DNA from: Myxococcaceae bacterium
Lineage (GTDB): Bacteria; Myxococcota; Myxococcia; Myxococcales; Myxococcaceae
Reading direction: 5' to 3'
Length of the DNA stretch: 64,000 nt
NCBI GenBank assembly: GCA_016793095.1
Contig: JAEUJQ010000083.1
Span: 1 to 64,000, forward strand
Shown here: positions 1 through 64,000 of the stretch, piece after piece
How positions within the stretch are numbered: position 1 is the stretch's first letter
Layout of the letters: every line of letters starts with the position of its first letter
The notes under the pieces: model-generated
Told to the model about the DNA's origin: nothing
Database searches by the model: none
The model's input: only the letters and a program-made list of their open reading frames with translations
Program-made: the position numbers and the translations under genes

Positions 1-597
1 GTGAACGTCGCCGTCGACTATCGCCTGCCGCTCGAGGGGTGGACGGTGTCGGCCAGCGCCTGGCACACGAGCCTCTCGAACCTCATCAACATCACCGCCA
101 ACGGCACGCCCAACCCCGACAACCCGACGATCTTCTCGTACGAGAACGTCGCCGGCGCATACACGCAGGGCGCCGAGATCAACGCCCGCATGAAGCTCTC
201 GAAGGGCGCCTCGCTCGACCTCGCGTACATGGGGCTCGACGCGCGCGATCTCACCCGCAACCGGCCGCTCGAAGGCCGCAGCAACCACCGCGTGAACGTG
301 GGCCTCAACGCAAAGTACCGGCCGACTGGCCTCGAAGGCGTCGTGCGCGCGACCTGGAACGGGCCGAGGCCGTTCTACGTGGGCAGCGGGCTCGGCTTCG
401 CCAACGTGCTCGGCTTCGGAGAGACGCGCACGGTGATGGCGCCCGGGTACTTCGATCTCGAGGTGCAGATCACGTGGGTGTTCAAGCCGTGGCTCAAGTT
501 CTTCGTCAATGGCTACAACCTGCTCAACGCAGGCGACGCCGACTTCAACCCAAGGCCGCCGCGCGGAGCCGTCGCGGGCGCGATGCTGGAGTACTGA
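1..597 (+). CDS. TonB-dependent receptor, C-terminal part (gene enters from the left edge)
   Basis: The visible 198 residues are the end of a longer protein; the GTG at base 1 is in frame but is probably internal. The segment alternates polar and hydrophobic residues as in outer-membrane beta strands (for example WTVSASAWHTSLSNLI, GAYTQGAEINARMKL, LKFFVNGYNLLNA) and ends in an aromatic residue (LEY), as most TonB-dependent receptors do. The GYNLLNAGDADFNPRPPRGA stretch fits the last strands of a siderophore or heme receptor barrel. Its stop lies two bases before the ATG of a HmuY-like lipoprotein, so the two are very probably co-transcribed and the substrate is likely heme or another iron compound (inference). 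Plug and TonB box lie outside the window. Confidence 0.8.
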   Translation: MNVAVDYRLPLEGWTVSASAWHTSLSNLINITANGTPNPDNPTIFSYENVAGAYTQGAEINARMKLSKGASLDLAYMGLDARDLTRNRPLEGRSNHRVNVGLNAKYRPTGLEGVVRATWNGPRPFYVGSGLGFANVLGFGETRTVMAPGYFDLEVQITWVFKPWLKFFVNGYNLLNAGDADFNPRPPRGAVAGAMLEY

Positions 598-599
598 CC

Positions 600-1181
600 A
601 TGATGAACCGCTTGCTCCTGTTGCTGTTGCTGGCTGGCTGCGCGCCTGATCTTCGCAAGACCGACTGCTTCGACGGTGTCTGTGGCGAGCTGCCGACCGA
701 GCCGCTCTTCAGCTTCACCGTGCAGGCGGGCGTGGTCGACTCGCTCGTCGACGCGACGTCGAAGACGCTGCCGACGTACATCGACCTCGACGAGCCGAAG
801 GAGCTCAAGTTCGACGAGGCCGACGCCACCAACGCGTGGGACCTGTCGTTTCAGCGCGACAAGATTCGGGCGAACGGCGGCGGCACCAACCCCTCGGGCA
901 CGGTCGAGGTGCTGGTCTTGAAGGACGGCGACTTCGACGCGATGACGCAGGCGCCGGCCAGCGGGTACGTGAAGGACGGCTCCGAGCCGGTGTTCAACAC
1001 GGTCGAGGGTGGCTGGTACTACTACGACCTCGGTGTGCACCGGCTCACGACGCTGCCGCACCTCTACGTCGTGAAGACCTCGAAGGGCGACTACTTCAAG
1101 GTGCGCATGGGCAACTACTACGACACCAACGGCACCGCGGCGCGCATCGGGTTCAAGTTCGCGAAGCTGACGCCTCCCTGA
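600..1181 (+). CDS. HmuY-like heme-binding lipoprotein
   Basis: A 193-residue lipoprotein. The first residues MMNRLLLLLLLAGC form a lipobox with Cys14 as lipidation site; a second ATG at 603 is an equal start choice. The C-terminal half carries the run WYYYDLGVHRLTTLPHLYVV, then YFKVRMGNYYD and RIGFKFAKL, which is the pattern of the HmuY family (beta-rich heme-binding proteins known from Bacteroidetes and found in other diderms). The N-terminal part has WDLSFQRDKIRANGG, also typical. It follows the TonB receptor by two bases, so a surface lipoprotein that delivers heme or a porphyrin to that receptor is the likely role. Heme ligands cannot be assigned by eye. Confidence 0.75.
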   Translation: MMNRLLLLLLLAGCAPDLRKTDCFDGVCGELPTEPLFSFTVQAGVVDSLVDATSKTLPTYIDLDEPKELKFDEADATNAWDLSFQRDKIRANGGGTNPSGTVEVLVLKDGDFDAMTQAPASGYVKDGSEPVFNTVEGGWYYYDLGVHRLTTLPHLYVVKTSKGDYFKVRMGNYYDTNGTAARIGFKFAKLTPP

Positions 1182-1260
1182 GGAGCGGCGGCTCTATCGA
1201 TGACCGTGGGCCCGTGCCGCGGCGACGTTGGCTCACGACGGCGGAGTCGAACTGAGAACA

Positions 1261-1278
1261 CGTGACGCATTCGTCACG
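1261..1278. promoter_or_regulatory. Palindrome upstream of the hydrolase gene
   Basis: A perfect inverted repeat, CGTGACG CATT CGTCACG, lies 23 bases before the ATG at 1302 and about 80 bases after the HmuY stop. No T-run follows, so an operator for the hydrolase gene is likelier than a terminator. Confidence 0.4.
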
Positions 1279-1301
1279 GCCGGGCGTAGAGTGCCTTCCA
1301 G

Positions 1302-2537
1302 ATGTCAGCGCCAGCCCAGCGAGAAGTCGCCACTCCAACCGTCGACGACGTCGAGTTCCGCGCCCTCTACAAGAAGACGAAGTACGTGGTGGAGACGGCC
1401 GATGGCTGGTCGCTCGTCATCACGCGGTACCGCCCGACGCCGCAGACCTTCCCGCAGCCGCTCTTTGGAGAGCCGATGCTGCTGGTGCACGGCTTCTGTC
1501 AGAACCGCCACGCGTGGACGAGCGGCGAGTTCGTGAAGAACCTGCTCTTCTTCGGCCTCGACATTCACATCCTCGAGCTGCGCGGCCACGGGAAGAGCTC
1601 GGTGGCCTTCCAGCACGAGCGGTGCGCCCGCTTCGGCCGCAAGCTGCCGACCGATCTCGACTACGCGTGGGACATCGACAGCTACTTCCTCTACGACCTG
1701 CCCGCGGCGGTGGCGGGCGTGCGGCGCATCACGCGGCGTGAGAAGATCTTCTATTGCGGTCACTCGATGGGCGGCATCCTCGGGTACGGCTACGCCGGCA
1801 TCCACGAGCACTTCGAGGGGATCGTCACCATCGGCGCGCCCGCCGAGCTCGGCCGCGGCAGCCCGCTGCTCAAGCTGCTCGCGTTCGCGGAGCCGGGCAT
1901 TCAGACCGCCGTCGACGCGACGTTGGCGGGCTTCAACCTGCAGCGTGGCCTGGCGCACACCGCGCTCGAGCTCGGGTCGAAGCTGCTGCGGAGGACGCCT
2001 CCGGAGGCGCCGAAGCCGTACCGGTACCGCTACCTGCCCCTCGACGCGTGGCTGCGCTTCGCCTCCGACGCCCTGGGCTACGCCGAAGAGAGCCCCGCGC
2101 TGAGCCTCGTCGCGAACCGCATCAACTACCTCGCGCGGTGGGATCGCATGCAGATGGAGAACGTGCGGTGGCTGCTCAAGGAGGGTGGCGAGAAGGAGCC
2201 CCGCCTCGTCGTCGAGCAGTTCGCCCGCTGGACGCGGTCCAACGAGGTCGTCTGCTACCGCACCGGCTACGACTTCAAGCGCGGCTTCGGGAAGATCCGC
2301 GTCCCCATGGCCATCGTCTTTGGCGACCAGGATCCCCTGGCGTCGGTCGCGTCCACCCGCAGCGTCTACCGCTCGGCGAAGTCCGAGTACCTGCTGTGGC
2401 GGCCGGTGAAGGGCAACAGCCACATCGAGCTCACCATGGGCCATGACGCCCGGCAGGTCTGCTACGACATCAAGAACCTCGTCGAGTACGCCCGGGTGCA
2501 CCGGGCCCGCGCGCCCTCGCTGCCGCGAATCCGCTGA
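1302..2537 (+). CDS. Alpha/beta-hydrolase (lipase/esterase-like)
   Basis: A 411-residue alpha/beta-hydrolase. The oxyanion-hole turn is LLVHGFCQNRHAW (near residue 62), the strand-turn ELRGHGKSS follows (near 95), and the nucleophile elbow is GHSMGG with Ser155. The acid is probably the Asp in VFGDQDPLA (near 343) and the base the His in GNSHIELTMG (near 372), so the triad looks complete. There is no signal peptide or membrane anchor, so it is probably cytoplasmic. Its length, and the long insertion between the nucleophile and the acid, resemble acid-lipase-type or polyhydroxyalkanoate-related hydrolases; the substrate cannot be named. It stands alone, with about 120 bases before it and about 95 after it. 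Confidence 0.85.
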   Translation: MSAPAQREVATPTVDDVEFRALYKKTKYVVETADGWSLVITRYRPTPQTFPQPLFGEPMLLVHGFCQNRHAWTSGEFVKNLLFFGLDIHILELRGHGKSSVAFQHERCARFGRKLPTDLDYAWDIDSYFLYDLPAAVAGVRRITRREKIFYCGHSMGGILGYGYAGIHEHFEGIVTIGAPAELGRGSPLLKLLAFAEPGIQTAVDATLAGFNLQRGLAHTALELGSKLLRRTPPEAPKPYRYRYLPLDAWLRFASDALGYAEESPALSLVANRINYLARWDRMQMENVRWLLKEGGEKEPRLVVEQFARWTRSNEVVCYRTGYDFKRGFGKIRVPMAIVFGDQDPLASVASTRSVYRSAKSEYLLWRPVKGNSHIELTMGHDARQVCYDIKNLVEYARVHRARAPSLPRIR

Positions 2538-2633
2538 CCGACACAGGCCAGCCCCACCGGGGCGCACCGGCCAGGGCGACCTGCCCGGCCGGAAATTTGG
2601 CCTCACCCCCGGCGTTGGTAGGTTCGCTACAGG

Positions 2634-4427
2634 ATGAGACAGCCTGGTCGCAGGAGCTCGTGGCGAAGGCGCGTGGGCGCGGCGTGGCTGGCGTGCGTGC
2701 TGGTGCTGGCGGACGCGTCGGCGCTCGCGCAGGACCGCGTCCAGCTGAACGTCATCACGAAGATCGAGGTGAAGGGCAGCGCGGTGGAGGTCACCGGCAG
2801 TCGTCGCCCGAGCTTCACCACCTTCACCCTCACCGATCCGCCCCGGCTCGTCATCGACATCTCCGAGGCCGTCTTCCAGGGCGTGCCCGCAGAGACGAAG
2901 GTGAACGACGGCACCATCACGGTGGTGAAGACGGCCAGCTACGGCAGCGAGTCGGCGGCGATCGCCCGCGTCCTCATCGGGTTCGAGCAGGAGCTCGAGA
3001 GCGACATCGTCACCCAGGGGCCGTCCCTCGTCGTGAAGCTGCCGCAGAACCAGAAAGAGCTCGCGCGGCTGGCCCAGGAGAGAGCGCAGGCCGAGCGGCA
3101 GGCCAGGGCGCTCGCCGAGGCCGCCGAGAAGGAGCGGGTGGCGCGCGAGAAGGCCGACGCGGAGGCGAAGGCCAGGCTCGAGCGCGAGGAGCAGGAGCGG
3201 CTCGCGGCCCTGGAGGCCGAGCGGAAGGCGAAGGAGGCCGAGGAGGCGAAGCGGAAGGCCGAGGCCGACAGGCTCGCGAAGCTCGAGGCCGAGCGGCTCA
3301 AGAAGGAGGCCGAGGAGGCGAAGCGGAAGGCCGCCGAGGAGGCGCGCCTCGCGAAGCTCGAAGCCGAGCGGCAGGAGAAGGAGCGCCTCGCCAGGGAGCG
3401 CGCTGACGCCGAGGCGAAGGCCCGGGCCGAGCGCGAGGAGAAGGAGCGGCTCGCGCGGGAGGCGCGCGAAGAGAAGGAGCGGCTCGCCCGCGAGGAGCGT
3501 GAGCGGAAGGCGCGCGAGGCCGAGGAGGCAAAGCGCCGCGCCGAGGCCGAGCGCCTGGCGAAGCTCGAGGCCGAGCGCGTCGAGAAGGAGCGACTGGCCC
3601 GCGAGAAGGCCGACGCCGAGGCGAAGGCGAAGGCCGAGCGCGAAGAGAAGGAGCGCGTGGCCCGCGCCGAGCGCGAACGGAAGAAGCGCGAAGTCGAAGA
3701 GGCCCGTCAGCGCGAAGAGGCTGAGCGGCTCGCGAGGCTGGAGGCCGAGCGCGAGGAGAAGGAGCGCGCGGCGCGGGAGAAGGTCGAGGCCGAGGCGGCG
3801 AAGACCCGGCTGGCTCGCGAGGAGCGCGAGCGCAAGGCGCGTGAGGCCGACGAGGCGCGGCTCCGGGCCGAAGAGGAGCGCGTGGCGAAGCTGGCGTCGG
3901 AGAAGGCCGAGCAGGAGCGGCGGCGGCGTGAGAGCGCCGAGCGCGCCGAGGCGGAGCGGGTGGCCCGGGCCGAGGCCGGGAAGCGCCAGGCCGAGGAGGA
4001 CGCGCGCCGCGAGGAGCTGGCGAAGGCAGAGCGGCAGCGCAAGCAGCGGGAGCTCGAAGAGGCGGCGCTGCGCACCCCCGCGCCTGCGGAGCTCGCCGGC
4101 AGACCCGCCCGCATGACGCACGTCGGCTTCCGGCAGCAGGACGGGGTGGGGCGCATCTCGCTGCGAACCTCGTCGCCGGTCCGCTTCTCGGTGGGCGAGG
4201 ACGGGCGCCGCAACGTCGTCGTGACGCTCGAGAACACCGAGATCGGCCTGCCCAACAACGAGCGCCTGCTCGACACCTCGTTCTTCGACACCGCCGTGTC
4301 GTTGGTGAAGCCCGAGGTGATCGACGACACCCAGGTGCGCGTCACCATCAGCTTGAAGCGCGCCGTCGCCTACCGCACCTCCCAGGCGGGCAACGAGCTG
4401 ACGGTGGAGTTCGAGCGGCCGGACTGA
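2634..4427 (+). CDS. AMIN-domain envelope protein with a very long charged helical rod
   Basis: A 597-residue exported protein. Residues 1-33 form a signal peptide with an Arg-rich n-region and an ALAQ end. Residues 36-137 match an AMIN domain (VQLNVITKIEVKGSAVEVTG, then LTDPPRLVIDISEAV), a beta-sandwich that binds peptidoglycan or sits at the start of secretins and amidases. Residues 141 to about 480 are almost only Glu, Lys, Arg and Ala in repeating blocks such as EREEKERLAR, predicted as a single long helix or coiled coil. Residues 492-597 form a second AMIN-like beta domain (VGRISLRTSSPVRFSV, NVVVTLENTEIG). A GCTACA box lies two bases before the ATG. It precedes lptD, which supports a role in the envelope. 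No secretin or enzyme domain is present. Confidence 0.8.
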   Translation: MRQPGRRSSWRRRVGAAWLACVLVLADASALAQDRVQLNVITKIEVKGSAVEVTGSRRPSFTTFTLTDPPRLVIDISEAVFQGVPAETKVNDGTITVVKTASYGSESAAIARVLIGFEQELESDIVTQGPSLVVKLPQNQKELARLAQERAQAERQARALAEAAEKERVAREKADAEAKARLEREEQERLAALEAERKAKEAEEAKRKAEADRLAKLEAERLKKEAEEAKRKAAEEARLAKLEAERQEKERLARERADAEAKARAEREEKERLAREAREEKERLAREERERKAREAEEAKRRAEAERLAKLEAERVEKERLAREKADAEAKAKAEREEKERVARAERERKKREVEEARQREEAERLARLEAEREEKERAAREKVEAEAAKTRLAREERERKAREADEARLRAEEERVAKLASEKAEQERRRRESAERAEAERVARAEAGKRQAEEDARREELAKAERQRKQRELEEAALRTPAPAELAGRPARMTHVGFRQQDGVGRISLRTSSPVRFSVGEDGRRNVVVTLENTEIGLPNNERLLDTSFFDTAVSLVKPEVIDDTQVRVTISLKRAVAYRTSQAGNELTVEFERPD

Positions 4428-4478
4428 CGCTCGGAACGAGGCGAGCGGGAGCAGGGCTCCGTGCTACAGCGCGGCGTG

Positions 4479-7256
4479 ATGTCGCCCGGGTGGCTGCTCT
4501 CGCTTCTGATCGCCGCGGCGCCGGCGTCGGCGGAGCCCGTCGAGATCACCCTCACCGCCGAGCGGGTGCTGCACGACGGCCAGACGAAGCGCACCATCGC
4601 CGAAGGGAAGGCGCACCTCGAGACCGCTGGCGCGGCCATCGACGCCGAGCGGATCTTCTACGACCAGCCCCGTGAGACCGTGCTCGCGGTGGGCAGCGTC
4701 ATCGCGCGCCTCGTCCAGGGCACCGCGCCGACGGTGATGATCGGTGACGTCGTCGAGCTCAGGCTCGAGGGCGAGCAGGTCGTCGAGGCGCACGTGCTCG
4801 ACGGGCGGGCGTTCGCGAAGGCCGGCGCCGACCCGGGCAGGCTGCTCGCCGCCACCACGCTCGCCGAGGCCGACCGGGCAGGGCGCTCGACGATGGTGAT
4901 GTCGGGGAACCACTTCGTGCGCGAGGACGACGGTTGGCGCATGGAGGATCTCGAGCTGACGCCCTGCGACTGCGATCTCAACTCGCCGTCCTGGTCCATC
5001 CGCACACCCGAGGCGACGCTCAACAAGGACGCCGATCGGGTCGCCGTGAAGTGGCCGGTCACCTGGGTGAAGAAGCTGCCGCTGGTGAAGGAGCTGCCCG
5101 TCTTCGGGCTCCCGTGGCTCAGCCTGCCGCTCACGGACCGCGCGACGGGCCTGCTGTTCCCGAAGCCGGGCAGCACGGTGCTCAACGGGTTCTCGTTCGA
5201 GCAGCCCGTCTTCGTGACGCTCGGCCGCAGCGCCGACCTCACGCTGACGCCGGGGTACTTCTTCGGCGGGCCGCAGCGCACGCTCGAGGAGCCCGGTCGG
5301 GTCGGCCTCTTCCGCTCGGACCTCGGCCGCTCGTTCCAGTCGACGTGGCGCAACGGCGTGAACGATCCGTCGCCGTCGAACTTCCTGCAGCCCTTCGGCA
5401 TCATGGGGCCGCGGCTGCTCACCGAGTTCCGCTACGTACTCTCGGAGCGGGCGTATGGGCGCGCGACGCTGGGCCTGCTGTACGACCTGCGCGAGCAGCG
5501 TGACCCGGGGAACCCGGCGTTGAGCATCGACCGGCCGCGAGGGCTGCGCGGCGAGGCGTCCGTCTTTCACCTGCAGGACCTCGGTCGCGGCTTCGGCGCC
5601 CGCATGGAGCTCGCGGCCTACTCCGACGGCAACTACCAGCGGGACATCACCCCTGACGTGATCGTCCGCGAGGCCGGCTACCTGCGCTCGACGGCCGCGC
5701 TCTTTCACCGCGGCGTGGATCATCTCCTCACCCTCGACGCGGTGCTGCGGCAGGATCTCACGTCAGGGTACGATCTGTTCGGTCGCGACGTGTTCCTCCG
5801 GGGCTCGGTCGCCCCGAAGCACGGGCCCAACCCGATCCAACGCCTGCCTGCGCTGACCTTCGCGCTGCCGCTCAAGCCGCTCGTCGGCCCGCTCGCGTTC
5901 GACGCCTCGGCCGATGTCGTGCAGCAGATGCCCCTGCGCTTCGGGACTGGCGATGAGGGCGCGCTCGCGAACGAGGGGCGCTTCTTCGATCCCTACACCG
6001 GCCTCGAGCTGCCCGCCGAGTGCGTCGTCGAACGCCTCTACCTGGCGCGAGGAGCGAGCCAGCTCGCCCAGTGCCCGACGACGGTGTTGCCGAACAACCC
6101 GGCCAACGCCCTGAAGGCCGGCCTCGGTGACGGGCGCTGGCAGCCGGGTGAGCGCGAGGCCCGGCTGAGGCTCAACGCCATGCCACGGCTCTGGGCCGGC
6201 GGCGCCCTCGGAGGCCTCTTCCCGGTGTCGGCGATGGCCGCCTGGCGCCAGGGGGTCTGGCTGGGCGAGTCCAGCGGGCGCACGATGAGCCGCGGCTACC
6301 CGCTGCTGGCCGCGAAGACCGAGCTCGAGCTGGCCCGGGTCTACGACGGCGCCGTGCGGCACTCGGTGACGCCGGTGCTCGAGGCCCGCGCGGTGCCCTT
6401 CGTCGCCGCCACCTCGAGTCGTCCCCTCGATCCTTCGCTGCTGGGCGGCCCCGCCGCCTACGACGAGATCGATCGCTCCATCAGCGACAACCGACCGCGC
6501 GTGCAGGCCGTGGCCGAGCTGCGGAACCGCCTCGTGCAGCGAGGGGGCCGCGAGCTGCTGCGCCTCGACCTGGGTCAGGGCTTCGACCTGCTCTCACCGG
6601 TGACGCCAGGGCCGGGAGGCGTGCTCGCCCCCGAGAGCGCCCAGACCTTCCATCGTCCACGGCTCGCCGAGGCGTACGCCCGACTCGCGGCCAGCATCGG
6701 GTGGGTGACGCTCGGCGCGCAGGCCCGCGTCGAGCCGTTGTGGCGCAAGTCAGCCGACGTCGCCCCCAGCCCGAGGCTCACCCGCGCCCAGGGCTCGTTC
6801 TCGTTCGACCTGCCCCAGGGGCACGGGCTCAACGCCACCTACGAGAACGTGCTCGACGACGGGACGAACCGCGCGCGCGCCCCGATCGACCTGCTCTTCG
6901 GAGACCCGGTGCCAGCCGCAGCCGAGAGCCGCGCCCAGCTCTTCACCGCCGGCGCCAGGGTCAGGTTCGGCTCCTTCGGCCTGCGCTACGATCTCGTCCT
7001 CCTGAACAGGCAATGGCCACGCCTCGACGCCCTGGGGCAGCCCGTCAAGGACGAAAGAGGCGTCGCCCAGCAGGACACCCTGCTCTCGCTCGGCCAGCAC
7101 TCGGTGTCCGCCACCTGGACCCCCGCCTGCGAGTGCTTCCGCCTCGATCTCTCCGTGGTGCAGCGCCTCACCGCCACCGGCACGCTCGGGCCTCCCGAGT
7201 TCGCCAGCTTCAACTTCTCGGTGCTGCGGTTCGGCTCCATCGGGGCGAGCCGGTAG
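4479..7256 (+). CDS. lptD: LPS-assembly protein LptD
   Basis: A 925-residue outer-membrane protein that inserts lipopolysaccharide into the outer leaflet. The ATG at 4479 is preferred over an in-frame GTG at 4461, because it places MSPGWLLSLLIAAAPASA at the N-terminus as a clean signal peptide. Residues 20-120 form the OstA/LptA-like jellyroll (VEITLTAERVLHDGQTKRTI, RIFYDQPRETVLAVGSV). The rest is a beta barrel with many aromatic-rich strands. A Cys pair (PCDCD) follows the jellyroll and a second pair (CEC) is near the C-terminus, as in LptD proteins that need disulfides. A GCTACA box lies ten bases upstream of the start. The partner LptE is not evident nearby. Confidence 0.9.
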   Translation: MSPGWLLSLLIAAAPASAEPVEITLTAERVLHDGQTKRTIAEGKAHLETAGAAIDAERIFYDQPRETVLAVGSVIARLVQGTAPTVMIGDVVELRLEGEQVVEAHVLDGRAFAKAGADPGRLLAATTLAEADRAGRSTMVMSGNHFVREDDGWRMEDLELTPCDCDLNSPSWSIRTPEATLNKDADRVAVKWPVTWVKKLPLVKELPVFGLPWLSLPLTDRATGLLFPKPGSTVLNGFSFEQPVFVTLGRSADLTLTPGYFFGGPQRTLEEPGRVGLFRSDLGRSFQSTWRNGVNDPSPSNFLQPFGIMGPRLLTEFRYVLSERAYGRATLGLLYDLREQRDPGNPALSIDRPRGLRGEASVFHLQDLGRGFGARMELAAYSDGNYQRDITPDVIVREAGYLRSTAALFHRGVDHLLTLDAVLRQDLTSGYDLFGRDVFLRGSVAPKHGPNPIQRLPALTFALPLKPLVGPLAFDASADVVQQMPLRFGTGDEGALANEGRFFDPYTGLELPAECVVERLYLARGASQLAQCPTTVLPNNPANALKAGLGDGRWQPGEREARLRLNAMPRLWAGGALGGLFPVSAMAAWRQGVWLGESSGRTMSRGYPLLAAKTELELARVYDGAVRHSVTPVLEARAVPFVAATSSRPLDPSLLGGPAAYDEIDRSISDNRPRVQAVAELRNRLVQRGGRELLRLDLGQGFDLLSPVTPGPGGVLAPESAQTFHRPRLAEAYARLAASIGWVTLGAQARVEPLWRKSADVAPSPRLTRAQGSFSFDLPQGHGLNATYENVLDDGTNRARAPIDLLFGDPVPAAAESRAQLFTAGARVRFGSFGLRYDLVLLNRQWPRLDALGQPVKDERGVAQQDTLLSLGQHSVSATWTPACECFRLDLSVVQRLTATGTLGPPEFASFNFSVLRFGSIGASR

Positions 7257-7274
7257 CGCGGGCTCGAATGTCCC

Positions 7275-7321
7275 TTGACCCGTAGGGAGGGGGCTTCGAA
7301 GATGCCCGTCTTCTCAGGAGG
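7275..7321 (+). promoter_or_regulatory. Promoter and strong ribosome binding site of the Ig-like lipoprotein gene
   Basis: TTGACC (7275-7280) and GAAGAT (7298-7303) are separated by 17 bases and fit a sigma-70-type promoter. AGGAGG (7316-7321) is followed five bases later by the ATG at 7327, which fixes that start. Confidence 0.5.
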
Positions 7322-7326
7322 TCGTA

Positions 7327-8949
7327 ATGCGACTGCGCGTCCTGGTGACGTTGCTGCTGGTAGCGGGGTGCGGTGCGGGGTCTGAACCCACCACCATGGA
7401 GTTCGTGGAGCTCGTGCCGCTGCAGCCGCGCATCGGGGAGATCGTCACGGTCCGGTTCAAGCTGCTCGACGCGCGCGGGCTCCCGCTCGCCGGCCAGAAC
7501 GTGGACTTCAAGCTCCAGGCGCCGAACGCGGCCGTCACCATCTCGCCGACCAGCATGGTGTCGCTGCGTGGCTCGGGCTTCGCCGAGGTGCAGCTCCAGG
7601 CCTCCAACCGGGTCACCTCCGTGATCGTGGTGGCGACGGCTGGCAACAAGACGGTGCTCTCGCCGCCCATCACCTTCGCGGGCTCCGTGCCCAACCACGC
7701 GCAGATGACCTTCCAGTGCGGCCCGATCGCCGGCGACGCGTCGGGTGGTCGGCACGCCATCGGCGCCTACGATCAGACCCGCAACCTCATCGCGGGCGTG
7801 AAGCTCGAGTGCTCGGCCCACATCGGCGATCGAAACGGCGACGGCGTCTCGAACGCGCTCGTCTCGTTCCTCACCGAAGCGGGCACGATCGGGCCCACGG
7901 AGACCTCGCAGTCGAACGTCGTGGGCGACGCCACCATCCTCTACAAGACGTCGTACCCGATCCCGAAAGACGTCGAGCCCGAGAACTGGACCTGGACACC
8001 GCCGCAGGGCGAGAACCAGACCGGCGAGTACGTGGTGCCCTTGTGGATGGAGCCGTACCTCTGGGTCGCCAACCCCGCCCTCAACCCGCCTCCCGCGCCC
8101 GCGATGAACCCCCGCGAGCCCAGCCGGCTCGAGCAGCTGCCGGGGCGCCGCAACAAGGACGGCTCCCAGATCCGCATGAACCCCCGCGACAACCTCGTCA
8201 CCATGATCGCCGTGACGTCGGGTGAAGAGGCGTTCTCCGACAACAACAACAACGGCCAGTGGGACGCAGACGAGCCCTACACCGATCTGACCGAGCCCTT
8301 CGTGGACTCGAATGACAACGGCACCTGGGATCCGGATGAGCGCTTCATCGACGTCAACGGAGACAGGCGGTGGACGGGGAAGAACAACAAGTGGGACGCG
8401 AACACGCTCATCTGGGTGCAGGAGAAGCTGCTGTGGACGGGCATTCCCCACCCCTACGACTCCATCAACCCGTCGCCCGTGCTCAGCAGCTTCAACCCCC
8501 CCGGGCCGTACAACTTCACCTGCCCGGCGATGGGCCTCTGCAACCAGGCCACGCCGAACCAGGGCATGCCGCCGGCCTTCCACCGCATGCAGATCCGCGT
8601 CGCCGACCCCTGGTACAACTCGATCGCCCAGAACGCCGACTCCGACGGCTGTGGCGTGCGGGAAGCGACGGGCATCGGCAACCCCGGTGACCCACCGGTC
8701 ATCGTGCAGGTGCTCGGCCTCGGCGGCGGAGGCACGCTCTTCACCTACCCGGCCGGGCGCACCATCGAGCTCATCATCAAGGACGCCCGCGACCCGGACC
8801 TGCCGCCGGCGCAGCAGATCCCCGCGCGCAAGCCGCCGAACGGCCCGCTCGCCTTCACGGTGCCCGTCGTCTGCGACTTCACCGCCTCACCGCTCGGAGG
8901 CCACGTGGTGCGCCTCGGCGTGGGCGACGTCTCGGGCACCATCGAGTAG
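7327..8949 (+). CDS. Large lipoprotein with an Ig-like domain and Asp-rich calcium-type loops
   Basis: A 540-residue lipoprotein: MRLRVLVTLLLVAGC gives a lipobox with Cys15. Residues about 25-110 resemble a bacterial Ig-like (Big-1/filamin) domain (LQPRIGEIVTVRFKLLDARG, then GFAEVQLQASNRVTSV). Near residues 300-345 there are three acidic loops, DNNNNGQWDADE, DSNDNGTWDPDE and DVNGDRRW, similar to dockerin or thrombospondin type-3 calcium loops. The C-terminal third is a beta-rich region with a few Cys (TCPAMGLC, GCGVREA) that may form disulfides. It is transcribed from its own promoter just after lptD. Function unknown; a surface-exposed structural lipoprotein is inferred. Confidence 0.7.
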   Translation: MRLRVLVTLLLVAGCGAGSEPTTMEFVELVPLQPRIGEIVTVRFKLLDARGLPLAGQNVDFKLQAPNAAVTISPTSMVSLRGSGFAEVQLQASNRVTSVIVVATAGNKTVLSPPITFAGSVPNHAQMTFQCGPIAGDASGGRHAIGAYDQTRNLIAGVKLECSAHIGDRNGDGVSNALVSFLTEAGTIGPTETSQSNVVGDATILYKTSYPIPKDVEPENWTWTPPQGENQTGEYVVPLWMEPYLWVANPALNPPPAPAMNPREPSRLEQLPGRRNKDGSQIRMNPRDNLVTMIAVTSGEEAFSDNNNNGQWDADEPYTDLTEPFVDSNDNGTWDPDERFIDVNGDRRWTGKNNKWDANTLIWVQEKLLWTGIPHPYDSINPSPVLSSFNPPGPYNFTCPAMGLCNQATPNQGMPPAFHRMQIRVADPWYNSIAQNADSDGCGVREATGIGNPGDPPVIVQVLGLGGGGTLFTYPAGRTIELIIKDARDPDLPPAQQIPARKPPNGPLAFTVPVVCDFTASPLGGHVVRLGVGDVSGTIE

Positions 8950-9117
8950 CGCCGCTCGCGTCCCGGAGCGCGGTCGTCTCTTCAGGAGTGGTCAGTCTCC
9001 GCCGCCGTCCACGCGCCGTCCCGACGTGGGATCCTCCGCGGCCCCTCGTCGTCTTCGCGCCTCCACTGCACGCGACGCCGCTTGCCCGGCGCGTTGGTTC
9101 GGCTACGGTCCGCCGCT

Positions 9118-9131
9118 GATTCGAGAATCAA
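9118..9131. promoter_or_regulatory. Candidate TetR operator
   Basis: The palindrome TGATTC GA GAATCA ends ten bases before the GTG at 9142. Its position and symmetry fit an autoregulatory operator of the TetR gene, and it argues against the longer reading frame that would begin at 9082 and contain it. Confidence 0.5.
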
Positions 9132-9141
9132 CGAGACGACC

Positions 9142-9870
9142 GTGGCGACCCGGAAGGTGACGAAGCTGCCGAGGAGTGAGCGCGAGGCCGAGCGGCGCAA
9201 GACGATCTTGCGCGCCGCCGTCGAGGTCTTCTCGCGCAAGGGCTACCAGGGCTGCCGCATCGCCGACGTCGCGAAGGAAGCGGGCGTCGCCTACGGCCTC
9301 GTCTACCACTACTTCAAGGACAAGGATGAGCTGCTGGGCTCGGTCTTCGAGAGCGGGTGGAGCGCGTTCCTCTCGCGTGTGGCCGCGGCCCTGTCGCACG
9401 AGTCCGACTTCGAGGCGAAGGTGCGCAGCGTGGTGCACGTCGCGTTCGAGGCGTACCGGCGCGACCCGCGCGGCGTGAAGGTGCTGATCCTCGAGGTGGG
9501 CCGCAGCCCGTCGGGCGGCGCCGTCAACCGCGGCGGCGCCTTCACCAACGTGATCGAGCTCGCGGCTGGCGTCTTCGCCCACGCGCAGCAGCAGGGCGAG
9601 CTGCCCGCGCACCTCGAGCCGAAGCTGGCCGCGGCGCTGTTCTTCGGCTCCATCGAGATGGCGCTCACGCTGTTCGTGGTCGGGCTGCTCGAGCGGCGCG
9701 ACGACGTGCTCGATCGTGCGCGCGACCAGGTGGTCGAGACGTTCCTCCGCGGCGTCGAGCACGCGAGGCCCAGCCCGGGCGCGGCGGCCGTCGAGGCGAA
9801 CCCCAGCGAGGCAGCTCCATGGACCAGCGCGAAGTCCGGTACGAAGTCGAGGGTGGCACGGCGAGACTGA
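9142..9870 (+). CDS. TetR-family transcriptional regulator
   Basis: A 242-residue regulator read from the GTG at 9142 (an upstream in-frame ATG at 9082 would include a palindromic operator). Residues about 15-65 form the TetR DNA-binding domain: RRKTILRAAVEVFSRKGYQG, then IADVAKEAGVAYGLVYHYFK, a textbook helix-turn-helix with the YHYF signature. The rest is the helical ligand-binding domain. The last 52 bases overlap the next gene, an enoyl-CoA hydratase, in another frame. This linkage suggests regulation of fatty-acid or acyl-CoA metabolism, as for FadR/PsrA-type TetR proteins; the ligand is not known. Confidence 0.9.
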   Translation: MATRKVTKLPRSEREAERRKTILRAAVEVFSRKGYQGCRIADVAKEAGVAYGLVYHYFKDKDELLGSVFESGWSAFLSRVAAALSHESDFEAKVRSVVHVAFEAYRRDPRGVKVLILEVGRSPSGGAVNRGGAFTNVIELAAGVFAHAQQQGELPAHLEPKLAAALFFGSIEMALTLFVVGLLERRDDVLDRARDQVVETFLRGVEHARPSPGAAAVEANPSEAAPWTSAKSGTKSRVARRD

Positions 9871-10598
9871 CGATCGATCGGGAGGCAGCGCGGAACGCCC
9901 TCTCGCCGCTCGTGGTGAAGCAGCTGTTCGAGGGCCTCGAGCAGGCCGACGCGGATCCAGCCGTGCGGTGCCTGGTGCTGACGGGCGCCGGCTCGCGGGT
10001 GTTCTGCGCAGGCGGCGATCTCGGCGGCATGACGGGCGACGGCTTCCTCTCGAGCCACGAAGGGCGGCGCGGCTACGGCCTGCTGCTGCAGCGCTTCCAG
10101 CAGGTGAAGAAGCCCACCATCGCGCGGGTGAACGGGCACGCGCTCGCCGGCGGGCTGGGCCTCGTCCTGGCGTGCGATCTCGCCGTCGCGTCGGCCGAGG
10201 CCGGGTTCGGCACGCCCGAGATCGATCGCGGCCTCTTCCCGATGATGCTGATGGCGCTCTTGCAGCGTCACCTCGGTCGCAAGCGCTCCCTCGAGCTGGT
10301 GCTGACGGGCGAGCGGCTGACGGCGCAGCAGGCGGTCGAGTGGGGCCTGGTGAACCGGGTCGTGCCCGCGGCGGAGCTCGACGCGGCGACGAAGGCCCTG
10401 GCCGACAAGCTCGCCGGCAAGAGCCAGGCGATCCTGGGGCTGGGCCGGCGCTCCTTCTTCACCGCCGAGGATCTGCCGCTCGCCCAGGCCGTCGAGTTCC
10501 TCTCGGGCCAGCTCTCGCTCAACGTGCTCACCGAGGACGCGGCCGAGGGCGTGACGGCCTTCCTCGAGAAGCGCGCGCCGAAGTGGAACGATCGCTGA
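9819..10598 (+). CDS. Enoyl-CoA hydratase/isomerase family protein
   Basis: A 259-residue crotonase-fold protein. The start MDQREVRYEVEGGTARLTI is typical of the family and has GAGG seven bases upstream, although it lies inside the end of the TetR gene. The oxyanion-hole segments are VFCAGGDLGGM and GHALAGGLGLVLACDLAVAS. A catalytic-type Glu lies in FGTPEIDRGLFP, followed by ELVLTGERLTAQQAVEWGLVNRVVP. It probably hydrates or isomerises an enoyl-CoA in fatty-acid or amino-acid breakdown. The exact substrate cannot be read from the sequence. Its stop abuts the end of the convergent M23 peptidase gene with no gap. Confidence 0.88.
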   Translation: MDQREVRYEVEGGTARLTIDREAARNALSPLVVKQLFEGLEQADADPAVRCLVLTGAGSRVFCAGGDLGGMTGDGFLSSHEGRRGYGLLLQRFQQVKKPTIARVNGHALAGGLGLVLACDLAVASAEAGFGTPEIDRGLFPMMLMALLQRHLGRKRSLELVLTGERLTAQQAVEWGLVNRVVPAAELDAATKALADKLAGKSQAILGLGRRSFFTAEDLPLAQAVEFLSGQLSLNVLTEDAAEGVTAFLEKRAPKWNDR

Positions 10599-11489
10599 TC
10601 ACCCACCCGAAGGCGCCACGTCCACCAGCGGGCGCTCGGGGGTCGGCAGGGCAGGGGAGAGCTCGAAGAACCTGAGCGACAAGAGGCTCGCTGGGTCCAC
10701 CCAGCGCCCGTCCAGCTTCACGCCGAAGTGCAGGTGCGGCCCGGTCACCCGCCCGGTCTTTCCGACGCGCCCGATCAGCTGACCAGGGCTCACCCGGTCG
10801 CCCTCCTTCACCTCGAACTTCGAGAGGTGGAAGTACGCGGTGAAGAGCCGCCCGCCGTGGTGGATCAACACGGTGTTTCCCGAGGCGAAGCAGTCGCGCA
10901 CCATCACCACCTCGCCGGCGTTCGCCGCCGTGATCGGATCGCCCGTGTTGCCGTCGAGATCCATGCCGAAGTGCTGGCTCTTCTTCTTGCCGTTCATCAG
11001 GCGCAGATCGCCGAAGGGCGCGGTGATCTCGATGGGCCTGGGCCAGCGGAAGTCCTCGGAGAACAGCCACGGCTCGAGCTCGACGCCGAAGGCCTCGTCG
11101 AACGCCTTCGAGTCACGCGCGCTGCGCAGCTGCTCCGCGCGGGAGGGGCTGGTGAACTTCTTCGCCACCTTGAGCTCGCGCCTGGGCCACTTCGGATCGA
11201 CGAGCTCGAGCACGCCGGTGATCGTCGTCTCCTCGCCGCCGTCGGGTACGAGCTGCACCTCGAGCGTTCGGACGCCGAGCGACGCCTCGACCGACAGCGC
11301 CACCAGGGCCTGGAAGCCGTCAGCGATGGGCAGGAAGTCGAGGGTCTGCGGGCCGAGGGTGCCCGAGGGCGTGCGGGTGACGCCGAGCACGGTGATGAGC
11401 ACGGCGTCTCCGGGGCGCGCCACGCCAGGCTGCAGGTGCACCGAGGCGACCTGCAACAGCCCGACGAGGGTAGCGCCGAGGAGCGTCAC
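10599..11489 (-). CDS. M23-family peptidoglycan endopeptidase
   Basis: A 296-residue protein starting at GTG (11489). A short hydrophobic N-terminus (LLGATLVGLLQVASVHL) suggests export. Residues about 20-110 look like a beta domain. The LytM/M23 metallopeptidase domain occupies the C-terminal half: SQHFGMDLDG holds the first zinc ligands (His and Asp), GNTVLIHHGG and the later HLHFG motif hold the remaining His residues, so the active site is complete. It would cleave peptide cross-links of peptidoglycan. It begins four bases after the upstream lipoprotein gene ends, so the two are probably one transcript. Its 3' end touches the convergent enoyl-CoA hydratase gene. Confidence 0.88.
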   Translation of the reverse strand: MTLLGATLVGLLQVASVHLQPGVARPGDAVLITVLGVTRTPSGTLGPQTLDFLPIADGFQALVALSVEASLGVRTLEVQLVPDGGEETTITGVLELVDPKWPRRELKVAKKFTSPSRAEQLRSARDSKAFDEAFGVELEPWLFSEDFRWPRPIEITAPFGDLRLMNGKKKSQHFGMDLDGNTGDPITAANAGEVVMVRDCFASGNTVLIHHGGRLFTAYFHLSKFEVKEGDRVSPGQLIGRVGKTGRVTGPHLHFGVKLDGRWVDPASLLSLRFFELSPALPTPERPLVDVAPSGG

Positions 11490-11492
11490 GGC

Positions 11493-13076
11493 TCAGGGCA
11501 GGATGGTGGGCGTGCCGTCGCGCTGTCCAGTGAAGGGCACTCCCCAGATCGTCTGGTAGCCGCCCTGGCCCGCGCCGACGAGCGGCAGCACCACTCTCGC
11601 CTGCGTACCCGACGGCAGCCCCATGAACGGCAGGCCCGTGATGGGGCCCGAGAAGCGGCGGGTGTAGCCCGAGGCGAGGCACGCGAACTGGCTCGTCATC
11701 GGGTCGATCGTCGGCTCGTCCTCCGAGAACGAGAAGCCGCTCGAGCTGCCGAACTCGCCCGGGTCCATCGCGCTCACGCCCCCCATCATGTTGAGGTCGG
11801 CGTTCCACTGGAAGAAGCCGTTGGTGGACACGCGCTTGAGCGGCACGTCGAAGGTGATGATCATGCGATCGCCGTTCTGGATGCTGCTCGTCGGGTTCAT
11901 CGGTGACCGCCGGATCGAGAAGGCCGCGGCCATGGGCGCCCTGGGCACGGTGAGATCGCCGCCGAAGACGAAGCCCACGAACGAAGAGGTCTGCGTGCCG
12001 CCGCCAGCCTCGGTGCCCGTCACGCGGATGAGCAGGTTGTGCTTGTCGCCCAGCGTCCACCCGTTTCCGCCGGCGGTGATCTGCAGCACGTTGCCCTTCA
12101 ACACGACGTTCGTGTTCACCACCGTCGAGCAGTCCTCCTGCGTCGCGCGGACGAGCAGCGAGCGCTCGTTGACGGGCTGATCGAAGACGACCCACACGGT
12201 CTCGGTGGGCTTGAGCATGTTGCGCACTGGCGACAGCACCGGGGCCGGTCGCAGGCTCTCGATGTTGGTCGCGACGATCGCGGGCGCCCCGGTCGCGCGG
12301 TTGTCCCCGAGGCGGATGGTGGGGACGCCGGTGGTGAAGAGATCGCGGCCCGAGCGCGCGTCGACGGTGCCGTTGAACTCGTTGTCGCCATCGCCGTCTT
12401 CATCGAGGCCGGCGATCACGAGCGTGTAGTTCGGCCCGGTCCCGCTCGTGCGGGCGAGCTCGGCTGGCGAGGGCACGTTGGAGAAGGTGAGCGTGCCCGA
12501 GTCGTCGGCCTGACCCTCGAACGACAGCTGGCCGAGCGGGGCGCCGAAGCCGGTGCCGGTGCTGAGCTGGAAGCCGGCCGGGTTGACCTCGAGCAGGGCC
12601 CGCACGCCGCGCGCCGGTCGCCCGTTCGCGAGCTGCACCTGGTAGCGCACCATGCCGTTGAGCTCGACGAGGCTGACGACGCCGACGCTGGCGTTGCCGT
12701 CGTTCAGGGGCACGTTGCCGCCGCTGACCGGCACGGTCGCCGGCAGCCGCACCGAGCCGAAGCCGTCCTTCGAGATGATGAGCTGCCCGGTCGAGCCCGC
12801 GGGCACGTTGGTGAAGCGGAAGGCGCCGTCGCCAGCGGTCTTGAGGGCGCTGGTGAAGCCCGAGCCGAGGACGAGCAGCGCGCTCACGTCAGCGAGGGGC
12901 TCGAACTTCGTGTTGGTGACGAGGCCGGTGATCGAGCCGGTCGGGTTCGACGGCGCGACCTGGGTGACGGTGTTGGGCGTGCGGATTCCGTCAGCGATGC
13001 CGTCCTTGTTGAGGTCGGCGACGGGCGGCGAGCAGGCGAGGGCCGCCAGCGAGAGCAGGGCGATCGTGCGGTTCAT
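11493..13076 (-). CDS. Lipoprotein with carboxypeptidase-regulatory-like and Ig-like domains
   Basis: A 527-residue lipoprotein. The ATG at 13076 is chosen because AAGGAG precedes it and MNRTIALLSLAALAC is a lipobox; nine upstream in-frame codons are probably not translated. Residues about 40-125 resemble a carboxypeptidase-regulatory-like fold (TGSITGLVTNTKFEPLADVS, DGAFRFTNVPAGSTGQLIIS). Residues about 280-370 resemble an SbsA/Big_5 Ig-like domain (LKPTETVWVVFDQPVNERSL), repeated again further on (NGDRMIITFDVPLKRVSTNG). Such proteins are common surface lipoproteins in myxobacteria. It is followed within four bases by the M23 peptidase gene. No enzyme motif is seen. Confidence 0.72.
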   Translation of the reverse strand: MNRTIALLSLAALACSPPVADLNKDGIADGIRTPNTVTQVAPSNPTGSITGLVTNTKFEPLADVSALLVLGSGFTSALKTAGDGAFRFTNVPAGSTGQLIISKDGFGSVRLPATVPVSGGNVPLNDGNASVGVVSLVELNGMVRYQVQLANGRPARGVRALLEVNPAGFQLSTGTGFGAPLGQLSFEGQADDSGTLTFSNVPSPAELARTSGTGPNYTLVIAGLDEDGDGDNEFNGTVDARSGRDLFTTGVPTIRLGDNRATGAPAIVATNIESLRPAPVLSPVRNMLKPTETVWVVFDQPVNERSLLVRATQEDCSTVVNTNVVLKGNVLQITAGGNGWTLGDKHNLLIRVTGTEAGGGTQTSSFVGFVFGGDLTVPRAPMAAAFSIRRSPMNPTSSIQNGDRMIITFDVPLKRVSTNGFFQWNADLNMMGGVSAMDPGEFGSSSGFSFSEDEPTIDPMTSQFACLASGYTRRFSGPITGLPFMGLPSGTQARVVLPLVGAGQGGYQTIWGVPFTGQRDGTPTILP

Positions 13077-13147
13077 GAGGGCTCCTTGGGGGATGAGCGC
13101 CACTTTGTCCGCCGGGAGACGCTCGTCAAGCTTCGCTCCGCCACCGC

Positions 13148-14404
13148 ATGTCAGCGTATGCTGCGCCGGTGCGAACAGACCGATGGGTAGTGGTACTGGC
13201 AGTCGCGCTGCTCCTGGCGGGTGCGTTCGTGGCCTGCGGTGGCTCGAACGAAGGGCAGCTCACGCCGACCGGCGGAGAGCTGTGCGACACCGAGCGGCGA
13301 ATCTGTCTCGAGGTGCCGCCGCAGGGCGTTGCCGAGGCGACGAACTTCCGCATCACGTACCCCTCGTCGGATCGGCCGGGCGGCCAGGTGAGCGAGGTCT
13401 GGGACATCGAGGCCGTCGATCGCGAGGAGTTCCGCTTCCTCAAGCCCGCCATCGTGCGCATCAAGCTGAGCGCCGTGGACATGACGAACGTGCGCGACGA
13501 GCAGAAGCTCCGGGTTGCCGCGTCCCGCGATGGGAACTGGGAGGTGCTGGGCGACCTCTTCTTCGATCGGGTGCGCAACGAGATCCGCGGCACCACGCTG
13601 CTCCTGCGTACGTCGCGCCTCAAGCGGGCGGTGTCGGCCTTCACGGTGCTGCTGTCCGATCGCAACCCTGACGGCGGGATCCCGACCGAGACCGACGCCG
13701 GTCCGCTGCCTGATAGTGGCACCATCTACATCCCACCGGTGCCTGATGGCGGGTACGGCGGCGGTCGCGCTGGCGGCGCGGCTGGAGGTGGCATGGGCGG
13801 CGGCTCGGCTGGAGGAGCGGCTGGTGGAGGGGCTGCCGGAGGCACCGCGGGCGGCGCGGCGGGAGGCTCCGCGGGTGGTGCAGGGGGAGGCTCCGCTGGT
13901 GGCGCGGCGGGAGGCTCCGCTGGTGGCGCAGCTGGTGGCGCGGCGGGAGGCTCCGCAGGTGGCGCAGCTGGTGGCTCGGCGGGAGGCGCGGCTGGTGGCT
14001 CGGCTGGAGGCGCGGCTGGTGGCTCGGCGGGAGGCGCGGCTGGTGGCTCGGCGGGCGGCGCGGCTGGTGGCTCGGCGGGCGGCGCGGCGGGCGGCGCGGC
14101 TGGCGGGTCGGCTGGCGGCTCGGCAGGCGGGTCGGCCGGTGGCGCGTCAGGCGGCTCAGCCGGCGGCGCCTCAGGCGGTTCAGCCGGCGGTGCGTCTGGC
14201 GGTTCAGCCGGCGGTGCGTCAGGCGGTTCAGCCGGCGGTGCGTCAGGCGGCACGGCGGGTGGCTCGGCAGGTGGGTCGGCAGGTGGCTCGGCAGGTGGGT
14301 CGGCAGGTGGCTCGGCGGGCGGCATGAGTGGCGGCTCGGCTGGTGGATCCGCTGGCGGCGCGGCTGGAGGCGATCCCGACGGTGGCGCTCCAGACGGAGG
14401 GTGA
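13148..14404 (+). CDS. Lipoprotein with a 200-residue Gly/Ala/Ser repeat
   Basis: A 418-residue protein. The start may be the ATG at 13148 or the in-frame GTG at 13169; both give a hydrophobic segment ending in AFVACGG, a probable lipobox. Residues about 40-165 look like a ZU5-like beta domain (CLEVPPQGVAEATNFRITYP, FLKPAIVRIKLSAVDM). From about residue 200 the chain is GGSAGGAAGG-type repeats to the C-terminus, closing with DPDGGAPDGG. The repeat is probably an extended, flexible stalk. The stop overlaps the GTG start of the next lipoprotein gene (GTGA), so they are translationally coupled. Function unknown. Confidence 0.75.
   Translation: MSAYAAPVRTDRWVVVLAVALLLAGAFVACGGSNEGQLTPTGGELCDTERRICLEVPPQGVAEATNFRITYPSSDRPGGQVSEVWDIEAVDREEFRFLKPAIVRIKLSAVDMTNVRDEQKLRVAASRDGNWEVLGDLFFDRVRNEIRGTTLLLRTSRLKRAVSAFTVLLSDRNPDGGIPTETDAGPLPDSGTIYIPPVPDGGYGGGRAGGAAGGGMGGGSAGGAAGGGAAGGTAGGAAGGSAGGAGGGSAGGAAGGSAGGAAGGAAGGSAGGAAGGSAGGAAGGSAGGAAGGSAGGAAGGSAGGAAGGSAGGAAGGAAGGSAGGSAGGSAGGASGGSAGGASGGSAGGASGGSAGGASGGSAGGASGGTAGGSAGGSAGGSAGGSAGGSAGGMSGGSAGGSAGGAAGGDPDGGAPDGG
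13750..14370 (+). repeat. Coding tandem repeat (GGxAGG units)
   Basis: About 600 bases of imperfect 12-18 base units such as ggcggctcggct encode Gly-Gly-Ser-Ala-Gly-Gly and variants. Gly codons differ between blocks (gga and ggt early, ggc later), while neighbouring units are near identical, which suggests local duplication. It is in frame with the lipoprotein gene and has no spacers, so it is not a CRISPR array. Confidence 0.85.
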
Positions 14405-15708
14405 TCGTGCACCACTCGCGGGCGTGGCTGTGGGCTGGCATGGGCGCCTTCGCCGTCGGCGTGGTGTTTGCGTGCGGCGCTGACAAGGAAGTCGCTCCTG
14501 CGCCGGCCGTGCCGCAGATGCAGCAGTGCCGGCGGTTCGAGGAGTTGATGCCGCGCTTCGTGGGCGCGATCTCGACGGGGAAGACCCAGAACCTGAAGAC
14601 CGTCGTCGAGAACCAGCTGCTCAAGACGCCACGCGAGGACGTGCCGCCGCCGCTCAACGACGTGCTGCGCATCATCTTCGTCACCCTCAACGCGCTCGCG
14701 TCGAAGCCGCCGGAGCCCGGGGGCACGAAGGACAACTACTGCGCTCCCGCGAACATGCCGCCGCCGCTGAACCTGGCGAACGAGGTGTGCGAGCTGCGCC
14801 GCGCGCTGGACACGCTCGTGCACCAGGGGAAGGGGCTCGAGGCCCTCGCCGTCATCGAGCCGCAGCTGCAGGGCATCCTCGACTACATGACGGGCACCGG
14901 CACCTCGTCGGACAAGCAGCCCCACTACGAGGTCGCGGCCGCGTTCTCGAACCTGTGCGCCAACACCGCCCAGTGCCAGCTCACGAACGGGCTCGATCTG
15001 ATCATCGCCTTCACCGACTTCTCGAACACGCCCGCTGGTCGCAAGCTGGTCCAGGATCTCAACACCCTGGGCACGAAGGGCAGCCTCACGGCGTTCCTCG
15101 CCCCCCAGAACCTCTCGGAGGACGGCTTCGTCGCGATCTCGCGGGCGCTGATCCCCGCGGTGCAGGCCGCCGATCCGCAGGCGCTCCAGTCAGCGTTCGA
15201 TCAGCTGCCGCTCTCGCCCGAGCTCAAGGCCGACCTGGGCCCGATCGTCGAGGACCTGAAGGTGATCCTCCAGCAGCCGGCCATCGTCGAGCCGATGCGC
15301 AAAGCCCTCAACTGCATCACCGTGGCGGATCGCAACTCCGACATCGTGCGCATGCTGTACCGCCTCGCGATTCGCGACATGCGCCCCGAGTTCGGCGTCA
15401 CGCGCCTGTCGCAGATCTTCAAGCAGCTTCAGGACGTCGATCAGCGGGGCTCGCTCATCTTCCTCGCGAACACGCTCGCGAAGGCCGTCCGCAGCGACGA
15501 GACCGCGATCACCTCGGCCGCCAGCACCTGCAAGACGCTCTTGTCCACCGCGGTGCCGCCGGGCCAGTCCCAGTCGAACGCTCAGCTCGCGCTGCCGGTC
15601 GTCGCCGAGCTCACGCGCAACGGCCTCGTGCAGGAGGGGATCTGCGCGATCGATACCCTGCTGTTCGGGTGCTCCGGCGGCCCCCAACCTGCGTGCCCGA
15701 TGCGGTAG
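14401..15708 (+). CDS. Helical lipoprotein of unknown function
   Basis: A 435-residue protein starting at GTG (14401), which overlaps the previous stop as GTGA. The N-terminus has a membrane segment ending in GVVFACGAD, a probable lipobox. The rest appears mostly helical, with many Leu-rich stretches (AQNLSEDGFVAISRALIPA, KADLGPIVEDLKVILQQ) and paired Cys residues (LCANTAQC, CSGGPQPAC), which may form disulfides outside the cytoplasm. I do not recognise a family. Coupling to the Gly-rich lipoprotein suggests the two act together at the envelope. Confidence 0.65.
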   Translation: MIVHHSRAWLWAGMGAFAVGVVFACGADKEVAPAPAVPQMQQCRRFEELMPRFVGAISTGKTQNLKTVVENQLLKTPREDVPPPLNDVLRIIFVTLNALASKPPEPGGTKDNYCAPANMPPPLNLANEVCELRRALDTLVHQGKGLEALAVIEPQLQGILDYMTGTGTSSDKQPHYEVAAAFSNLCANTAQCQLTNGLDLIIAFTDFSNTPAGRKLVQDLNTLGTKGSLTAFLAPQNLSEDGFVAISRALIPAVQAADPQALQSAFDQLPLSPELKADLGPIVEDLKVILQQPAIVEPMRKALNCITVADRNSDIVRMLYRLAIRDMRPEFGVTRLSQIFKQLQDVDQRGSLIFLANTLAKAVRSDETAITSAASTCKTLLSTAVPPGQSQSNAQLALPVVAELTRNGLVQEGICAIDTLLFGCSGGPQPACPMR

Positions 15709-15742
15709 ATCGTCTTCCCGTCACCCCACCCCCGGAGATCCC

Positions 15743-16357
15743 ATGCTTCGCACCTTTCTGATGTCCCTCACCCTCGTCGTCGTCACTGGCTGTGGCAAGG
15801 CCGCGCTCCAGATGAACAAAGAGCAGGCCGCCGAGTACGCCACCCGCATGTCGCGGCTGTCGGGCAGCGCGGCGTTCAAGGCCGCCACGCCCGCCGACAC
15901 GATCATCAACGCCAGCGCGCGCTGCGAGGAGGGCGGCACCGTCGGCGTCAGCGTCACCGCGAGCTCGTCGCAGATGGGCATGACGGGCAGCGCGTCGGTC
16001 TCGTTCTCCGTCACCGGCAACGCGTGCAAGTACAAGACGGACGACGGCCGCATCTGGACGATGAACGGCGGCCCGATCACCTCGACCTACTCGGCGACCG
16101 GCACGAGCTCGGGGATGAACACGGCGATGCTTGCGCTCGCGGTGAACATGAACGGCGGGCCGATCACCGTCGAGACCGACACCGAGCGCGGGTCGATCAA
16201 GTACGACAACCTGAAGGTGACGACGAACATCGACACCTCCAACAACAGCTTCCGCATGCGGGCCAGCATCACGGGCTCGATGACGGTCGACGGCGTCACC
16301 TACACCTACAACAACGACTCCTACGACTTCCGTTACACCATCGACCTGAACCCGTGA
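15743..16357 (+). CDS. Small lipoprotein of unknown function
   Basis: A 204-residue lipoprotein with lipobox LTLVVVTGC and GGAG six bases before the ATG. After a short helical part (MNKEQAAEYATRMSRLSGSA), the chain is Ser/Thr-rich and beta-like (VGVSVTASSSQMGMTGSASVSFSV, then INIDTS-type strands to the end). No family is recognised. It lies 34 bases after the preceding lipoprotein gene and is probably in the same transcript. Its 3' end is 15 bases from the end of the convergent M28 peptidase gene. Confidence 0.65.
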   Translation: MLRTFLMSLTLVVVTGCGKAALQMNKEQAAEYATRMSRLSGSAAFKAATPADTIINASARCEEGGTVGVSVTASSSQMGMTGSASVSFSVTGNACKYKTDDGRIWTMNGGPITSTYSATGTSSGMNTAMLALAVNMNGGPITVETDTERGSIKYDNLKVTTNIDTSNNSFRMRASITGSMTVDGVTYTYNNDSYDFRYTIDLNP

Positions 16358-16372
16358 GCGGTTCGCGAAGCC

Positions 16373-17599
16373 TCACGCCCGCGCCAGGCGGAGGATGAGG
16401 CCCTCGGCGAAGGCGATGCTGCGCTCCAGCTCGGCGGGATCGAGGTGACGCCAGGTGTCGGTGGGCCAGTGGTAGTTGCGGGGCGCGCCGATGACGGGGT
16501 CGATGCATGTCAGCGTGACCGCGGGGAAGCCACGCACGAGGAAGGGCAGGGCGTCGGTGGCGCCTGACGGGATGACGTACGTGGTGACCGGCGGCTGATC
16601 GGGTCGCGCGTCGTTCTCGGCCTTCACCGCGTCCTTCAGGGACGGCGCGATGGGGATCGGCCACAGCTCACCCTCTTCGAGGATCCGCAGCGTACCGGCC
16701 GCGAGCCCGTCGAGCCCGAGCACGATGGTGTCTTGCGGCGTCCACTCCCGGGTCTTCATCACCTGCTCGGCGAGCCGGAGCGCGCCCCCGGTCCCGGCCT
16801 CCTCCGCCCCCGAGATGACGATGACGAGCTCGACGTCGTCAGGCAGCGTCTCCTCGAGGCGATAGGCGAGCTCGACGCAGCCGGTGCAGCCCGAGAGGTT
16901 GTCGCCCGCGCCCGGCACCACGCGGTTGCGGAGCACGACGTCGAGGTTCAGCAGGAAGGTCAGCGTCGCGGGGATCGTGATGACGCCGCGAAGCCACGTC
17001 GGCGCGCTCCACACCCCCGCGCCCGCCAGCGCCTCGACGATCGCCATCACCGCGACGCTCGCCGTCGCCAGCCCCAGCTGCTTCTTGAACCACCCGAGGC
17101 CGCGGGGCGGCTGCTTCGTCGCCACCGTGAGGAGCGAGGGGTGGAACATGAGGCCCGTGTAGGCGGCGTCCGAGTGCGCGATGAGCACCACGCGCTTGCG
17201 CCTCGTCCCCTTCGCGGGCCGGGTGGCGAGCAGGTTCTGTGAGTGGATGGACGGGAAGAGGCTGCGGATCAAGAGCGCCCGCCGGTTCGACTCGAGCGCG
17301 TAGGACAGCGCGACCAGCGCGTGCAGCGCCGCGCCGACGAACGGCGCCGTGAGGCCGACGCCCGTCGCCAGCGCCGCGAGGCCGAAGTGCACCATGAGGT
17401 TCGCGTACAGGCTCTGGCTCCATCGGAAGGGTCGCCAGTCGAGCTGGTAGCCCAGGCTGGCGAGCTCACGCCCGAGCAGCTCCTGCGCCGCCTTCTCCGT
17501 CGGCGTGCCGGTGAGGCGGCGCCCGAGCTCTTCGATGGCTCGAATGCGCTCGAGGGGCGTCTGGCGGCTCGGGGCCTGCGCGTGCGGTGCGGCAGTCAT
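16373..17599 (-). CDS. Membrane-anchored M28-family metallopeptidase
   Basis: A 408-residue protein read from ATG 17599 (a GTG nine bases upstream is possible). Two hydrophobic segments near residues 70-110 (LMVHFGLAALATGVGLTAP, GAALHALVALSYAL) and another pair near 185-225 make it a membrane protein with the peptidase parts outside or inside the membrane. The M28 zinc sites are visible: His in VVLIAHSDA, the bridging Asp in GAGDNLSG, Glu-Glu in ISGAEEAG, Asp in VLGLDG and His in YHWPTDTWRHL. It probably acts as an aminopeptidase or carboxypeptidase; the substrate is unknown. It lies 67 bases after the TlpA gene on the same strand. Confidence 0.85.
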   Translation of the reverse strand: MTAAPHAQAPSRQTPLERIRAIEELGRRLTGTPTEKAAQELLGRELASLGYQLDWRPFRWSQSLYANLMVHFGLAALATGVGLTAPFVGAALHALVALSYALESNRRALLIRSLFPSIHSQNLLATRPAKGTRRKRVVLIAHSDAAYTGLMFHPSLLTVATKQPPRGLGWFKKQLGLATASVAVMAIVEALAGAGVWSAPTWLRGVITIPATLTFLLNLDVVLRNRVVPGAGDNLSGCTGCVELAYRLEETLPDDVELVIVISGAEEAGTGGALRLAEQVMKTREWTPQDTIVLGLDGLAAGTLRILEEGELWPIPIAPSLKDAVKAENDARPDQPPVTTYVIPSGATDALPFLVRGFPAVTLTCIDPVIGAPRNYHWPTDTWRHLDPAELERSIAFAEGLILRLARA

Positions 17600-17666
17600 C
17601 CGTTGCACATAGCCCGGACCCGCGCACCTCCGGGAGTCGTTCTTCAGGGCGCCCCGAGGCCAGGGC

Positions 17667-18212
17667 TCAAGGAGGCCCGACGAGCCGATCGATCAGCCCG
17701 ACGACGCTCGCTTCGGTCGTCGCACCGCGGAACCGCTGCACCAGCCGCCCCTCGCGATCGACGATGAAGAGCGTGGGCAACGACGTCACGCCGTAGCGCG
17801 CCTCGATCTCGGGGTCGCCGAGCACGGCGAAGCGCTCGAGCCCCGGCACCTGGCGGGCGAACTCCGTCACCAGGGGGATCTGCCCGGGGGGATCGTCTTC
17901 GCTGATCGCGACGAAGGCGACGCCGCGTGACTCGTACCGCTTCGCCATCGCGACCAGCCACGGCATCTCGGCGCGGCACGGCGGGCACCAGGTCGCCCAG
18001 AAGTCGATGACGACGATCTTCCCCCGCAGGTCGGCCAGCCGCACGGCGCCCCCCTGCAGCCGCGGCAGCTCGAACTCCGGTACCCGCCCGGCCTCCGGCG
18101 CGTCACGGGGCGCGGCGCGGGGCTGCGAAGCGAGGAAGCCCGCCACGCCCAGCCCCACCGCGATGGTCACCAGGGCCACCCCGATGACGGTGCGCTGCCG
18201 CTCGTCGCTCAT
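17667..18212 (-). CDS. TlpA-like thiol-disulfide oxidoreductase
   Basis: A 181-residue protein. The ATG at 18212 overlaps the stop of the 74-residue gene (ATGA). Residues 9-28 form one membrane anchor (VIGVALVTIAVGLGVAGFLA); the thioredoxin domain is therefore periplasmic. The active site is FWATWCPPC with Cys76 and Cys79, and the cis-Pro lies in TSLPTLFIVD. TlpA-type proteins reduce or shuffle disulfides in exported proteins. It is the last gene of a cluster of exported proteins rich in Cys, which are plausible clients (inference). Confidence 0.9.
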   Translation of the reverse strand: MSDERQRTVIGVALVTIAVGLGVAGFLASQPRAAPRDAPEAGRVPEFELPRLQGGAVRLADLRGKIVVIDFWATWCPPCRAEMPWLVAMAKRYESRGVAFVAISEDDPPGQIPLVTEFARQVPGLERFAVLGDPEIEARYGVTSLPTLFIVDREGRLVQRFRGATTEASVVGLIDRLVGPP

Positions 18213-18433
18213 CGGGCTCCGAAGATCGGCCGCAGGCGATCGACCGCCGCCTCGAGCTCGGGGGAGACTTCGCCGGCGCGGGCGGTCGCGTCGGCGGCGG
18301 TCCACAGCGCCCGCACCTCGTCGCGCGCGTTGAATAGCAACAGGCTCAGATCGACCCTCGGGCCGCCCCGCCTCGTCAGCCGCGGGTCCTTCGCGAGCTT
18401 CTCGCTCAGCTCGTCGAACAGGCTCGCGCGCAT
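18209..18433 (-). CDS. Small 74-residue protein of unknown function
   Basis: A short gene whose ATG shares a base with the upstream stop (TGATG) and whose stop overlaps the start of the TlpA gene (ATGA). The product (MRASLFDELSEKLAKDPRL, LLFNARDEVRALWTAAD, ELEAAVDRLRPIFG) looks helical and charged with no signal peptide, so it is probably cytoplasmic. The tight overlaps on both sides, and codon use like its neighbours, argue that it is real. No family is recognised. Confidence 0.65.
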   Translation of the reverse strand: MRASLFDELSEKLAKDPRLTRRGGPRVDLSLLLFNARDEVRALWTAADATARAGEVSPELEAAVDRLRPIFGAR

Positions 18434-19320
18434 CAGAGCCGCCAGCTGAGCCGCAGGCCGGCCACGAAGTCATGCCGATCGTTTCCGACGACGGGCAGGC
18501 TGCCGCCGACCTCGATGCCCAGCGCCGCGACGCGGAAGCGCAGCCCCACCGACGGCGCGAGGTAGCTGACGCGGCCCACGCGCCCGTTCACGTCGAGCAC
18601 CAGGCCGAACCAGGTCGTCGGCTGCCACATCGCGCCGATCAGCGCGAAGCCGCCCACGCGGGGATCGGGGCGCGCGCTACCGACGCCGAGGGTGAGATCG
18701 ACGCTCGCCGCGCCGTGCACCTCGAGCCAGCTCTTCGGTCGCCAGCTCACCGAGTGCCCCACCTCGGCGCCGACGAGCCGCATGCCCGGGATCTCGAAGG
18801 AGGACGGCAGCAGCACGCGCCCCGTGAGCGCGCCCGACAGCTTCTCGGTGTCGTACAGCACCTGCGAGACGCCCGCCGTCATGTGGCCGAGGGTGAGCTG
18901 GGTGGTGGTCAGCGTCGCGTTCTGCGTGAAGCCGAAGGAGATCGCCTCGAGCTGCGCGAAGAGCTCGGTCGTGGGTCGCACCGCCCACGAGCCGAACAGC
19001 AGGCCCTGGGCGCCGACGTTCCCGTAGAAGTTCGGAGTGTCGATGATGCCGAGCCCGCGCACGCCCAGGCCGAGCTCGTTGCGGGGGCAGGCGCGGCGGC
19101 CGCTCGCGAGATCGCTCTCGACGTAGCCCATCGCGATGGGGCCTTCGGGCAGGCCGCGCGCGTCTTCCGTGACGCAGCCGCCGCGGAGCACGGGGGCAGG
19201 CGTGTTCGGTGGAGTCGTCGGCGTCGCGGCCTCCGTCGCCACGGGAGCGGGCGCCGCAGCGGGCTCCTGCGCCGCCGCGGTCAACGAGCCGAACGTCAGG
19301 GCGAGGACGAGCGCTCTCAT
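18433..19320 (-). CDS. Putative outer-membrane beta-barrel protein
   Basis: A 295-residue protein with the signal peptide MRALVLALTFGSLTAAAQ, then a Pro/Ala/Thr-rich linker. From about residue 50 the chain shows alternating strands (NELGLGVRGLGIID, TTELFAQLEAISFGF, LVGAEVGHSVSWRPKSWLEV, FGLVLDVNGRVGRVSYLAPS) and ends FVAGLRLSWRL, as expected for a beta barrel of 8-12 strands. Its start overlaps the stop of the metallohydrolase gene (TGATG). No transport family can be named. A secreted or outer-membrane position beside the metallohydrolase lipoprotein is inferred. Confidence 0.65.
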   Translation of the reverse strand: MRALVLALTFGSLTAAAQEPAAAPAPVATEAATPTTPPNTPAPVLRGGCVTEDARGLPEGPIAMGYVESDLASGRRACPRNELGLGVRGLGIIDTPNFYGNVGAQGLLFGSWAVRPTTELFAQLEAISFGFTQNATLTTTQLTLGHMTAGVSQVLYDTEKLSGALTGRVLLPSSFEIPGMRLVGAEVGHSVSWRPKSWLEVHGAASVDLTLGVGSARPDPRVGGFALIGAMWQPTTWFGLVLDVNGRVGRVSYLAPSVGLRFRVAALGIEVGGSLPVVGNDRHDFVAGLRLSWRL

Positions 19321-22289
19321 CAGCGGCCTCCCTTCGCGCCGGGCGCGGTGAACTCCCCATCGCCGTTCCGGTCGAGGAAGAAGGGGTTCGTGAAGGCCAG
19401 CGGGTAGCCGAGCGTGATGTTCGCGAAGTCGAAGCCGGCCTCGCCCTCCTTCGGCAGGGGAGGATCGGCGATGGGCCCGATCTTCGAGGTCGCCGGGCTG
19501 ACGTCGCTCGCGTCCACCTTGCCGTCGCCGTTGTTGTCGGTGGTGTCGGGCATGCCGTCGGGCGCGCCGCCTTGACCGCCGCCGAGATCGCCCGCCAGCA
19601 TCAGCGGCTTGCCCGCTTCGATCGACAGCCAGGCGTCCCCGGTCACCCCGGCCAGCAGCTCGGCCAGCGGCACCTCGCCCTCGTAGCGGACGAAGCTGCC
19701 CGAGGTCGCGAAGGGATCGGCTGGCAGCGGCAGCTCCTTCAGCGTCTTCACGATCTGCCCGTTCACCACGAAGCGCACCTCCTGCACGGGGATCCACGGC
19801 GCCGACGTCACCTTCACGCGCACCTTCGCGTCGGCCTTCGGCGCGAAGGTGGTGGTGCTCCAGGCCCGCGCGACCCCCGACGCGTCCTCGATCGTCGCCT
19901 CGATCACCGGGCCGTTGGAGCCCAGGCTCCGACCATCGAGCACCGCGCGGTTGAGCACGTTGACGTCGAACGCGGGCCCGGATTGCGTGGCCGCGGTCAC
20001 GAGGTTGAAGGGCATGCCGACGGTGTTGTCGGTGAGGCTGTGCGAGTCGGAGTTCGCGGTGCCGACTTTGCGGTGGCCCTGGTTCAGCACGTACCACCAG
20101 AAGGCGCGGTACTGCAGGAACAGCCCGTTGTCGGTGCCGTTCATCACCTCCTGCGCGTGGTGGCCGTGGTTCGAGAACGACGCGCCCTGCGGCGTGCGCA
20201 CGTAGATGCCGAGGTTGGTGCCGTCGTCGGCGGCGGGCAGATCCTGCCGTAGATCCATCGCCAGCGCGCGCGGGAAGCCGAGGTCGCGGCCGAACTCCGC
20301 CACCGCCCACGGGTGATTCAGCTCGATGACGGGGGTGCCGGTGAAGAGCGGCTTCGTGCGCTCGAAGAGCATGCCCGGCTCCACCAGCTCGTCGTACGGG
20401 CCGCCGTTGCGCGGCAGCGACGGGTCGTACTTGAGCGGCCACATGTTGTAGTGGCCGATCACCAGCGGGAACGACGACTTCGGGATGAAGAGGAAGGGGA
20501 TGTGCCCGGTCGTCTCGAGGCCGATCACCGTGGACAGGCGCTGGCTGAGGCCGAGCTGCTCGACCACCTTCGAGTAGTCGTAGACGACGTCGTGATCGGT
20601 GCCGACCGCCACGTCGAGATCGCTCGCCGAGAACGACAGCACGCGATCGAAGTCGGGGATGGACGAGTCGAAGCTGGCCGCGCCGTGGATGTGGAAGTCG
20701 GCGGTGATCGTGCCCGTCGGCTTGAGGCCGGCGAGGCGGGTGAGGTTGAGGGAGACCGTCGAGGCGCCCGGCATCACCGTCACCGTGTCGCGCCCGAGCG
20801 ACCACCACGGCCCGTGGAACGCGTAGACGTAGTAGCGACCGAGCGGCACCTCGGCGGTCGACGTGCCCTGGCGCACCAGCACCCGGTTGCACGCAGGCGA
20901 TGCCCCGGCCGGGGTCCCCAGCCACGGCGCGCACGAGGTGAAGCGGCCGTGCAGCGAGCCCAGGACCTTCTCGCGCTCGGCGGCGTCCACGGGCACCACG
21001 AAGATCTCGGCGTCGAGGCCCTGCATCGTCGCGCTGTCCCTCACCTGGAACGTCACCGCGCCCGTTGACGGCAGCACGAACGTCCCGAAGTCGGCGCCCT
21101 CGGCCACCGCGGTGAACTCCCGCTCCACCACCTTGCGGCCGAAGCTGTGCACCTCGACGACGTAATTCTTCCCGGCCGGCACGCGCGCGGTGAAGGTGCC
21201 GTCCGCCGCGGGCACCACCTGCGTCCACGGGCTGCGCTGCTCGGGCGACGTGGCCGCCGCCCCTTCCGAGATGAGCACGCTGGTGGTCCGCTCGGAGTCG
21301 AGCGCGAGCGCCATCGGCCGCTCCACCTTGCCCTTCACCGTCGCGTACGCCTCCTTCGTCACCTGGCGCCGCACGTCCATCGCGACGTCGATCGCGCCGC
21401 TCACGCCCTTCGAGTCACCCACCGAGATGAAGCGCTCGAAGACGAGGTAGCCGCGGGGCGGTACGCGGGTGCGGGGGAGGCCGGCGGCGCTCACCTGATC
21501 GCTGTTGAAGCCCTCCATCGAGGACGCCGTGCAGCTCGTGCTCGCGATCGACGAGACCCGGTCGTCGGTCGAGTGCCCGGCCGCCGCGAGGAACGGGAAG
21601 GTGCGGAAGACCGAGTTGATGGTGAGCAGGTTGAACGACGCGTGGGTGAAGCCCGAGCCCGCGCCGGGCGTGAAGGGCAGCGCCTCCCGGCCGCTCCAGT
21701 AGTAGCCGTCCACCAGGCTCCACAGCTCGAGATCGTTCGAGGCGTTGATCAGCTCGGTGCGCACGCGCACGCCGCGATCGCAGGGCCGCAGCTCGTAGCG
21801 GGTGAAGGCCAGCACGTCCTTCCGACCGTCCAGCGTCCCCCGCAGCTCGACGGCCACCCGCTCGGGCCGCTCGTCGATCACCCTGAGCGCGGTGTAGCGG
21901 ATCGCGTCGCCGGGCAGGATGCCGACGACCTGGAAGATGTTGTTCACCGAGTCCTTCGCCTGACCGCGCGGCGCGAGGTCGAGCACCGAGCCGCCGTTCG
22001 GGTCGAGGTAGTTCTGGGTGCCCAGCCCGGCGATCACCACGTCGGCGAAGGTGTTCGACAGCTTCACGTCTCCGCGGGCGCCAATGGCATTCCAGCCGCC
22101 TGGCCGCTGCGACGGGCCGGCGATCGTCTCGATCGACAGCTGCTCGGCCACGCCTCCGCAGTCGAACGCCACCTTCGGGCACGGCGACGCCACCGTGCAC
22201 GACGCCTCACCCGACAGACAGCTCTCGTTGGAGCACCCGGCGCCCCCGACGAGGAGCACCACCAGCAGGACTGCGAGCCTCACTGCCAT
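19320..22289 (-). CDS. PHP-fold metallohydrolase lipoprotein (CehA/McbA type)
   Basis: A 989-residue lipoprotein; MAVRLAVLLVVLLVGGAGC is a clear lipobox and fixes the start at 22289. The mature N-terminus is Cys-rich. The first 500 residues are beta-rich, with sugar-binding-like stretches and carboxypeptidase-regulatory-like domains (KVERPMALALDSERTTSVLI, GTFTARVPAGKNYVVEV). Near residue 530 the PHP metal site begins: TADFHIHG, VGTDHD (near 566), ELNHPW and TANSDSHSL, which match CehA/McbA-type metallohydrolases. The end has Asp loops of calcium type (NNGDGKVD, DRNGDGEF). It overlaps the preceding gene by ten bases and the next by one (TGATG). Substrate unknown; a phosphoester or carbamate ester is possible from family knowledge. 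Confidence 0.8.
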   Translation of the reverse strand: MAVRLAVLLVVLLVGGAGCSNESCLSGEASCTVASPCPKVAFDCGGVAEQLSIETIAGPSQRPGGWNAIGARGDVKLSNTFADVVIAGLGTQNYLDPNGGSVLDLAPRGQAKDSVNNIFQVVGILPGDAIRYTALRVIDERPERVAVELRGTLDGRKDVLAFTRYELRPCDRGVRVRTELINASNDLELWSLVDGYYWSGREALPFTPGAGSGFTHASFNLLTINSVFRTFPFLAAAGHSTDDRVSSIASTSCTASSMEGFNSDQVSAAGLPRTRVPPRGYLVFERFISVGDSKGVSGAIDVAMDVRRQVTKEAYATVKGKVERPMALALDSERTTSVLISEGAAATSPEQRSPWTQVVPAADGTFTARVPAGKNYVVEVHSFGRKVVEREFTAVAEGADFGTFVLPSTGAVTFQVRDSATMQGLDAEIFVVPVDAAEREKVLGSLHGRFTSCAPWLGTPAGASPACNRVLVRQGTSTAEVPLGRYYVYAFHGPWWSLGRDTVTVMPGASTVSLNLTRLAGLKPTGTITADFHIHGAASFDSSIPDFDRVLSFSASDLDVAVGTDHDVVYDYSKVVEQLGLSQRLSTVIGLETTGHIPFLFIPKSSFPLVIGHYNMWPLKYDPSLPRNGGPYDELVEPGMLFERTKPLFTGTPVIELNHPWAVAEFGRDLGFPRALAMDLRQDLPAADDGTNLGIYVRTPQGASFSNHGHHAQEVMNGTDNGLFLQYRAFWWYVLNQGHRKVGTANSDSHSLTDNTVGMPFNLVTAATQSGPAFDVNVLNRAVLDGRSLGSNGPVIEATIEDASGVARAWSTTTFAPKADAKVRVKVTSAPWIPVQEVRFVVNGQIVKTLKELPLPADPFATSGSFVRYEGEVPLAELLAGVTGDAWLSIEAGKPLMLAGDLGGGQGGAPDGMPDTTDNNGDGKVDASDVSPATSKIGPIADPPLPKEGEAGFDFANITLGYPLAFTNPFFLDRNGDGEFTAPGAKGGR

Positions 22290-23371
22290 TGATTCCACCC
22301 GTTCGCTGCGTGGCAGGCGTCCCCGATGAGATCGAGGTGCACCTGCGGGTTCGACTGCTTGATGGTCGCCATCGACTGAAACGCCTTGATCCCCTCGAGG
22401 CCCGTCACGGCGGCGTCGAGCAGGGCCTTCGCACGGTTCACCGCCAGTTGCTGCTCCTTGTTCGGCTTCCAGCCCGTCTCGTTCTTCAGCCTCGCCAGCG
22501 TCTCGAGGAAGTGGCCGTAGAACTTCACCTGTTGCGTGAGGATCTGCAGCTTGAATTGCGGGGCCTGCTGGAGCGCCGCGTCGTACTGCCGCCGCTCGGA
22601 CTCGAGGCGGTAGAAGAGCACGGCGACCTGCTTGTCGAGGCGCGGGCCCCACCGCTTCTTCACCTCGGGGAAGCGCGCCCAGCCGAAGACCGCCTGCATG
22701 AAGTGCAGTCCCCCACAGGGGTGGGCGTAGATGCCCTGCTTGCGTTTGGGCACCTCGGGCAGCCCCTTGTCGAGCCCCTCGGTGAGCTCGGCCTGGTTCT
22801 TCTCGAGCGCGGTGAGGGCGTCGTCCATCACGGTGTCCAGCGGGACGCGGCCCAGCTCGGTGGTGATCGTCGCGCCCGGCGTGCCGGTCTGCGAGAGCAG
22901 ATCGATCGTCCACGCGCCGTCCTTCCAGTAGTCGTCGCTGGCGGGCACGTGGCGGAAGCCCTTCTTCACGCCGTCCACCAGCTGCTGGAGCGTCACCTGG
23001 CCCCAGCGCGTCGGGAAGGCGGTGGTGAGGGGCAGCTTCGCGAGCACGAACGTCTTGGTGAGCAGGTTCGAGTGCGGCTCGATCGGCAGCTTGTCGGGGC
23101 CGTACCGCAGGTAGCCGAAGGCGCTGCCAGGGCCCACTCCGCCATCGGGCAGCAGGTTGCGCTCGAGGAAGTCCTTCGTGATCACCTCGGTCGCCTTGCG
23201 GCCGTCACTCGCGAGGAAGGAGGGCCCGTACGCCGTGATGCCGTGCGCGAGCGCCCAGGGGTTCTTCGGATCCGCCGCGTGCACCAGGCACTGATCGAGG
23301 AGCGCCTGGTGCGCGTGCGGCCTGGGCGCCTGGCTCAGCGAGGCGATCAGCAGGAGGGTGGCGACAGTCAT
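22280..23371 (-). CDS. Exported protein of unknown function, first gene of the cluster
   Basis: A 363-residue protein with a signal-peptide-like start (MTVATLLLIASLSQAPRP). The chain looks mostly helical. It has a striking HPCGGLHFMQAVFGWARF segment near residue 220, in which the Cys and two His could bind metal or form an active site. No family is recognised. The 3' end overlaps the start of the PHP metallohydrolase gene by ten bases, so it heads a five-gene run transcribed to 17667. Palindrome and promoter-like sequences lie upstream. Confidence 0.7.
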   Translation of the reverse strand: MTVATLLLIASLSQAPRPHAHQALLDQCLVHAADPKNPWALAHGITAYGPSFLASDGRKATEVITKDFLERNLLPDGGVGPGSAFGYLRYGPDKLPIEPHSNLLTKTFVLAKLPLTTAFPTRWGQVTLQQLVDGVKKGFRHVPASDDYWKDGAWTIDLLSQTGTPGATITTELGRVPLDTVMDDALTALEKNQAELTEGLDKGLPEVPKRKQGIYAHPCGGLHFMQAVFGWARFPEVKKRWGPRLDKQVAVLFYRLESERRQYDAALQQAPQFKLQILTQQVKFYGHFLETLARLKNETGWKPNKEQQLAVNRAKALLDAAVTGLEGIKAFQSMATIKQSNPQVHLDLIGDACHAANGWNQWQ

Positions 23372-23408
23372 GGTGCCTCGATGACGCGCCAGCAGGTCCG
23401 TCCTTCAG

Positions 23409-23471
23409 CTGCACGAAGCCTCGTGCAGGGCGCACATGGTCGTATATAGAGCCACCCGGCCGGTCACTGAA
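23409..23471 (-). promoter_or_regulatory. Promoter and operator candidate for the exported-protein cluster
   Basis: Reading leftward, TTCAGT (23466-23471) and TATATA (23443-23448) are separated by 17 bases. About eight bases past the predicted start of transcription lies a perfect palindrome, CTGCACGA AGCC TCGTGCAG (23409-23428). It could be a repressor site or an RNA hairpin. The same interval also holds the promoter of the divergent surface-protein gene at 23507. Confidence 0.45.
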
Positions 23472-23506
23472 GGGCGAGGGAGCCGCCCGCCGAGGAGTCT
23501 GTCCAG

Positions 23507-26500
23507 ATGACGTCGTACAGCCGAATGGTGGCGCTCTCGATCGCCTTGCTCTCCGGGGGGGCGGCGGCGCAGTACGTCGCCACGACCCAGGCGATCAGCG
23601 GGTACCCGACGCTCACGAACCCGCAGGCGATCACCCTCACGGCGCCGAACAGCGTGTCGGACCGTGGCCGGGCAGACGTAGCGCTGCCGTTCACCTTCCA
23701 GTTCTACAACCGGCGCTACACCAGCATCACGGTGACGGCGAACGGCATGGCGTTCTTCGAGCAGTCCACCAACCCGACCGACGACTTCCCGTCGAACGTC
23801 GCCATTCCCTCGACGAACGAGCCGAACGGCGTGATCGCTCCCTTCTGGGAGGATCTCGACGGCAACAACGGCACCAGCGCGATGCGGCAGCAGGTGGTCA
23901 CCGGGCCCAACGGCCAGGGGCTCGCCATCGAGTGGAAGGACTGGAACCGGCGCTTCGGCATGTACACGCTGAACTTCCAGCTGCGGCTCTGGGAGAACGG
24001 GGTGATCGAGTTCTTCTACGGGACGATGCTGGGCTCGGGGCAGGCGATCTCGGCCACCATCGGCATCGAGTCGCCGACCGGCGCGCTGGGCACCAACGCG
24101 CTGCCGCTCGCCTCCTGCCTCAACCGCACCGTGCCGACGATGCCCGTGCCCTCGCACGCGCACTGCGACATCTCCAGCTTCGACCCGATGTCCACGGGCT
24201 CGCCGATCACCTACGTGCGCTTCGGCCCACCGCCTGGCGTCGATCTGCTGCCCTCGAGCCTGCGGGTGACGGGCATCGCGCAGGCAGGCACCGATCTGCA
24301 GCTCAGCGCGGAGGTGATCATGCGGAACTTCGGCACCGCGACCTCCACCCCCTTCAACTATCGGCTCTTCCTCTCGGAGGACACGCTCTTCGACTCGCCC
24401 ACCGCCGACGCGGGCATCGCCGACAGCGAGATCGTCACGGGAGCGCTGCCGCCCGGGCCCTTCACCCTCGCGCCCAACGCGTCCGTCACCCACTCGACCA
24501 CCGGCGTCGCGCCGAGGCCGGCCTCTGGCACCTTCTACGTGCTCGCGGTGGTGGATGAAGGCAACGCCGTGGCCGAGACGAACGAGGTGAACAACGTGCT
24601 CGCGACCTCGACGCCCTTCTTCGCTGGCATCGATCTCGTCGCCGAGCGCGTGAGCGGACCCGCTTCGGCTGGCCCTGGCGACCCGGTCACCATCTCGTAC
24701 GCGGTCACCAACCAGGGCTTCGACCCTGCCGGTGTGGTGCCCTTCAAGATCCTGCTGTCGGCGGACGCCGTCTTGTCGATGGACGATCGAGAGGTCTACT
24801 CGGGGACCCGGGCGGTGCAGGGCGGAGAGAACGTGACGGCGCAGGTCACCTTCACGCTGCCCGCCACCGTGCCGGCTGACGACTACTACGTGATCCTCGT
24901 GCTCGACGACGGGCCCAACGCCGGCGTGGTGGTCGAGGTGTCGGACGCGAACAACCAGGCGGTGAGCCGGGCCCGCGTGGTGGTGCGTCAGGCAGATCTG
25001 ATCATGGACCGCATCCGCGTCGCCCGGCCGGTGCTGCCCTATGAGACGGCGACCGCGGCCTTCTTCGGCGAGCCGATCAGGGTCGAGGCGACGGTGCGCA
25101 ACCAGGGCGGCGCGACCGCCCCCAACGTGTCGGTCGTCTTCTTCCTCTCGGACAACGAGACGCTCAACGGCCTCACCGACCCCTTCGTCTGCGAAGAAGG
25201 CCCGTTCGTGCTCGCGCCTGGCCAGAGCCGCGCGGTCAGCAAGACGTGCACCGTCCCCACGCGCTCGGTGACCAACCAGGTGCTGCAGCGTGGGCCGTAC
25301 TTCTTCTTCGCGGCGGCGGTGGCGGCGGGCCTCGCCGAGACGAACCCTGGCAACAACTTCGCCAAGGCCGAGCCGGTGCTCGTGCGCAGCCCTGCGCCGA
25401 ACCTCGTGCCGATCAACCTGCGTGGGCCGAATCGCATGGCCGTCGGCGAGATCTTCGCGGTCACGCGCACCATCACCAACAACGGCAACCGGCCGTCGCC
25501 CAGCGTGAGGTACCGCTACGTGCTGTCGGCGAACACGATCGTCACCGCCGATGATCCCGTGCTGCCCATCGTGACCATGACGGGCGAGGTGAACGAGCGC
25601 TCGGTCACGCTGGCCGTCGATCAGCAGGACACGGCGACCGAGTTGATCCGGGTGCCCAGGCAGCTCGCGCCGGCGACGTACTTCCTCGGGGTGCTGGTCG
25701 ACCCCGGCGGTCTCGTCGACGAGGTGGACAAGGCCGACAACGGGCTCGCGGGTCCGGTGGTGCAGGTGGCGGCGCAGTCGCTGGGGCTCGACCCTCCGTT
25801 CCTCACCGACGGCCTGCTCAACCAGCCCTACGTCGCCGAGCTGAGCGCGCTTGGCACCAACGAGCCCACCACCTTCTCGGTGAAGGACCCGGCCGAGCTG
25901 CCGCCGGGGCTCAGCGTGGCGATGGGCGGGCAGATCACCGGCACGCCGACCCGCACGGGTGCGTACGCCTTCACCATCGTCGTCACCGCCGGCTCGCGCA
26001 CGACGGAGGCGCGCCGGGGCCTCAAGATCTCCCGGCCCACGGCGTCGCTGGTGCTCGTGAGCCCCGTGCTCCCGCCTCCGGCGCGGCTGCTGCCGTACGA
26101 GTTCCAGCTCGGCGCGCAGGGTGGGCTCGGCCCGTACCGCTACGTGGTGACGTCGGGTCAGCTGCCGGCGGGCCTCGAGCTGAGCGAACGCGGACGGCTG
26201 ACGGGCACCCCCAACGGAGCGCTCGGCACGTCGAGCACCATCACCGTCAGCGTGATCGACACGGTGGGGAACTCCGACTCCCGCGCGTACACCATGACGG
26301 TGGTTGACGCCTCGCCGTTCCGCATCACCAACACCTCGCTCGCCGACGGCATCTTCGGGCAGCAGTACCTCGTCGATCTCGTGGCGCAGAACACGAGCGG
26401 CGCGCCGATCTCGCGGCCGGTGCGATGGCGGGTGCTCGAGGGCGCCCTGCCGCCGGGCCTCGCCCTCGAGGACACGGTGACGGAGCGCGTGATCCTCTCG

Positions 26501-26974
26501 GGGAGCCCCACCAGCTCAGGGCTGTTCCGATTTCGCCTCGAGGTGATGGACTCGCAGGGGCGGTCTGACTCGGCGACCTACACCGTCTTCGTCGCCGGAG
26601 CGGGCATCAGCATCTCAGGCGACGTCCCGAAGTCGCTCGATCGCGGCGCGACCGTGAACGCGCAGCTCAACCCGAGCGGGACGGTGACCGACGGCGTCTT
26701 CCTGCTGCTCGACGGCCAGCTGCCGCCGGGGCTCACGCTCTCGCGCAGCGGCCTGGTGAGCGGGACCATCGACGCCGACGCGCCCTATCGCAGCTACACG
26801 ATGAACGTCGGCTACGGGGCCTCGCGTGAGCAGCTGGCGACGATGCGTCCGTTCCGCATCGACGTGGAGCCGCCCGGCGCCGGCGGGCGTCGTGGCTGCG
26901 CGTCGACCGGTGGCGTCGGGGCCTCGGCCCTCATCGCGCTGCTGGGCCTGCGACGCCGGCGTCGTTCGCGCTGA
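23507..26974 (+). CDS. CARDB/Ig-repeat surface protein with MYXO-CTERM-like tail
   Basis: A 1155-residue exported protein. The N-terminus is a signal peptide (MVALSIALLSGGAAAQ). Residues 30-240 form a nidogen-like/beta domain (GRADVALPFTFQFYNRRYTS, WEDLDGN, LNFQLRLWENGVIEFFYG). Four CARDB-type adhesion modules follow (each with a pattern like DLVAERVSGPASAGPGDPVT and VDEVDKADN), then three or four putative Ig (He_PIG) modules (GLLNQPYVAEL, PPGLSV.., GTPTRTGAYAFTIVV). The tail GRRGCASTGG, a hydrophobic stretch and LRRRRRSR match the MYXO-CTERM sorting signal known in myxobacteria, which leads to surface anchoring. It is likely an adhesin or structural surface protein. Confidence 0.85.
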   Translation: MTSYSRMVALSIALLSGGAAAQYVATTQAISGYPTLTNPQAITLTAPNSVSDRGRADVALPFTFQFYNRRYTSITVTANGMAFFEQSTNPTDDFPSNVAIPSTNEPNGVIAPFWEDLDGNNGTSAMRQQVVTGPNGQGLAIEWKDWNRRFGMYTLNFQLRLWENGVIEFFYGTMLGSGQAISATIGIESPTGALGTNALPLASCLNRTVPTMPVPSHAHCDISSFDPMSTGSPITYVRFGPPPGVDLLPSSLRVTGIAQAGTDLQLSAEVIMRNFGTATSTPFNYRLFLSEDTLFDSPTADAGIADSEIVTGALPPGPFTLAPNASVTHSTTGVAPRPASGTFYVLAVVDEGNAVAETNEVNNVLATSTPFFAGIDLVAERVSGPASAGPGDPVTISYAVTNQGFDPAGVVPFKILLSADAVLSMDDREVYSGTRAVQGGENVTAQVTFTLPATVPADDYYVILVLDDGPNAGVVVEVSDANNQAVSRARVVVRQADLIMDRIRVARPVLPYETATAAFFGEPIRVEATVRNQGGATAPNVSVVFFLSDNETLNGLTDPFVCEEGPFVLAPGQSRAVSKTCTVPTRSVTNQVLQRGPYFFFAAAVAAGLAETNPGNNFAKAEPVLVRSPAPNLVPINLRGPNRMAVGEIFAVTRTITNNGNRPSPSVRYRYVLSANTIVTADDPVLPIVTMTGEVNERSVTLAVDQQDTATELIRVPRQLAPATYFLGVLVDPGGLVDEVDKADNGLAGPVVQVAAQSLGLDPPFLTDGLLNQPYVAELSALGTNEPTTFSVKDPAELPPGLSVAMGGQITGTPTRTGAYAFTIVVTAGSRTTEARRGLKISRPTASLVLVSPVLPPPARLLPYEFQLGAQGGLGPYRYVVTSGQLPAGLELSERGRLTGTPNGALGTSSTITVSVIDTVGNSDSRAYTMTVVDASPFRITNTSLADGIFGQQYLVDLVAQNTSGAPISRPVRWRVLEGALPPGLALEDTVTERVILSGSPTSSGLFRFRLEVMDSQGRSDSATYTVFVAGAGISISGDVPKSLDRGATVNAQLNPSGTVTDGVFLLLDGQLPPGLTLSRSGLVSGTIDADAPYRSYTMNVGYGASREQLATMRPFRIDVEPPGAGGRRGCASTGGVGASALIALLGLRRRRRSR

Positions 26975-26981
26975 GCGACGG

Positions 26982-27140
26982 GCGCTCGACGAGGGACCTC
27001 AGGCACCGCGAGCGATCCGGGGCGCGGAAGACGCAAGCGGGGGCTGCGCGCGAACCGCGACGAGCGCTCGACGAGGGACCTCAGGCACCGCGAGCGATCC
27101 GGGACGCGGAACACCTCCGGGCTGCGCGCCAACCGCGACG
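26982..27140. repeat. Two-copy tandem repeat of about 80 bp
   Basis: A 48-base block (26982-27029) recurs at 27064-27111 with one mismatch, and the following GGGCTGCGCGC and AACCGCGACG blocks recur as well (27041 and 27119). The two units are offset by 82 bases, then 78, so a four-base indel separates them. The second copy runs into the start of the next gene. No coding role is seen. Confidence 0.8.
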
Positions 27141-29725
27141 TGGGCTGGCCGTGGGCTAGGCTCGCCGGCCTCGTGCGCCTGCGACTCCGCCCGCTCCTCG
27201 TCGCGCTCTGCTTCCTCTCCTTCGTCTCGCTGGGTGGTGTCGCCACCGCGTGGCTCCCGGTCTTGTTGCGCCAGGGAACGAGGGCGAGCGGGCTGATCGG
27301 CGGAGCGGTGTTTGCTGGCGGCTCGCTCGTCGCGTGGCTGCTGACGGGCGTGCGGCGTCCAGCGCTGGCGTGGGGTGGGGCGCTGCTGGCCACGTTCCTG
27401 CTCGCTGCCCCCGTGTCGCTGCTGCCGCCGCTGCCGGGGCTCGCCATCGCCGCTCTCAGCGCGGTGCTGGGTGGGCTGGGCGCTGCGATGGCCGTCGGCG
27501 CCGCGCGTGCCCTCGCGGGAGGTCCAGACTCGCCAGGGCAGGATCTGGCGCAGGTGCTTGGGGTGGCGGCGCTTGGCCTGGGCCTCGGGCTGTCGTTGCC
27601 CCACCTCGGCGTCACGGCCGCTGGCGGCTTCGATGGGCTGGCCCAGCTCTCAGGCACGCTCGCGGCGGGGCTGGGCGGGGCGGCGCTGATCGCGCTCAGG
27701 CTCGAGCGTGTGCCCGCCCCAGACGAGCCGCTCGAGGCGTCTCCAGCGCGGGTCGCTGCGCTCGGCGCCGCGATCGCGTCGATGCTCGTGCTCGGTCAGG
27801 CGGTGATCGTCCGGGCAATCGGCGAGTCGCCGGTGGCGCGGCCAGTGATCTGGGCGGGCGTGCTGCTCGTCGCTGGGGTCGGCCTCGCCCGGGTGGCTGC
27901 GAAGGCGGCGCTCGACGCCGATCTCGGCTTTCGTCGCGCGGCCCAGGCGTTCGGCCTCGCCTTCGCGGTGCTGGCGCTGCTGGCCCCGAGGGCGCCGGCC
28001 GCCTTCGTCTTCACCGAGGCCGTGGTGCGCCCGTCGGCGGCTGGCTGGCTGGTGGCGCTCGTCCTGCGGGTCCTGCTGGTGGCGGGGTGCTGCGCGCCCG
28101 TCGCCTTCGTCGCCGCCACCGCGCTCGGGTGCTCGGTCCGCGACGCCGTGCGCAGCGCCGCCAACGCTGGCCGGTGGCTCAGCGGCCTCACGTGCGGAGC
28201 GGCGCTCGGGTGGGCCCTGACGTCGGTGCTCCTCACGACGTCATCGCTCGAGGTGCTCTGGGCGGTCGCCGCCCTCGTGGCGATCGCCTCCGCCTCGTGG
28301 GAGCGCATCGATCTCGCGCCAGCGGTGCTGGTCGTCCTGCTGCTGGGCTGGGGCGCCGGCTGGCAGGCCGGGCTCGCGAGCGCGGGCTCGTCGGTGCAGG
28401 CGCGGCGCGCGAAGCCCGGGGAGGAGCCCGGGCCGGTGCGCCAGCTCTCCGGCGACGGTTGGGGCGCGGTGACGCTGCATCAGGAGCGCGAGCGGGCGCT
28501 CCTCCGGATCGGCGGGCACCTGGAGCTGCAGGGCGGACGCGCGGCCGAGCGGGCGCTGCTCGGCGTGCACTACAGCCTGTTGACCGGGGCAGGGCAGGTG
28601 CGGTCGGCGCTCGTCCTCGGCGTGGCCCCGGGGGTGGTGGAGGCGCTGCAGGCCCACGGCGTGAAGGACATCGACGTCGTCGCGCCGGGCCCGGTGCTCG
28701 CAGCGGCGGCGCAGGCGGGCGTGGCGCTCGAGGGCGTGGCGCTCCACGAGCAGGAGCTGCGCCCCTTCCTCGAGACCGCGACGCGGGAGTGGGATCTGAT
28801 CGTGATGCTGCCGCCGCGCCCCGGTACGGCCCTGTCGCGCGGCCTCTTCACCCTCGAGACGTGGCAGGCGGCGCGGCGAAGGCTGGCGCCCGCGGGTCAG
28901 CTCGTTCAGCGCCTCGACCTCGGTGAGTCGAACACCACCCTCGCGCAGCTCGCCCTGCGAACGCTGCGCATCGTCTTCCCCTTCGGCTCGACGGTGGGCG
29001 GCGTCGGCGAGGTGTCGATCGTCGTGAGCGGGGTCTCCCAGGTGCTCGAGCCAGAGCGCCTCGCCGCGCGAATGCAGGTGCCCGAGGTCGCGAGAGCGCT
29101 CGAGGCGTTGGGGCTCGCGTCACCGGTCGCCTTGCTCGCCTGGCAGGTGCACTCGACCGAAGGCCAGGTGCGGTTCGCCGGACCCGGACCAGCCGCGACC
29201 GACCGCCGGCCGTTGCTCGAGCTGGGGGTTCCGCTGGCGGCCTTCACCGACGAGCTCGTCGAGCTGGGGGACGAGCGCAACGCCGCCGGGCCGACGGGGC
29301 TCGCCCTCGCGCCGCTGGTGAGCCAGGGACAGCTCGGCAAGGCGGGGTACGCGACGATCCACCGCTCGCTCGCGCGCCACTACGCGGCCTGGGAGCCCCT
29401 CGTGCGCTCCTCCGCCGAGGCGTGGCTGGCGACCGACCCGGCCTCGGTGGAGGCGGCAGTGGCTGTCGCGCGCTCGGCGCTGGCCCAGAACGACGTGTCG
29501 AGCGCGGTCGAGCTGCTCGCGCCCAGGCTGAAGGAAGACGCCCCGGCGCCCGAGCTGGTGGCGGTGGCGCTCGAGGCGATGACGGCGCAGATCGGGCGCG
29601 AGTCGGCGGTGTTCCGGCTGATCGACAGGACCAGCCTGCAGGAGCTGGGGCGCCGCACGCTCGAGCGCCACCAGGGCCACGCCGGCCTCGCCGCTGCGCT
29701 CCACGCGCTGGAGGCGACGCCATGA
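27140..29725 (+). CDS. Membrane protein with a degenerate spermidine-synthase-like domain
   Basis: An 861-residue protein starting at GTG 27140, with an in-frame GTG at 27173 as alternative. The first 430 residues are very hydrophobic (LLVALCFLSFVSLGGVATAWL, GGLGAAMAVGAARALAG and more), predicting ten or more membrane segments. The next 230 residues resemble the methyltransferase-like fold of spermidine synthase (VRSALVLGVAPGVVEALQAHG, DIDVVAPG, WDLIVMLPPRPGTALSRGLFT), but the acidic catalytic and Gly-rich motifs are eroded. The last 200 residues look TPR-like. Its stop overlaps the start of a complete relative (ATGA), so it may be a non-catalytic partner (inference). Confidence 0.68.
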   Translation: MGWPWARLAGLVRLRLRPLLVALCFLSFVSLGGVATAWLPVLLRQGTRASGLIGGAVFAGGSLVAWLLTGVRRPALAWGGALLATFLLAAPVSLLPPLPGLAIAALSAVLGGLGAAMAVGAARALAGGPDSPGQDLAQVLGVAALGLGLGLSLPHLGVTAAGGFDGLAQLSGTLAAGLGGAALIALRLERVPAPDEPLEASPARVAALGAAIASMLVLGQAVIVRAIGESPVARPVIWAGVLLVAGVGLARVAAKAALDADLGFRRAAQAFGLAFAVLALLAPRAPAAFVFTEAVVRPSAAGWLVALVLRVLLVAGCCAPVAFVAATALGCSVRDAVRSAANAGRWLSGLTCGAALGWALTSVLLTTSSLEVLWAVAALVAIASASWERIDLAPAVLVVLLLGWGAGWQAGLASAGSSVQARRAKPGEEPGPVRQLSGDGWGAVTLHQERERALLRIGGHLELQGGRAAERALLGVHYSLLTGAGQVRSALVLGVAPGVVEALQAHGVKDIDVVAPGPVLAAAAQAGVALEGVALHEQELRPFLETATREWDLIVMLPPRPGTALSRGLFTLETWQAARRRLAPAGQLVQRLDLGESNTTLAQLALRTLRIVFPFGSTVGGVGEVSIVVSGVSQVLEPERLAARMQVPEVARALEALGLASPVALLAWQVHSTEGQVRFAGPGPAATDRRPLLELGVPLAAFTDELVELGDERNAAGPTGLALAPLVSQGQLGKAGYATIHRSLARHYAAWEPLVRSSAEAWLATDPASVEAAVAVARSALAQNDVSSAVELLAPRLKEDAPAPELVAVALEAMTAQIGRESAVFRLIDRTSLQELGRRTLERHQGHAGLAAALHALEATP

Positions 29726-32490
29726 GCCGCGGGCTGCTGTCGGTGTTCCTGGTCCTCTCTGGCGCGACCGGCCTCGTCTACGAGGTGATCTGGTCGAAGG
29801 CGCTCGCCGACGTCCTCGGCAACTCCGGTCAGGCGCACGCGATCGTGCTCGCCACCTTCATGGGCGGGCTCGCGCTGGGCGCGTGGGTGTTCGGCGGCGT
29901 GTCGGACCGGGTGCAGCGCCCGCTCGCGCTCTACGGGGTGATCGAGCTCTTCGTCGGTCTCTACGCGCTGGTGTTCCCGTCGGTGCAGCAGGTGCTGGGC
30001 GACGCCTTCCTCTCGATCGCCGGTGGCATGTCGGACGGCGCGCGACCGGTGGCGAAGCTGACGTTCGCCGCGTTGTCGCTGTTGCCGCCCACCATCGCGA
30101 TGGGCGGGACGATGCCGGCCATGCTCAAGCACGCCACGCGAGGCGACCCCTCGATCCGCGCGACGCTGGCGCACCTGTACGCGGTGAACTCCTTCGGCGC
30201 GGCGCTCGGAGCCTGGTTCGCAGGGACCGTGAGCCTGCCCGCGCTCGGCCTGTCGGCGACCGCGCGCTGGGCGGCTGCCATCAACCTGGGGCTCGCGGCG
30301 GTGACGATCGTGCTCGCGCGGGCCGCTCCGACGCGCGCCGCCCTCGAGCAGACGGTCGCCGAACCGCGGACGACGCACTCCACCCGCCGGGAGACCGTCG
30401 CCGCGATGGTGGGCCTCGTGCTCTCAGGCTTCACCGCGATGCTCTACGAGACCGGGTGGATCCGCGTGCTGACCCTCGTGGTGGGCGGCTCCACCTACGC
30501 GTTCACGTGGATCGTCTGCTCCTTCATCCTCGGCATCGCGCTGGGCAGCTTCTGGATCTCCCGGCGCCCCGAGGCCGACGAGCTGCAACGCTTCGGCTGG
30601 CTGCAGGTCGGCGTGGTGGTCACCGTCGCCCTCACCATCCCGCTGTTCCTGCTCGTGCCGTGGCTGTTCCTGCTCGCGAAGGCGGTGCTGGCGCGCTCGG
30701 AGACGGCGTTCCCGCTCTGGCAGTTCGTGATGTTCGCGAGCGCGACCCTGGTGATGCTGGCGCCGACCTTCCTCATGGGCGCCGCCTTCCCCGCCGGCGC
30801 GCGCGTGGTGGCGCAGGGGCACGCGACGGTAGGGAAGCGCCTCGGGCTCGTCTGGGCTGGCAACACCATCGGCACGGTGCTGGGCGCGCTGCTCGGAGGG
30901 CTGTGGCTGATGCCCGCGATCGGCCTCGAGCGCCTGTTCTCGGTGGGGCTCGTGTTGAGCAGCATCGGAGCGCTCGGTGCGGTGCTGCTCGCGCCGACGA
31001 CCCGCCGACGCGCGCTGGCGATCCCCGTGGTGGTGACGGCGGTGGTGCTGTCCTTCACTGCCTTCGGCGGCTGGGGCCCGCTGCTCGCCCAGCTCTCGCC
31101 GTTCCGCGTCGATCCCGAGATGGTGAAGCTGTCGAGCCCCGGGCTCTACCTGCGCACCTACGCGAACGCCTTCGACACCAACTTCGTCAAGGACGACACC
31201 TTCGCGACCGTCTACGTCGGCACTGGCCGGCGGAAGGGCGCCCACCGTTTCCTCCTGGTGAACGGCAAGCCCGACGCCTCGACCGGCCTCCACGATCAGG
31301 CGACGCAGGTGATGCTGGGCCAGCTCGGCATGCTGCTCGCGGCGAAGCCCCCGAAGCAGGTGATGGTGATCGGCGCCGGCGCCGCGGTGACGGTTGGCTC
31401 GGCCCTCACCCACCCGCTCGAGCGGCTCGATCTGGTCGAGATCAGCCCCGGCGTGCTGGAAGCGGCGCGCTACTTCAGCGACGTCAACCGCGGCGCGCTC
31501 GACGATCCGCGCGTCACGGTGACGATCGACGACGCCCGCACGGCGCTGTCGTTGTCGAAGCGCCAGTACGATCTGATCGTCAGCGAGCCGTCGAACCCCT
31601 GGGTGTCAGGCATCTCGTCGCTCTTCACCGAGGAGTTCTTCTCGGTCGTCGATCAGCGCCTCTCGGACGACGGGGTGCTGGTGCAGTGGATCCACACCTA
31701 CGAGATGAACACCGACCTCCTCCGCCTCGTGATGCGCACGCTCCAGCGACGCTTCCCCGAGGTGACGGTGTGGCAGGGCGGGGAGGGCGACCTGCTGCTG
31801 CTGGCTTCGCGCAAGCAAGGCCTGCCCTCTGCAGCGGATCTGGCGGCGCGGCTCGGGCAGCCAGCGGTGCGCGACGATCTCGCGCGCATCGACGTGGAGC
31901 TGGTCGAGGGCGTGCTCGCTCGCCAGATGATGACCTCGGCCCAGGTGAAGGCCTTCGCTGGAGACGGGCCGTCGAACAGCGACGATCACAACCTGCTCGA
32001 GTACGAGGCGCCCGTCGCGTTCTGGGCGCGCGCTTCGGCCCAGGTGCCGGACTTCCGCGCGAGGCGCACGTCGCCTGCAGGCCTGGCGCTCGAGGCGCAC
32101 CTCGCGGTGGCGCCGCTGGATCGGGCCCGGGCGAGGGCGCTCTCGCGATCGGTCGCGTGGTCGACGGGCGCCGATCATCCGTTGCGCCGCGCCGCCGCGA
32201 CCGCGTGGCTCAGGATCGCCCCCGAGGATCGCGAGGCCGCCGTGACGCTCGCTGACGCGGCGATCGCTCAGGGTGACGCGACCCGCGCGCTGTCCCTGCT
32301 CCCCCCCTCACGCGACGCGGCCTCGGCCCTGCTCGAGCTCAAGGCGCTCACCATCGAGGAACAGCAGCGCCGCGGCCCCTGGCTCCTCCCCGTTCCCTTC
32401 GACCCGGCTCCCTTCGAGCCGTTTCTCGACGCAGAGAAGCTGATCGAGCGCCTGTGTGAGCGTCGGACCTGCCCCGAGCGCCCCAACTGA
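29722..32490 (+). CDS. Fused membrane spermidine synthase-like protein
   Basis: A 922-residue protein whose ATG overlaps the preceding stop (ATGA). Residues 1-450 are a 10-12 helix membrane domain like those fused to spermidine synthase (SGATGLVYEVIWSKALADVL, GTMPAMLKHATR, YAVNSFGAALGAWFAG, LMGAAFPAGARVV). The soluble part has VMVIGAGAAVTVGSALTH, then VEISPGVLEAARYF, TIDDARTAL and YDLIVSEPSNPWVSGISSLFT, the usual motifs of this family. A helical repeat region follows to the C-terminus. Polyamine aminopropyl transfer is possible but unproven; many such proteins have unknown substrates. The neighbour is a degenerate paralogue. Confidence 0.8.
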   Translation: MSRGLLSVFLVLSGATGLVYEVIWSKALADVLGNSGQAHAIVLATFMGGLALGAWVFGGVSDRVQRPLALYGVIELFVGLYALVFPSVQQVLGDAFLSIAGGMSDGARPVAKLTFAALSLLPPTIAMGGTMPAMLKHATRGDPSIRATLAHLYAVNSFGAALGAWFAGTVSLPALGLSATARWAAAINLGLAAVTIVLARAAPTRAALEQTVAEPRTTHSTRRETVAAMVGLVLSGFTAMLYETGWIRVLTLVVGGSTYAFTWIVCSFILGIALGSFWISRRPEADELQRFGWLQVGVVVTVALTIPLFLLVPWLFLLAKAVLARSETAFPLWQFVMFASATLVMLAPTFLMGAAFPAGARVVAQGHATVGKRLGLVWAGNTIGTVLGALLGGLWLMPAIGLERLFSVGLVLSSIGALGAVLLAPTTRRRALAIPVVVTAVVLSFTAFGGWGPLLAQLSPFRVDPEMVKLSSPGLYLRTYANAFDTNFVKDDTFATVYVGTGRRKGAHRFLLVNGKPDASTGLHDQATQVMLGQLGMLLAAKPPKQVMVIGAGAAVTVGSALTHPLERLDLVEISPGVLEAARYFSDVNRGALDDPRVTVTIDDARTALSLSKRQYDLIVSEPSNPWVSGISSLFTEEFFSVVDQRLSDDGVLVQWIHTYEMNTDLLRLVMRTLQRRFPEVTVWQGGEGDLLLLASRKQGLPSAADLAARLGQPAVRDDLARIDVELVEGVLARQMMTSAQVKAFAGDGPSNSDDHNLLEYEAPVAFWARASAQVPDFRARRTSPAGLALEAHLAVAPLDRARARALSRSVAWSTGADHPLRRAAATAWLRIAPEDREAAVTLADAAIAQGDATRALSLLPPSRDAASALLELKALTIEEQQRRGPWLLPVPFDPAPFEPFLDAEKLIERLCERRTCPERPN

Positions 32491-32606
32491 TTGGATTCAC
32501 TGGGGTCGATGCATCCTCCCGATGACGTATGGAGGACCTGCCCGGCTCCACCGATACTTCCTCAGGTCTTCACAGCACCTCGCAGTTCACCCACAGGGAG
32601 CACACC

Positions 32607-32876
32607 ATGAAGAAGCTCAACAAGAAGCAGATGATGAAGAAGGCCCGCGGTCAGGGCATGACCGAGTACATCATCATCGTCGCCCTCATCGCGATCGCGG
32701 CCATCGGCGTCATCACCCTCTTCGGCGACAACATCCGCAAGCTGTTCGGCGCCTCGGCCGACGCGCTCGCCGGCGAAGAGTCGGTGACCCCGGCCACCAA
32801 GACGTTCAAGGCCGCTGGCGTCGACACCAAGAAGACGCTGTCGACGTTCGGCGAGAAGAACAACTCGAACTACTGA
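32607..32876 (+). CDS. Flp-family type IVb pilin
   Basis: An 89-residue prepilin; the ATG at 32607 has GGGAG upstream, and in-frame upstream codons are ignored because the Lys-rich leader MKKLNKKQMMKKARG fits a prepilin. Cleavage after that Gly gives QGMTEYIIIVALIAIAAIGV, with Glu at mature position 5 and a hydrophobic helix, the Flp/type IVb hallmark. About 50 residues follow the helix, more than in short Flp pilins. No Tad or Cpa assembly gene is in the window, so the pilin is isolated here. A strong terminator follows. Confidence 0.88.
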   Translation: MKKLNKKQMMKKARGQGMTEYIIIVALIAIAAIGVITLFGDNIRKLFGASADALAGEESVTPATKTFKAAGVDTKKTLSTFGEKNNSNY

Positions 32877-32900
32877 GCCCACCGCTCGTCTTCGAGCACC

Positions 32901-32938
32901 GATGCCGTCCCGGGCGACTGGGGCGGCATCGTTGTTTT
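32901..32938 (+). terminator. Rho-independent terminator after the Flp pilin gene
   Basis: The stem GATGCCGTCCC pairs with GGGGCGGCATC (one G-U pair) around an eight-base loop, followed by GTTGTTTT. It lies 24 bases after the pilin stop and would isolate the pilin transcript from the YfhO-like gene. Confidence 0.85.
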
Positions 32939-32963
32939 CAGCGGACCGCGGGGCCGTGCTTGA

Positions 32964-35171
32964 GTGCTTCCCGTGCCGGCGAGGGCGAGCCCACTGTCGC
33001 GAGCGTGGCCGGTGGTGGGCGCGGTGCTGCTCGGCGTGGCCTCGTTCCACTGGTTGCTGCGGGGACAGGTTCAGGCAGCGCGTGATCTCTACGCGCAGTT
33101 CTTCCCCGAGACCCATTACCTGATCGAGCGCTGGCGGGCCTTCGAGGTGCCGGTGTGGCTGCCGCACGAGCGGCTTGGCCAGCCCTTCCTCGCGCTGCTC
33201 TACACGCAGGTGTTCTACGCACCGCGGGTGCTGACGGGCCTCGCTTTCGGGCACGTCGTCGGGCCGAACGTGCTGCACGTGTTCAACTGCGGCTGGGCCT
33301 TCACGGGCGCCTTCCTCGGGCTGCGTCGCGCGGGTTGCAGCCGCTCGGCGGCCTTCGTCGGGAGTGCCGGCTGGGCGTTCTCGCCGTTCTTCGTCGAGCT
33401 CTCGCAGAACCTCGCCTTCGCCTCGACCGCGGCCTGGGCGGGCTGGGCCTTCTGGGCCACCCTCGGGCTCGAGCGCGCGCCCTCGCTTCGGCGCCTCGCG
33501 TGGTGTGCCCTGGTGCTCGCGGCGGCCTTCCACGCGGGGGCGCCGGAGATGTGGCTGTGGCAGGTGCTGCTCGTCGTCGCGCTCGCGATCGCCTCGCGAC
33601 GCCGAGGGCGGGCCTTGTCGCTGGTCGCGCTGGGCGGGCTGTGGGCGGCGCTGGGCTTCGCCGTGGTCGCGCTGCCTGCGGCCGAGCTGGCGTTCGCGTG
33701 GACCGATCCCACCGCGCCCGCCGGCGGGCTGCTGGAGTGGTCGATGTCGTGGCAGCAGCTGGTCTCGGTGGTGGTGCCCGACGCGGACTTTCCCCGCGCG
33801 GAGCCGTTCTTCGGCGCCGATCAGCGCTTCTTCTTCACGCTGCTCCTCGGGCCGGTCGTGGTGCTGCTCGCGGCGGTCGGGGCGACGTCGCGGCGCGCGC
33901 GGCCCTTCGTGGCGCTGGCGCTGGTGTGCGGTGTGCTCGCGCTGGGCATGCACTTCCTCCCGGCGCGGCTCGTGCTGCAGCTGCCCCCATTCCGGTTCTT
34001 CCGCTTCCCGGCGAAGTACGCGGTCGGGTTGCTCTTCGGGCTCTCGATGCTGGCGGCCTTCGGGCTCGATCGGCTCGGCGCCCTGGTCCGTCATCGCCGG
34101 GGCTCGCTGGCGCCAGCCTGTGCGGGGGCGGTGGGCCTCGCCCTGGGGCTCGCGCTCGCGGCGCGTGCCCTCGATGACGTGCGGGAGGGGCTGGTGCGTG
34201 GCAGCGCGTGGCTGGTCGTCAGCACGCTGGTGCTGATCGTCGTCGCGCGCCATCGGCAGCGGCGCTGGCTGGTGCCGATCTGGCTGACGATGGAGCTGCT
34301 GGTCATTCCGCGTCGCGAGTGGCCGCCCGCGCCGACGGAGCGGTTCCTGGCGCCGTCTCCGATCGCCGAGACGATTCGCGCCGAGCCGCACGGCCGCGTC
34401 TCCATTCGTGTGGACATGGACGACCCGGGGACGCCGTGGTGTTCGACCCCCGATGACGAGGCCGAGGCCGACACGGTGGTGCTCGACAGCCGGCGGCGGC
34501 TCTCGGTGCTGCGCTACCTCGAGGAGGATCTCCGCAGCACGAGCGGCTACGGCTTCCGCGACCCGTGGCGCCTGGCGCGCGCGTTCCAGCAGGGGAGGGC
34601 GGCGTTTCAGCTCGCAGGCGTGACGCACTTCGTCCGCAACGCGGGAGAGCCGCTGCGCTTCGACGGGCCGGTGCCCTCGCGCACCGCGATCGACGATCTG
34701 TGGCTGTGGCGGGCGCCCGACGCGATGCCCCGTGGCTGGATGGTGCACCGCGTGACCGTCGCCACCGATGACGAGGCCTTCGCCGAGCTGGGACGGCAGG
34801 CCCGGGCCCCGCGCGACTTCGCCGTGGTCGATCGGGCGGTGACCAGCTCAGACGCGCCGCCCGGCTGTACCTCGACCGTGGCCACGACGGAGCAGCGGCC
34901 CGAGGTCGTCGTGCAGGACGTCTCGGCGTGCGCGGCTGGCCTCGTGGTGCTCGGCGACGCCTGGTTCCCCGGGTGGCAGGCCGACGTGGACGGCGTCGAG
35001 GCCGAGCCCGTGCGCGTCTGGGGCTTCCTGCGCGGCGTCGCCGTGCCTCCAGGCGCCCACCGGGTCACCTGGCGCTATCAGCCGTGGACCCTGCGGCTGG
35101 GCGCCTCCCTCTCTGCTGCGAGCTGGCTGCTGATGGTCCTCGGGTTGCTGATTCGCCGACCAACACCTTGA
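32964..35171 (+). CDS. YfhO-like integral membrane protein
   Basis: A 735-residue membrane protein with about eleven hydrophobic segments in its first 430 residues (WPVVGAVLLGVASFHWLL, FAVVALPAAELAF, LLLGPVVVLLAAVG, FGLSMLAAFGLDRLG). The C-terminal soluble part ends with VVLGDAWFPGWQADVDG, VRVWGFLRGVAVPPG and a final helix, the signature of the YfhO/GT-C-like family, which is linked to glycosyl transfer or lipoteichoic-type decoration in other bacteria. Start GTG 32964 or 32973. It follows the pilin terminator and precedes the polyprenyl synthetase gene; a role in carrier-lipid-linked sugar transfer fits this context but is inferred. Confidence 0.75.
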   Translation: MLPVPARASPLSRAWPVVGAVLLGVASFHWLLRGQVQAARDLYAQFFPETHYLIERWRAFEVPVWLPHERLGQPFLALLYTQVFYAPRVLTGLAFGHVVGPNVLHVFNCGWAFTGAFLGLRRAGCSRSAAFVGSAGWAFSPFFVELSQNLAFASTAAWAGWAFWATLGLERAPSLRRLAWCALVLAAAFHAGAPEMWLWQVLLVVALAIASRRRGRALSLVALGGLWAALGFAVVALPAAELAFAWTDPTAPAGGLLEWSMSWQQLVSVVVPDADFPRAEPFFGADQRFFFTLLLGPVVVLLAAVGATSRRARPFVALALVCGVLALGMHFLPARLVLQLPPFRFFRFPAKYAVGLLFGLSMLAAFGLDRLGALVRHRRGSLAPACAGAVGLALGLALAARALDDVREGLVRGSAWLVVSTLVLIVVARHRQRRWLVPIWLTMELLVIPRREWPPAPTERFLAPSPIAETIRAEPHGRVSIRVDMDDPGTPWCSTPDDEAEADTVVLDSRRRLSVLRYLEEDLRSTSGYGFRDPWRLARAFQQGRAAFQLAGVTHFVRNAGEPLRFDGPVPSRTAIDDLWLWRAPDAMPRGWMVHRVTVATDDEAFAELGRQARAPRDFAVVDRAVTSSDAPPGCTSTVATTEQRPEVVVQDVSACAAGLVVLGDAWFPGWQADVDGVEAEPVRVWGFLRGVAVPPGAHRVTWRYQPWTLRLGASLSAASWLLMVLGLLIRRPTP

Positions 35172-35200
35172 AGTCATGAGTCTTCTTGTGTCAGCCATGC

Positions 35201-35220
35201 AGTTCAAAACGGCTTGAACT
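35201..35220. promoter_or_regulatory. Palindrome before the polyprenyl synthetase gene
   Basis: AGTTCAA AACGGC TTGAACT is a perfect inverted repeat ending 12 bases before the ATG at 35233, in a locally AT-richer stretch (CTATATGAA) that could hold a -10 element. The GbsR/MarR regulator encoded just downstream is a candidate binder. Confidence 0.45.
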
Positions 35221-35232
35221 ATATGAACGCCC

Positions 35233-36210
35233 ATGGATCCCTCGGCGGTCTTCCACGACTTCCTCACGCAGGTGGACGCGTCGCTCCACGCGCAGCTGGG
35301 CGGCGAGGCGCCCTCGCCAGAGGACACGTTGCTGGTCGCCGCGCGGCACCTGGTGCTTGGCGGGGGCAAGCGGGCGCGGCCGATGCTGGTGAAGATCTTC
35401 GCCGACTCGCTGCAGTTCTCGGATCCGCGGCTGGTGACGGTGGGGAGCGCGGCTGAGCTCATCCACGCGGCCTCGCTGCTGCACGACGATGTGGTGGACG
35501 CCGGCATGTTCCGGCGTGGCAAGCCGACCGTGAACGCGCGGTGGGGCAACACGGTGTCGGTGTTGTCGGGCGATCTGGTGCTGTCGAGCGGCCTGCTCGA
35601 GCTTGCGCGCGCCGACCCGCGCCTCGGCACGCTCGCGTTGGCGACGGTGCAGGAGATGACGCGCGCCGCCATCGACGAGGTGCAGGCGCGCGGCAACCTC
35701 GACCTGCCCCTGCCCGCCCACCGCGCCATCGGCGAGGGCAAGACGGGCTCGCTCTTCGGCTTCTGTGGCCGATCGGTGGCGATCCTCGCCGGCAACGACG
35801 ACGCGGCGCACCGCTTCGACACCTTCGGCCGGCGCATCGGCGTCGCCTTCCAGATGGCGGACGACGTGCGCGACATCACCGGCACGGACGAGGGCAAGCC
35901 GCAGTACGCCGATCTCTCCTCCCGCACGCCCAACCTGCCGGTGCTGCTCGCCTGCGCGCGCGATCCGAAGCTCAAGCGCCGCATTGGCGAGGCCTGGCAC
36001 TACGGGTCGCTGGGCGTGGACAAGGTGCGCGAGCTGGGCACGGCAGTGCTGGTGTCGGGGGCCCTCGACCACGCCATCGCCATGATGAACCGTGAGCTCG
36101 ACGCCGCGGCTGACGTGCTCGGTGAGTACGGCCACACCCCGCTGGGCCAGAACCTGCTCCGCTGGGCGCGCACGCTCGCGCAGGGCATGACCCTCAAAGG
36201 CGCCGCATGA
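35233..36210 (+). CDS. Polyprenyl diphosphate synthase
   Basis: A 325-residue trans-isoprenyl diphosphate synthase. The first Asp-rich motif is SLLHDDVVDAG (Asp85, Asp86, Asp89) and the second is QMADDVRDITG near residue 212; GGGKRARPMLVK is the diphosphate-binding stretch. The enzyme condenses isopentenyl diphosphate on an allylic primer to a long chain, either for the quinone side chain (octaprenyl type) or a geranylgeranyl-type product; chain length cannot be read by eye. It is followed 22 bases later by a MarR/GbsR regulator gene. No clear Shine-Dalgarno sequence precedes the ATG. Confidence 0.9.
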   Translation: MDPSAVFHDFLTQVDASLHAQLGGEAPSPEDTLLVAARHLVLGGGKRARPMLVKIFADSLQFSDPRLVTVGSAAELIHAASLLHDDVVDAGMFRRGKPTVNARWGNTVSVLSGDLVLSSGLLELARADPRLGTLALATVQEMTRAAIDEVQARGNLDLPLPAHRAIGEGKTGSLFGFCGRSVAILAGNDDAAHRFDTFGRRIGVAFQMADDVRDITGTDEGKPQYADLSSRTPNLPVLLACARDPKLKRRIGEAWHYGSLGVDKVRELGTAVLVSGALDHAIAMMNRELDAAADVLGEYGHTPLGQNLLRWARTLAQGMTLKGAA

Positions 36211-36232
36211 CGCCCCGTTCGACGGAGGTCAC

Positions 36233-36781
36233 ATGAAGGGCTACCTCTGGGCCCCCAGCGCGGCCACGCAGGCGAAGAGCGAGGGCGCGAGCTGGGAGTC
36301 GCTGGCCATCGACGCCGTCGGCAACGTGATCGAGTTCTGGGGCTTCAAGCGCAACCAGGGCCGGGTGTGGGCGCTCCTGTACCTGCGCGACGCGGCGATG
36401 ACGGCGGCTGAGCTCGAGCGAGAGCTCGCGCTGTCGAAGGGCGGCGTGTCGATGCTGATCCGCGATCTCGAGCGCTGGGGCGTGGTGCTGCGCGTTCGTC
36501 AGCCCAACGACGCCTCGTGGCACTACCGCGCCGAGACGGATCTCATGCAGATGGCGCGGCGGGTGATCGAGGAGCGTGAGTTCTCGTTCATCGCCCGCGT
36601 CCGGGCCGATCTCGCCGAGGCGCGCCGGCTGGCCGAGGCCGATCCAGCGACGCCGAAGCCGAAGATCGACCGCATCCGCAAGATGGAGGCGGTCGCCGAG
36701 GCCACCGAGAAGGCGCTGTCGGTGTTCCTCAAGACGTCGCGCTTCGACGTGGGCGCGATGTTCGATCGCTTCCGCTCCTGA
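36233..36781 (+). CDS. GbsR/MarR-family transcriptional regulator
   Basis: A 182-residue winged-helix regulator with GGAGG upstream of the ATG. Residues about 25-105 contain the HTH (GRVWALLYLRDAAMTAAELER, LALSKGGVSMLIRDLERWGVV) and wing (RVRQPNDASWHYRAE). The C-terminal half is helical and ends in a Ser after FDVGAMFDRFR. The layout fits the GbsR type. It lies in one transcript with polyprenyl synthetase, so it may control isoprenoid or envelope genes, including itself through the palindrome at 35201 (inference). Confidence 0.85.
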   Translation: MKGYLWAPSAATQAKSEGASWESLAIDAVGNVIEFWGFKRNQGRVWALLYLRDAAMTAAELERELALSKGGVSMLIRDLERWGVVLRVRQPNDASWHYRAETDLMQMARRVIEEREFSFIARVRADLAEARRLAEADPATPKPKIDRIRKMEAVAEATEKALSVFLKTSRFDVGAMFDRFRS

Positions 36782-36817
36782 CTTGCGCTTCGCCGCGCTC
36801 GTGGGCATCAAGGCGCC

Positions 36818-37336
36818 ATGGACTCCCACCACGATCAGGTGATGAAGGCCCGCGCGACGGCAGGGCAGGGCACGAAGCGGTACTTCGCCTACTCGACGAT
36901 CCTCGACCGGGCGGCGTTCCTCGAGTGGCGAGATCAGCACGGCTACCAGTTCTTCGAGCTGCCTCAGGGCCAGCTCGGCGAGGCGCCCGATCTGTCGCTC
37001 GTCTACGACTTCCCTTCGCGCTGGTGGGGTGGGCGCGTCGCCGGGCTCGCCGACGCGGTGGGGTCGCGCGTGTGCGGGGTGGTGTTCGAGATCGCCGAGA
37101 GGGACTGGCCGATCATTCAGCACAAAGAAGGCGCCGTGACGGGCATGTGCGTCGAGCGGCCGGTGAAGGTGAAGCTCACCACCGGCGAGCTCGTCGACGC
37201 GATCGCCTTCACCACCAACCCGGCGCGGCGCAGCGTGGACGGCCCGGTGAGCGAGCGCTTCGTCGAGGCGCTGACGCGTGGCGCGCGCTCGGCTGGCCTG
37301 TCGGAGGCGTGGGTCGACTCGCTGAAGGGCGCCTGA
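36818..37336 (+). CDS. Gamma-glutamylcyclotransferase-like protein
   Basis: A 172-residue protein of the GGCT fold. The phosphate/substrate loop usually reads YGS; here it is KRYFAYSTIL. A candidate catalytic Glu lies in QHKEGAVTGMCVE (near residue 106), with VCGVVFEI before it, as in family members. GGCT enzymes cleave gamma-glutamyl amines or glutathione-related substrates to 5-oxoproline. The start at ATG 36818 has AAGG upstream. The gap from the regulator is 36 bases and the 3' end is ten bases from the convergent DUF1571 gene. Confidence 0.75.
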   Translation: MDSHHDQVMKARATAGQGTKRYFAYSTILDRAAFLEWRDQHGYQFFELPQGQLGEAPDLSLVYDFPSRWWGGRVAGLADAVGSRVCGVVFEIAERDWPIIQHKEGAVTGMCVERPVKVKLTTGELVDAIAFTTNPARRSVDGPVSERFVEALTRGARSAGLSEAWVDSLKGA

Positions 37337-37346
37337 GCGCCCGGGC

Positions 37347-38138
37347 TCAGAGCCGCACCTTCTCGGGGTCGAAGAACTCGGAAGGCCAGGTGTCGGGCTT
37401 GAAGTCGGAGAAGTGCCACTTCTCGAGCAGCTCGCCCTTCAGCCCGAAGCCCTCGACCTTCATCGGCACGCCCGACTGCAGATCGGTGCAGATGCGCGTC
37501 TTCGCGTAGTCGAACGGCGGGTTCGCGGGGGGAGACAGGTACGAAGCGCAGTACTCGCCCTTGTCATTCCAGCCCTCCGGCACCATCGAGAACCCGCCGA
37601 GCGGTCGCGAGCGCTCGGTGTCGCGGATCAGCCGACCGATGAGGGAGCCGATGCCCGCTTCCCGGATGGTGTGGTTCGAGTCGGACTTCGCGAACGAGCT
37701 GTCGACGTTGAGCCAGATCGCCCCCGCGACCGACAGGAAGCCTGCCTCACGGACCCGGAGCTCGGTCGCGCGCACCGTCGGGTTGAACATGACGCGACGT
37801 CCGGTGCCCGGGCCCTTCACGTAGTGCAGTCGCACCGCGAACGGCGTCTCGCGCACGAAGACGTCCACCACCTGCTCGGGCAGCAGGTCGCCGCGGACGC
37901 GCTCCTGCTTCGTCATGCGGTACGAGTACGTGTTGACGCCGAGGATGATGCGCTGCCCCATCGCGAGCAGCTTCGCCTGGGGCGTCTCCTTCATGATGCG
38001 CTCGAGCTCGTCGCGGCTGGTGCTCTTCACCGCCGCTCGGCGCTCAGCCTCGGAGAGCGCGGTGAAGTCGAGGAGGGGGTCTGCTCCCGACGAGACGCGA
38101 CCCAGCCCACACACGAACAGCACCACCCACCGACTCAT
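37347..38138 (-). CDS. DUF1571-family exported protein
   Basis: A 263-residue protein read from ATG 38138, which gives the signal peptide MSRWVVLFVCGLGRVSSG. The segment MGQRIILGVNTYSYRMTKQE and the following RVRGDLLPEQVVDVFVRETP match the DUF1571 family, a LolA/outer-membrane-lipoprotein-sorting-like beta fold of unknown role. Late motifs NDKGEYCASYLSPPAN and CTDLQSGVPMKVEGF fit too. It may bind a lipid or lipoprotein in the periplasm (by analogy only). It is separated by about 30 bases from the ScdA-like gene upstream on the same strand. Confidence 0.72.
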   Translation of the reverse strand: MSRWVVLFVCGLGRVSSGADPLLDFTALSEAERRAAVKSTSRDELERIMKETPQAKLLAMGQRIILGVNTYSYRMTKQERVRGDLLPEQVVDVFVRETPFAVRLHYVKGPGTGRRVMFNPTVRATELRVREAGFLSVAGAIWLNVDSSFAKSDSNHTIREAGIGSLIGRLIRDTERSRPLGGFSMVPEGWNDKGEYCASYLSPPANPPFDYAKTRICTDLQSGVPMKVEGFGLKGELLEKWHFSDFKPDTWPSEFFDPEKVRL

Positions 38139-38167
38139 GCCCCCATCATGCCTCAAAGCCCATCGGA

Positions 38168-38893
38168 TCAGGTGGAGGCAGCGCGCGCGCGGTGCGCGGC
38201 GGCGATCTTCGGGAACAGCACGAAGTTCTCGAGGTGCACGTGCTCGAGGGTGTCGGCCTCGAGCCCCTCGAGCTGGTGGAACAGGCCGCGGGTGCTCGCG
38301 CACGCCCACTCCGGAGGGGTGTAGTCGAGGGTCAGTTGTCGGAGCACCGTGAAGAGCGCCGCGGTGCGCTCGTGGTCGATCTTCGAGTCCTGCGCTTCGC
38401 GCGCAAGCTCCTCGCGAGTCAGGGTGTTCTCGAGCAGGGCGGGGAACAGGATGACCTCTTCGTGCTCGATGTGCGGCTCGAGCAGGCTGCGGAGTTCCTG
38501 GGCGAGCTCGCGGATCCGCTTGAGCGGGAAGTCGCGGCCCTCATGCACCCGCTCGACCTTCAGCGCGAGGCCGACGGCGATCGAGAGCACGTCGCGCAGG
38601 TACGAGTGGTGCCGCGCGACGATGTGGAACATGAGCGCCGCGGGTGACATGTCTCGCGGATCGGTGCGCGGGTTGTGGTTCGGTTGCTTCACCGCGCGCT
38701 CGAGGTCGTTCAGCACGACCTCCACAGGGATCCCGTTGAGCTCGCAGAGCTCCTGCAGGCTGAGGTGGCCCCGCACGCTGAAGTCGATGTGGTGCTGACG
38801 GAGGACCTGCGGGATGGCGGAGTGCTCCAGCACGAGGTCGGCCACCGGCTCAGACGGGTGGAACACCGGGCCGACGTCGAGGTTGTTCGTCAT
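38168..38893 (-). CDS. ScdA/YtfE-like di-iron (hemerythrin) repair protein
   Basis: A 241-residue protein. The ATG at 38893 is preferred to a GTG at 38899 because GGGAG sits five bases before it. Residues about 15-70 match the ScdA N-terminal domain (PVADLVLEHSAIPQVLRQHH, LQELCELNGIPVEVVLNDL). The C-terminal hemerythrin domain has all ligands: HIVARHHSYL, HIEHEEVILFPAL, KIDHERT and HVHLENFVLFP. YtfE/ScdA repairs iron-sulfur clusters damaged by nitric oxide or oxidants. Here the usual Cys-Cys of the N-terminal domain is replaced (IDFSVRGHLSL), which may alter function. Confidence 0.85.
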   Translation of the reverse strand: MTNNLDVGPVFHPSEPVADLVLEHSAIPQVLRQHHIDFSVRGHLSLQELCELNGIPVEVVLNDLERAVKQPNHNPRTDPRDMSPAALMFHIVARHHSYLRDVLSIAVGLALKVERVHEGRDFPLKRIRELAQELRSLLEPHIEHEEVILFPALLENTLTREELAREAQDSKIDHERTAALFTVLRQLTLDYTPPEWACASTRGLFHQLEGLEADTLEHVHLENFVLFPKIAAAHRARAAST

Positions 38894-38908
38894 TCGCACT
38901 CCCTGGGG

Positions 38909-38970
38909 TGAGAGAAGAGTCTCTCATGACCCGCCACGCAGAGCATTGAGGTGGATCAGTGCGCCGTCAA
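38909..38970 (-). promoter_or_regulatory. Promoter and operator candidate for the ScdA-like gene
   Basis: Reading leftward, TTGACG (38965-38970) and AATGCT (38942-38947) are 17 bases apart. Downstream, TGAGAGA AGAG TCTCTCA (38909-38926) is a perfect palindrome placed about eight bases past the predicted transcription start. It does not match the usual FNR or NsrR sites. Confidence 0.45.
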
Positions 38971-38991
38971 CCCCCTGTTTTTCGACAGGTG

Positions 38992-40083
38992 TCAGGCGAT
39001 CACTTCTTCTGACTCGGGCTTTTTTCCATGCCAGCGGCGCAGGGAGACCCGGGCTGGGCCTGCGCCCCACTCGATGAAGGCATAGTGCAGCTCGAGGCGC
39101 TGGCCGAGGCGCCCCAGGCCGAGATCGACCATGGGGATCCAGGTGCCGGTGTTCACGTAGACGCGGCCGTTCGCGAAGGTGCGGAGCATGGGCACGTGGG
39201 TGTGGCCCATCACCACGGCCTGCACCGACGGGTCCTGCTTCATCGCGCGCTCGGCGTAGCGATCGAGGTGCTCGAAGAAGCCGACGTCCTGGCGGAGGAA
39301 CTTCGTCAGCTTCTCGAAGGGGCGCTTCTTCCACCAGGCGGGGTTGAAGCGCGCGCGCACGAGGGCGGCGGCGCTGATGCCCACCATGCGCGTGGTGAAG
39401 CCGGTGTCGAAGAGCATGCCGCCCACGAAGAGCGGCCAGAACGGGTGCACCTTGTCGAGGTACGGGCGCTCGCGCACGAGCTCGTTGACGACGTGGAGAA
39501 TGAAGAGCGAGCCCCACGGCAGGTTGAGGATGGGCTCGCGGCCCGGGCGGGGCAGGGTGAGGCGCTGCCAGTCCATCGCGTGAATCGCCTCGAACTGGTG
39601 GCCGTGGTGGAACTGCACGCCGTCGAGCGTGAAGTGGGACGCCTTCGTGGCGAAGTGGACGCGCGGGTGCTCGTCCTGGCCGGTGATGGCGCGGCAGAAG
39701 AGGCGCTGCACCCCGGGGAAGTGCAGCTCCATGTCGTGGTTGCCCGGCTGGTAGGTGAGCTCGTTCTTCGGGCTCTCGAGGAAGCGCGAGAGCGCGGCGA
39801 GCACGTCGGGGTGGCCCTTGAGGCAGCGGTACAGCTTGATCTTCGCGAGGCGCTCGGAGATCGCGTCAGGGAAGTGGCCCAGCACGGGCACCTTCAGCAG
39901 ATCGAAGATGTCGCCGTTGAGCACGAGGTGCACGGCCTCGTCGCCGAAGTTGCCGGTCGAGTAGCGCCGCAGGAGCTGCTCGAGGCGATCGTCTTCCTTG
40001 AAGTCGTCGTAGATGTTGATGCGGCCGCGCTTGTGCCCGGTGCCCAGGTGGAGATCGGACAGGACGAGCCCGAAGCGCCGCAT
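38992..40083 (-). CDS. Calcineurin-like metallophosphoesterase
   Basis: A 363-residue enzyme. The metal-binding motifs are in order: VLSDLHLG (residue 7), LNGDIFD (near 54), GNHDME (near 114), HHGHQFE (near 159) and GHTHVP (near 291), so the two-metal site is complete. The size and the insert resemble bacterial UDP-2,3-diacylglucosamine hydrolase-like (LpxH-like) and related phosphoesterases, but the family has many substrates. No signal peptide is seen. The 3' end lies about 100 bases upstream of the ScdA-like gene on the same strand, and a TA pair is divergent. Confidence 0.85.
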   Translation of the reverse strand: MRRFGLVLSDLHLGTGHKRGRINIYDDFKEDDRLEQLLRRYSTGNFGDEAVHLVLNGDIFDLLKVPVLGHFPDAISERLAKIKLYRCLKGHPDVLAALSRFLESPKNELTYQPGNHDMELHFPGVQRLFCRAITGQDEHPRVHFATKASHFTLDGVQFHHGHQFEAIHAMDWQRLTLPRPGREPILNLPWGSLFILHVVNELVRERPYLDKVHPFWPLFVGGMLFDTGFTTRMVGISAAALVRARFNPAWWKKRPFEKLTKFLRQDVGFFEHLDRYAERAMKQDPSVQAVVMGHTHVPMLRTFANGRVYVNTGTWIPMVDLGLGRLGQRLELHYAFIEWGAGPARVSLRRWHGKKPESEEVIA

Positions 40084-40147
40084 GAACGGAGTCTAGCGTG
40101 TGGGCCGGAACACGCGAGAAGCGCGGCACCGGCCCGTTGCTGATGGA

Positions 40148-40169
40148 CCGGATTCTGGGCAGAATCCGG
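40148..40169. promoter_or_regulatory. Operator of the toxin-antitoxin operon
   Basis: A perfect inverted repeat, CCGGATTCT GGGC AGAATCCGG, lies just before the antitoxin start codons (40173 or 40188). This is the expected place for autorepression by a Phd/YefM-type antitoxin. Confidence 0.65.
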
Positions 40170-40187
40170 ACCATGCGGTTTCCAAAC

Positions 40188-40462
40188 ATGAGCGACGACA
40201 TCCTGCCGATTCACGAGTTCAAGGCGAAGGCGTCTGCCATTCTCGGCCGTGTTCGGAAGACGGGGCGGCCCGTGGTGGTGACCCAGAACGGCCGTGCCTC
40301 GGCAGTCGTCATCTCCACGAGAGACTTTGATCGCCTTCGCCGGACCCTCGCTGTCAACCTCGAGGTCGAGGCGGCGCTGGCAGAGGTCGAGGCCGGCCGG
40401 GTCGTCGATGACGCGGACTTCGACGAGGCGCTCGCGAAGGCGCGCCAGAGGCGTCGCGGCCG

Positions 40463-40466
<4 letters not shown>
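40188..40466 (+). CDS. Type II antitoxin, Phd/YefM family
   Basis: A 92-residue antitoxin from ATG 40188; ATG 40173 would add five residues and leave almost no leader after the palindrome. The N-terminal DNA-binding part reads LPIHEFKAKASAILGRVRKT, GRPVVVTQNGRASAVVIST, the classic Phd/YefM pattern. The Arg-rich tail would cover the toxin. The stop overlaps the toxin start (ATGA), so the pair is coupled. Confidence 0.88.
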
Positions 40467-42865
<2,399 letters not shown>

Positions 42866-42870
42866 GTCGC

Positions 42871-43059
42871 GCTGGGTCGTCTGCGCGCTCGCCCTGGCTC
42901 GACGGGCAACTGCCGCCCGCGAGCCGCTCGCCAGCTGGGTCGTCTGCGCGCTCGCCCTGGCTCGCCGGGCAACGGCCGCCCGCGAGCCGCTCGCCAGCTT
43001 GGTCGTCTGCGCGCTCGCCCTGGCTCGACGGGCAACGGCCGCCCGCGAGCCGCTCGCCA
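42871..43059. repeat. Three tandem 63-bp hairpin repeats between converging genes
   Basis: Units begin at 42871, 42934 and 42997, each 63 bases, differing at few positions. Each unit holds a hairpin: GGCTCG pairs with CGAGCC and CGGGC with GCCCG, with a one-base bulge and a seven-base loop (42896-42925, 42959-42988, 43022-43051). A second short palindrome, GCGAG CCG CTCGC, follows. A fourth partial start is at 43060. The block sits between the stops of surE and the korB-like gene. Confidence 0.9.
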
Positions 43060-43070
43060 GCGCTGGGGGT

Positions 43071-44513
43071 TCAGCCCGCCAGCTCGCGCACGGCCTTCAC
43101 GCCCTCGCGGAACGCCGCCTCGTTGAGGGGAATGAGGTCGCCCTTGTGCTTGAGGCTGCGCCCGAGCTCGCCGAGGAACGAGCGCTCGTCGAGCAGCTTC
43201 GCCGCCTCCTGCAGCGCGCCGAGGGCGACGACGTTCTTCACCACCACGCTGCCCAGCCGCTGGGCGATGGTCGCGCACGGCACCGGGTAGACCTTCACGC
43301 CCTGGGCCACCGTGGGGGGCTTCGTGATCATGCTCGAGTCGTAGATCACGATGCCGCCGGGCTTCACCGACGCGGCGAACTTGTCGAGGCTCGGCGCGTT
43401 GAAGGCCACCAGCACGTGAGGGTGGGGCGCGGAGGGCGACAGCACCTCCTCCTTCGCGAGGTGCACGTCGGCGTACGAGGTGCCGCCGCGGGACTCGGGC
43501 CCGTAGCTGGGGATGTGCGTCGAGTCGAAGCCCTCGCTGATGGCGGTCCGGGTGAGGAGCATCGCCACCGTCTGCGCGCCGTCTCCGCCGGAGCCCGCCA
43601 GCTTCACCGAGACGTCGATCGGGTCGAGGTGCGCCGGGAACTTCGTGCAGAAGCGCTGCACCGGCTCGCGCTGCGCCTCGATCACCTCGAGCACCTTCTC
43701 GGGGTCGAAGCTGGGCTGGCCGGGGTCGAACCAGGGCTCGCTCGTCTCGTCCTTCACGACGCCGAGCGGGTAGACCTTCGCCAGCACGTCGCGCACGTGC
43801 TCTTCGGACTGCTGCGGCGAGAGGCCCCAGTGCGTCGGGCACTCGGCGAGGATCTCGACGAACGAGAACCCGCGCCCCTCGACCTGCAGCTGCAGCGCCT
43901 TCTTGATGGCGGTCTTCGCCCGCTTGCGCTCCTTCTGGCTGAACAGCGCGCACCGCTCGACGTAGGTGGCGCCGTCGAGGCGCGCGATCACCTCGGCCAC
44001 GTGCATCGGCGGGCCCTGCATGCGGTTGCGGCCTTCGGGCGTGGTGGTGGACCACTGGCCCATGAGCGTCGTCGGGGCCATCTGCCCGCCCGTCATGCCG
44101 TAGATCGCGTTGTTGATGAACACGACGCTGATGGGAATGCCCAGCTGCGCCGAGTGCATGATCTCGGCGAGGCCGATCGACGCGAGATCGCCGTCTCCCT
44201 GGTAGCTGACGACGATGGACTTCGGGTTGGCGAACTTGTGGCCGAGCGCGACGGCCGGCGCGCGCCCGTGGGCCGCCTGCGTGTTGCCGGTGTCGAAGTA
44301 GTAGAAGAGGAACACCGCGCAGCCGACGGGCGACACCATGATGGTGCGGTCCTCGACGCCGAGCTCGACGAGCGCCTCCGCGACGTACTTGTGCGCCAGC
44401 CCGTGGCCGCAGCCGGGGCAGTAGTGGGTGGTGGCGCCCTTGAGGCCCTTGCCGTGCGCGTGCCGATCGAAGTGCTCGAAGAAGGCCGAGCCCTGCCGTG
44501 CCGGGGTGCTCAT
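43071..44513 (-). CDS. korB: 2-oxoacid:ferredoxin oxidoreductase, fused beta and gamma subunits
   Basis: A 480-residue protein starting at ATG 44513, overlapping the stop of the alpha gene (ATGA). Residues 1-285 form the thiamine-diphosphate beta subunit: HYCPGCGHGLAHK (Cys32, Cys35), GDGDLASIGLAE and NNAIYGMTGGQ. From about residue 300 the gamma subunit follows (VSVKLAGSGGDGAQTVAML, YGPESRGGTSYADVHLA). It oxidises a 2-oxoacid to an acyl-CoA with reduction of ferredoxin; the 2-oxoglutarate type is likely but not proven. In many bacteria these domains are separate genes. The gene ends 12 bases before the 63-bp repeats. Confidence 0.88.
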   Translation of the reverse strand: MSTPARQGSAFFEHFDRHAHGKGLKGATTHYCPGCGHGLAHKYVAEALVELGVEDRTIMVSPVGCAVFLFYYFDTGNTQAAHGRAPAVALGHKFANPKSIVVSYQGDGDLASIGLAEIMHSAQLGIPISVVFINNAIYGMTGGQMAPTTLMGQWSTTTPEGRNRMQGPPMHVAEVIARLDGATYVERCALFSQKERKRAKTAIKKALQLQVEGRGFSFVEILAECPTHWGLSPQQSEEHVRDVLAKVYPLGVVKDETSEPWFDPGQPSFDPEKVLEVIEAQREPVQRFCTKFPAHLDPIDVSVKLAGSGGDGAQTVAMLLTRTAISEGFDSTHIPSYGPESRGGTSYADVHLAKEEVLSPSAPHPHVLVAFNAPSLDKFAASVKPGGIVIYDSSMITKPPTVAQGVKVYPVPCATIAQRLGSVVVKNVVALGALQEAAKLLDERSFLGELGRSLKHKGDLIPLNEAAFREGVKAVRELAG

Positions 44514-45886
44514 TGCGTCACCTCCGTGACGTTGCGGACGACGTCGTAGATCTCCTGATCGGTCGGCAGGATGCCGCCCTGGTGCCGCAGGTGGTGGAGC
44601 TCCACGTCCCACTCCTTCGCGTGGTGCAGCGCGAGCCGCAGCTCGTCCTCGAGCTGTCCGTTGCTCGCCTCGACGACGACGATGCGCTTCGCCGTCTTCA
44701 GCAGGGGCCTGAGCGCGTCGATGGGGAAGGGCCAGAGGCTGATCGGCTGGAAGAGGCCCGCGGGCCGGCCTTCACGGCGCAGTCGCTCCACCGCCGCCTT
44801 GGCCATGCGCGCCGGGGTGTTGCAGGCGAGCACGAGGGTGCGCGCGCCGTCGAGCCGGTACCCGGTGGAGCGCTGCTCGGCCTTCTGCATCTCGACGTAC
44901 TTCGCCGAGAGCAGCTCGTTGTGTTTCTCGAGGTCGACCCAGTCCTGGAAGATGCTCGAGTTGAGGTTGCCGCGGTGGGCGGCGTCGCCCCAGACGGCCC
45001 AGTCCGGCAGGCCGGGATCGATGAGGTGATCGGGCAGCGTGACGCGGCCGGTGATCTGCCCGAGGTAGCCGTCGGCGGCGATGATCACCGGGTTGCGGTA
45101 CTTGAAGGAGAGCGCGAAGGCCTCGAAGGTGAGATCGAGCATCTCCTGCGGAGACGTCGGCGCGAGGACGATCGCGTGCGTGTTGCCGTGGCCGAGGCCG
45201 CGGCACATGAGCTTGATGTCGCTCTGCTCGGGGCCGATGTAGCCGAGGCCGGGGCCGGGCCGCATGACGTTGACGAAGACGGACGGCAGCTGGGTGCCGA
45301 TGAGGTAGCTGATGCCCTCGAGCATGAGGCTGAAGCCCGGCGAGCTGGTGAAGGTCATCGTCGGCAGGCCGGCGCCGCCGGTGCCGTACATGTGGTTGAC
45401 GGTGGCGACCTCGCTGCAGGCCTGCAGGAAGACGCCGTGCAGCTTCGGGAGCAGCTTCGCCATCAGCTCCGCGCCCTCGGTGGACGGGGTGATGGGGTAG
45501 CCGTACACGTGCCGGCAGCCGGCGAGGATGGCGCCGATGGCGGCGGCGTAGTTGCCCTTGAGCACCATCGGCTCGACCTTCGGCAGGGCGAGCTCCTTGC
45601 GGGGAATGGTGGCGGGCGCCGGGCGGCGCGGCTGTTCGCCGTAGAGGTGCTCCGGGTGCTCGAGCTCGTACAGCTCGGTGCCGAGGCCGTACGGCTCCGG
45701 GCAGGCCGAGATGCAGAGCGTGCAGTTGTTACAGATGCCCCGGTCGATGTGCACCGGCATCAGGCCCGAGGTCTGGTTGATCTCGGTGCCCAGGGTGATG
45801 GCGTGCTTCGGGCAGGCTTCGATGCATCGGCCGCAGCCCTTGCAGAGGGGCTCGGTGACGACGACCTCGGGTCGTGGTGTGGCCAT
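44510..45886 (-). CDS. korA: 2-oxoacid:ferredoxin oxidoreductase alpha subunit fused to a ferredoxin
   Basis: A 458-residue protein with AAGGA before the ATG. The N-terminal 65 residues hold two [4Fe-4S] motifs, CKGCGRCIEACP (Cys15, 18, 21, 25) and CNNCTLCISACP (Cys52, 55, 58, 62), the delta-subunit ferredoxin fused to the alpha subunit. The alpha part begins near residue 105: GNYAAAIGAILAGCRHVYGYPITPSTEG, SEVATVNHMYGTGGAG, then IVVVEASNGQLEDELR. Alpha and beta-gamma make a two-gene complex that couples carbon oxidation to ferredoxin. Regulation is not visible. Confidence 0.88.
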   Translation of the reverse strand: MATPRPEVVVTEPLCKGCGRCIEACPKHAITLGTEINQTSGLMPVHIDRGICNNCTLCISACPEPYGLGTELYELEHPEHLYGEQPRRPAPATIPRKELALPKVEPMVLKGNYAAAIGAILAGCRHVYGYPITPSTEGAELMAKLLPKLHGVFLQACSEVATVNHMYGTGGAGLPTMTFTSSPGFSLMLEGISYLIGTQLPSVFVNVMRPGPGLGYIGPEQSDIKLMCRGLGHGNTHAIVLAPTSPQEMLDLTFEAFALSFKYRNPVIIAADGYLGQITGRVTLPDHLIDPGLPDWAVWGDAAHRGNLNSSIFQDWVDLEKHNELLSAKYVEMQKAEQRSTGYRLDGARTLVLACNTPARMAKAAVERLRREGRPAGLFQPISLWPFPIDALRPLLKTAKRIVVVEASNGQLEDELRLALHHAKEWDVELHHLRHQGGILPTDQEIYDVVRNVTEVTQ

Positions 45887-46055
45887 GGCGCGTCCTTTCC
45901 AGGCGCGCGGACGATACCGAACGGCCCGAGACGCACGAGGGGAGGGGATGGCGGTGCAGCGCCGTGGCTTCTCGGAGCCTGAAGCCGGCCTCGCTCAGGA
46001 GGCCGAGCGCTTGATCTCGAACAGGCCGTGCGGCCGTTTCGCACGCATCATCTCG

Positions 46056-46105
46056 AGCCCGACCGGCCCCAGCGCGGGTGCGTCAGCGCGTCCGCCGGTC
46101 GGGCT
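46056..46105. repeat. 12-bp inverted repeat at the edge of an accessory patch
   Basis: AGCCCGACCGGC (46056-46067) and GCCGGTCGGGCT (46094-46105) are perfect reverse complements separated by 26 bases. A smaller hairpin with seven-base arms lies at 45986-46005. Together with the 260-base interval after korA they could be a terminator region or the mark of an insertion. No gene is supported in 45887-46146. Confidence 0.55.
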
Positions 46106-46146
46106 GAGGCGTTGAATCGCTGCCTCAGAATGTCTACGCTGTCGTC

Positions 46147-46929
46147 GTGTCCATCGCGCTCTGGCCCATCGTCGCTCGAACACAATTGGTCCAGGTCTTC
46201 CGCCCGGGAGAGCCGCCGGAGGCCGAGGCTCCGTATCGGACCCTGCGGTCCCACGGTTGGGCGACCGCCGGGGTGAGCGTCGTCACCCGCAATGCCGGTC
46301 GTGCGACGGGCCGGTTCACGCTCTTCAGCGTGCTGAACGTCGCCGCGGCCCGTTCGGCGCGGGTGGGCGATGCGCGGTCGGCGCGCGCGTTCGCGAGGGC
46401 GGCCGAGCGCCTGGAGCGGGGAGCCGGCTTCACGCGGTTGAAGGAGTTGTTGAAGGGCAGGTCCCTCACCACGGTCACGGAGACGGTGAGGGGCGGCGTC
46501 ACGGACACGGGGCTCGAGCTGGCCAACGCCATCAGAGACGTCGCTCGAGAGACGCGGTCCCTCGGGCCCAGCCCACAGCTGGGCACGGACCTCGCGGTCG
46601 TCGCTGGCCGCATCGCCGAGACTCACCCCGACGCGCTGGTGCTCGAGAGTGAGACGGGCTCGAGGATGCTCGTCCCCCGATGGCTCGCGAAGGGGACAGG
46701 CCGGCAGGCAGTCGGAGAGGCCCTCGCGCTGATGACGGATCGACTGGATGACACGCAGGTCGTGGTGACGGCAGTCGCGGCGATCGATCTCGCACGCGAG
46801 AAGCGGCGCCAGCCCGGGCCTTTCGGTCGCGCCGCTCCCGTCCGCGCGCTCCGGCCTGCCGATGTTCGGCTGCTCTCGCGAACACCCGCGCCGCTCGAGG
46901 TCCTCGTGCCGGTCGTCATCGACGCATGA
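46147..46929 (+). CDS. Unknown protein coupled to a GNAT acetyltransferase
   Basis: A 260-residue protein starting at GTG 46147. It has no signal peptide or membrane segment. The first part is beta-like (MSIALWPIVARTQLVQVFRP, GWATAGVSVVTRN), then a helical Arg/Ala-rich region (ARSARVGDARSARAFARAAE), then TDRLDDTQVVVTAVAAIDL. I do not recognise a family. Its stop overlaps the start of a GNAT gene (ATGA). It could be an antitoxin-like or substrate-carrying partner of the acetyltransferase, or an unrelated enzyme; the sequence does not decide. No ribosome binding site is evident. Confidence 0.55.
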   Translation: MSIALWPIVARTQLVQVFRPGEPPEAEAPYRTLRSHGWATAGVSVVTRNAGRATGRFTLFSVLNVAAARSARVGDARSARAFARAAERLERGAGFTRLKELLKGRSLTTVTETVRGGVTDTGLELANAIRDVARETRSLGPSPQLGTDLAVVAGRIAETHPDALVLESETGSRMLVPRWLAKGTGRQAVGEALALMTDRLDDTQVVVTAVAAIDLAREKRRQPGPFGRAAPVRALRPADVRLLSRTPAPLEVLVPVVIDA

Positions 46930-47483
46930 GCTCGGCTCCGTGGCTCGTACGCCTGGCGCGCGCCACGCGCAGGGACCGTCTGCTGCTGGCCGGCTTCGTG
47001 TGCGCCGATCCGCTGGTCCCGTGGCAGGTCGAGGTCGAGTCGTTCGTTCGCGAGCAGTTGTTCGACTGGCGCTTCGACCCACACGCAAGGGGACAGGACC
47101 CACGGTTGCTGCTCGTCTTCGAGCGCAGGAGCCGCACCCTCGTCGGGGTCGCAGCCCATGAGCGCATCACGCTCGTCGCAAGAACGACCTTCATTCCCGC
47201 GACCCAGCTCGAGGTCATCGCCGTCGCGCATGTCTGGCAGGGGCGCAGGTTCAAGAGCGGCGTGCGGGCGAGCGACGTCGTGATGAGCGCGGTGCTGTCC
47301 GATGTTCGTGCTCGAGTCCCACCACGGGATGCGCGCGTGCTGGCTGTCGTCCACGAGGAGAACGTGCGGAGTATCGAGCTCTGCCGTCGGCACGGCTTCG
47401 TCGAAGAGCTGAGCCGGCCGGTGGATCTGCCTCAGTATCGTCGCCTCATCACGAGGCACGTCGGCACGAGACGCGGCCGGTGA
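46926..47483 (+). CDS. GNAT-family N-acetyltransferase
   Basis: A 185-residue protein whose ATG overlaps the preceding stop (ATGA). The GNAT fold is suggested by a beta-rich start, ARTTFIPATQLEVIAVAHVWQGRRF (acetyl-CoA-binding strand) and ending VLAVVHEENVRSIELCRRHGFVEE, the usual alpha4 and final strand with an Asn and Arg near the CoA. The acetyl acceptor is unknown. Paired with an unknown protein in a short accessory patch, it may act on a partner, a small molecule or tRNA. Confidence 0.65.
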   Translation: MSSAPWLVRLARATRRDRLLLAGFVCADPLVPWQVEVESFVREQLFDWRFDPHARGQDPRLLLVFERRSRTLVGVAAHERITLVARTTFIPATQLEVIAVAHVWQGRRFKSGVRASDVVMSAVLSDVRARVPPRDARVLAVVHEENVRSIELCRRHGFVEELSRPVDLPQYRRLITRHVGTRRGR

Positions 47484-47571
47484 ACGCCCAGGATTCGTGC
47501 AACCTCGCCGGAGCCGGTTCAAGATGACGGTTGGATGGAGTGACCGGCCGGCGGCCGGCGTGAGGCAAACC

Positions 47572-47745
47572 TCAGGGATCCGGAGCGCTGCCGCCAAGCG
47601 ACCTCGGCACCACCTCCGGGTTCTCGTCGCAATTCGGCTCCATGAGCTCGGAGTAGAGTGCACCCATTGCGCGCCCAACAGCCAGCCGCCACCTCTGGGC
47701 TTCCTGCGGGGTCGCCTCTCTCTCAATGCAGGCGAGGGCAGACAT
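47572..47745 (-). CDS. Small 57-residue protein (short gene downstream of rpoD)
   Basis: A short open frame on the minus strand from ATG 47745 to TGA 47572. The product reads MSALACIEREATPQEAQRWR, LAVGRAMGALYSELMEPNCD, ENPEVVPRSLGGSAPDP. The helical core with EAQRWRLAVGRAMGALYSEL and an acidic ENPEVVP tail looks like a real small protein rather than chance. The frame stays open upstream to about 47830 without a start codon, so a longer original gene cannot be excluded. It lies within the 358-base gap between the GNAT gene and rpoD, downstream of rpoD on the same strand, and otherwise the gap holds no gene. Confidence 0.5.
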   Translation of the reverse strand: MSALACIEREATPQEAQRWRLAVGRAMGALYSELMEPNCDENPEVVPRSLGGSAPDP

Positions 47746-47841
47746 CAGCTGGTCGCCCCAGGCGCTGACCGCTGCCAGGCCTCCTGTCGCAACGCGGCTG
47801 TACAGGCTCTCAGAACCGGTCGAGCGACCCCAGGTTCAGGC

Positions 47842-50040
<2,199 letters not shown>

Positions 50041-50115
50041 GTCGGACACCTGGACGGGGTGAGGAAACCTGCTCAAAGGCCCGGCCCATACCCCAAAGAC
50101 CGGACACAATTCAAA

Positions 50116-50146
50116 TTCCTACGCACTTTTATGAGGCCACTGTCAA
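50116..50146 (-). promoter_or_regulatory. Candidate rpoD promoter
   Basis: Reading leftward, a perfect TTGACA (50141-50146) and TAGGAA (50116-50121) are 19 bases apart, in the dnaG-rpoD gap. The spacing is long and the second box weak, but this would let rpoD be expressed apart from the operon. Confidence 0.4.
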
Positions 50147-50185
50147 CCGGGCGCCCCGGGCCTCTCCCGGACAACGCCGGGCCCT

Positions 50186-51934
50186 CTACTTCTGTGACAG
50201 CAGCCGGCGCTGCAGGTCGAGCAGCTGGCCCCGCTGTTGGAGCAGGTTGCGGGCCTCGTCGGTCAGCTCGGACGCCCCCGGCGTGTGGGCGGTTTCCTTC
50301 GCGATCCGATCGAGCTGCTCCTTGATGGCCCCGAGCTTGATCTTCCTGCACACCTTCTCGAAGTTGGTCTCGAGCAGGCTCTCGTCGAACCTGAGCTGAT
50401 CCCGGCCCTGTTGGAGGGCCGCCTTCACCACCTCCGACGCCTCGAACTGCACGTCTTCCGGGCTGGACCCTGACTGCAGCTTCGCCACCAGCGTGCGCAC
50501 GCCCAGGTGCTTGAGCTCGTCGAAGCACCGGTGCTCGTCCTTCGACAGCAGCCGGCGGTCCTTGATCACGAAGGCCGCGTAGAGGGCCTCCATCGGATCG
50601 GGCCGGGGCTCGTTGGACTGGGGCTTGGGCGCTGCCCGGACGGGCTGGGGGTTCCGGCTCTTGAGCGCGGCCTCGAGCTCGCTGGCGGGAATGCCGAAGT
50701 GCTTCGACATCGCCCCGAAGAAGGCGCTGCGCACCAGCCCCACCGGGAGCTGAGCAGTGACGGCCTTGAGCCGATCGAGCGCGCTCATCTTCTCTTCGAA
50801 GGACGCGCCGGGCCCTCCGGGCAGCATGGAGTGGAACAGGTGCTCGGTCAGCGGCCGCGCCTTCGCGACGAGCTGCTGCACGGCCTCGGCGCCGGCCTTG
50901 CGGGCGAAGGTGTCGGGGTCTTCGCCCTCGGGCAGCATCGCCACGCGCGACGACTGGCCCGCCGCGAGGATCGGTCCGGCGAGGCGCTCCACGGCCTTGC
51001 GACCGGCCTCGTCACCGTCGAGCAACAGCACCAGCTCTTTCGCCTCGAGCCGCTGCAGCAGCGCCATGTGCCCCGGCGTCAGCGCGGTCGAGCAGAGGGC
51101 CACCGCGTGCTTCACGCCGGCCTGGTGCAGGCCGATGGCGTCGAAGTAGCCCTCGCAGAGCACCGCCGACTTCTTCTTGCGGATCTCGTCGCGCGCCTGG
51201 TCGGTCGCGTAGAGCACCTCGGACTTGTTGTAAAGCCGCGACTCCTTCGAGTTGAGGTACTTCGGTCCGTCGTCGCCCTCGAGCAGGCGGCCGCCGAAGG
51301 CGATCGTGCGGCCCTCCGGTGAGCGGATGGGGATCATCACGCGCCCGCGGAACATGTCGTAGAAGCCGTCACCCTTGCTGCGCGGCGAGACGAGGCCCGC
51401 CTTCTCGCCGAAGGTGAGCAGCCCCTGCTCTCGCAGGCGGTCGGCGAGATCGGTCCACGCGATCGGCGCCCAGCCCAGGCCGAACGCGCGCATCAGCTCG
51501 TCGGTCAACCCGCGGCTGCGAAGGTACTCGCGCGCGTGGTGGCCGATGGCGGGATCCCACAGGCGCTGCTGGAAGTGCTGGGCGGCGAAGTCGGTCGCGT
51601 CCTTGAGCTGCTGCTTCTCGCGCATCGCAGGGTCGACCGCGCCCTCGAGATCGATGCCGAGCTCTTTGGCGAGGTCGCGCACCGTGTCGAGGAACGGCTT
51701 GCCGAGCAGGCGCTGCACGAAGCTGATCGCGTCACCGCCGGCCTGGCAGCCGAAGCACTTGAAGCGGCGCGTGTCGGCCCAGACGTAGAAGCTGGGCGAC
51801 TTCTCCTGGTGGAAGGGGCACAGGCCCTTGTAGCTGCGCCCGGACTTCTTCAGCTCGACGCCATGCCGCTGCACCAGCGCGACCATGTCCACGCGCTCGC
51901 GGATCTCGTCGATCTTGTGCTCCGGGATCAGCAA
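50186..51934 (-). CDS. dnaG: DNA primase DnaG
   Basis: A 582-residue primase that makes RNA primers for replication. The zinc finger is CPFH, then CFGC (Cys-X2-His-X17-Cys-X2-Cys) near residue 40-65. The TOPRIM domain is near 255-335 (VLCEGYFDAIGLHQAG, VLLLDGDEAGRKA) and carries the catalytic acids. The C-terminal part would bind DnaB helicase. It starts at ATG 51934 and is preceded by yqeY on the same strand. Confidence 0.95.
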   Translation of the reverse strand: MLIPEHKIDEIRERVDMVALVQRHGVELKKSGRSYKGLCPFHQEKSPSFYVWADTRRFKCFGCQAGGDAISFVQRLLGKPFLDTVRDLAKELGIDLEGAVDPAMREKQQLKDATDFAAQHFQQRLWDPAIGHHAREYLRSRGLTDELMRAFGLGWAPIAWTDLADRLREQGLLTFGEKAGLVSPRSKGDGFYDMFRGRVMIPIRSPEGRTIAFGGRLLEGDDGPKYLNSKESRLYNKSEVLYATDQARDEIRKKKSAVLCEGYFDAIGLHQAGVKHAVALCSTALTPGHMALLQRLEAKELVLLLDGDEAGRKAVERLAGPILAAGQSSRVAMLPEGEDPDTFARKAGAEAVQQLVAKARPLTEHLFHSMLPGGPGASFEEKMSALDRLKAVTAQLPVGLVRSAFFGAMSKHFGIPASELEAALKSRNPQPVRAAPKPQSNEPRPDPMEALYAAFVIKDRRLLSKDEHRCFDELKHLGVRTLVAKLQSGSSPEDVQFEASEVVKAALQQGRDQLRFDESLLETNFEKVCRKIKLGAIKEQLDRIAKETAHTPGASELTDEARNLLQQRGQLLDLQRRLLSQK

Positions 51935-52022
51935 ACGAACTCCTGCGGCTGCGGCGGCGAGGGTAACGACGAACGAGCGGGCCGGCGCTTCGAGCCACCG
52001 GCCCGAACGGTTGGCCCGCCGC

Positions 52023-52481
52023 TCACGCCAGCCGCGCGAGCTGCGCCTTCACCTCTTCGCTGATCGCCTTGCCCTCGGCCTGGCCCTTGAGCTTCGCCGA
52101 GGCGATCTTCATGACGGCGCCGAGATCCTTGATGGTCTTCGCGCCCGCCTCGAGGATGCAGCCCTTGACGGCCTCGGTCAGCTGCGACGCGTCGAGCTGC
52201 GCGGGCAGGTAGGTCTGCAGCACCGCGATCTCCTTCTCTTCCTTCTCGGCGAGCTCGGGGCGGCCGGCGGCCTTGAACTCGGAGGCCGAGTCGCGGCGCT
52301 GCTTCACGAGGGTGGTGATCACCCCGATGACGCCAGCGTCGTCGAGCACGTGCTTCTCCCCCTCGACCTCCTTGTACTTGATGGCGCTCTTCAGCATGCG
52401 CAGCACCGACAGCTTCAGTTCGTCCTTCGCGCGCATCGCGTCCTTGAGCTCGGCGTCGAGGCGCTCCTTCAGCGTGGCCAT
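52023..52481 (-). CDS. yqeY: GatB/YqeY-family protein
   Basis: A 152-residue protein of the GatB/YqeY C-terminal-like family. The start MATLKERLDAELKDAMRAKD and ELKLSVLRMLKSAIKYKEVE, then LPAQLDASQLTEAVKGCI and SAKLKGQAEGKAISEEVK are the family pattern, a helical domain that resembles the tail of GatB and may bind tRNA. In many genomes it is found between rpsU and dnaG, as here. A hairpin lies between it and rpsU. Confidence 0.92.
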   Translation of the reverse strand: MATLKERLDAELKDAMRAKDELKLSVLRMLKSAIKYKEVEGEKHVLDDAGVIGVITTLVKQRRDSASEFKAAGRPELAEKEEKEIAVLQTYLPAQLDASQLTEAVKGCILEAGAKTIKDLGAVMKIASAKLKGQAEGKAISEEVKAQLARLA

Positions 52482-52513
52482 GGGGTTCTCCTGGTGGGTG
52501 CTTCAACGAAAGA

Positions 52514-52543
52514 GAGGTTGGCAACTGCAAGGTCGCCAACCTC
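52514..52543 (-). terminator. Attenuator-like hairpin between rpsU and yqeY
   Basis: On the minus strand GAGGTTGGC pairs with GCCAACCTC around a 12-base loop, followed by TCTTTCGTT. It may partly stop transcripts after rpsU, as a terminator in the E. coli operon does, so that S21 is made in excess over primase. Confidence 0.6.
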
Positions 52544-52611
52544 CTTCGACTTCCTGACAGGTCAGCCGACGTCGGAAACCCGTGCCGGCCGGCGTGTCAT
52601 TGAGGGGTGCT

Positions 52612-52806
52612 TCAGGCGCCCTTGCGGAACTTCTTCACCGCGCGCTTCTTGGCAGCCATCATCTTCTTCTTCTTCTTCACCGATGGCTTCTCGTAGTGCT
52701 CGCGCTTGCGGATCTCGGAGAGGATACCGGCCTTCTCCGTCGCCTTCTTGAAGCGCTTGAGCGCGCCCTCGATGGACTCGCCGTCCTTGACACGAATCGT
52801 CGTCAT
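52612..52806 (-). CDS. rpsU: Ribosomal protein S21
   Basis: A 64-residue S21 protein, [20 protein letters not shown], then a Lys-rich tail ending KKFRKGA, of normal length for the family. S21 binds the 30S subunit near the anti-Shine-Dalgarno end of 16S rRNA. It is the first gene of the minus-strand operon ending in rpoD. A perfect ten-base Shine-Dalgarno sequence precedes it. Confidence 0.95.
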
Positions 52807-52815
52807 CTGAGCCTG

Positions 52816-52825
52816 TCACCTCCTT
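52816..52825 (-). promoter_or_regulatory. Full-length Shine-Dalgarno sequence of rpsU
   Basis: Reading leftward the sequence is AAGGAGGTGA, a ten-base complement to the 3' end of 16S rRNA, nine bases before the ATG. The rest of the window has much weaker sites. Confidence 0.75.
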
Positions 52826-52906
52826 CGGTCTCCACCCGTGAGGCGGAGCGTCTGGTGCTTCGAAACGACGCGGCTCGTGGCACAGTCCGTCTCGAAAGGC
52901 AACGAG

Positions 52907-53398
52907 ATGACCGCATTCGACGCTGATCGGGCGAAGGGGACGAAGCGCGAGGTGTACGCCGAGCTGCACCGGCAGGCGCAGGGGCTGTTCGAGGGCGAGC
53001 GCGACGTGATCGCGAACACGGCGAACCTCTCGGCGCTGCTGTTCTTCCACCTGCCGCGGCTCAACTGGGCCGGCGTCTACTTCCTGAAGGGCGGCGAGCT
53101 GGTGCTGGGGCCGTTCCAGGGCAAGCCGGCCTGCGTGCGCATCGGGGTGGGGAAGGGCGTGTGCGGCACGGCGGCGGCGAAGCAGGCGTCGGTGCTGGTG
53201 CCCGACGTACACGCCTTCCCCGGGCACATCGCGTGTGACCCGGCGTCGAACAGCGAGCTCGTGGTGCCGCTCGTGCGCGGGGGCCGGGTGCTGGGGGTGA
53301 TCGATCTCGACAGCCCCGAGAAGGGCCGCTTCGACGCGGACGATCAGCAGGGCGTCGAGGCGCTCGCGGCGGTGCTCGTCGCGGCCTGCGACTGGTAG
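52907..53398 (+). CDS. msrC: Free methionine-(R)-sulfoxide reductase (GAF type)
   Basis: A 163-residue GAF-fold enzyme read from ATG 52907, preceded by AAAGG; 23 upstream in-frame codons are not needed. Three conserved Cys are visible, Cys76 in FQGKPACVRIG, Cys86 in GKGVCGTAA and Cys110 in FPGHIACDP, at the spacing of the E. coli enzyme (84, 94, 118). It reduces free methionine sulfoxide, using thioredoxin. It is divergent from rpsU and its stop lies two bases from the end of the convergent gene at 53401. Confidence 0.92.
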   Translation: MTAFDADRAKGTKREVYAELHRQAQGLFEGERDVIANTANLSALLFFHLPRLNWAGVYFLKGGELVLGPFQGKPACVRIGVGKGVCGTAAAKQASVLVPDVHAFPGHIACDPASNSELVVPLVRGGRVLGVIDLDSPEKGRFDADDQQGVEALAAVLVAACDW

Positions 53399-53400
53399 CG

Positions 53401-53727
53401 CTACGACATCGCCTCGTGCTCGTCGGTCGAGATCTCCTCGTCGGCCGTCGAGCCCAGCTCGGGGGCCTGCGCGGTCGCGAGGTGTGACTTGAGCCGATCG
53501 GGCAGCACGCTGTCCCACGCGCCGAGGAGCGGCCGGCCGAGCTGGTTGAGCGCCACCACCATCAGCTCAGCGACCGCGTTCCGCACCAGCGTCGCCGCCT
53601 CGGGCGAGTCGCGCTCCTCCACGTACGCCACCAGCGCGCTCACCTCGGACAACACCTGCTGCAGGGTCGAAGACACCTGCGTCGCGGTCTCCTTGTTGAG
53701 CGGCGCGAACGAGACTTCGTCAGCCAT
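53401..53727 (-). CDS. Small helical protein of unknown function
   Basis: A 108-residue protein (MADEVSFAPLNKETATQVSS at the start) that appears helical and ends in an acidic tail (STADEEISTDEHEAMS). No signal peptide, membrane segment or family motif is seen. It lies 57 bases after the next gene on the same strand. Its stop is two bases from the stop of the free methionine sulfoxide reductase gene on the other strand. Confidence 0.6.
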   Translation of the reverse strand: MADEVSFAPLNKETATQVSSTLQQVLSEVSALVAYVEERDSPEAATLVRNAVAELMVVALNQLGRPLLGAWDSVLPDRLKSHLATAQAPELGSTADEEISTDEHEAMS

Positions 53728-53784
53728 GGACCGCAGTCTCGCATGGGTCGGGCTGCGTCGGAACCGTCTGCGGTCCGCCCACGG

Positions 53785-54831
53785 TCACGGGTGGTAGTAG
53801 CAGTCGACGACGGCGGTGCCGAGCATGTCTCGCAGCGGCACGTTCGCGCCCACCACCAGCCCCGCGCCGGTGACGAGCAGCCCGCCCTTCGCGTCATGGG
53901 GCGCGACGATCGCCATCTGCCGGGTCTTGAGATCGCGCGGGATCACCACCACCAGCATGCCCTTGTTCGCGTAGTTCGCGGCCTCGGTCTCGGCGATCTT
54001 GAGCCAGCCGCGCAGCGGCCCTTCGTGCCTGAGCCAGTCCAGCGTCTGCACCAGCGTCAGCTCACGCGCGCCCGAGAAGTGAGGGATCTCACACCCCATC
54101 GCCTTGCTCACGTCCCAGACGTAGATGTGCCCGCGCGGCTTGCCCGGGGCGTCTTCGTCGTAGCGGTCGTTGAAGCCGATCGCGAACTGCTTGTACGCCT
54201 GCTCGTACGACTCCTTCGTGCGCTTGCCCTCCTTGCTGGTGAAGGGCGCCTTCAGCGCGCGCCAGGTCTCGCGGCCGAGGCACTCGGGCAGCGGGCTCGA
54301 GCCGTCAGGGTTGTAGTCGGGGTCGATCCACGCCTCTTCCTCCGCGGCCTTCATCGTGCCTGGATCAGTGGGCGTCGCGATGTAGCTCGCGCGCCGGCGC
54401 TGGGCTCCCCAGGACGCGAACGCGTCGTTGTTCTGGATCTTCTGGACCTCGGTGAGCCGGGCGGGCTGCGTCACCTCATTCGAGCCCCAGGGGTTCGCCG
54501 GGCCGCCGGGGATCTCGACGGGGCCGGTGATCTCGCCCGTCGCCGTGCGCTTCGGCCCGACCTGCGGCAGCCCCTGCGCTGACTTCCCGGTGACCTGTGG
54601 CAGGCCCTGCGAGGACTTGCTCGTCACCGGCGGCAGCGACGACTTGCTCGCGCCGACGGGCGGCAGGTTCTGCTTGCTCGCGCCAACGGGGGGCAGGCCC
54701 TGTTTGCTCGCGCCGACCTGCGGCAGCCCCTGCGCCGACTTGCCCGCCTGCGCAGGGATCTGGCCGGTGGGCGACTTCCCGCCGGGAGCGGCAGGCTTGC
54801 CCTTCTGCTCTTTGGGGGGCGGCTGCGACAT
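53785..54831 (-). CDS. Protein with Gly-Leu-Pro repeats and a degenerate peptidase-like domain
   Basis: A 348-residue protein. Residues about 25-95 are a low-complexity repeat of the type GASKQGLPPV, GKSAQGLPQV. The C-terminal half has YKQFAIGFNDRYD, then GHIYVWDVSKAMGCEIPHF, WLRHEGPLRGWLKIAETEAA and MLVVVIPRDLKTRQMAIVAP. This order resembles NlpC/P60- or CHAP-type endopeptidases of phage and cell-wall origin, but the Cys that normally precedes FVWDV is missing, as is the usual His of HIAMV. It may be an inactive binder (inference). No signal peptide is seen. A GCTACA box is 13 bases before the start. Confidence 0.6.
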   Translation of the reverse strand: MSQPPPKEQKGKPAAPGGKSPTGQIPAQAGKSAQGLPQVGASKQGLPPVGASKQNLPPVGASKSSLPPVTSKSSQGLPQVTGKSAQGLPQVGPKRTATGEITGPVEIPGGPANPWGSNEVTQPARLTEVQKIQNNDAFASWGAQRRRASYIATPTDPGTMKAAEEEAWIDPDYNPDGSSPLPECLGRETWRALKAPFTSKEGKRTKESYEQAYKQFAIGFNDRYDEDAPGKPRGHIYVWDVSKAMGCEIPHFSGARELTLVQTLDWLRHEGPLRGWLKIAETEAANYANKGMLVVVIPRDLKTRQMAIVAPHDAKGGLLVTGAGLVVGANVPLRDMLGTAVVDCYYHP

Positions 54832-54973
54832 GAGCGAGCTCGACTGTAGCGCGCCTGAGGCCCGGCGTTGATCAGCAACGACACGGATCCACTCGGGCGC
54901 GCGCCGGGGCCTGACCGAAATTTTGCCGACGTGTGGGCGCCATGGTCACATCATCAGGCCTGTAGCGAACCGC

Positions 54974-56647
54974 ATGCTGATCCGCCCGCTCCTGATCATC
55001 TGCCTGTCGGCGTTCCCAGCGTGGAGCGCGAAGCCGTCTGCGGACGAGGCGTACGAGGCCGCGAAGGCCGAGTACCAGAAGCTCAAGAAGGACGAGAAGC
55101 GACGCTCGTTGCGGCACCACTGGCTGAACGTCGCGCGCCGCTTCGATGTCGTCGCCACGAAGTTCCCGAAGAGCGAGCGGGCGCCCGAGGCGCTCTTCAT
55201 GTCGGGCCAGTTGTTCTCGGATCTCTCCCGGCTCTCCCAGAACCCCGAGGATCTCGTCTCGTCGGAGCGCTCGTGGCGCAAGCTCGTCGACGGCTGGCCG
55301 AAGCACCGCCTCACGGACGACGCGGCGCTCGGGCTCGCCCGGCTGCTGGCCGATCGGCGCCAGGACGCGAAGGGCGCACGGCGGGTGCTGGAGGAGAACG
55401 TCGGCCAGGCGAACGACAAGAAGAAGGACATGCAGAAGCTGCTCGCGTCGCTGCCCGAGCCGAAGAAGGAGCAGCCGAAGAAGGAGCGCTCCGCGAAGGT
55501 GGAGCCTCCAGCGAGGGAGGCCGTCGTGAAGGCGGCGCTCCCCGTCGAGCGGCCGCCGGTGAAGCCGCAGCCCGGCCACGTCACCGTCGAAGACGAGCCC
55601 GAGCCCGCCGAGGTGAAGCAGGAGGCGGCGAAGAAGGTCTCGACGCTCGCCGAGGCGCTGCGACGGCTGCGCGAGGAGCCGGTGGCGTTGCCGAACCCGG
55701 AGCATGAGGAGCCGGTCGCGCAGGGGCGTCGCACCCCCGTCGCGCTGCGCCCCGCCGAGGATCAGCCGGTGGCCGAGGCGCCGCCCGCCGACGCGGCCGT
55801 CGAACCATCGGAGTCGTCGGCGATGGCGGCCCTGCAGGAGCGGCTGCGCGATGTCCGCGTCGGAGCGCGCAAGCCCGACCCTGCCGCCCGGAGCCGGTTC
55901 GCCGCGCTCGCGAAGCACCAGCAAGCCGACGAGCTGTCGCTGGCGCAGCAGCTGGGCCTCAAGGTGAAGCGGGTGATCATCGATGCCGGCCATGGCGGGC
56001 ACGACACCGGGGCCATCGGCCCGTCGGGAGTGCGCGAGAAGGACGTCGCGCTGGCCGTGGTGTTGAAGCTGAAGGCCAGGCTCGAGGCGCAGGGGCTCGA
56101 GGTGGTGCTCACCCGCGGCGACGACACCTTCATCGCCCTCGAGGAGCGCACGCGCATCGCGAACCGGGAGCACGGCGATCTCTTCATCTCAATCCACTGC
56201 AACGCCGCGCCCTCGAAGTCGCTGCGCGGGGTCGAGACGTACACGCTCAACACCTCGAGCAACCGCTACTCCGTGCGGCTCGCGGCGCGGGAGAACGCCA
56301 CCACCGAGCGGGGCATCAACGATCTCCAGTACATCCTCGCCGACCTCGCGACGAAGGCGAACACGGGCGAGTCGCAACGCCTCGCTGACCGGGTGCAGCG
56401 GTCGATCGTGCGCGGGCTGACGAAGGACTACAAAGGCGTCAGGGACCTCGGCACCAAGGAGGCCCTCTTCGTGGTGCTGCTGGGCGCGAAGATGCCCTCG
56501 ATCCTCGTCGAGACGAGCTTCCTCTCGAACCCGGAGGATGAGCAGCGGCTCGCGAGCGAGGAGTACCAGGAGTCGCTGGCCGAGCACATCGCCGAGGCCG
56601 TCGACGGCTTCCTCGAAGAGCGCAACAAGGTGGCGCAGATCGACTGA
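54974..56647 (+). CDS. N-acetylmuramoyl-L-alanine amidase (Amidase_3)
   Basis: A 557-residue exported enzyme. ATG 54974 gives the signal peptide MLIRPLLIICLSAFPAWSA; an in-frame upstream start at 54923 is less likely. Residues 20-160 are helical repeats (ADEAYEAAKAEYQKLKK, FPKSERAPEALFMSGQLF), then a long Pro/Glu/Lys linker. The catalytic domain starts near 334: VIIDAGHGGHDTGAIG, VREKDVALAV, SIHCNAAPS and ILVETSFLSNPEDE carry the zinc ligands and Glu. It cleaves between MurNAc and L-Ala, as in daughter-cell separation. It is not visibly tied to an activator such as EnvC. Confidence 0.9.
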   Translation: MLIRPLLIICLSAFPAWSAKPSADEAYEAAKAEYQKLKKDEKRRSLRHHWLNVARRFDVVATKFPKSERAPEALFMSGQLFSDLSRLSQNPEDLVSSERSWRKLVDGWPKHRLTDDAALGLARLLADRRQDAKGARRVLEENVGQANDKKKDMQKLLASLPEPKKEQPKKERSAKVEPPAREAVVKAALPVERPPVKPQPGHVTVEDEPEPAEVKQEAAKKVSTLAEALRRLREEPVALPNPEHEEPVAQGRRTPVALRPAEDQPVAEAPPADAAVEPSESSAMAALQERLRDVRVGARKPDPAARSRFAALAKHQQADELSLAQQLGLKVKRVIIDAGHGGHDTGAIGPSGVREKDVALAVVLKLKARLEAQGLEVVLTRGDDTFIALEERTRIANREHGDLFISIHCNAAPSKSLRGVETYTLNTSSNRYSVRLAARENATTERGINDLQYILADLATKANTGESQRLADRVQRSIVRGLTKDYKGVRDLGTKEALFVVLLGAKMPSILVETSFLSNPEDEQRLASEEYQESLAEHIAEAVDGFLEERNKVAQID

Positions 56648-56664
56648 GCGCTGCCCCGTGTGAG

Positions 56665-56802
56665 ACGGAGGCGTGAGTGAGGGCGGAGACGACGAGGCGA
56701 CGTCACTGCGTGAATTGCAGCCGAGGAGCGCAGGCCGAACGAAGCCGGAGTCGAACCTGAGACCCGTGACGGAGGCGTGAGTGAGGGCGGAGACGACGAG
56801 GC
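56665..56802. repeat. 34-bp direct repeat upstream of a small gene
   Basis: A 34-base sequence starting ACGGAGGCGTGAGTGAGG occurs at 56665-56698 and 56769-56802, exactly repeated, 104 bases apart. The second copy sits next to the start of the small gene. The intervening part contains CGGAGTCGAAC, also found near 1243. Confidence 0.7.
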
Positions 56803-56812
56803 CGAGGTACTC

Positions 56813-57040
56813 GTGACGGTGCGCGCGCTCGCGGTGTTGCTGCTCCTCGGACAGGCCGAGCCAACCGTCTACGAGTACGAGGCGCCGAAGGGCTACCTGC
56901 GCTTCACCACGGACCGGGACTCGATTCCGCGAGGTGCGCCGTGGCGGGTCTTCAAGCAAGGCACGAGCGCTGATGCTGGCAGCTCCGATGGGGGCAGCTC
57001 GGCTGACGCCGGGGTTCCAGGCCGCCCACGCAAGCGGTGA
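56813..57040 (+). CDS. Small exported protein, DUF4124-like
   Basis: A 75-residue protein. GTG 56813 is preferred because GAGG lies five bases upstream, although the frame is open from 56777. The start MTVRALAVLLLLGQAE is a signal peptide, followed by YEYEAPKGYLRFTTDRDSIP, which resembles the DUF4124 type, and an Asp/Ala/Gly-rich tail (SADAGSSDGGSSADAG) like other linkers in this window. Function unknown. Confidence 0.6.
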   Translation: MTVRALAVLLLLGQAEPTVYEYEAPKGYLRFTTDRDSIPRGAPWRVFKQGTSADAGSSDGGSSADAGVPGRPRKR

Positions 57041-57085
57041 GGGTCGACGAGCCCGGGAGTTGGTTCTTTTCAGCGGCCGTCGCTG

Positions 57086-59353
57086 GTGCTTGAAGCCCGG
57101 CGCGTGAAGCGGGTTCGTGCGCTCGAGGCGGTCTTCTTCGCGACGGGGTTCGCGGGCCTGCTGCTGCAGGTGGTGTGGCAGCGGGTGATCTCACTGCACG
57201 CCGGGGTCGATCTCGTCGCCAGCACCACGGTGGTGGCCGCGTTCATGGGCGGGCTGGGGCTCGGCAACCTGCTGGGCGGCGTGATCGCCGATCGCGTCAG
57301 CCCTCGCGCGACGCTGGCCTGGTACGCCGCGTCGGTGGCCGTCATCGGCGTCTATGGCCTCCTCAGTCCCTGGCTGCTCTATGACGGCTATCGCGCGGTC
57401 GCGCCGTCGCTGGGCGGGGTCGGCGGCGCCTTCGCCTTCAACCTCCTCGTGCTGGTGGTGCCCACGACGCTGATGGGCGTCTCGCTGCCGCTCCTGGGGC
57501 GCGGCGTGGTGTCGTCGATCTCGGACGCGGCGCACCGCCTCAGCCGGCTCTACGCCATCAACACCTTCGGTGCGGGGGTAGGCGCGGCGGCGTCGGGCTG
57601 GTTCCTGCTCGGCACGATCGGCTTCGTGGCGAGCATTCGCCTGGCGTCGGCCCTGTACCTGCTCGCGGCGGTGGCCGCGTTCGTGCTGTACCGCCAGGCG
57701 ACCGACGTCGAGAGCGCGGCGCGCCCCGCTCCGGCCGCGGGGCCTGATCCCGCCGTGCGCTGGTATGTCGCGTACGGGATCACCGGCGCGGTGGCGCTCG
57801 GCCTCGAGGTCGTCTTCCTGCGCCTCGTGGACGCGGTGATGCGCTCGAACGCGTACACTTTCGCCCACGTGCTGACGCTCTACCTGGGGTGCTTCGCGGT
57901 CGGCTCGGCGGTGGGCGCACGCCTGGTCTCGAGGGTGGCGCGCCCCGGCCGGGCGTTTCTCCTGGTGCAGCTCGGCATCGGCGCGACGGCGCTGCTCGGC
58001 CTGCTGGCGCTGGTGCACATGCCCGTCCCAGCGGTGCGGGGCATGTTCGAGAGCTACTTCGGGAGCGACGGCTACCTCACGACCGGCCCCTCGATGCCCG
58101 AGACCGGGCGCGCGGCCGCCAAGTTCGCGTTCGTCTTTCTGCTCGGGCCGCTCACCATCATGGGCCTGCCGGTCGCCCTCATGGGCGTGGCGTACCCCTT
58201 CGTTCAAGCCGAGGTGAGCCGCGAGCTGTCGCGCCTCGGGCGTGGCACGGGACGGCTGCTCTTCGCCAACATCATCGGCAACGTCGCCGGCACCCTGGTG
58301 GTGTCGTTCTTCCTCCTCGACGCGCTCGGGAGCGCCGGCACGTTGAGGCTCCTCGCGCTGATCTGCGTCGCGCTCGGCCTCGTCGGGCTTGGCACTGGCT
58401 GGAAGGTCGAGCCCCGGCCGTCTCCCGCTTGGCTCGGCGCCGCCGTCGCCGCCGTGCTGGCCGTCGCGGTGTTCCCGTCGAACGAGCGCCTGTGGGCCTT
58501 CTTCCACTCGGCGAAGCAGAGCGACTTCGTGCTCGTCGAAGAGCGCTCGTGCGTGAACGCGTGGGTGACGAAGGAGCAGGGCGAGCAGGTGCTCTACCTC
58601 AACGCCACGAGCCAGAACGGCTGGCCCTACGACGACTTCCACGTGGTGATCGGCATCGTGCCCTCGCTCGTGCACCCGGGGCCGAGGCGCGCGCTCGCGG
58701 TGGGCCTGGGCGCCGGCAGCACCGCCTGGGGGCTCCTCCAGGACGAGCGGCTGACGAGCGTGGCCTGCGTCGAGATCTGTGGTGGAGAGATCGACCTCAT
58801 CCGCCACCTCGCGGACAAGCGCGACTCGAAGGAGAGCCGGGCGTTGCTCGAGGACCCGCGCTCGTCGCTGATCGTCGCCGACGGTCGCAAGCGGCTGCTC
58901 GAGGCCGACGCCCCGTACGACGTGATCACCGTGGACGCGATGCGCTCGAACGGCGCGTCGGCAGGGAACGTCTACAGCCGGGAGTTCTACGAGCTGGTGT
59001 CGTCGCGGCTGGCGCCAGACGGGCTCTTCTCGCAGTGGGTGCCCACGGCCCGGACCCTCACCACCGTGAAGCAGATCTTCCCCTACGTGATCGTCATGGA
59101 GGTGCCCGGGGGCCGCGGTGAGTTCCTGCTCGCGTCGAAGCAGCCCATCCCCTTCGAGCGCGAGGTGTTGCGCGGCCGGCTCGAAGCGCGCGTGCAGGTC
59201 TTCTCCGAGACACAGCGGCAGTCGGTGCTGCAGTTCGTGACGCTGGTGGCGCCGCGGGTCGAGCGGAACGGCGAGCCCGCGAAGGTGGTGCTTCCCCACG
59301 AGGTGAACACCGACCTGTTCCCCCGCGACGAGTACTTCCTCAACGCGAACTGA
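57086..59353 (+). CDS. Fused membrane spermidine synthase-like protein
   Basis: A 755-residue protein from GTG 57086; GTG 57104 is possible. The first 450 residues have about ten to twelve membrane segments, with FFATGFAGLLLQVVWQRVIS, FMGGLGLGNLLGGVIADR and SLPLLGRGVVSS like other membrane domains fused to spermidine synthase. The soluble part shows ALAVGLGAGSTAWGLLQDE, VEICGGEIDLIRHL, IVADGRKRLLEAD and YDVITVDAMRSNGASAGNVYS, a Rossmann-like fold. It differs from the pair at 27-32 kb and lacks the TPR-like tail. Substrate unknown. Confidence 0.78.
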   Translation: MLEARRVKRVRALEAVFFATGFAGLLLQVVWQRVISLHAGVDLVASTTVVAAFMGGLGLGNLLGGVIADRVSPRATLAWYAASVAVIGVYGLLSPWLLYDGYRAVAPSLGGVGGAFAFNLLVLVVPTTLMGVSLPLLGRGVVSSISDAAHRLSRLYAINTFGAGVGAAASGWFLLGTIGFVASIRLASALYLLAAVAAFVLYRQATDVESAARPAPAAGPDPAVRWYVAYGITGAVALGLEVVFLRLVDAVMRSNAYTFAHVLTLYLGCFAVGSAVGARLVSRVARPGRAFLLVQLGIGATALLGLLALVHMPVPAVRGMFESYFGSDGYLTTGPSMPETGRAAAKFAFVFLLGPLTIMGLPVALMGVAYPFVQAEVSRELSRLGRGTGRLLFANIIGNVAGTLVVSFFLLDALGSAGTLRLLALICVALGLVGLGTGWKVEPRPSPAWLGAAVAAVLAVAVFPSNERLWAFFHSAKQSDFVLVEERSCVNAWVTKEQGEQVLYLNATSQNGWPYDDFHVVIGIVPSLVHPGPRRALAVGLGAGSTAWGLLQDERLTSVACVEICGGEIDLIRHLADKRDSKESRALLEDPRSSLIVADGRKRLLEADAPYDVITVDAMRSNGASAGNVYSREFYELVSSRLAPDGLFSQWVPTARTLTTVKQIFPYVIVMEVPGGRGEFLLASKQPIPFEREVLRGRLEARVQVFSETQRQSVLQFVTLVAPRVERNGEPAKVVLPHEVNTDLFPRDEYFLNAN

Positions 59354-59357
59354 CGCG

Positions 59358-59675
59358 TCAGCGCACCTGGCCGGCGAGGCTCCAGATCGGCAGGTACATG
59401 CCGATCAGGAAGAGGGCGACCTGCGCCGCGAGCGTCGCCAGGGCGATCACCAGCGGCGCCCACTTCGGAGCCGCCGTCGATGACACCGCCACCGCGACGA
59501 AGGAGCCCAGCGCGAGCGCGAGCGGCGCCCACGGTTGGAGGACGAGCATGGTGAGCCAGGGCAGGGCCGTCGCGAAGTCGGCGAACATCGCGCTGAAGGT
59601 CGGGCCGAGCTTGAAGGTGGCGAGCAGCGCCCAGGGTACGCCCAGCGCAGAGATCGCGAGCGCCGCACCCCTCAC
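59358..59675 (-). CDS. Small membrane protein with three helices
   Basis: A 105-residue protein starting at GTG 59675, which overlaps the stop of the large lipoprotein gene (GTGA). It has three hydrophobic segments (GAALAISALGVPWALLATF, LTMLVLQPWAPLALALGSFV, LVIALATLAAQVALFLIGMY). FADFATALPWLTMLVLQ is weakly like a cytoplasmic loop of GspF-type proteins, but this may be chance. Function unknown. Confidence 0.6.
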   Translation of the reverse strand: MRGAALAISALGVPWALLATFKLGPTFSAMFADFATALPWLTMLVLQPWAPLALALGSFVAVAVSSTAAPKWAPLVIALATLAAQVALFLIGMYLPIWSLAGQVR

Positions 59676-62479
59676 GGCTGCACGGACTTCAACACGCCGC
59701 CCCCCAGCGTCCCCAGCCACAGCGTCGTCTGCTGCGTCGCTCCGCTGCCGGTGACAAAGCCGTCGACCGCGGTGACGCGCCGCTGGCTGCCGGAGTCGAT
59801 CAACCGCCACGACGAGCCGTCGAAGCGCATCATGAAGCCGAAGCGCACCGGCGGGTTCGTGTAGCCCACCATGTAGAGGTTATCGACCGACGTCCCCCAC
59901 GAGGCGGTGGCGATGTCCATCGGGATGGGGAAGGACTCGAGCGCCGAGAGCGACGCGGTGTTCCAATAGACGCCGAAGCGCGCGTCTCCGTACGCCCAGG
60001 CTTCCCCGCCGCCGGGCGCGTAGAGCGTTCGCCACGGGCCGTGCTGGACCATCATCGACGTGCGCGGCACCCACTGCATGTTGACGCGCTGGGCGAGGTA
60101 CTCGTCGCCGGCCACCCAGATCTCGTTCTGGCTCGGGCAGCTCACCGCGTAGGCGTCGCCCATGGCGTCGGTGAGCTGGGAGAAGGCCAGCTGGCTCGCC
60201 GTGCCGGTGTAGGCGGCCGCGTTGTCCCCCGCGCCGACCAGCAGGCTCCCGCACCACTTCAGATCGCGGATCGGCCCGGCGATGTTCACCGGCACCTGGC
60301 TCCACTGGGACTGGTCCCACCGGTAGACGGCGGACTGGGTCGAGACGATGACCTCCTGGCCTTCACGCGCGACGATGGCGAAGACCGGGTCGCTGAAGGG
60401 CTGCGGCGCCCCCAGCACTTCCCAGCCAGTCGGACCGACGTGCATGACGCGCCCTGTTCGGGTGGTGCAGGCGGGGTTCGCGCACTCGTTCACGCTGACG
60501 AAGACGTCGGACGGGGTGGCGGCGATGTCGGCCACGTCGCCGTAGAAGCCACGGCTGCGCTCGACGAACGACGCGCTCGCGGTGTTCCACTCCCACACCG
60601 CGCCGAAGGTGCCGACCACGTAGCCCGTCGTCGAGGTCAGCCCGCCCCCGAAGACGCCGCGCGGCTGCTGTGGCCCGCGCATCGTGAACTCCGCCCACGC
60701 GATCATGGGCGGGTTCATCCCTGCGTCGGGCGTCGGCCCGGGGCCCGCGTCGGGCACGCCCGCGTCCGGGTCGATTCCGCCGTCCAATTCGACTCCTGCG
60801 TCGGTCGTACCCGCGTCCGGGTCGATTCCGGCGTCCACCTCGACTCCCGCGTCGGTCGCGCCCGCGTCGGTCGCACCCGCGTCGGTCGCACCCGCGTCGG
60901 TCTGCAGCCCAGCGTCCGGCGGCACGCCTCCGTCAGCCGGAGGGGCGACGGTGCGCAGATCGTAGGCCACGATCAGCGCCTGGCCGCTGCGAGTCCCCGT
61001 CAGGAAGAGGCGGTGATCGAAGACGTCGGCGGCGGTGAACTGCGCGTTGACGAGCGCGGAGGGCAGGTTGGTCGCGCTCCAGGCGCCGTTGACGAAGTGC
61101 CACAGGCGCCCGCCGCCCACAGCCCACGACTCCCCCGTCGTGGTGTCGACGATCTTCCCGGTGGTGAGCAGCACCGCGAGCTCGCGGTCGTAGAGCGAGT
61201 CCCACACGCGCCGCGCTGGGTCGTAGCGGTAGATGCTGCCCAGCTCGTTCACCACCGAGAAGGCGCCCCGCCCGTCGCCGATGATCGACATCACCCGTCG
61301 CAGCGTCGGGTTGTTCTCTTCCACCCACGCCCGGTTCCGGTAGGCGATCAGGTTGTTGCCGGTGCCGGCCGCCATGCCGTGCGTGCCGTCGAACCAGATG
61401 GTGGTGAGCTCGGAGATGCTGTTGGTCTGAAACAGGCGCACGCGCGGAGCCATGGTGCCGCGGAACTCGATGGCGACGCCGGTCGAGCCGCTCACGCCGA
61501 CGGCGATCGCGTTGGTGGGCGTCGTGCCCGCGACGGCCCTCAACGAGACGCCAGGAGACGAGAAGAGCCGCTGCCACTGGTCCGCAGCGCTGCGCGCGAG
61601 CACCGTGCCGTTCTCGCCGACGAAGATCGTGCCGAGGCCGCCCGGCGCCAGCCCTCCGCCCCACAGGTCGTTCCCCGTTGGAAAGGGGTTGTCGTGCGCG
61701 GCGGTCGCCGGCCCCGGCAGCGCGGGCTCGCGGATGACGGTGATCTTCGCCGTCGCCGACTTCATGCCCGCGGTCGCCGTCAGGGTCGCCTGCCCGGGGT
61801 CCAGCGCCGTGACGACGCCCATCGGGTCCACCCGGGCCACGCGCCCGGGCACGATCGTCCACGTCACCGGGGTCTCGATGGTGTCGCCCGAGGGCGCCAC
61901 CACGCGCGCCGAGAACGTGCGCATCTCGCCCACGCGCATCGTCTCCATGTCGGGGCTCACCTCGAGCCGATCGATGTTGGGCACCGTCGGCGAGGTCACC
62001 CAGAACAGGCCGAGGCGATCCGTCGGCGCCTCCACCGCCTCGAAGGGCATCATGTTCGTGCGCGAGCCCGGCATGGGGTTCTGGAAAGACTCGTTGCCGA
62101 ACTGGCGGCGCATGTCCCACGTGCCGGGGTCGACGCCCTTCACCAGCCGGTCCTTCTCCCACGTCAGGTAGATCTTCACCGGCGTCGCGAAGCGCAGGTT
62201 CGTCGGGCTGAAGCGGTAGCCGAAGCTGATGCGCTTGCGATCGGTGATGTCCGGCACGCCCGTGTCGATTCGGGTGATGAAGATGCTCGTCTCCATCGTC
62301 ACCGCGCCGCGCGGCACGTCCATCGCGTAGCCGTTGCGGATGAAGAGCCCCCCCTCGGGGCCGACCACGATGGAGTTGTCGTCGCCCCCGTCCGGCAGGT
62401 TCACCGGAGGTGGGCAAGCTGCCAGCAGCGCCGTCGCCAGCACCCCGAACAGGGAGGACGACCGTGAGATGACCTTCAA
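59672..62479 (-). CDS. Large lipoprotein with ZU5-like, Ig-like and propeller-like parts
   Basis: A 935-residue lipoprotein beginning at TTG 62479; AAGGAG lies seven bases before it, which fixes this rare start. The start LKVISRSSSLFGVLATALLA (first residue read as Met) runs into AACPPP, giving a lipobox. Residues about 38-120 are ZU5-like (VGPEGGLFIRNGYAMDVPRG), then a BIG2-type Ig domain (LEVSPDMETMRVGEMRTFSA, TALDPGQATLTATAG). Two propeller-like halves (WRTLYAPGGGEAWAYGDARF is one repeat) are joined by a linker of DAGATDAGATDAG and related repeats. It resembles surface propeller lipoproteins of myxobacteria. It is followed by a small membrane protein. Confidence 0.72.
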   Translation of the reverse strand: MKVISRSSSLFGVLATALLAACPPPVNLPDGGDDNSIVVGPEGGLFIRNGYAMDVPRGAVTMETSIFITRIDTGVPDITDRKRISFGYRFSPTNLRFATPVKIYLTWEKDRLVKGVDPGTWDMRRQFGNESFQNPMPGSRTNMMPFEAVEAPTDRLGLFWVTSPTVPNIDRLEVSPDMETMRVGEMRTFSARVVAPSGDTIETPVTWTIVPGRVARVDPMGVVTALDPGQATLTATAGMKSATAKITVIREPALPGPATAAHDNPFPTGNDLWGGGLAPGGLGTIFVGENGTVLARSAADQWQRLFSSPGVSLRAVAGTTPTNAIAVGVSGSTGVAIEFRGTMAPRVRLFQTNSISELTTIWFDGTHGMAAGTGNNLIAYRNRAWVEENNPTLRRVMSIIGDGRGAFSVVNELGSIYRYDPARRVWDSLYDRELAVLLTTGKIVDTTTGESWAVGGGRLWHFVNGAWSATNLPSALVNAQFTAADVFDHRLFLTGTRSGQALIVAYDLRTVAPPADGGVPPDAGLQTDAGATDAGATDAGATDAGVEVDAGIDPDAGTTDAGVELDGGIDPDAGVPDAGPGPTPDAGMNPPMIAWAEFTMRGPQQPRGVFGGGLTSTTGYVVGTFGAVWEWNTASASFVERSRGFYGDVADIAATPSDVFVSVNECANPACTTRTGRVMHVGPTGWEVLGAPQPFSDPVFAIVAREGQEVIVSTQSAVYRWDQSQWSQVPVNIAGPIRDLKWCGSLLVGAGDNAAAYTGTASQLAFSQLTDAMGDAYAVSCPSQNEIWVAGDEYLAQRVNMQWVPRTSMMVQHGPWRTLYAPGGGEAWAYGDARFGVYWNTASLSALESFPIPMDIATASWGTSVDNLYMVGYTNPPVRFGFMMRFDGSSWRLIDSGSQRRVTAVDGFVTGSGATQQTTLWLGTLGGGVLKSVQP

Positions 62480-62614
62480 AGGTGGTGCTCCTTCGGCCCG
62501 GACCTCACGTCCCCATAGCCCACAACGGGACCTCGAAACAGCGTGCGTCGCGGAAAGGCGTGGTTAGAGGGAATGAGCGCTGGCGCGCTGTGTTGCCGGC
62601 CGTTGGAGACGTTC

Positions 62615-63982
62615 ATGATCACCCGCCCCCTCGCCCTCTTCGTCCTGGCCTCCGCCGCGGTCGTCGCCGCCCAGCCCGTGACGCCGAAGGAGGTCCTGCT
62701 TCCCAGCCTCGCGCCCCTCGTCGAGTCCGTGAAGGGGGCGGTGGTGAACATCGACGTGCGCAAGGAGCTCAAGGGCGACGAGCTGCTGGGCCTTCCTTCG
62801 TCGCTGCGCCGGCGCGGAGGTGCGCCGCCGTCCACCCAGGGCACCGGCTCTGGAGTGATCATCGACTCGAAGGGCCTGGTGCTGACGAACAACCACGTCG
62901 TCGCCGATGCGCTGTCGATCCGCGTGCGCCTGGACGACGGCCGTGCCCTCGACGCGGAGACGCTGGGGCGCGACCCGCTCACCGATCTGGCCCTCCTCAA
63001 GATCAAGGGCAAGGTGGACAAGCTGCCCTCCGTCTCGCTGGGGGACTCCTCGCAGCTGCGCGTCGGGGACTGGGTGGTGGCCATCGGGAACCCGTTCGCG
63101 CTCGCCCACTCGGTCACCCTCGGCATCATCTCCGCCAAGGACCGCGACATCTCCGCCGGGCCCTACGATCAGTTCCTGCAGACCGACGCGGCGATCAACC
63201 CCGGGAACTCCGGCGGCCCGCTCTTCAACCTGAAGGGCGAGGTGGTCGGCATCAACACGGCCATCAACGCGGCCGCGAACAGCATCGGCTTCGCGGTGCC
63301 GTCGAACCTGGCGAAGGCGCTGGCGCCGCAGCTCGAGGCGAAGGGCTTCGTGGTGCGCGGGTGGTTGGGCATCGCGCCGCAAGATGTGTCGGGACCGCTC
63401 GCGCGCGCGCTCAACGTGCCCGGTGGGGAGGGCGCGCTGGTGATCAGCGTGAACGAGGGGGGGCCTGCCTCCAGAGCCGGCCTCAAGGAAGAGGACGTCA
63501 TCGTCGCGCTCGACGGCGTGAAGGTGAGCAACGCTTCGGCGTTGGTCCGCCTCGTCGGGCTCAAGGCCCCCAACGCGCAGGTGACGCTCTCGCTGGTCCG
63601 CAAGGGCAAGCCGCTCGACGTGAAAGTGACGCTCGGCACCCGCCCTGACGTCGAGGGCATCGGTGCGGTGGAGCCGCAGTCGAACGGCGGGGACTCCCCC
63701 AGTCCGCGGCTCGGCCTCTCGGTCGATGATCTCGATCCCCGTTTCGTCAGCGCGACGGGCATCCGCGGTGGGGCTGCCGTCATCGAGGTGGCCGCCGGCT
63801 CTCCGGCAGAGAAGGGAGGGCTCCGCCGCGGCATGGTCGTCACGGAGGTCAACCACAAGCCCGTCAAGAACCGCGACGAGCTGGTCGTCGAGCTCAAGGG
63901 CGCGAAGTCGGGTGAGGTGGTGCTGCTGCGCACGGTGGTTCCAGGTGGGGGACGCGGGCTGCAGGCGATCGAGGTTCCCTGA
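62615..63982 (+). CDS. Do/HtrA-family serine protease with two PDZ domains
   Basis: A 455-residue periplasmic protease. ATG 62615 with GGAG six bases upstream gives the signal peptide MITRPLALFVLASAAVVAAQ. The triad is His94 (LTNNHVV), Asp124 (TDLALLKI) and Ser199 (GNSGGP). PDZ1 spans about 255-345 and PDZ2 about 365-455. Such proteins degrade or refold damaged exported proteins and can be activated by outer-membrane stress. It is divergent from the large lipoprotein gene, and 18 bases of non-coding DNA remain at the window end. DegP, DegQ and DegS relatives cannot be told apart here. Confidence 0.92.
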   Translation: MITRPLALFVLASAAVVAAQPVTPKEVLLPSLAPLVESVKGAVVNIDVRKELKGDELLGLPSSLRRRGGAPPSTQGTGSGVIIDSKGLVLTNNHVVADALSIRVRLDDGRALDAETLGRDPLTDLALLKIKGKVDKLPSVSLGDSSQLRVGDWVVAIGNPFALAHSVTLGIISAKDRDISAGPYDQFLQTDAAINPGNSGGPLFNLKGEVVGINTAINAAANSIGFAVPSNLAKALAPQLEAKGFVVRGWLGIAPQDVSGPLARALNVPGGEGALVISVNEGGPASRAGLKEEDVIVALDGVKVSNASALVRLVGLKAPNAQVTLSLVRKGKPLDVKVTLGTRPDVEGIGAVEPQSNGGDSPSPRLGLSVDDLDPRFVSATGIRGGAAVIEVAAGSPAEKGGLRRGMVVTEVNHKPVKNRDELVVELKGAKSGEVVLLRTVVPGGGRGLQAIEVP

Positions 63983-64000
63983 CCGCTGTCCCACATGAAG

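Follow-up and report, generated by a model that had tools for sequence, protein, structure and literature searches.

Few partnerships between a lipoprotein and a beta-barrel in the outer membrane are known, among them SusCD, Slam with its lipoproteins, and LptDE. The CehA/McbA carbamate hydrolases, represented by CehA of Rhizobium sp. AC100 and McbA of Pseudomonas sp. C5pp, are known mainly from pesticide breakdown. Four histidines are needed for the activity of CehA (PMC8292978). In channels of the COG4313 family, a stretch at the N terminus lies inside the barrel, and the proposed role of these channels is the uptake of hydrophobic molecules (PMC4493636). FapF forms a plugged trimer that exports amyloid protein (PMC5557850).

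We analyzed a locus that encodes a CehA/McbA-type lipoprotein next to a predicted beta-barrel, in a stretch of 64,000 nucleotides from a bacterium of the Myxococcaceae (the window; Table 1). A preliminary description had reported five coupled minus-strand open reading frames, and we found these, their lengths and their overlaps all as described. The overlap of g1 and g2 is 10 bases, the g2/g3 and g3/g4 junctions are both TGATG, and the g4/g5 junction is ATGA. Because homologues exist in relatives, we conclude that all five are real genes: within the genus, g1 was 72-81% identical and g2 79-85% identical, and g4 and g5 were 69% and 75% identical, respectively, in one relative. Inspection of the sequences showed Sec signal peptides on g1 and g3, a lipobox on g2 and a membrane anchor on g5. 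There was no export signal on the 74-residue g4, so, contrary to the preliminary description, not all of the five products are exported.

We searched with g1, g2, g3 and g4 against 145 genomes of the order, and with profiles of g1 and g3 against 195 genomes of the phylum. No curated family in Pfam or NCBIfam matched g1, g3 or g4, and searching by sequence for solved structures of g1, g2 and g3 gave nothing usable. A literature search, within the library covered, found no paper on this gene set and no described system of the same composition, in agreement with the preliminary description, which knew of no named counterpart; we found none for the combination of a PHP lipoprotein and a barrel. 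g1 and g3 are unnamed families; the pairing of a lipoprotein with a barrel is in itself already known.

Table 1. Features of the locus, with positions in the window.
Feature	Position	Strand	Description
g5	17667..18212	-	181 aa; membrane-anchored TlpA/ResA-like thioredoxin; local passenger in two genomes
g4	18209..18433	-	74 aa; without signal peptide; local passenger outside the conserved unit
g3	18433..19320	-	295 aa; 12-stranded outer-membrane beta-barrel (predicted)
g2	19320..22289	-	989 aa; CehA/McbA-type PHP metallohydrolase lipoprotein
g1	22280..23371	-	363 aa; exported protein, unnamed Myxococcota family
Inverted repeat CTGCACGA-GGCT-TCGTGCAG	23409..23428	.	between the non-coding block and g1
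Near-invariant non-coding block GGGCGGCTCCC..CGCCCTTCAGTGACCGGCC..GGCTCTATATACGA	23440..23488	.	divergent promoter region, g1 versus CARDB gene
CARDB/He_PIG repeat protein	23507-26974	+	1155 aa; divergent from g1

The conserved g2-g3 module

The conserved core of the locus is a two-gene module, g2 and g3, that is smaller than the five-gene cluster. The two genes were adjacent in all 37 of the checked genomes that hold g2 (31 Myxococcaceae and six from other families of the Myxococcota, a phylum of predatory bacteria). True orthologues of g2 and g3 were present in the same 31 of 96 Myxococcaceae genomes and were neighbours on one contig in 31/31. Outside the order, the g3 profile matched one genome in each of six families (L180-L185), and every match lay directly downstream of a g2 orthologue. 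Genes resembling g3 but standing without g2 were seen in a single other family of the order (f3), at one or two per genome and with no g2 neighbour (L093-L095, L192, L193).

The g2 stop and the g3 start overlapped by 1 or 4 bases at 25 of the 26 junctions that we read. These were the window, 19 Myxococcaceae loci (18 with the overlap and one with a 1-base gap) and the six distant loci, all with the overlap; in L180 and L185, the overlapping g3 start reads into a signal peptide that the gene caller had missed. Translational coupling at this junction would allow g2 and g3 to be made in matched amounts. Pairwise distances of g2 and g3 were highly correlated over 26 genomes (r = 0.96), although high values can arise from shared ancestry alone. 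Because the couplings of g2 to g3 and of g1 to g2 recur across genera, and that of g2 to g3 also across families, we conclude that both are beyond chance.

g2 is a PHP metallohydrolase of the CehA/McbA type. Residues 529-883 matched NF038032 (CehA/McbA) with 85.5 bits (curated cut-off of 80), orthologues scored 92.7 and 102.5 bits, and paralogues in the same genome also exceeded the cut-off. The general PHP family PF02811 gave no match in the g2 of the window, and the orthologue in L181 reached 19.5 bits versus a gathering score of 26.4. The PHP ligands (H533, H535, H566, E592, H613, H659, D748 and H750) were identical in an alignment of the window g2, orthologues from seven families and four paralogues from the same genome. 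The lipobox reads LVGGAGC19, with a hydrophobic signal before C19, which was invariant in an alignment of 15 sequences.

g2 resembles CehA and McbA in that it is exported and its metallohydrolase domain, of the PHP type, has all the His, Asp and Glu ligands. In contrast to them, it is a lipoprotein, roughly 1000 residues in length, whose PHP domain is preceded by a long N-terminal region; it has eight conserved cysteines besides the lipidated one and a Ca-binding-like tail (DGMPDTTDNNGDGKVD, near the C terminus), and it is encoded in a conserved operon with a barrel. The g2 orthologues are also set apart from the paralogues by the eight extra cysteines, by the Ca-binding-like tail (DGxPDTxDNNGDG) and by an insertion that lies between E592 and H613.

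Among the paralogues sampled, the window genome has no fewer than four other lipoproteins of the CehA/McbA family, each about 1000 residues long (contigs C30, C51 (248620), C66 and C80; L106-L109). The four have lipoprotein signals and no g3-type partner. The family is expanded in the genus, and it was absent or nearly so in the Myxococcus and Corallococcus genomes searched.

In one row of genes in the window genome (L107:4130-10740, contig C80), a second PHP lipoprotein is encoded alongside an alkaline phosphatase resembling PafA/PhoY and a barrel resembling Porin_O_P. The PHP paralogue follows the Porin_O_P-like gene in L107 and also in L113 (genome G136), and in L107 the phosphatase gene precedes both. 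The Porin_O_P match scored 17.7 bits, which is below the curated cut-off of 20.9. This row is possibly a phosphate-scavenging operon. The arrangement gives a hint that the pairing of hydrolase and channel recurs and that one or more members of the family scavenge phosphoesters. For g2 itself, it is a lead and not proof.

The g3 product is predicted to be a plugged, 12-stranded barrel. An AlphaFold2 model (pLDDT of 81) had a barrel of about 12 strands, and its top structural match was FapF (PDB 5o65; Z of 23.4, rmsd of 2.3 A over 225 residues), with the COG4313 channel Pput2725 (4rl8) matching at a Z of 22.3 (rmsd of 2.5 over 224 residues). Other matches were the porins KdgM and NanC (Z of 18-19.5) and autotransporter barrels (Z of 16-21). 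A plug-like N-terminal segment before the first strand (residues 59-82) has 10 of the 32 invariant residues, and two cysteines, C49 and C78, are conserved. The first 60 residues are Pro/Ala-rich and of low confidence, with no coiled coil predicted in the model.

Comparison with the two closest barrels shows both similarities and differences. g3 is like Pput2725 in its 12 strands, similar length and conserved N-terminal segment before the first strand. However, the two are about 9% identical, and Phenol_MetA_deg (PF13557), which we take to be the Pfam counterpart of COG4313, gave a weak match in one of 19 g3 family members (E = 0.0033) and none in the g3 of the window. In addition, g3 is strictly paired with a PHP lipoprotein, and no such pairing is described for COG4313 in PMC4493636. 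g3 is like FapF in being a plugged 12-stranded barrel, but it is not in a Fap operon and has no predicted periplasmic coiled coil. Hydrophobic molecules are the proposed cargo of COG4313 channels and protein is that of FapF, an exporter, so neither the direction of transport nor the cargo can be read from the fold of g3.

The exported protein encoded by g1

g1 is more widely kept than g2 and g3 and is often coupled to them. It was found in 86 of 96 Myxococcaceae genomes, as a single copy in each and with few split matches. It adjoined g2 in 27 of the 29 genomes in which contig ends allow a judgement, often with an overlap of 10 or 4 bases. The exceptions were G085, which has no g1, and G086, in which g1 is apart and on the opposite strand. 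In a separate case (L034:6136-7583, contig C2 of G134), 1.4 kb lie between g1 and g2, flanked by a repeated 3' end of g1; this is either an artefact of assembly or an insertion accompanied by a duplication.

The functional link of g1 to the module is weaker than that between g2 and g3, because g1 is in 86/96 Myxococcaceae genomes versus 31/96 for g2 and g3, and in other families it is elsewhere in the genome. Outside the order, g1 and g2-g3 were unlinked even where both were present (G161, G163). Corallococcus and Myxococcus have kept g1 without g2 or g3. In these loci (L155:3898-10122 in Myxococcus and L137:4028-10014 in Corallococcus), g1 comes after a cluster of genes for an MFP-RND efflux pump and a MarR regulator, on the same strand.

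A pattern scan for g1 across 84,980 species returned only myxobacterial or deltaproteobacterial records and one record labelled Comamonas. That record (L157, BNCN01000003.1, labelled Comamonas sp. KCTC 72670) has a g1 region of the Myxococcus type and is probably a mislabelled or misassigned genome.

The g1 product is predicted to be an alpha/alpha toroid. The model was of high confidence (pLDDT of 93.9). A Foldseek search with it gave no match below E = 0.001, and VIA-align returned alpha/alpha toroids: transcobalamin (Z of 13.6), squalene-hopene cyclase (13.1) and Dfg5 (12.8). The likeness to these proteins is in the overall helical toroid, with a Z of about 13. There is no sequence relation, the invariant residues are specific to g1, and the Z values are in the range common for helical repeats; since values up to about 13 are common for such repeats, we claim only the fold class.

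The invariant residues of g1 in 42 homologues (28-80% identical) include H100, W154, C219, H223, R255, E259, K283, H287 and E290. Judged from the sequences, the His/Cys/Glu set among them (H100, C219, H223, E259, H287 and E290) suggests a metal or catalytic centre. Up to three cysteines are conserved. C219, which is invariant, and C353-H354, which is nearly so (C353 is Ala in the distant L166), are suggestive of the Cys and Cys-His zinc ligands of LanC. A search of 19 family members for Pfam profiles, LANC_like included, gave no match with an E value of 1 or less, and LanC was absent among the structural matches listed, which excludes nothing.

Flanking genes and the divergent promoter region

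g4 and g5 are lineage-specific additions. Of the genomes examined, the window genome and G133 alone have them after g3, which indicates that the disulfide-maturation protein that the preliminary description assigned to the system is not part of it. g5 itself is a thioredoxin-type protein of the TlpA/ResA kind, with 81 bits against AhpC-TSA (cut-off of 26), the CxxC motif WCPPC within WATWCPPC, and an N-terminal membrane anchor that looks uncleaved. Relatives of g4 in G136 and G053 are elsewhere, with no g5 match nearby. In G132 (L032:8749-10793) and G136 (L036:2476-4376), the slot after g3 is occupied by a gene for a GMC oxidoreductase together with a small partner gene, and in other members of the genus nothing was recognised there. 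The small partner gene in L032 has a Tat-like signal. We also considered the downstream M28 peptidase gene (16373-17608) as a sixth member and rejected it, as it had no match in any of 40 related loci.

Gene order in relatives, which had been proposed as a check, was kept for genes 1-3 and not for genes 4-5. What holds of the proposed envelope hydrolytic unit is a PHP/CehA lipoprotein, above the NF038032 cut-off, with a partner modelled as a 12-stranded barrel; the five genes do not hold as one system.

The 135 bases between g1 and the CARDB gene are probably a shared promoter-operator region of two divergent transcripts. The block within them (Table 1) was near-invariant in seven genomes of the genus, in which the identity of g1 was down to 72%. 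The arms of the inverted repeat (GCACG/CGTGC) were kept in most relatives, and the repeat is a possible operator. The block was rejected as a regulon motif, as its core occurs just once in the genome when up to 3 mismatches are allowed. An Rfam search of the region gave no credible match, a scan for sigma-70 promoters and terminators gave matches at chance level, and the RNA fold of the g1 leader was not above that of shuffled sequences (z of 0.03). The CARDB gene was syntenic with g1 in many Myxococcaceae and was replaced in Archangium and Myxococcus. Its product ends in a MYXO-CTERM-like sorting tail (GCAST...LLGLRRRRRSR).

Possible roles of g2 and g3

We tentatively favor the view that g2 and g3 work as one unit, an outer-membrane lipoprotein hydrolase with a dedicated channel, in the cleavage and uptake of a substrate. 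g2, a large PHP metallohydrolase, would be anchored by its lipid in the outer membrane and would act outside the inner membrane, where it would cleave an ester or phosphoester. g3, as a dedicated, predicted plugged 12-stranded channel, would pass the substrate or product of g2 across the outer membrane. In the Myxococcaceae, g1 would usually be co-expressed with the unit and may share its substrate, acting on it in the periplasm. A physical lipoprotein-barrel complex of a previously undescribed kind, in which the hydrolase sits on its own plugged barrel that imports the product or delivers the enzyme to the surface, would be conserved across the Myxococcota and joined by a new toroid family in the Myxococcaceae; we give this somewhat less than an even chance.

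The main rival, which we regard as rather unlikely, is that g3 functions like Slam (type XI secretion), translocating its cognate lipoprotein g2 or holding it on the outside of the outer membrane, so that the cargo would be the enzyme. The obligate one-to-one pairing of g2 and g3 and their stop/start overlap across the phylum are consistent with this, and about 52% of Slam homologues adjoin lipoprotein genes (PMC5449769). The barrel gene g3 is likewise beside one lipoprotein gene (37/37 genomes), with the role of that lipoprotein as cargo only putative. Of the structures that match g3, the nearest is FapF, which exports protein, and barrels of autotransporters are among the others. However, Slams have an N-terminal TPR domain and a DUF560 barrel, described as 14-stranded (PMC5449769), whereas g3 has 295 residues, no TPR domain and 12 predicted strands, and none of 19 g3 family members had a TPR or DUF560 match. 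In addition, the four PHP paralogues with lipoprotein signals in the same genome have no g3-type partner. It is quite improbable that g3 exports, in the manner of the Fap system, a polypeptide other than g2, such as an amyloid or a protein of the matrix. No structure matched g3 better than FapF, but neither a C39 peptidase (FapD) nor an amyloid family was found among the five genes and two flanking genes, and the Pro/Ala-rich start of g3 has no predicted coiled coil.

The remaining readings concern the operon as a whole. Gene overlaps are frequent in compact operons, and the outer neighbours of the locus are freely exchanged, both of which are expected if unrelated envelope proteins are simply co-transcribed with no functional interaction. 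We consider this improbable, as the g2-g3 pair persists in seven families amid differing surroundings, which is hard to explain without a shared function. A surface hydrolytic system of all five genes with its own disulfide-maturation thioredoxin is largely refuted by gene order, and we consider it very improbable. The tight overlaps in the window favor it, and the conserved cysteines (eight in g2 beyond the lipidated one, two in g3 and up to three in g1) would make an oxidoreductase useful. However, these cysteines are kept in other genomes that have no local tlpA, g4 and g5 adjoin g3 in two genomes only, and g4 has no signal peptide.

If the proposed unit of g2 and g3 is correct, then a strictly paired hydrolase and barrel found throughout the phylum would be a further lipoprotein-barrel partnership, and it would provide a native setting for the CehA/McbA hydrolases. 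The g1-g2-g3 trio is present in cultured Archangium. The g1 family is an unnamed exported myxobacterial protein that is widely kept and has an obvious candidate active site.
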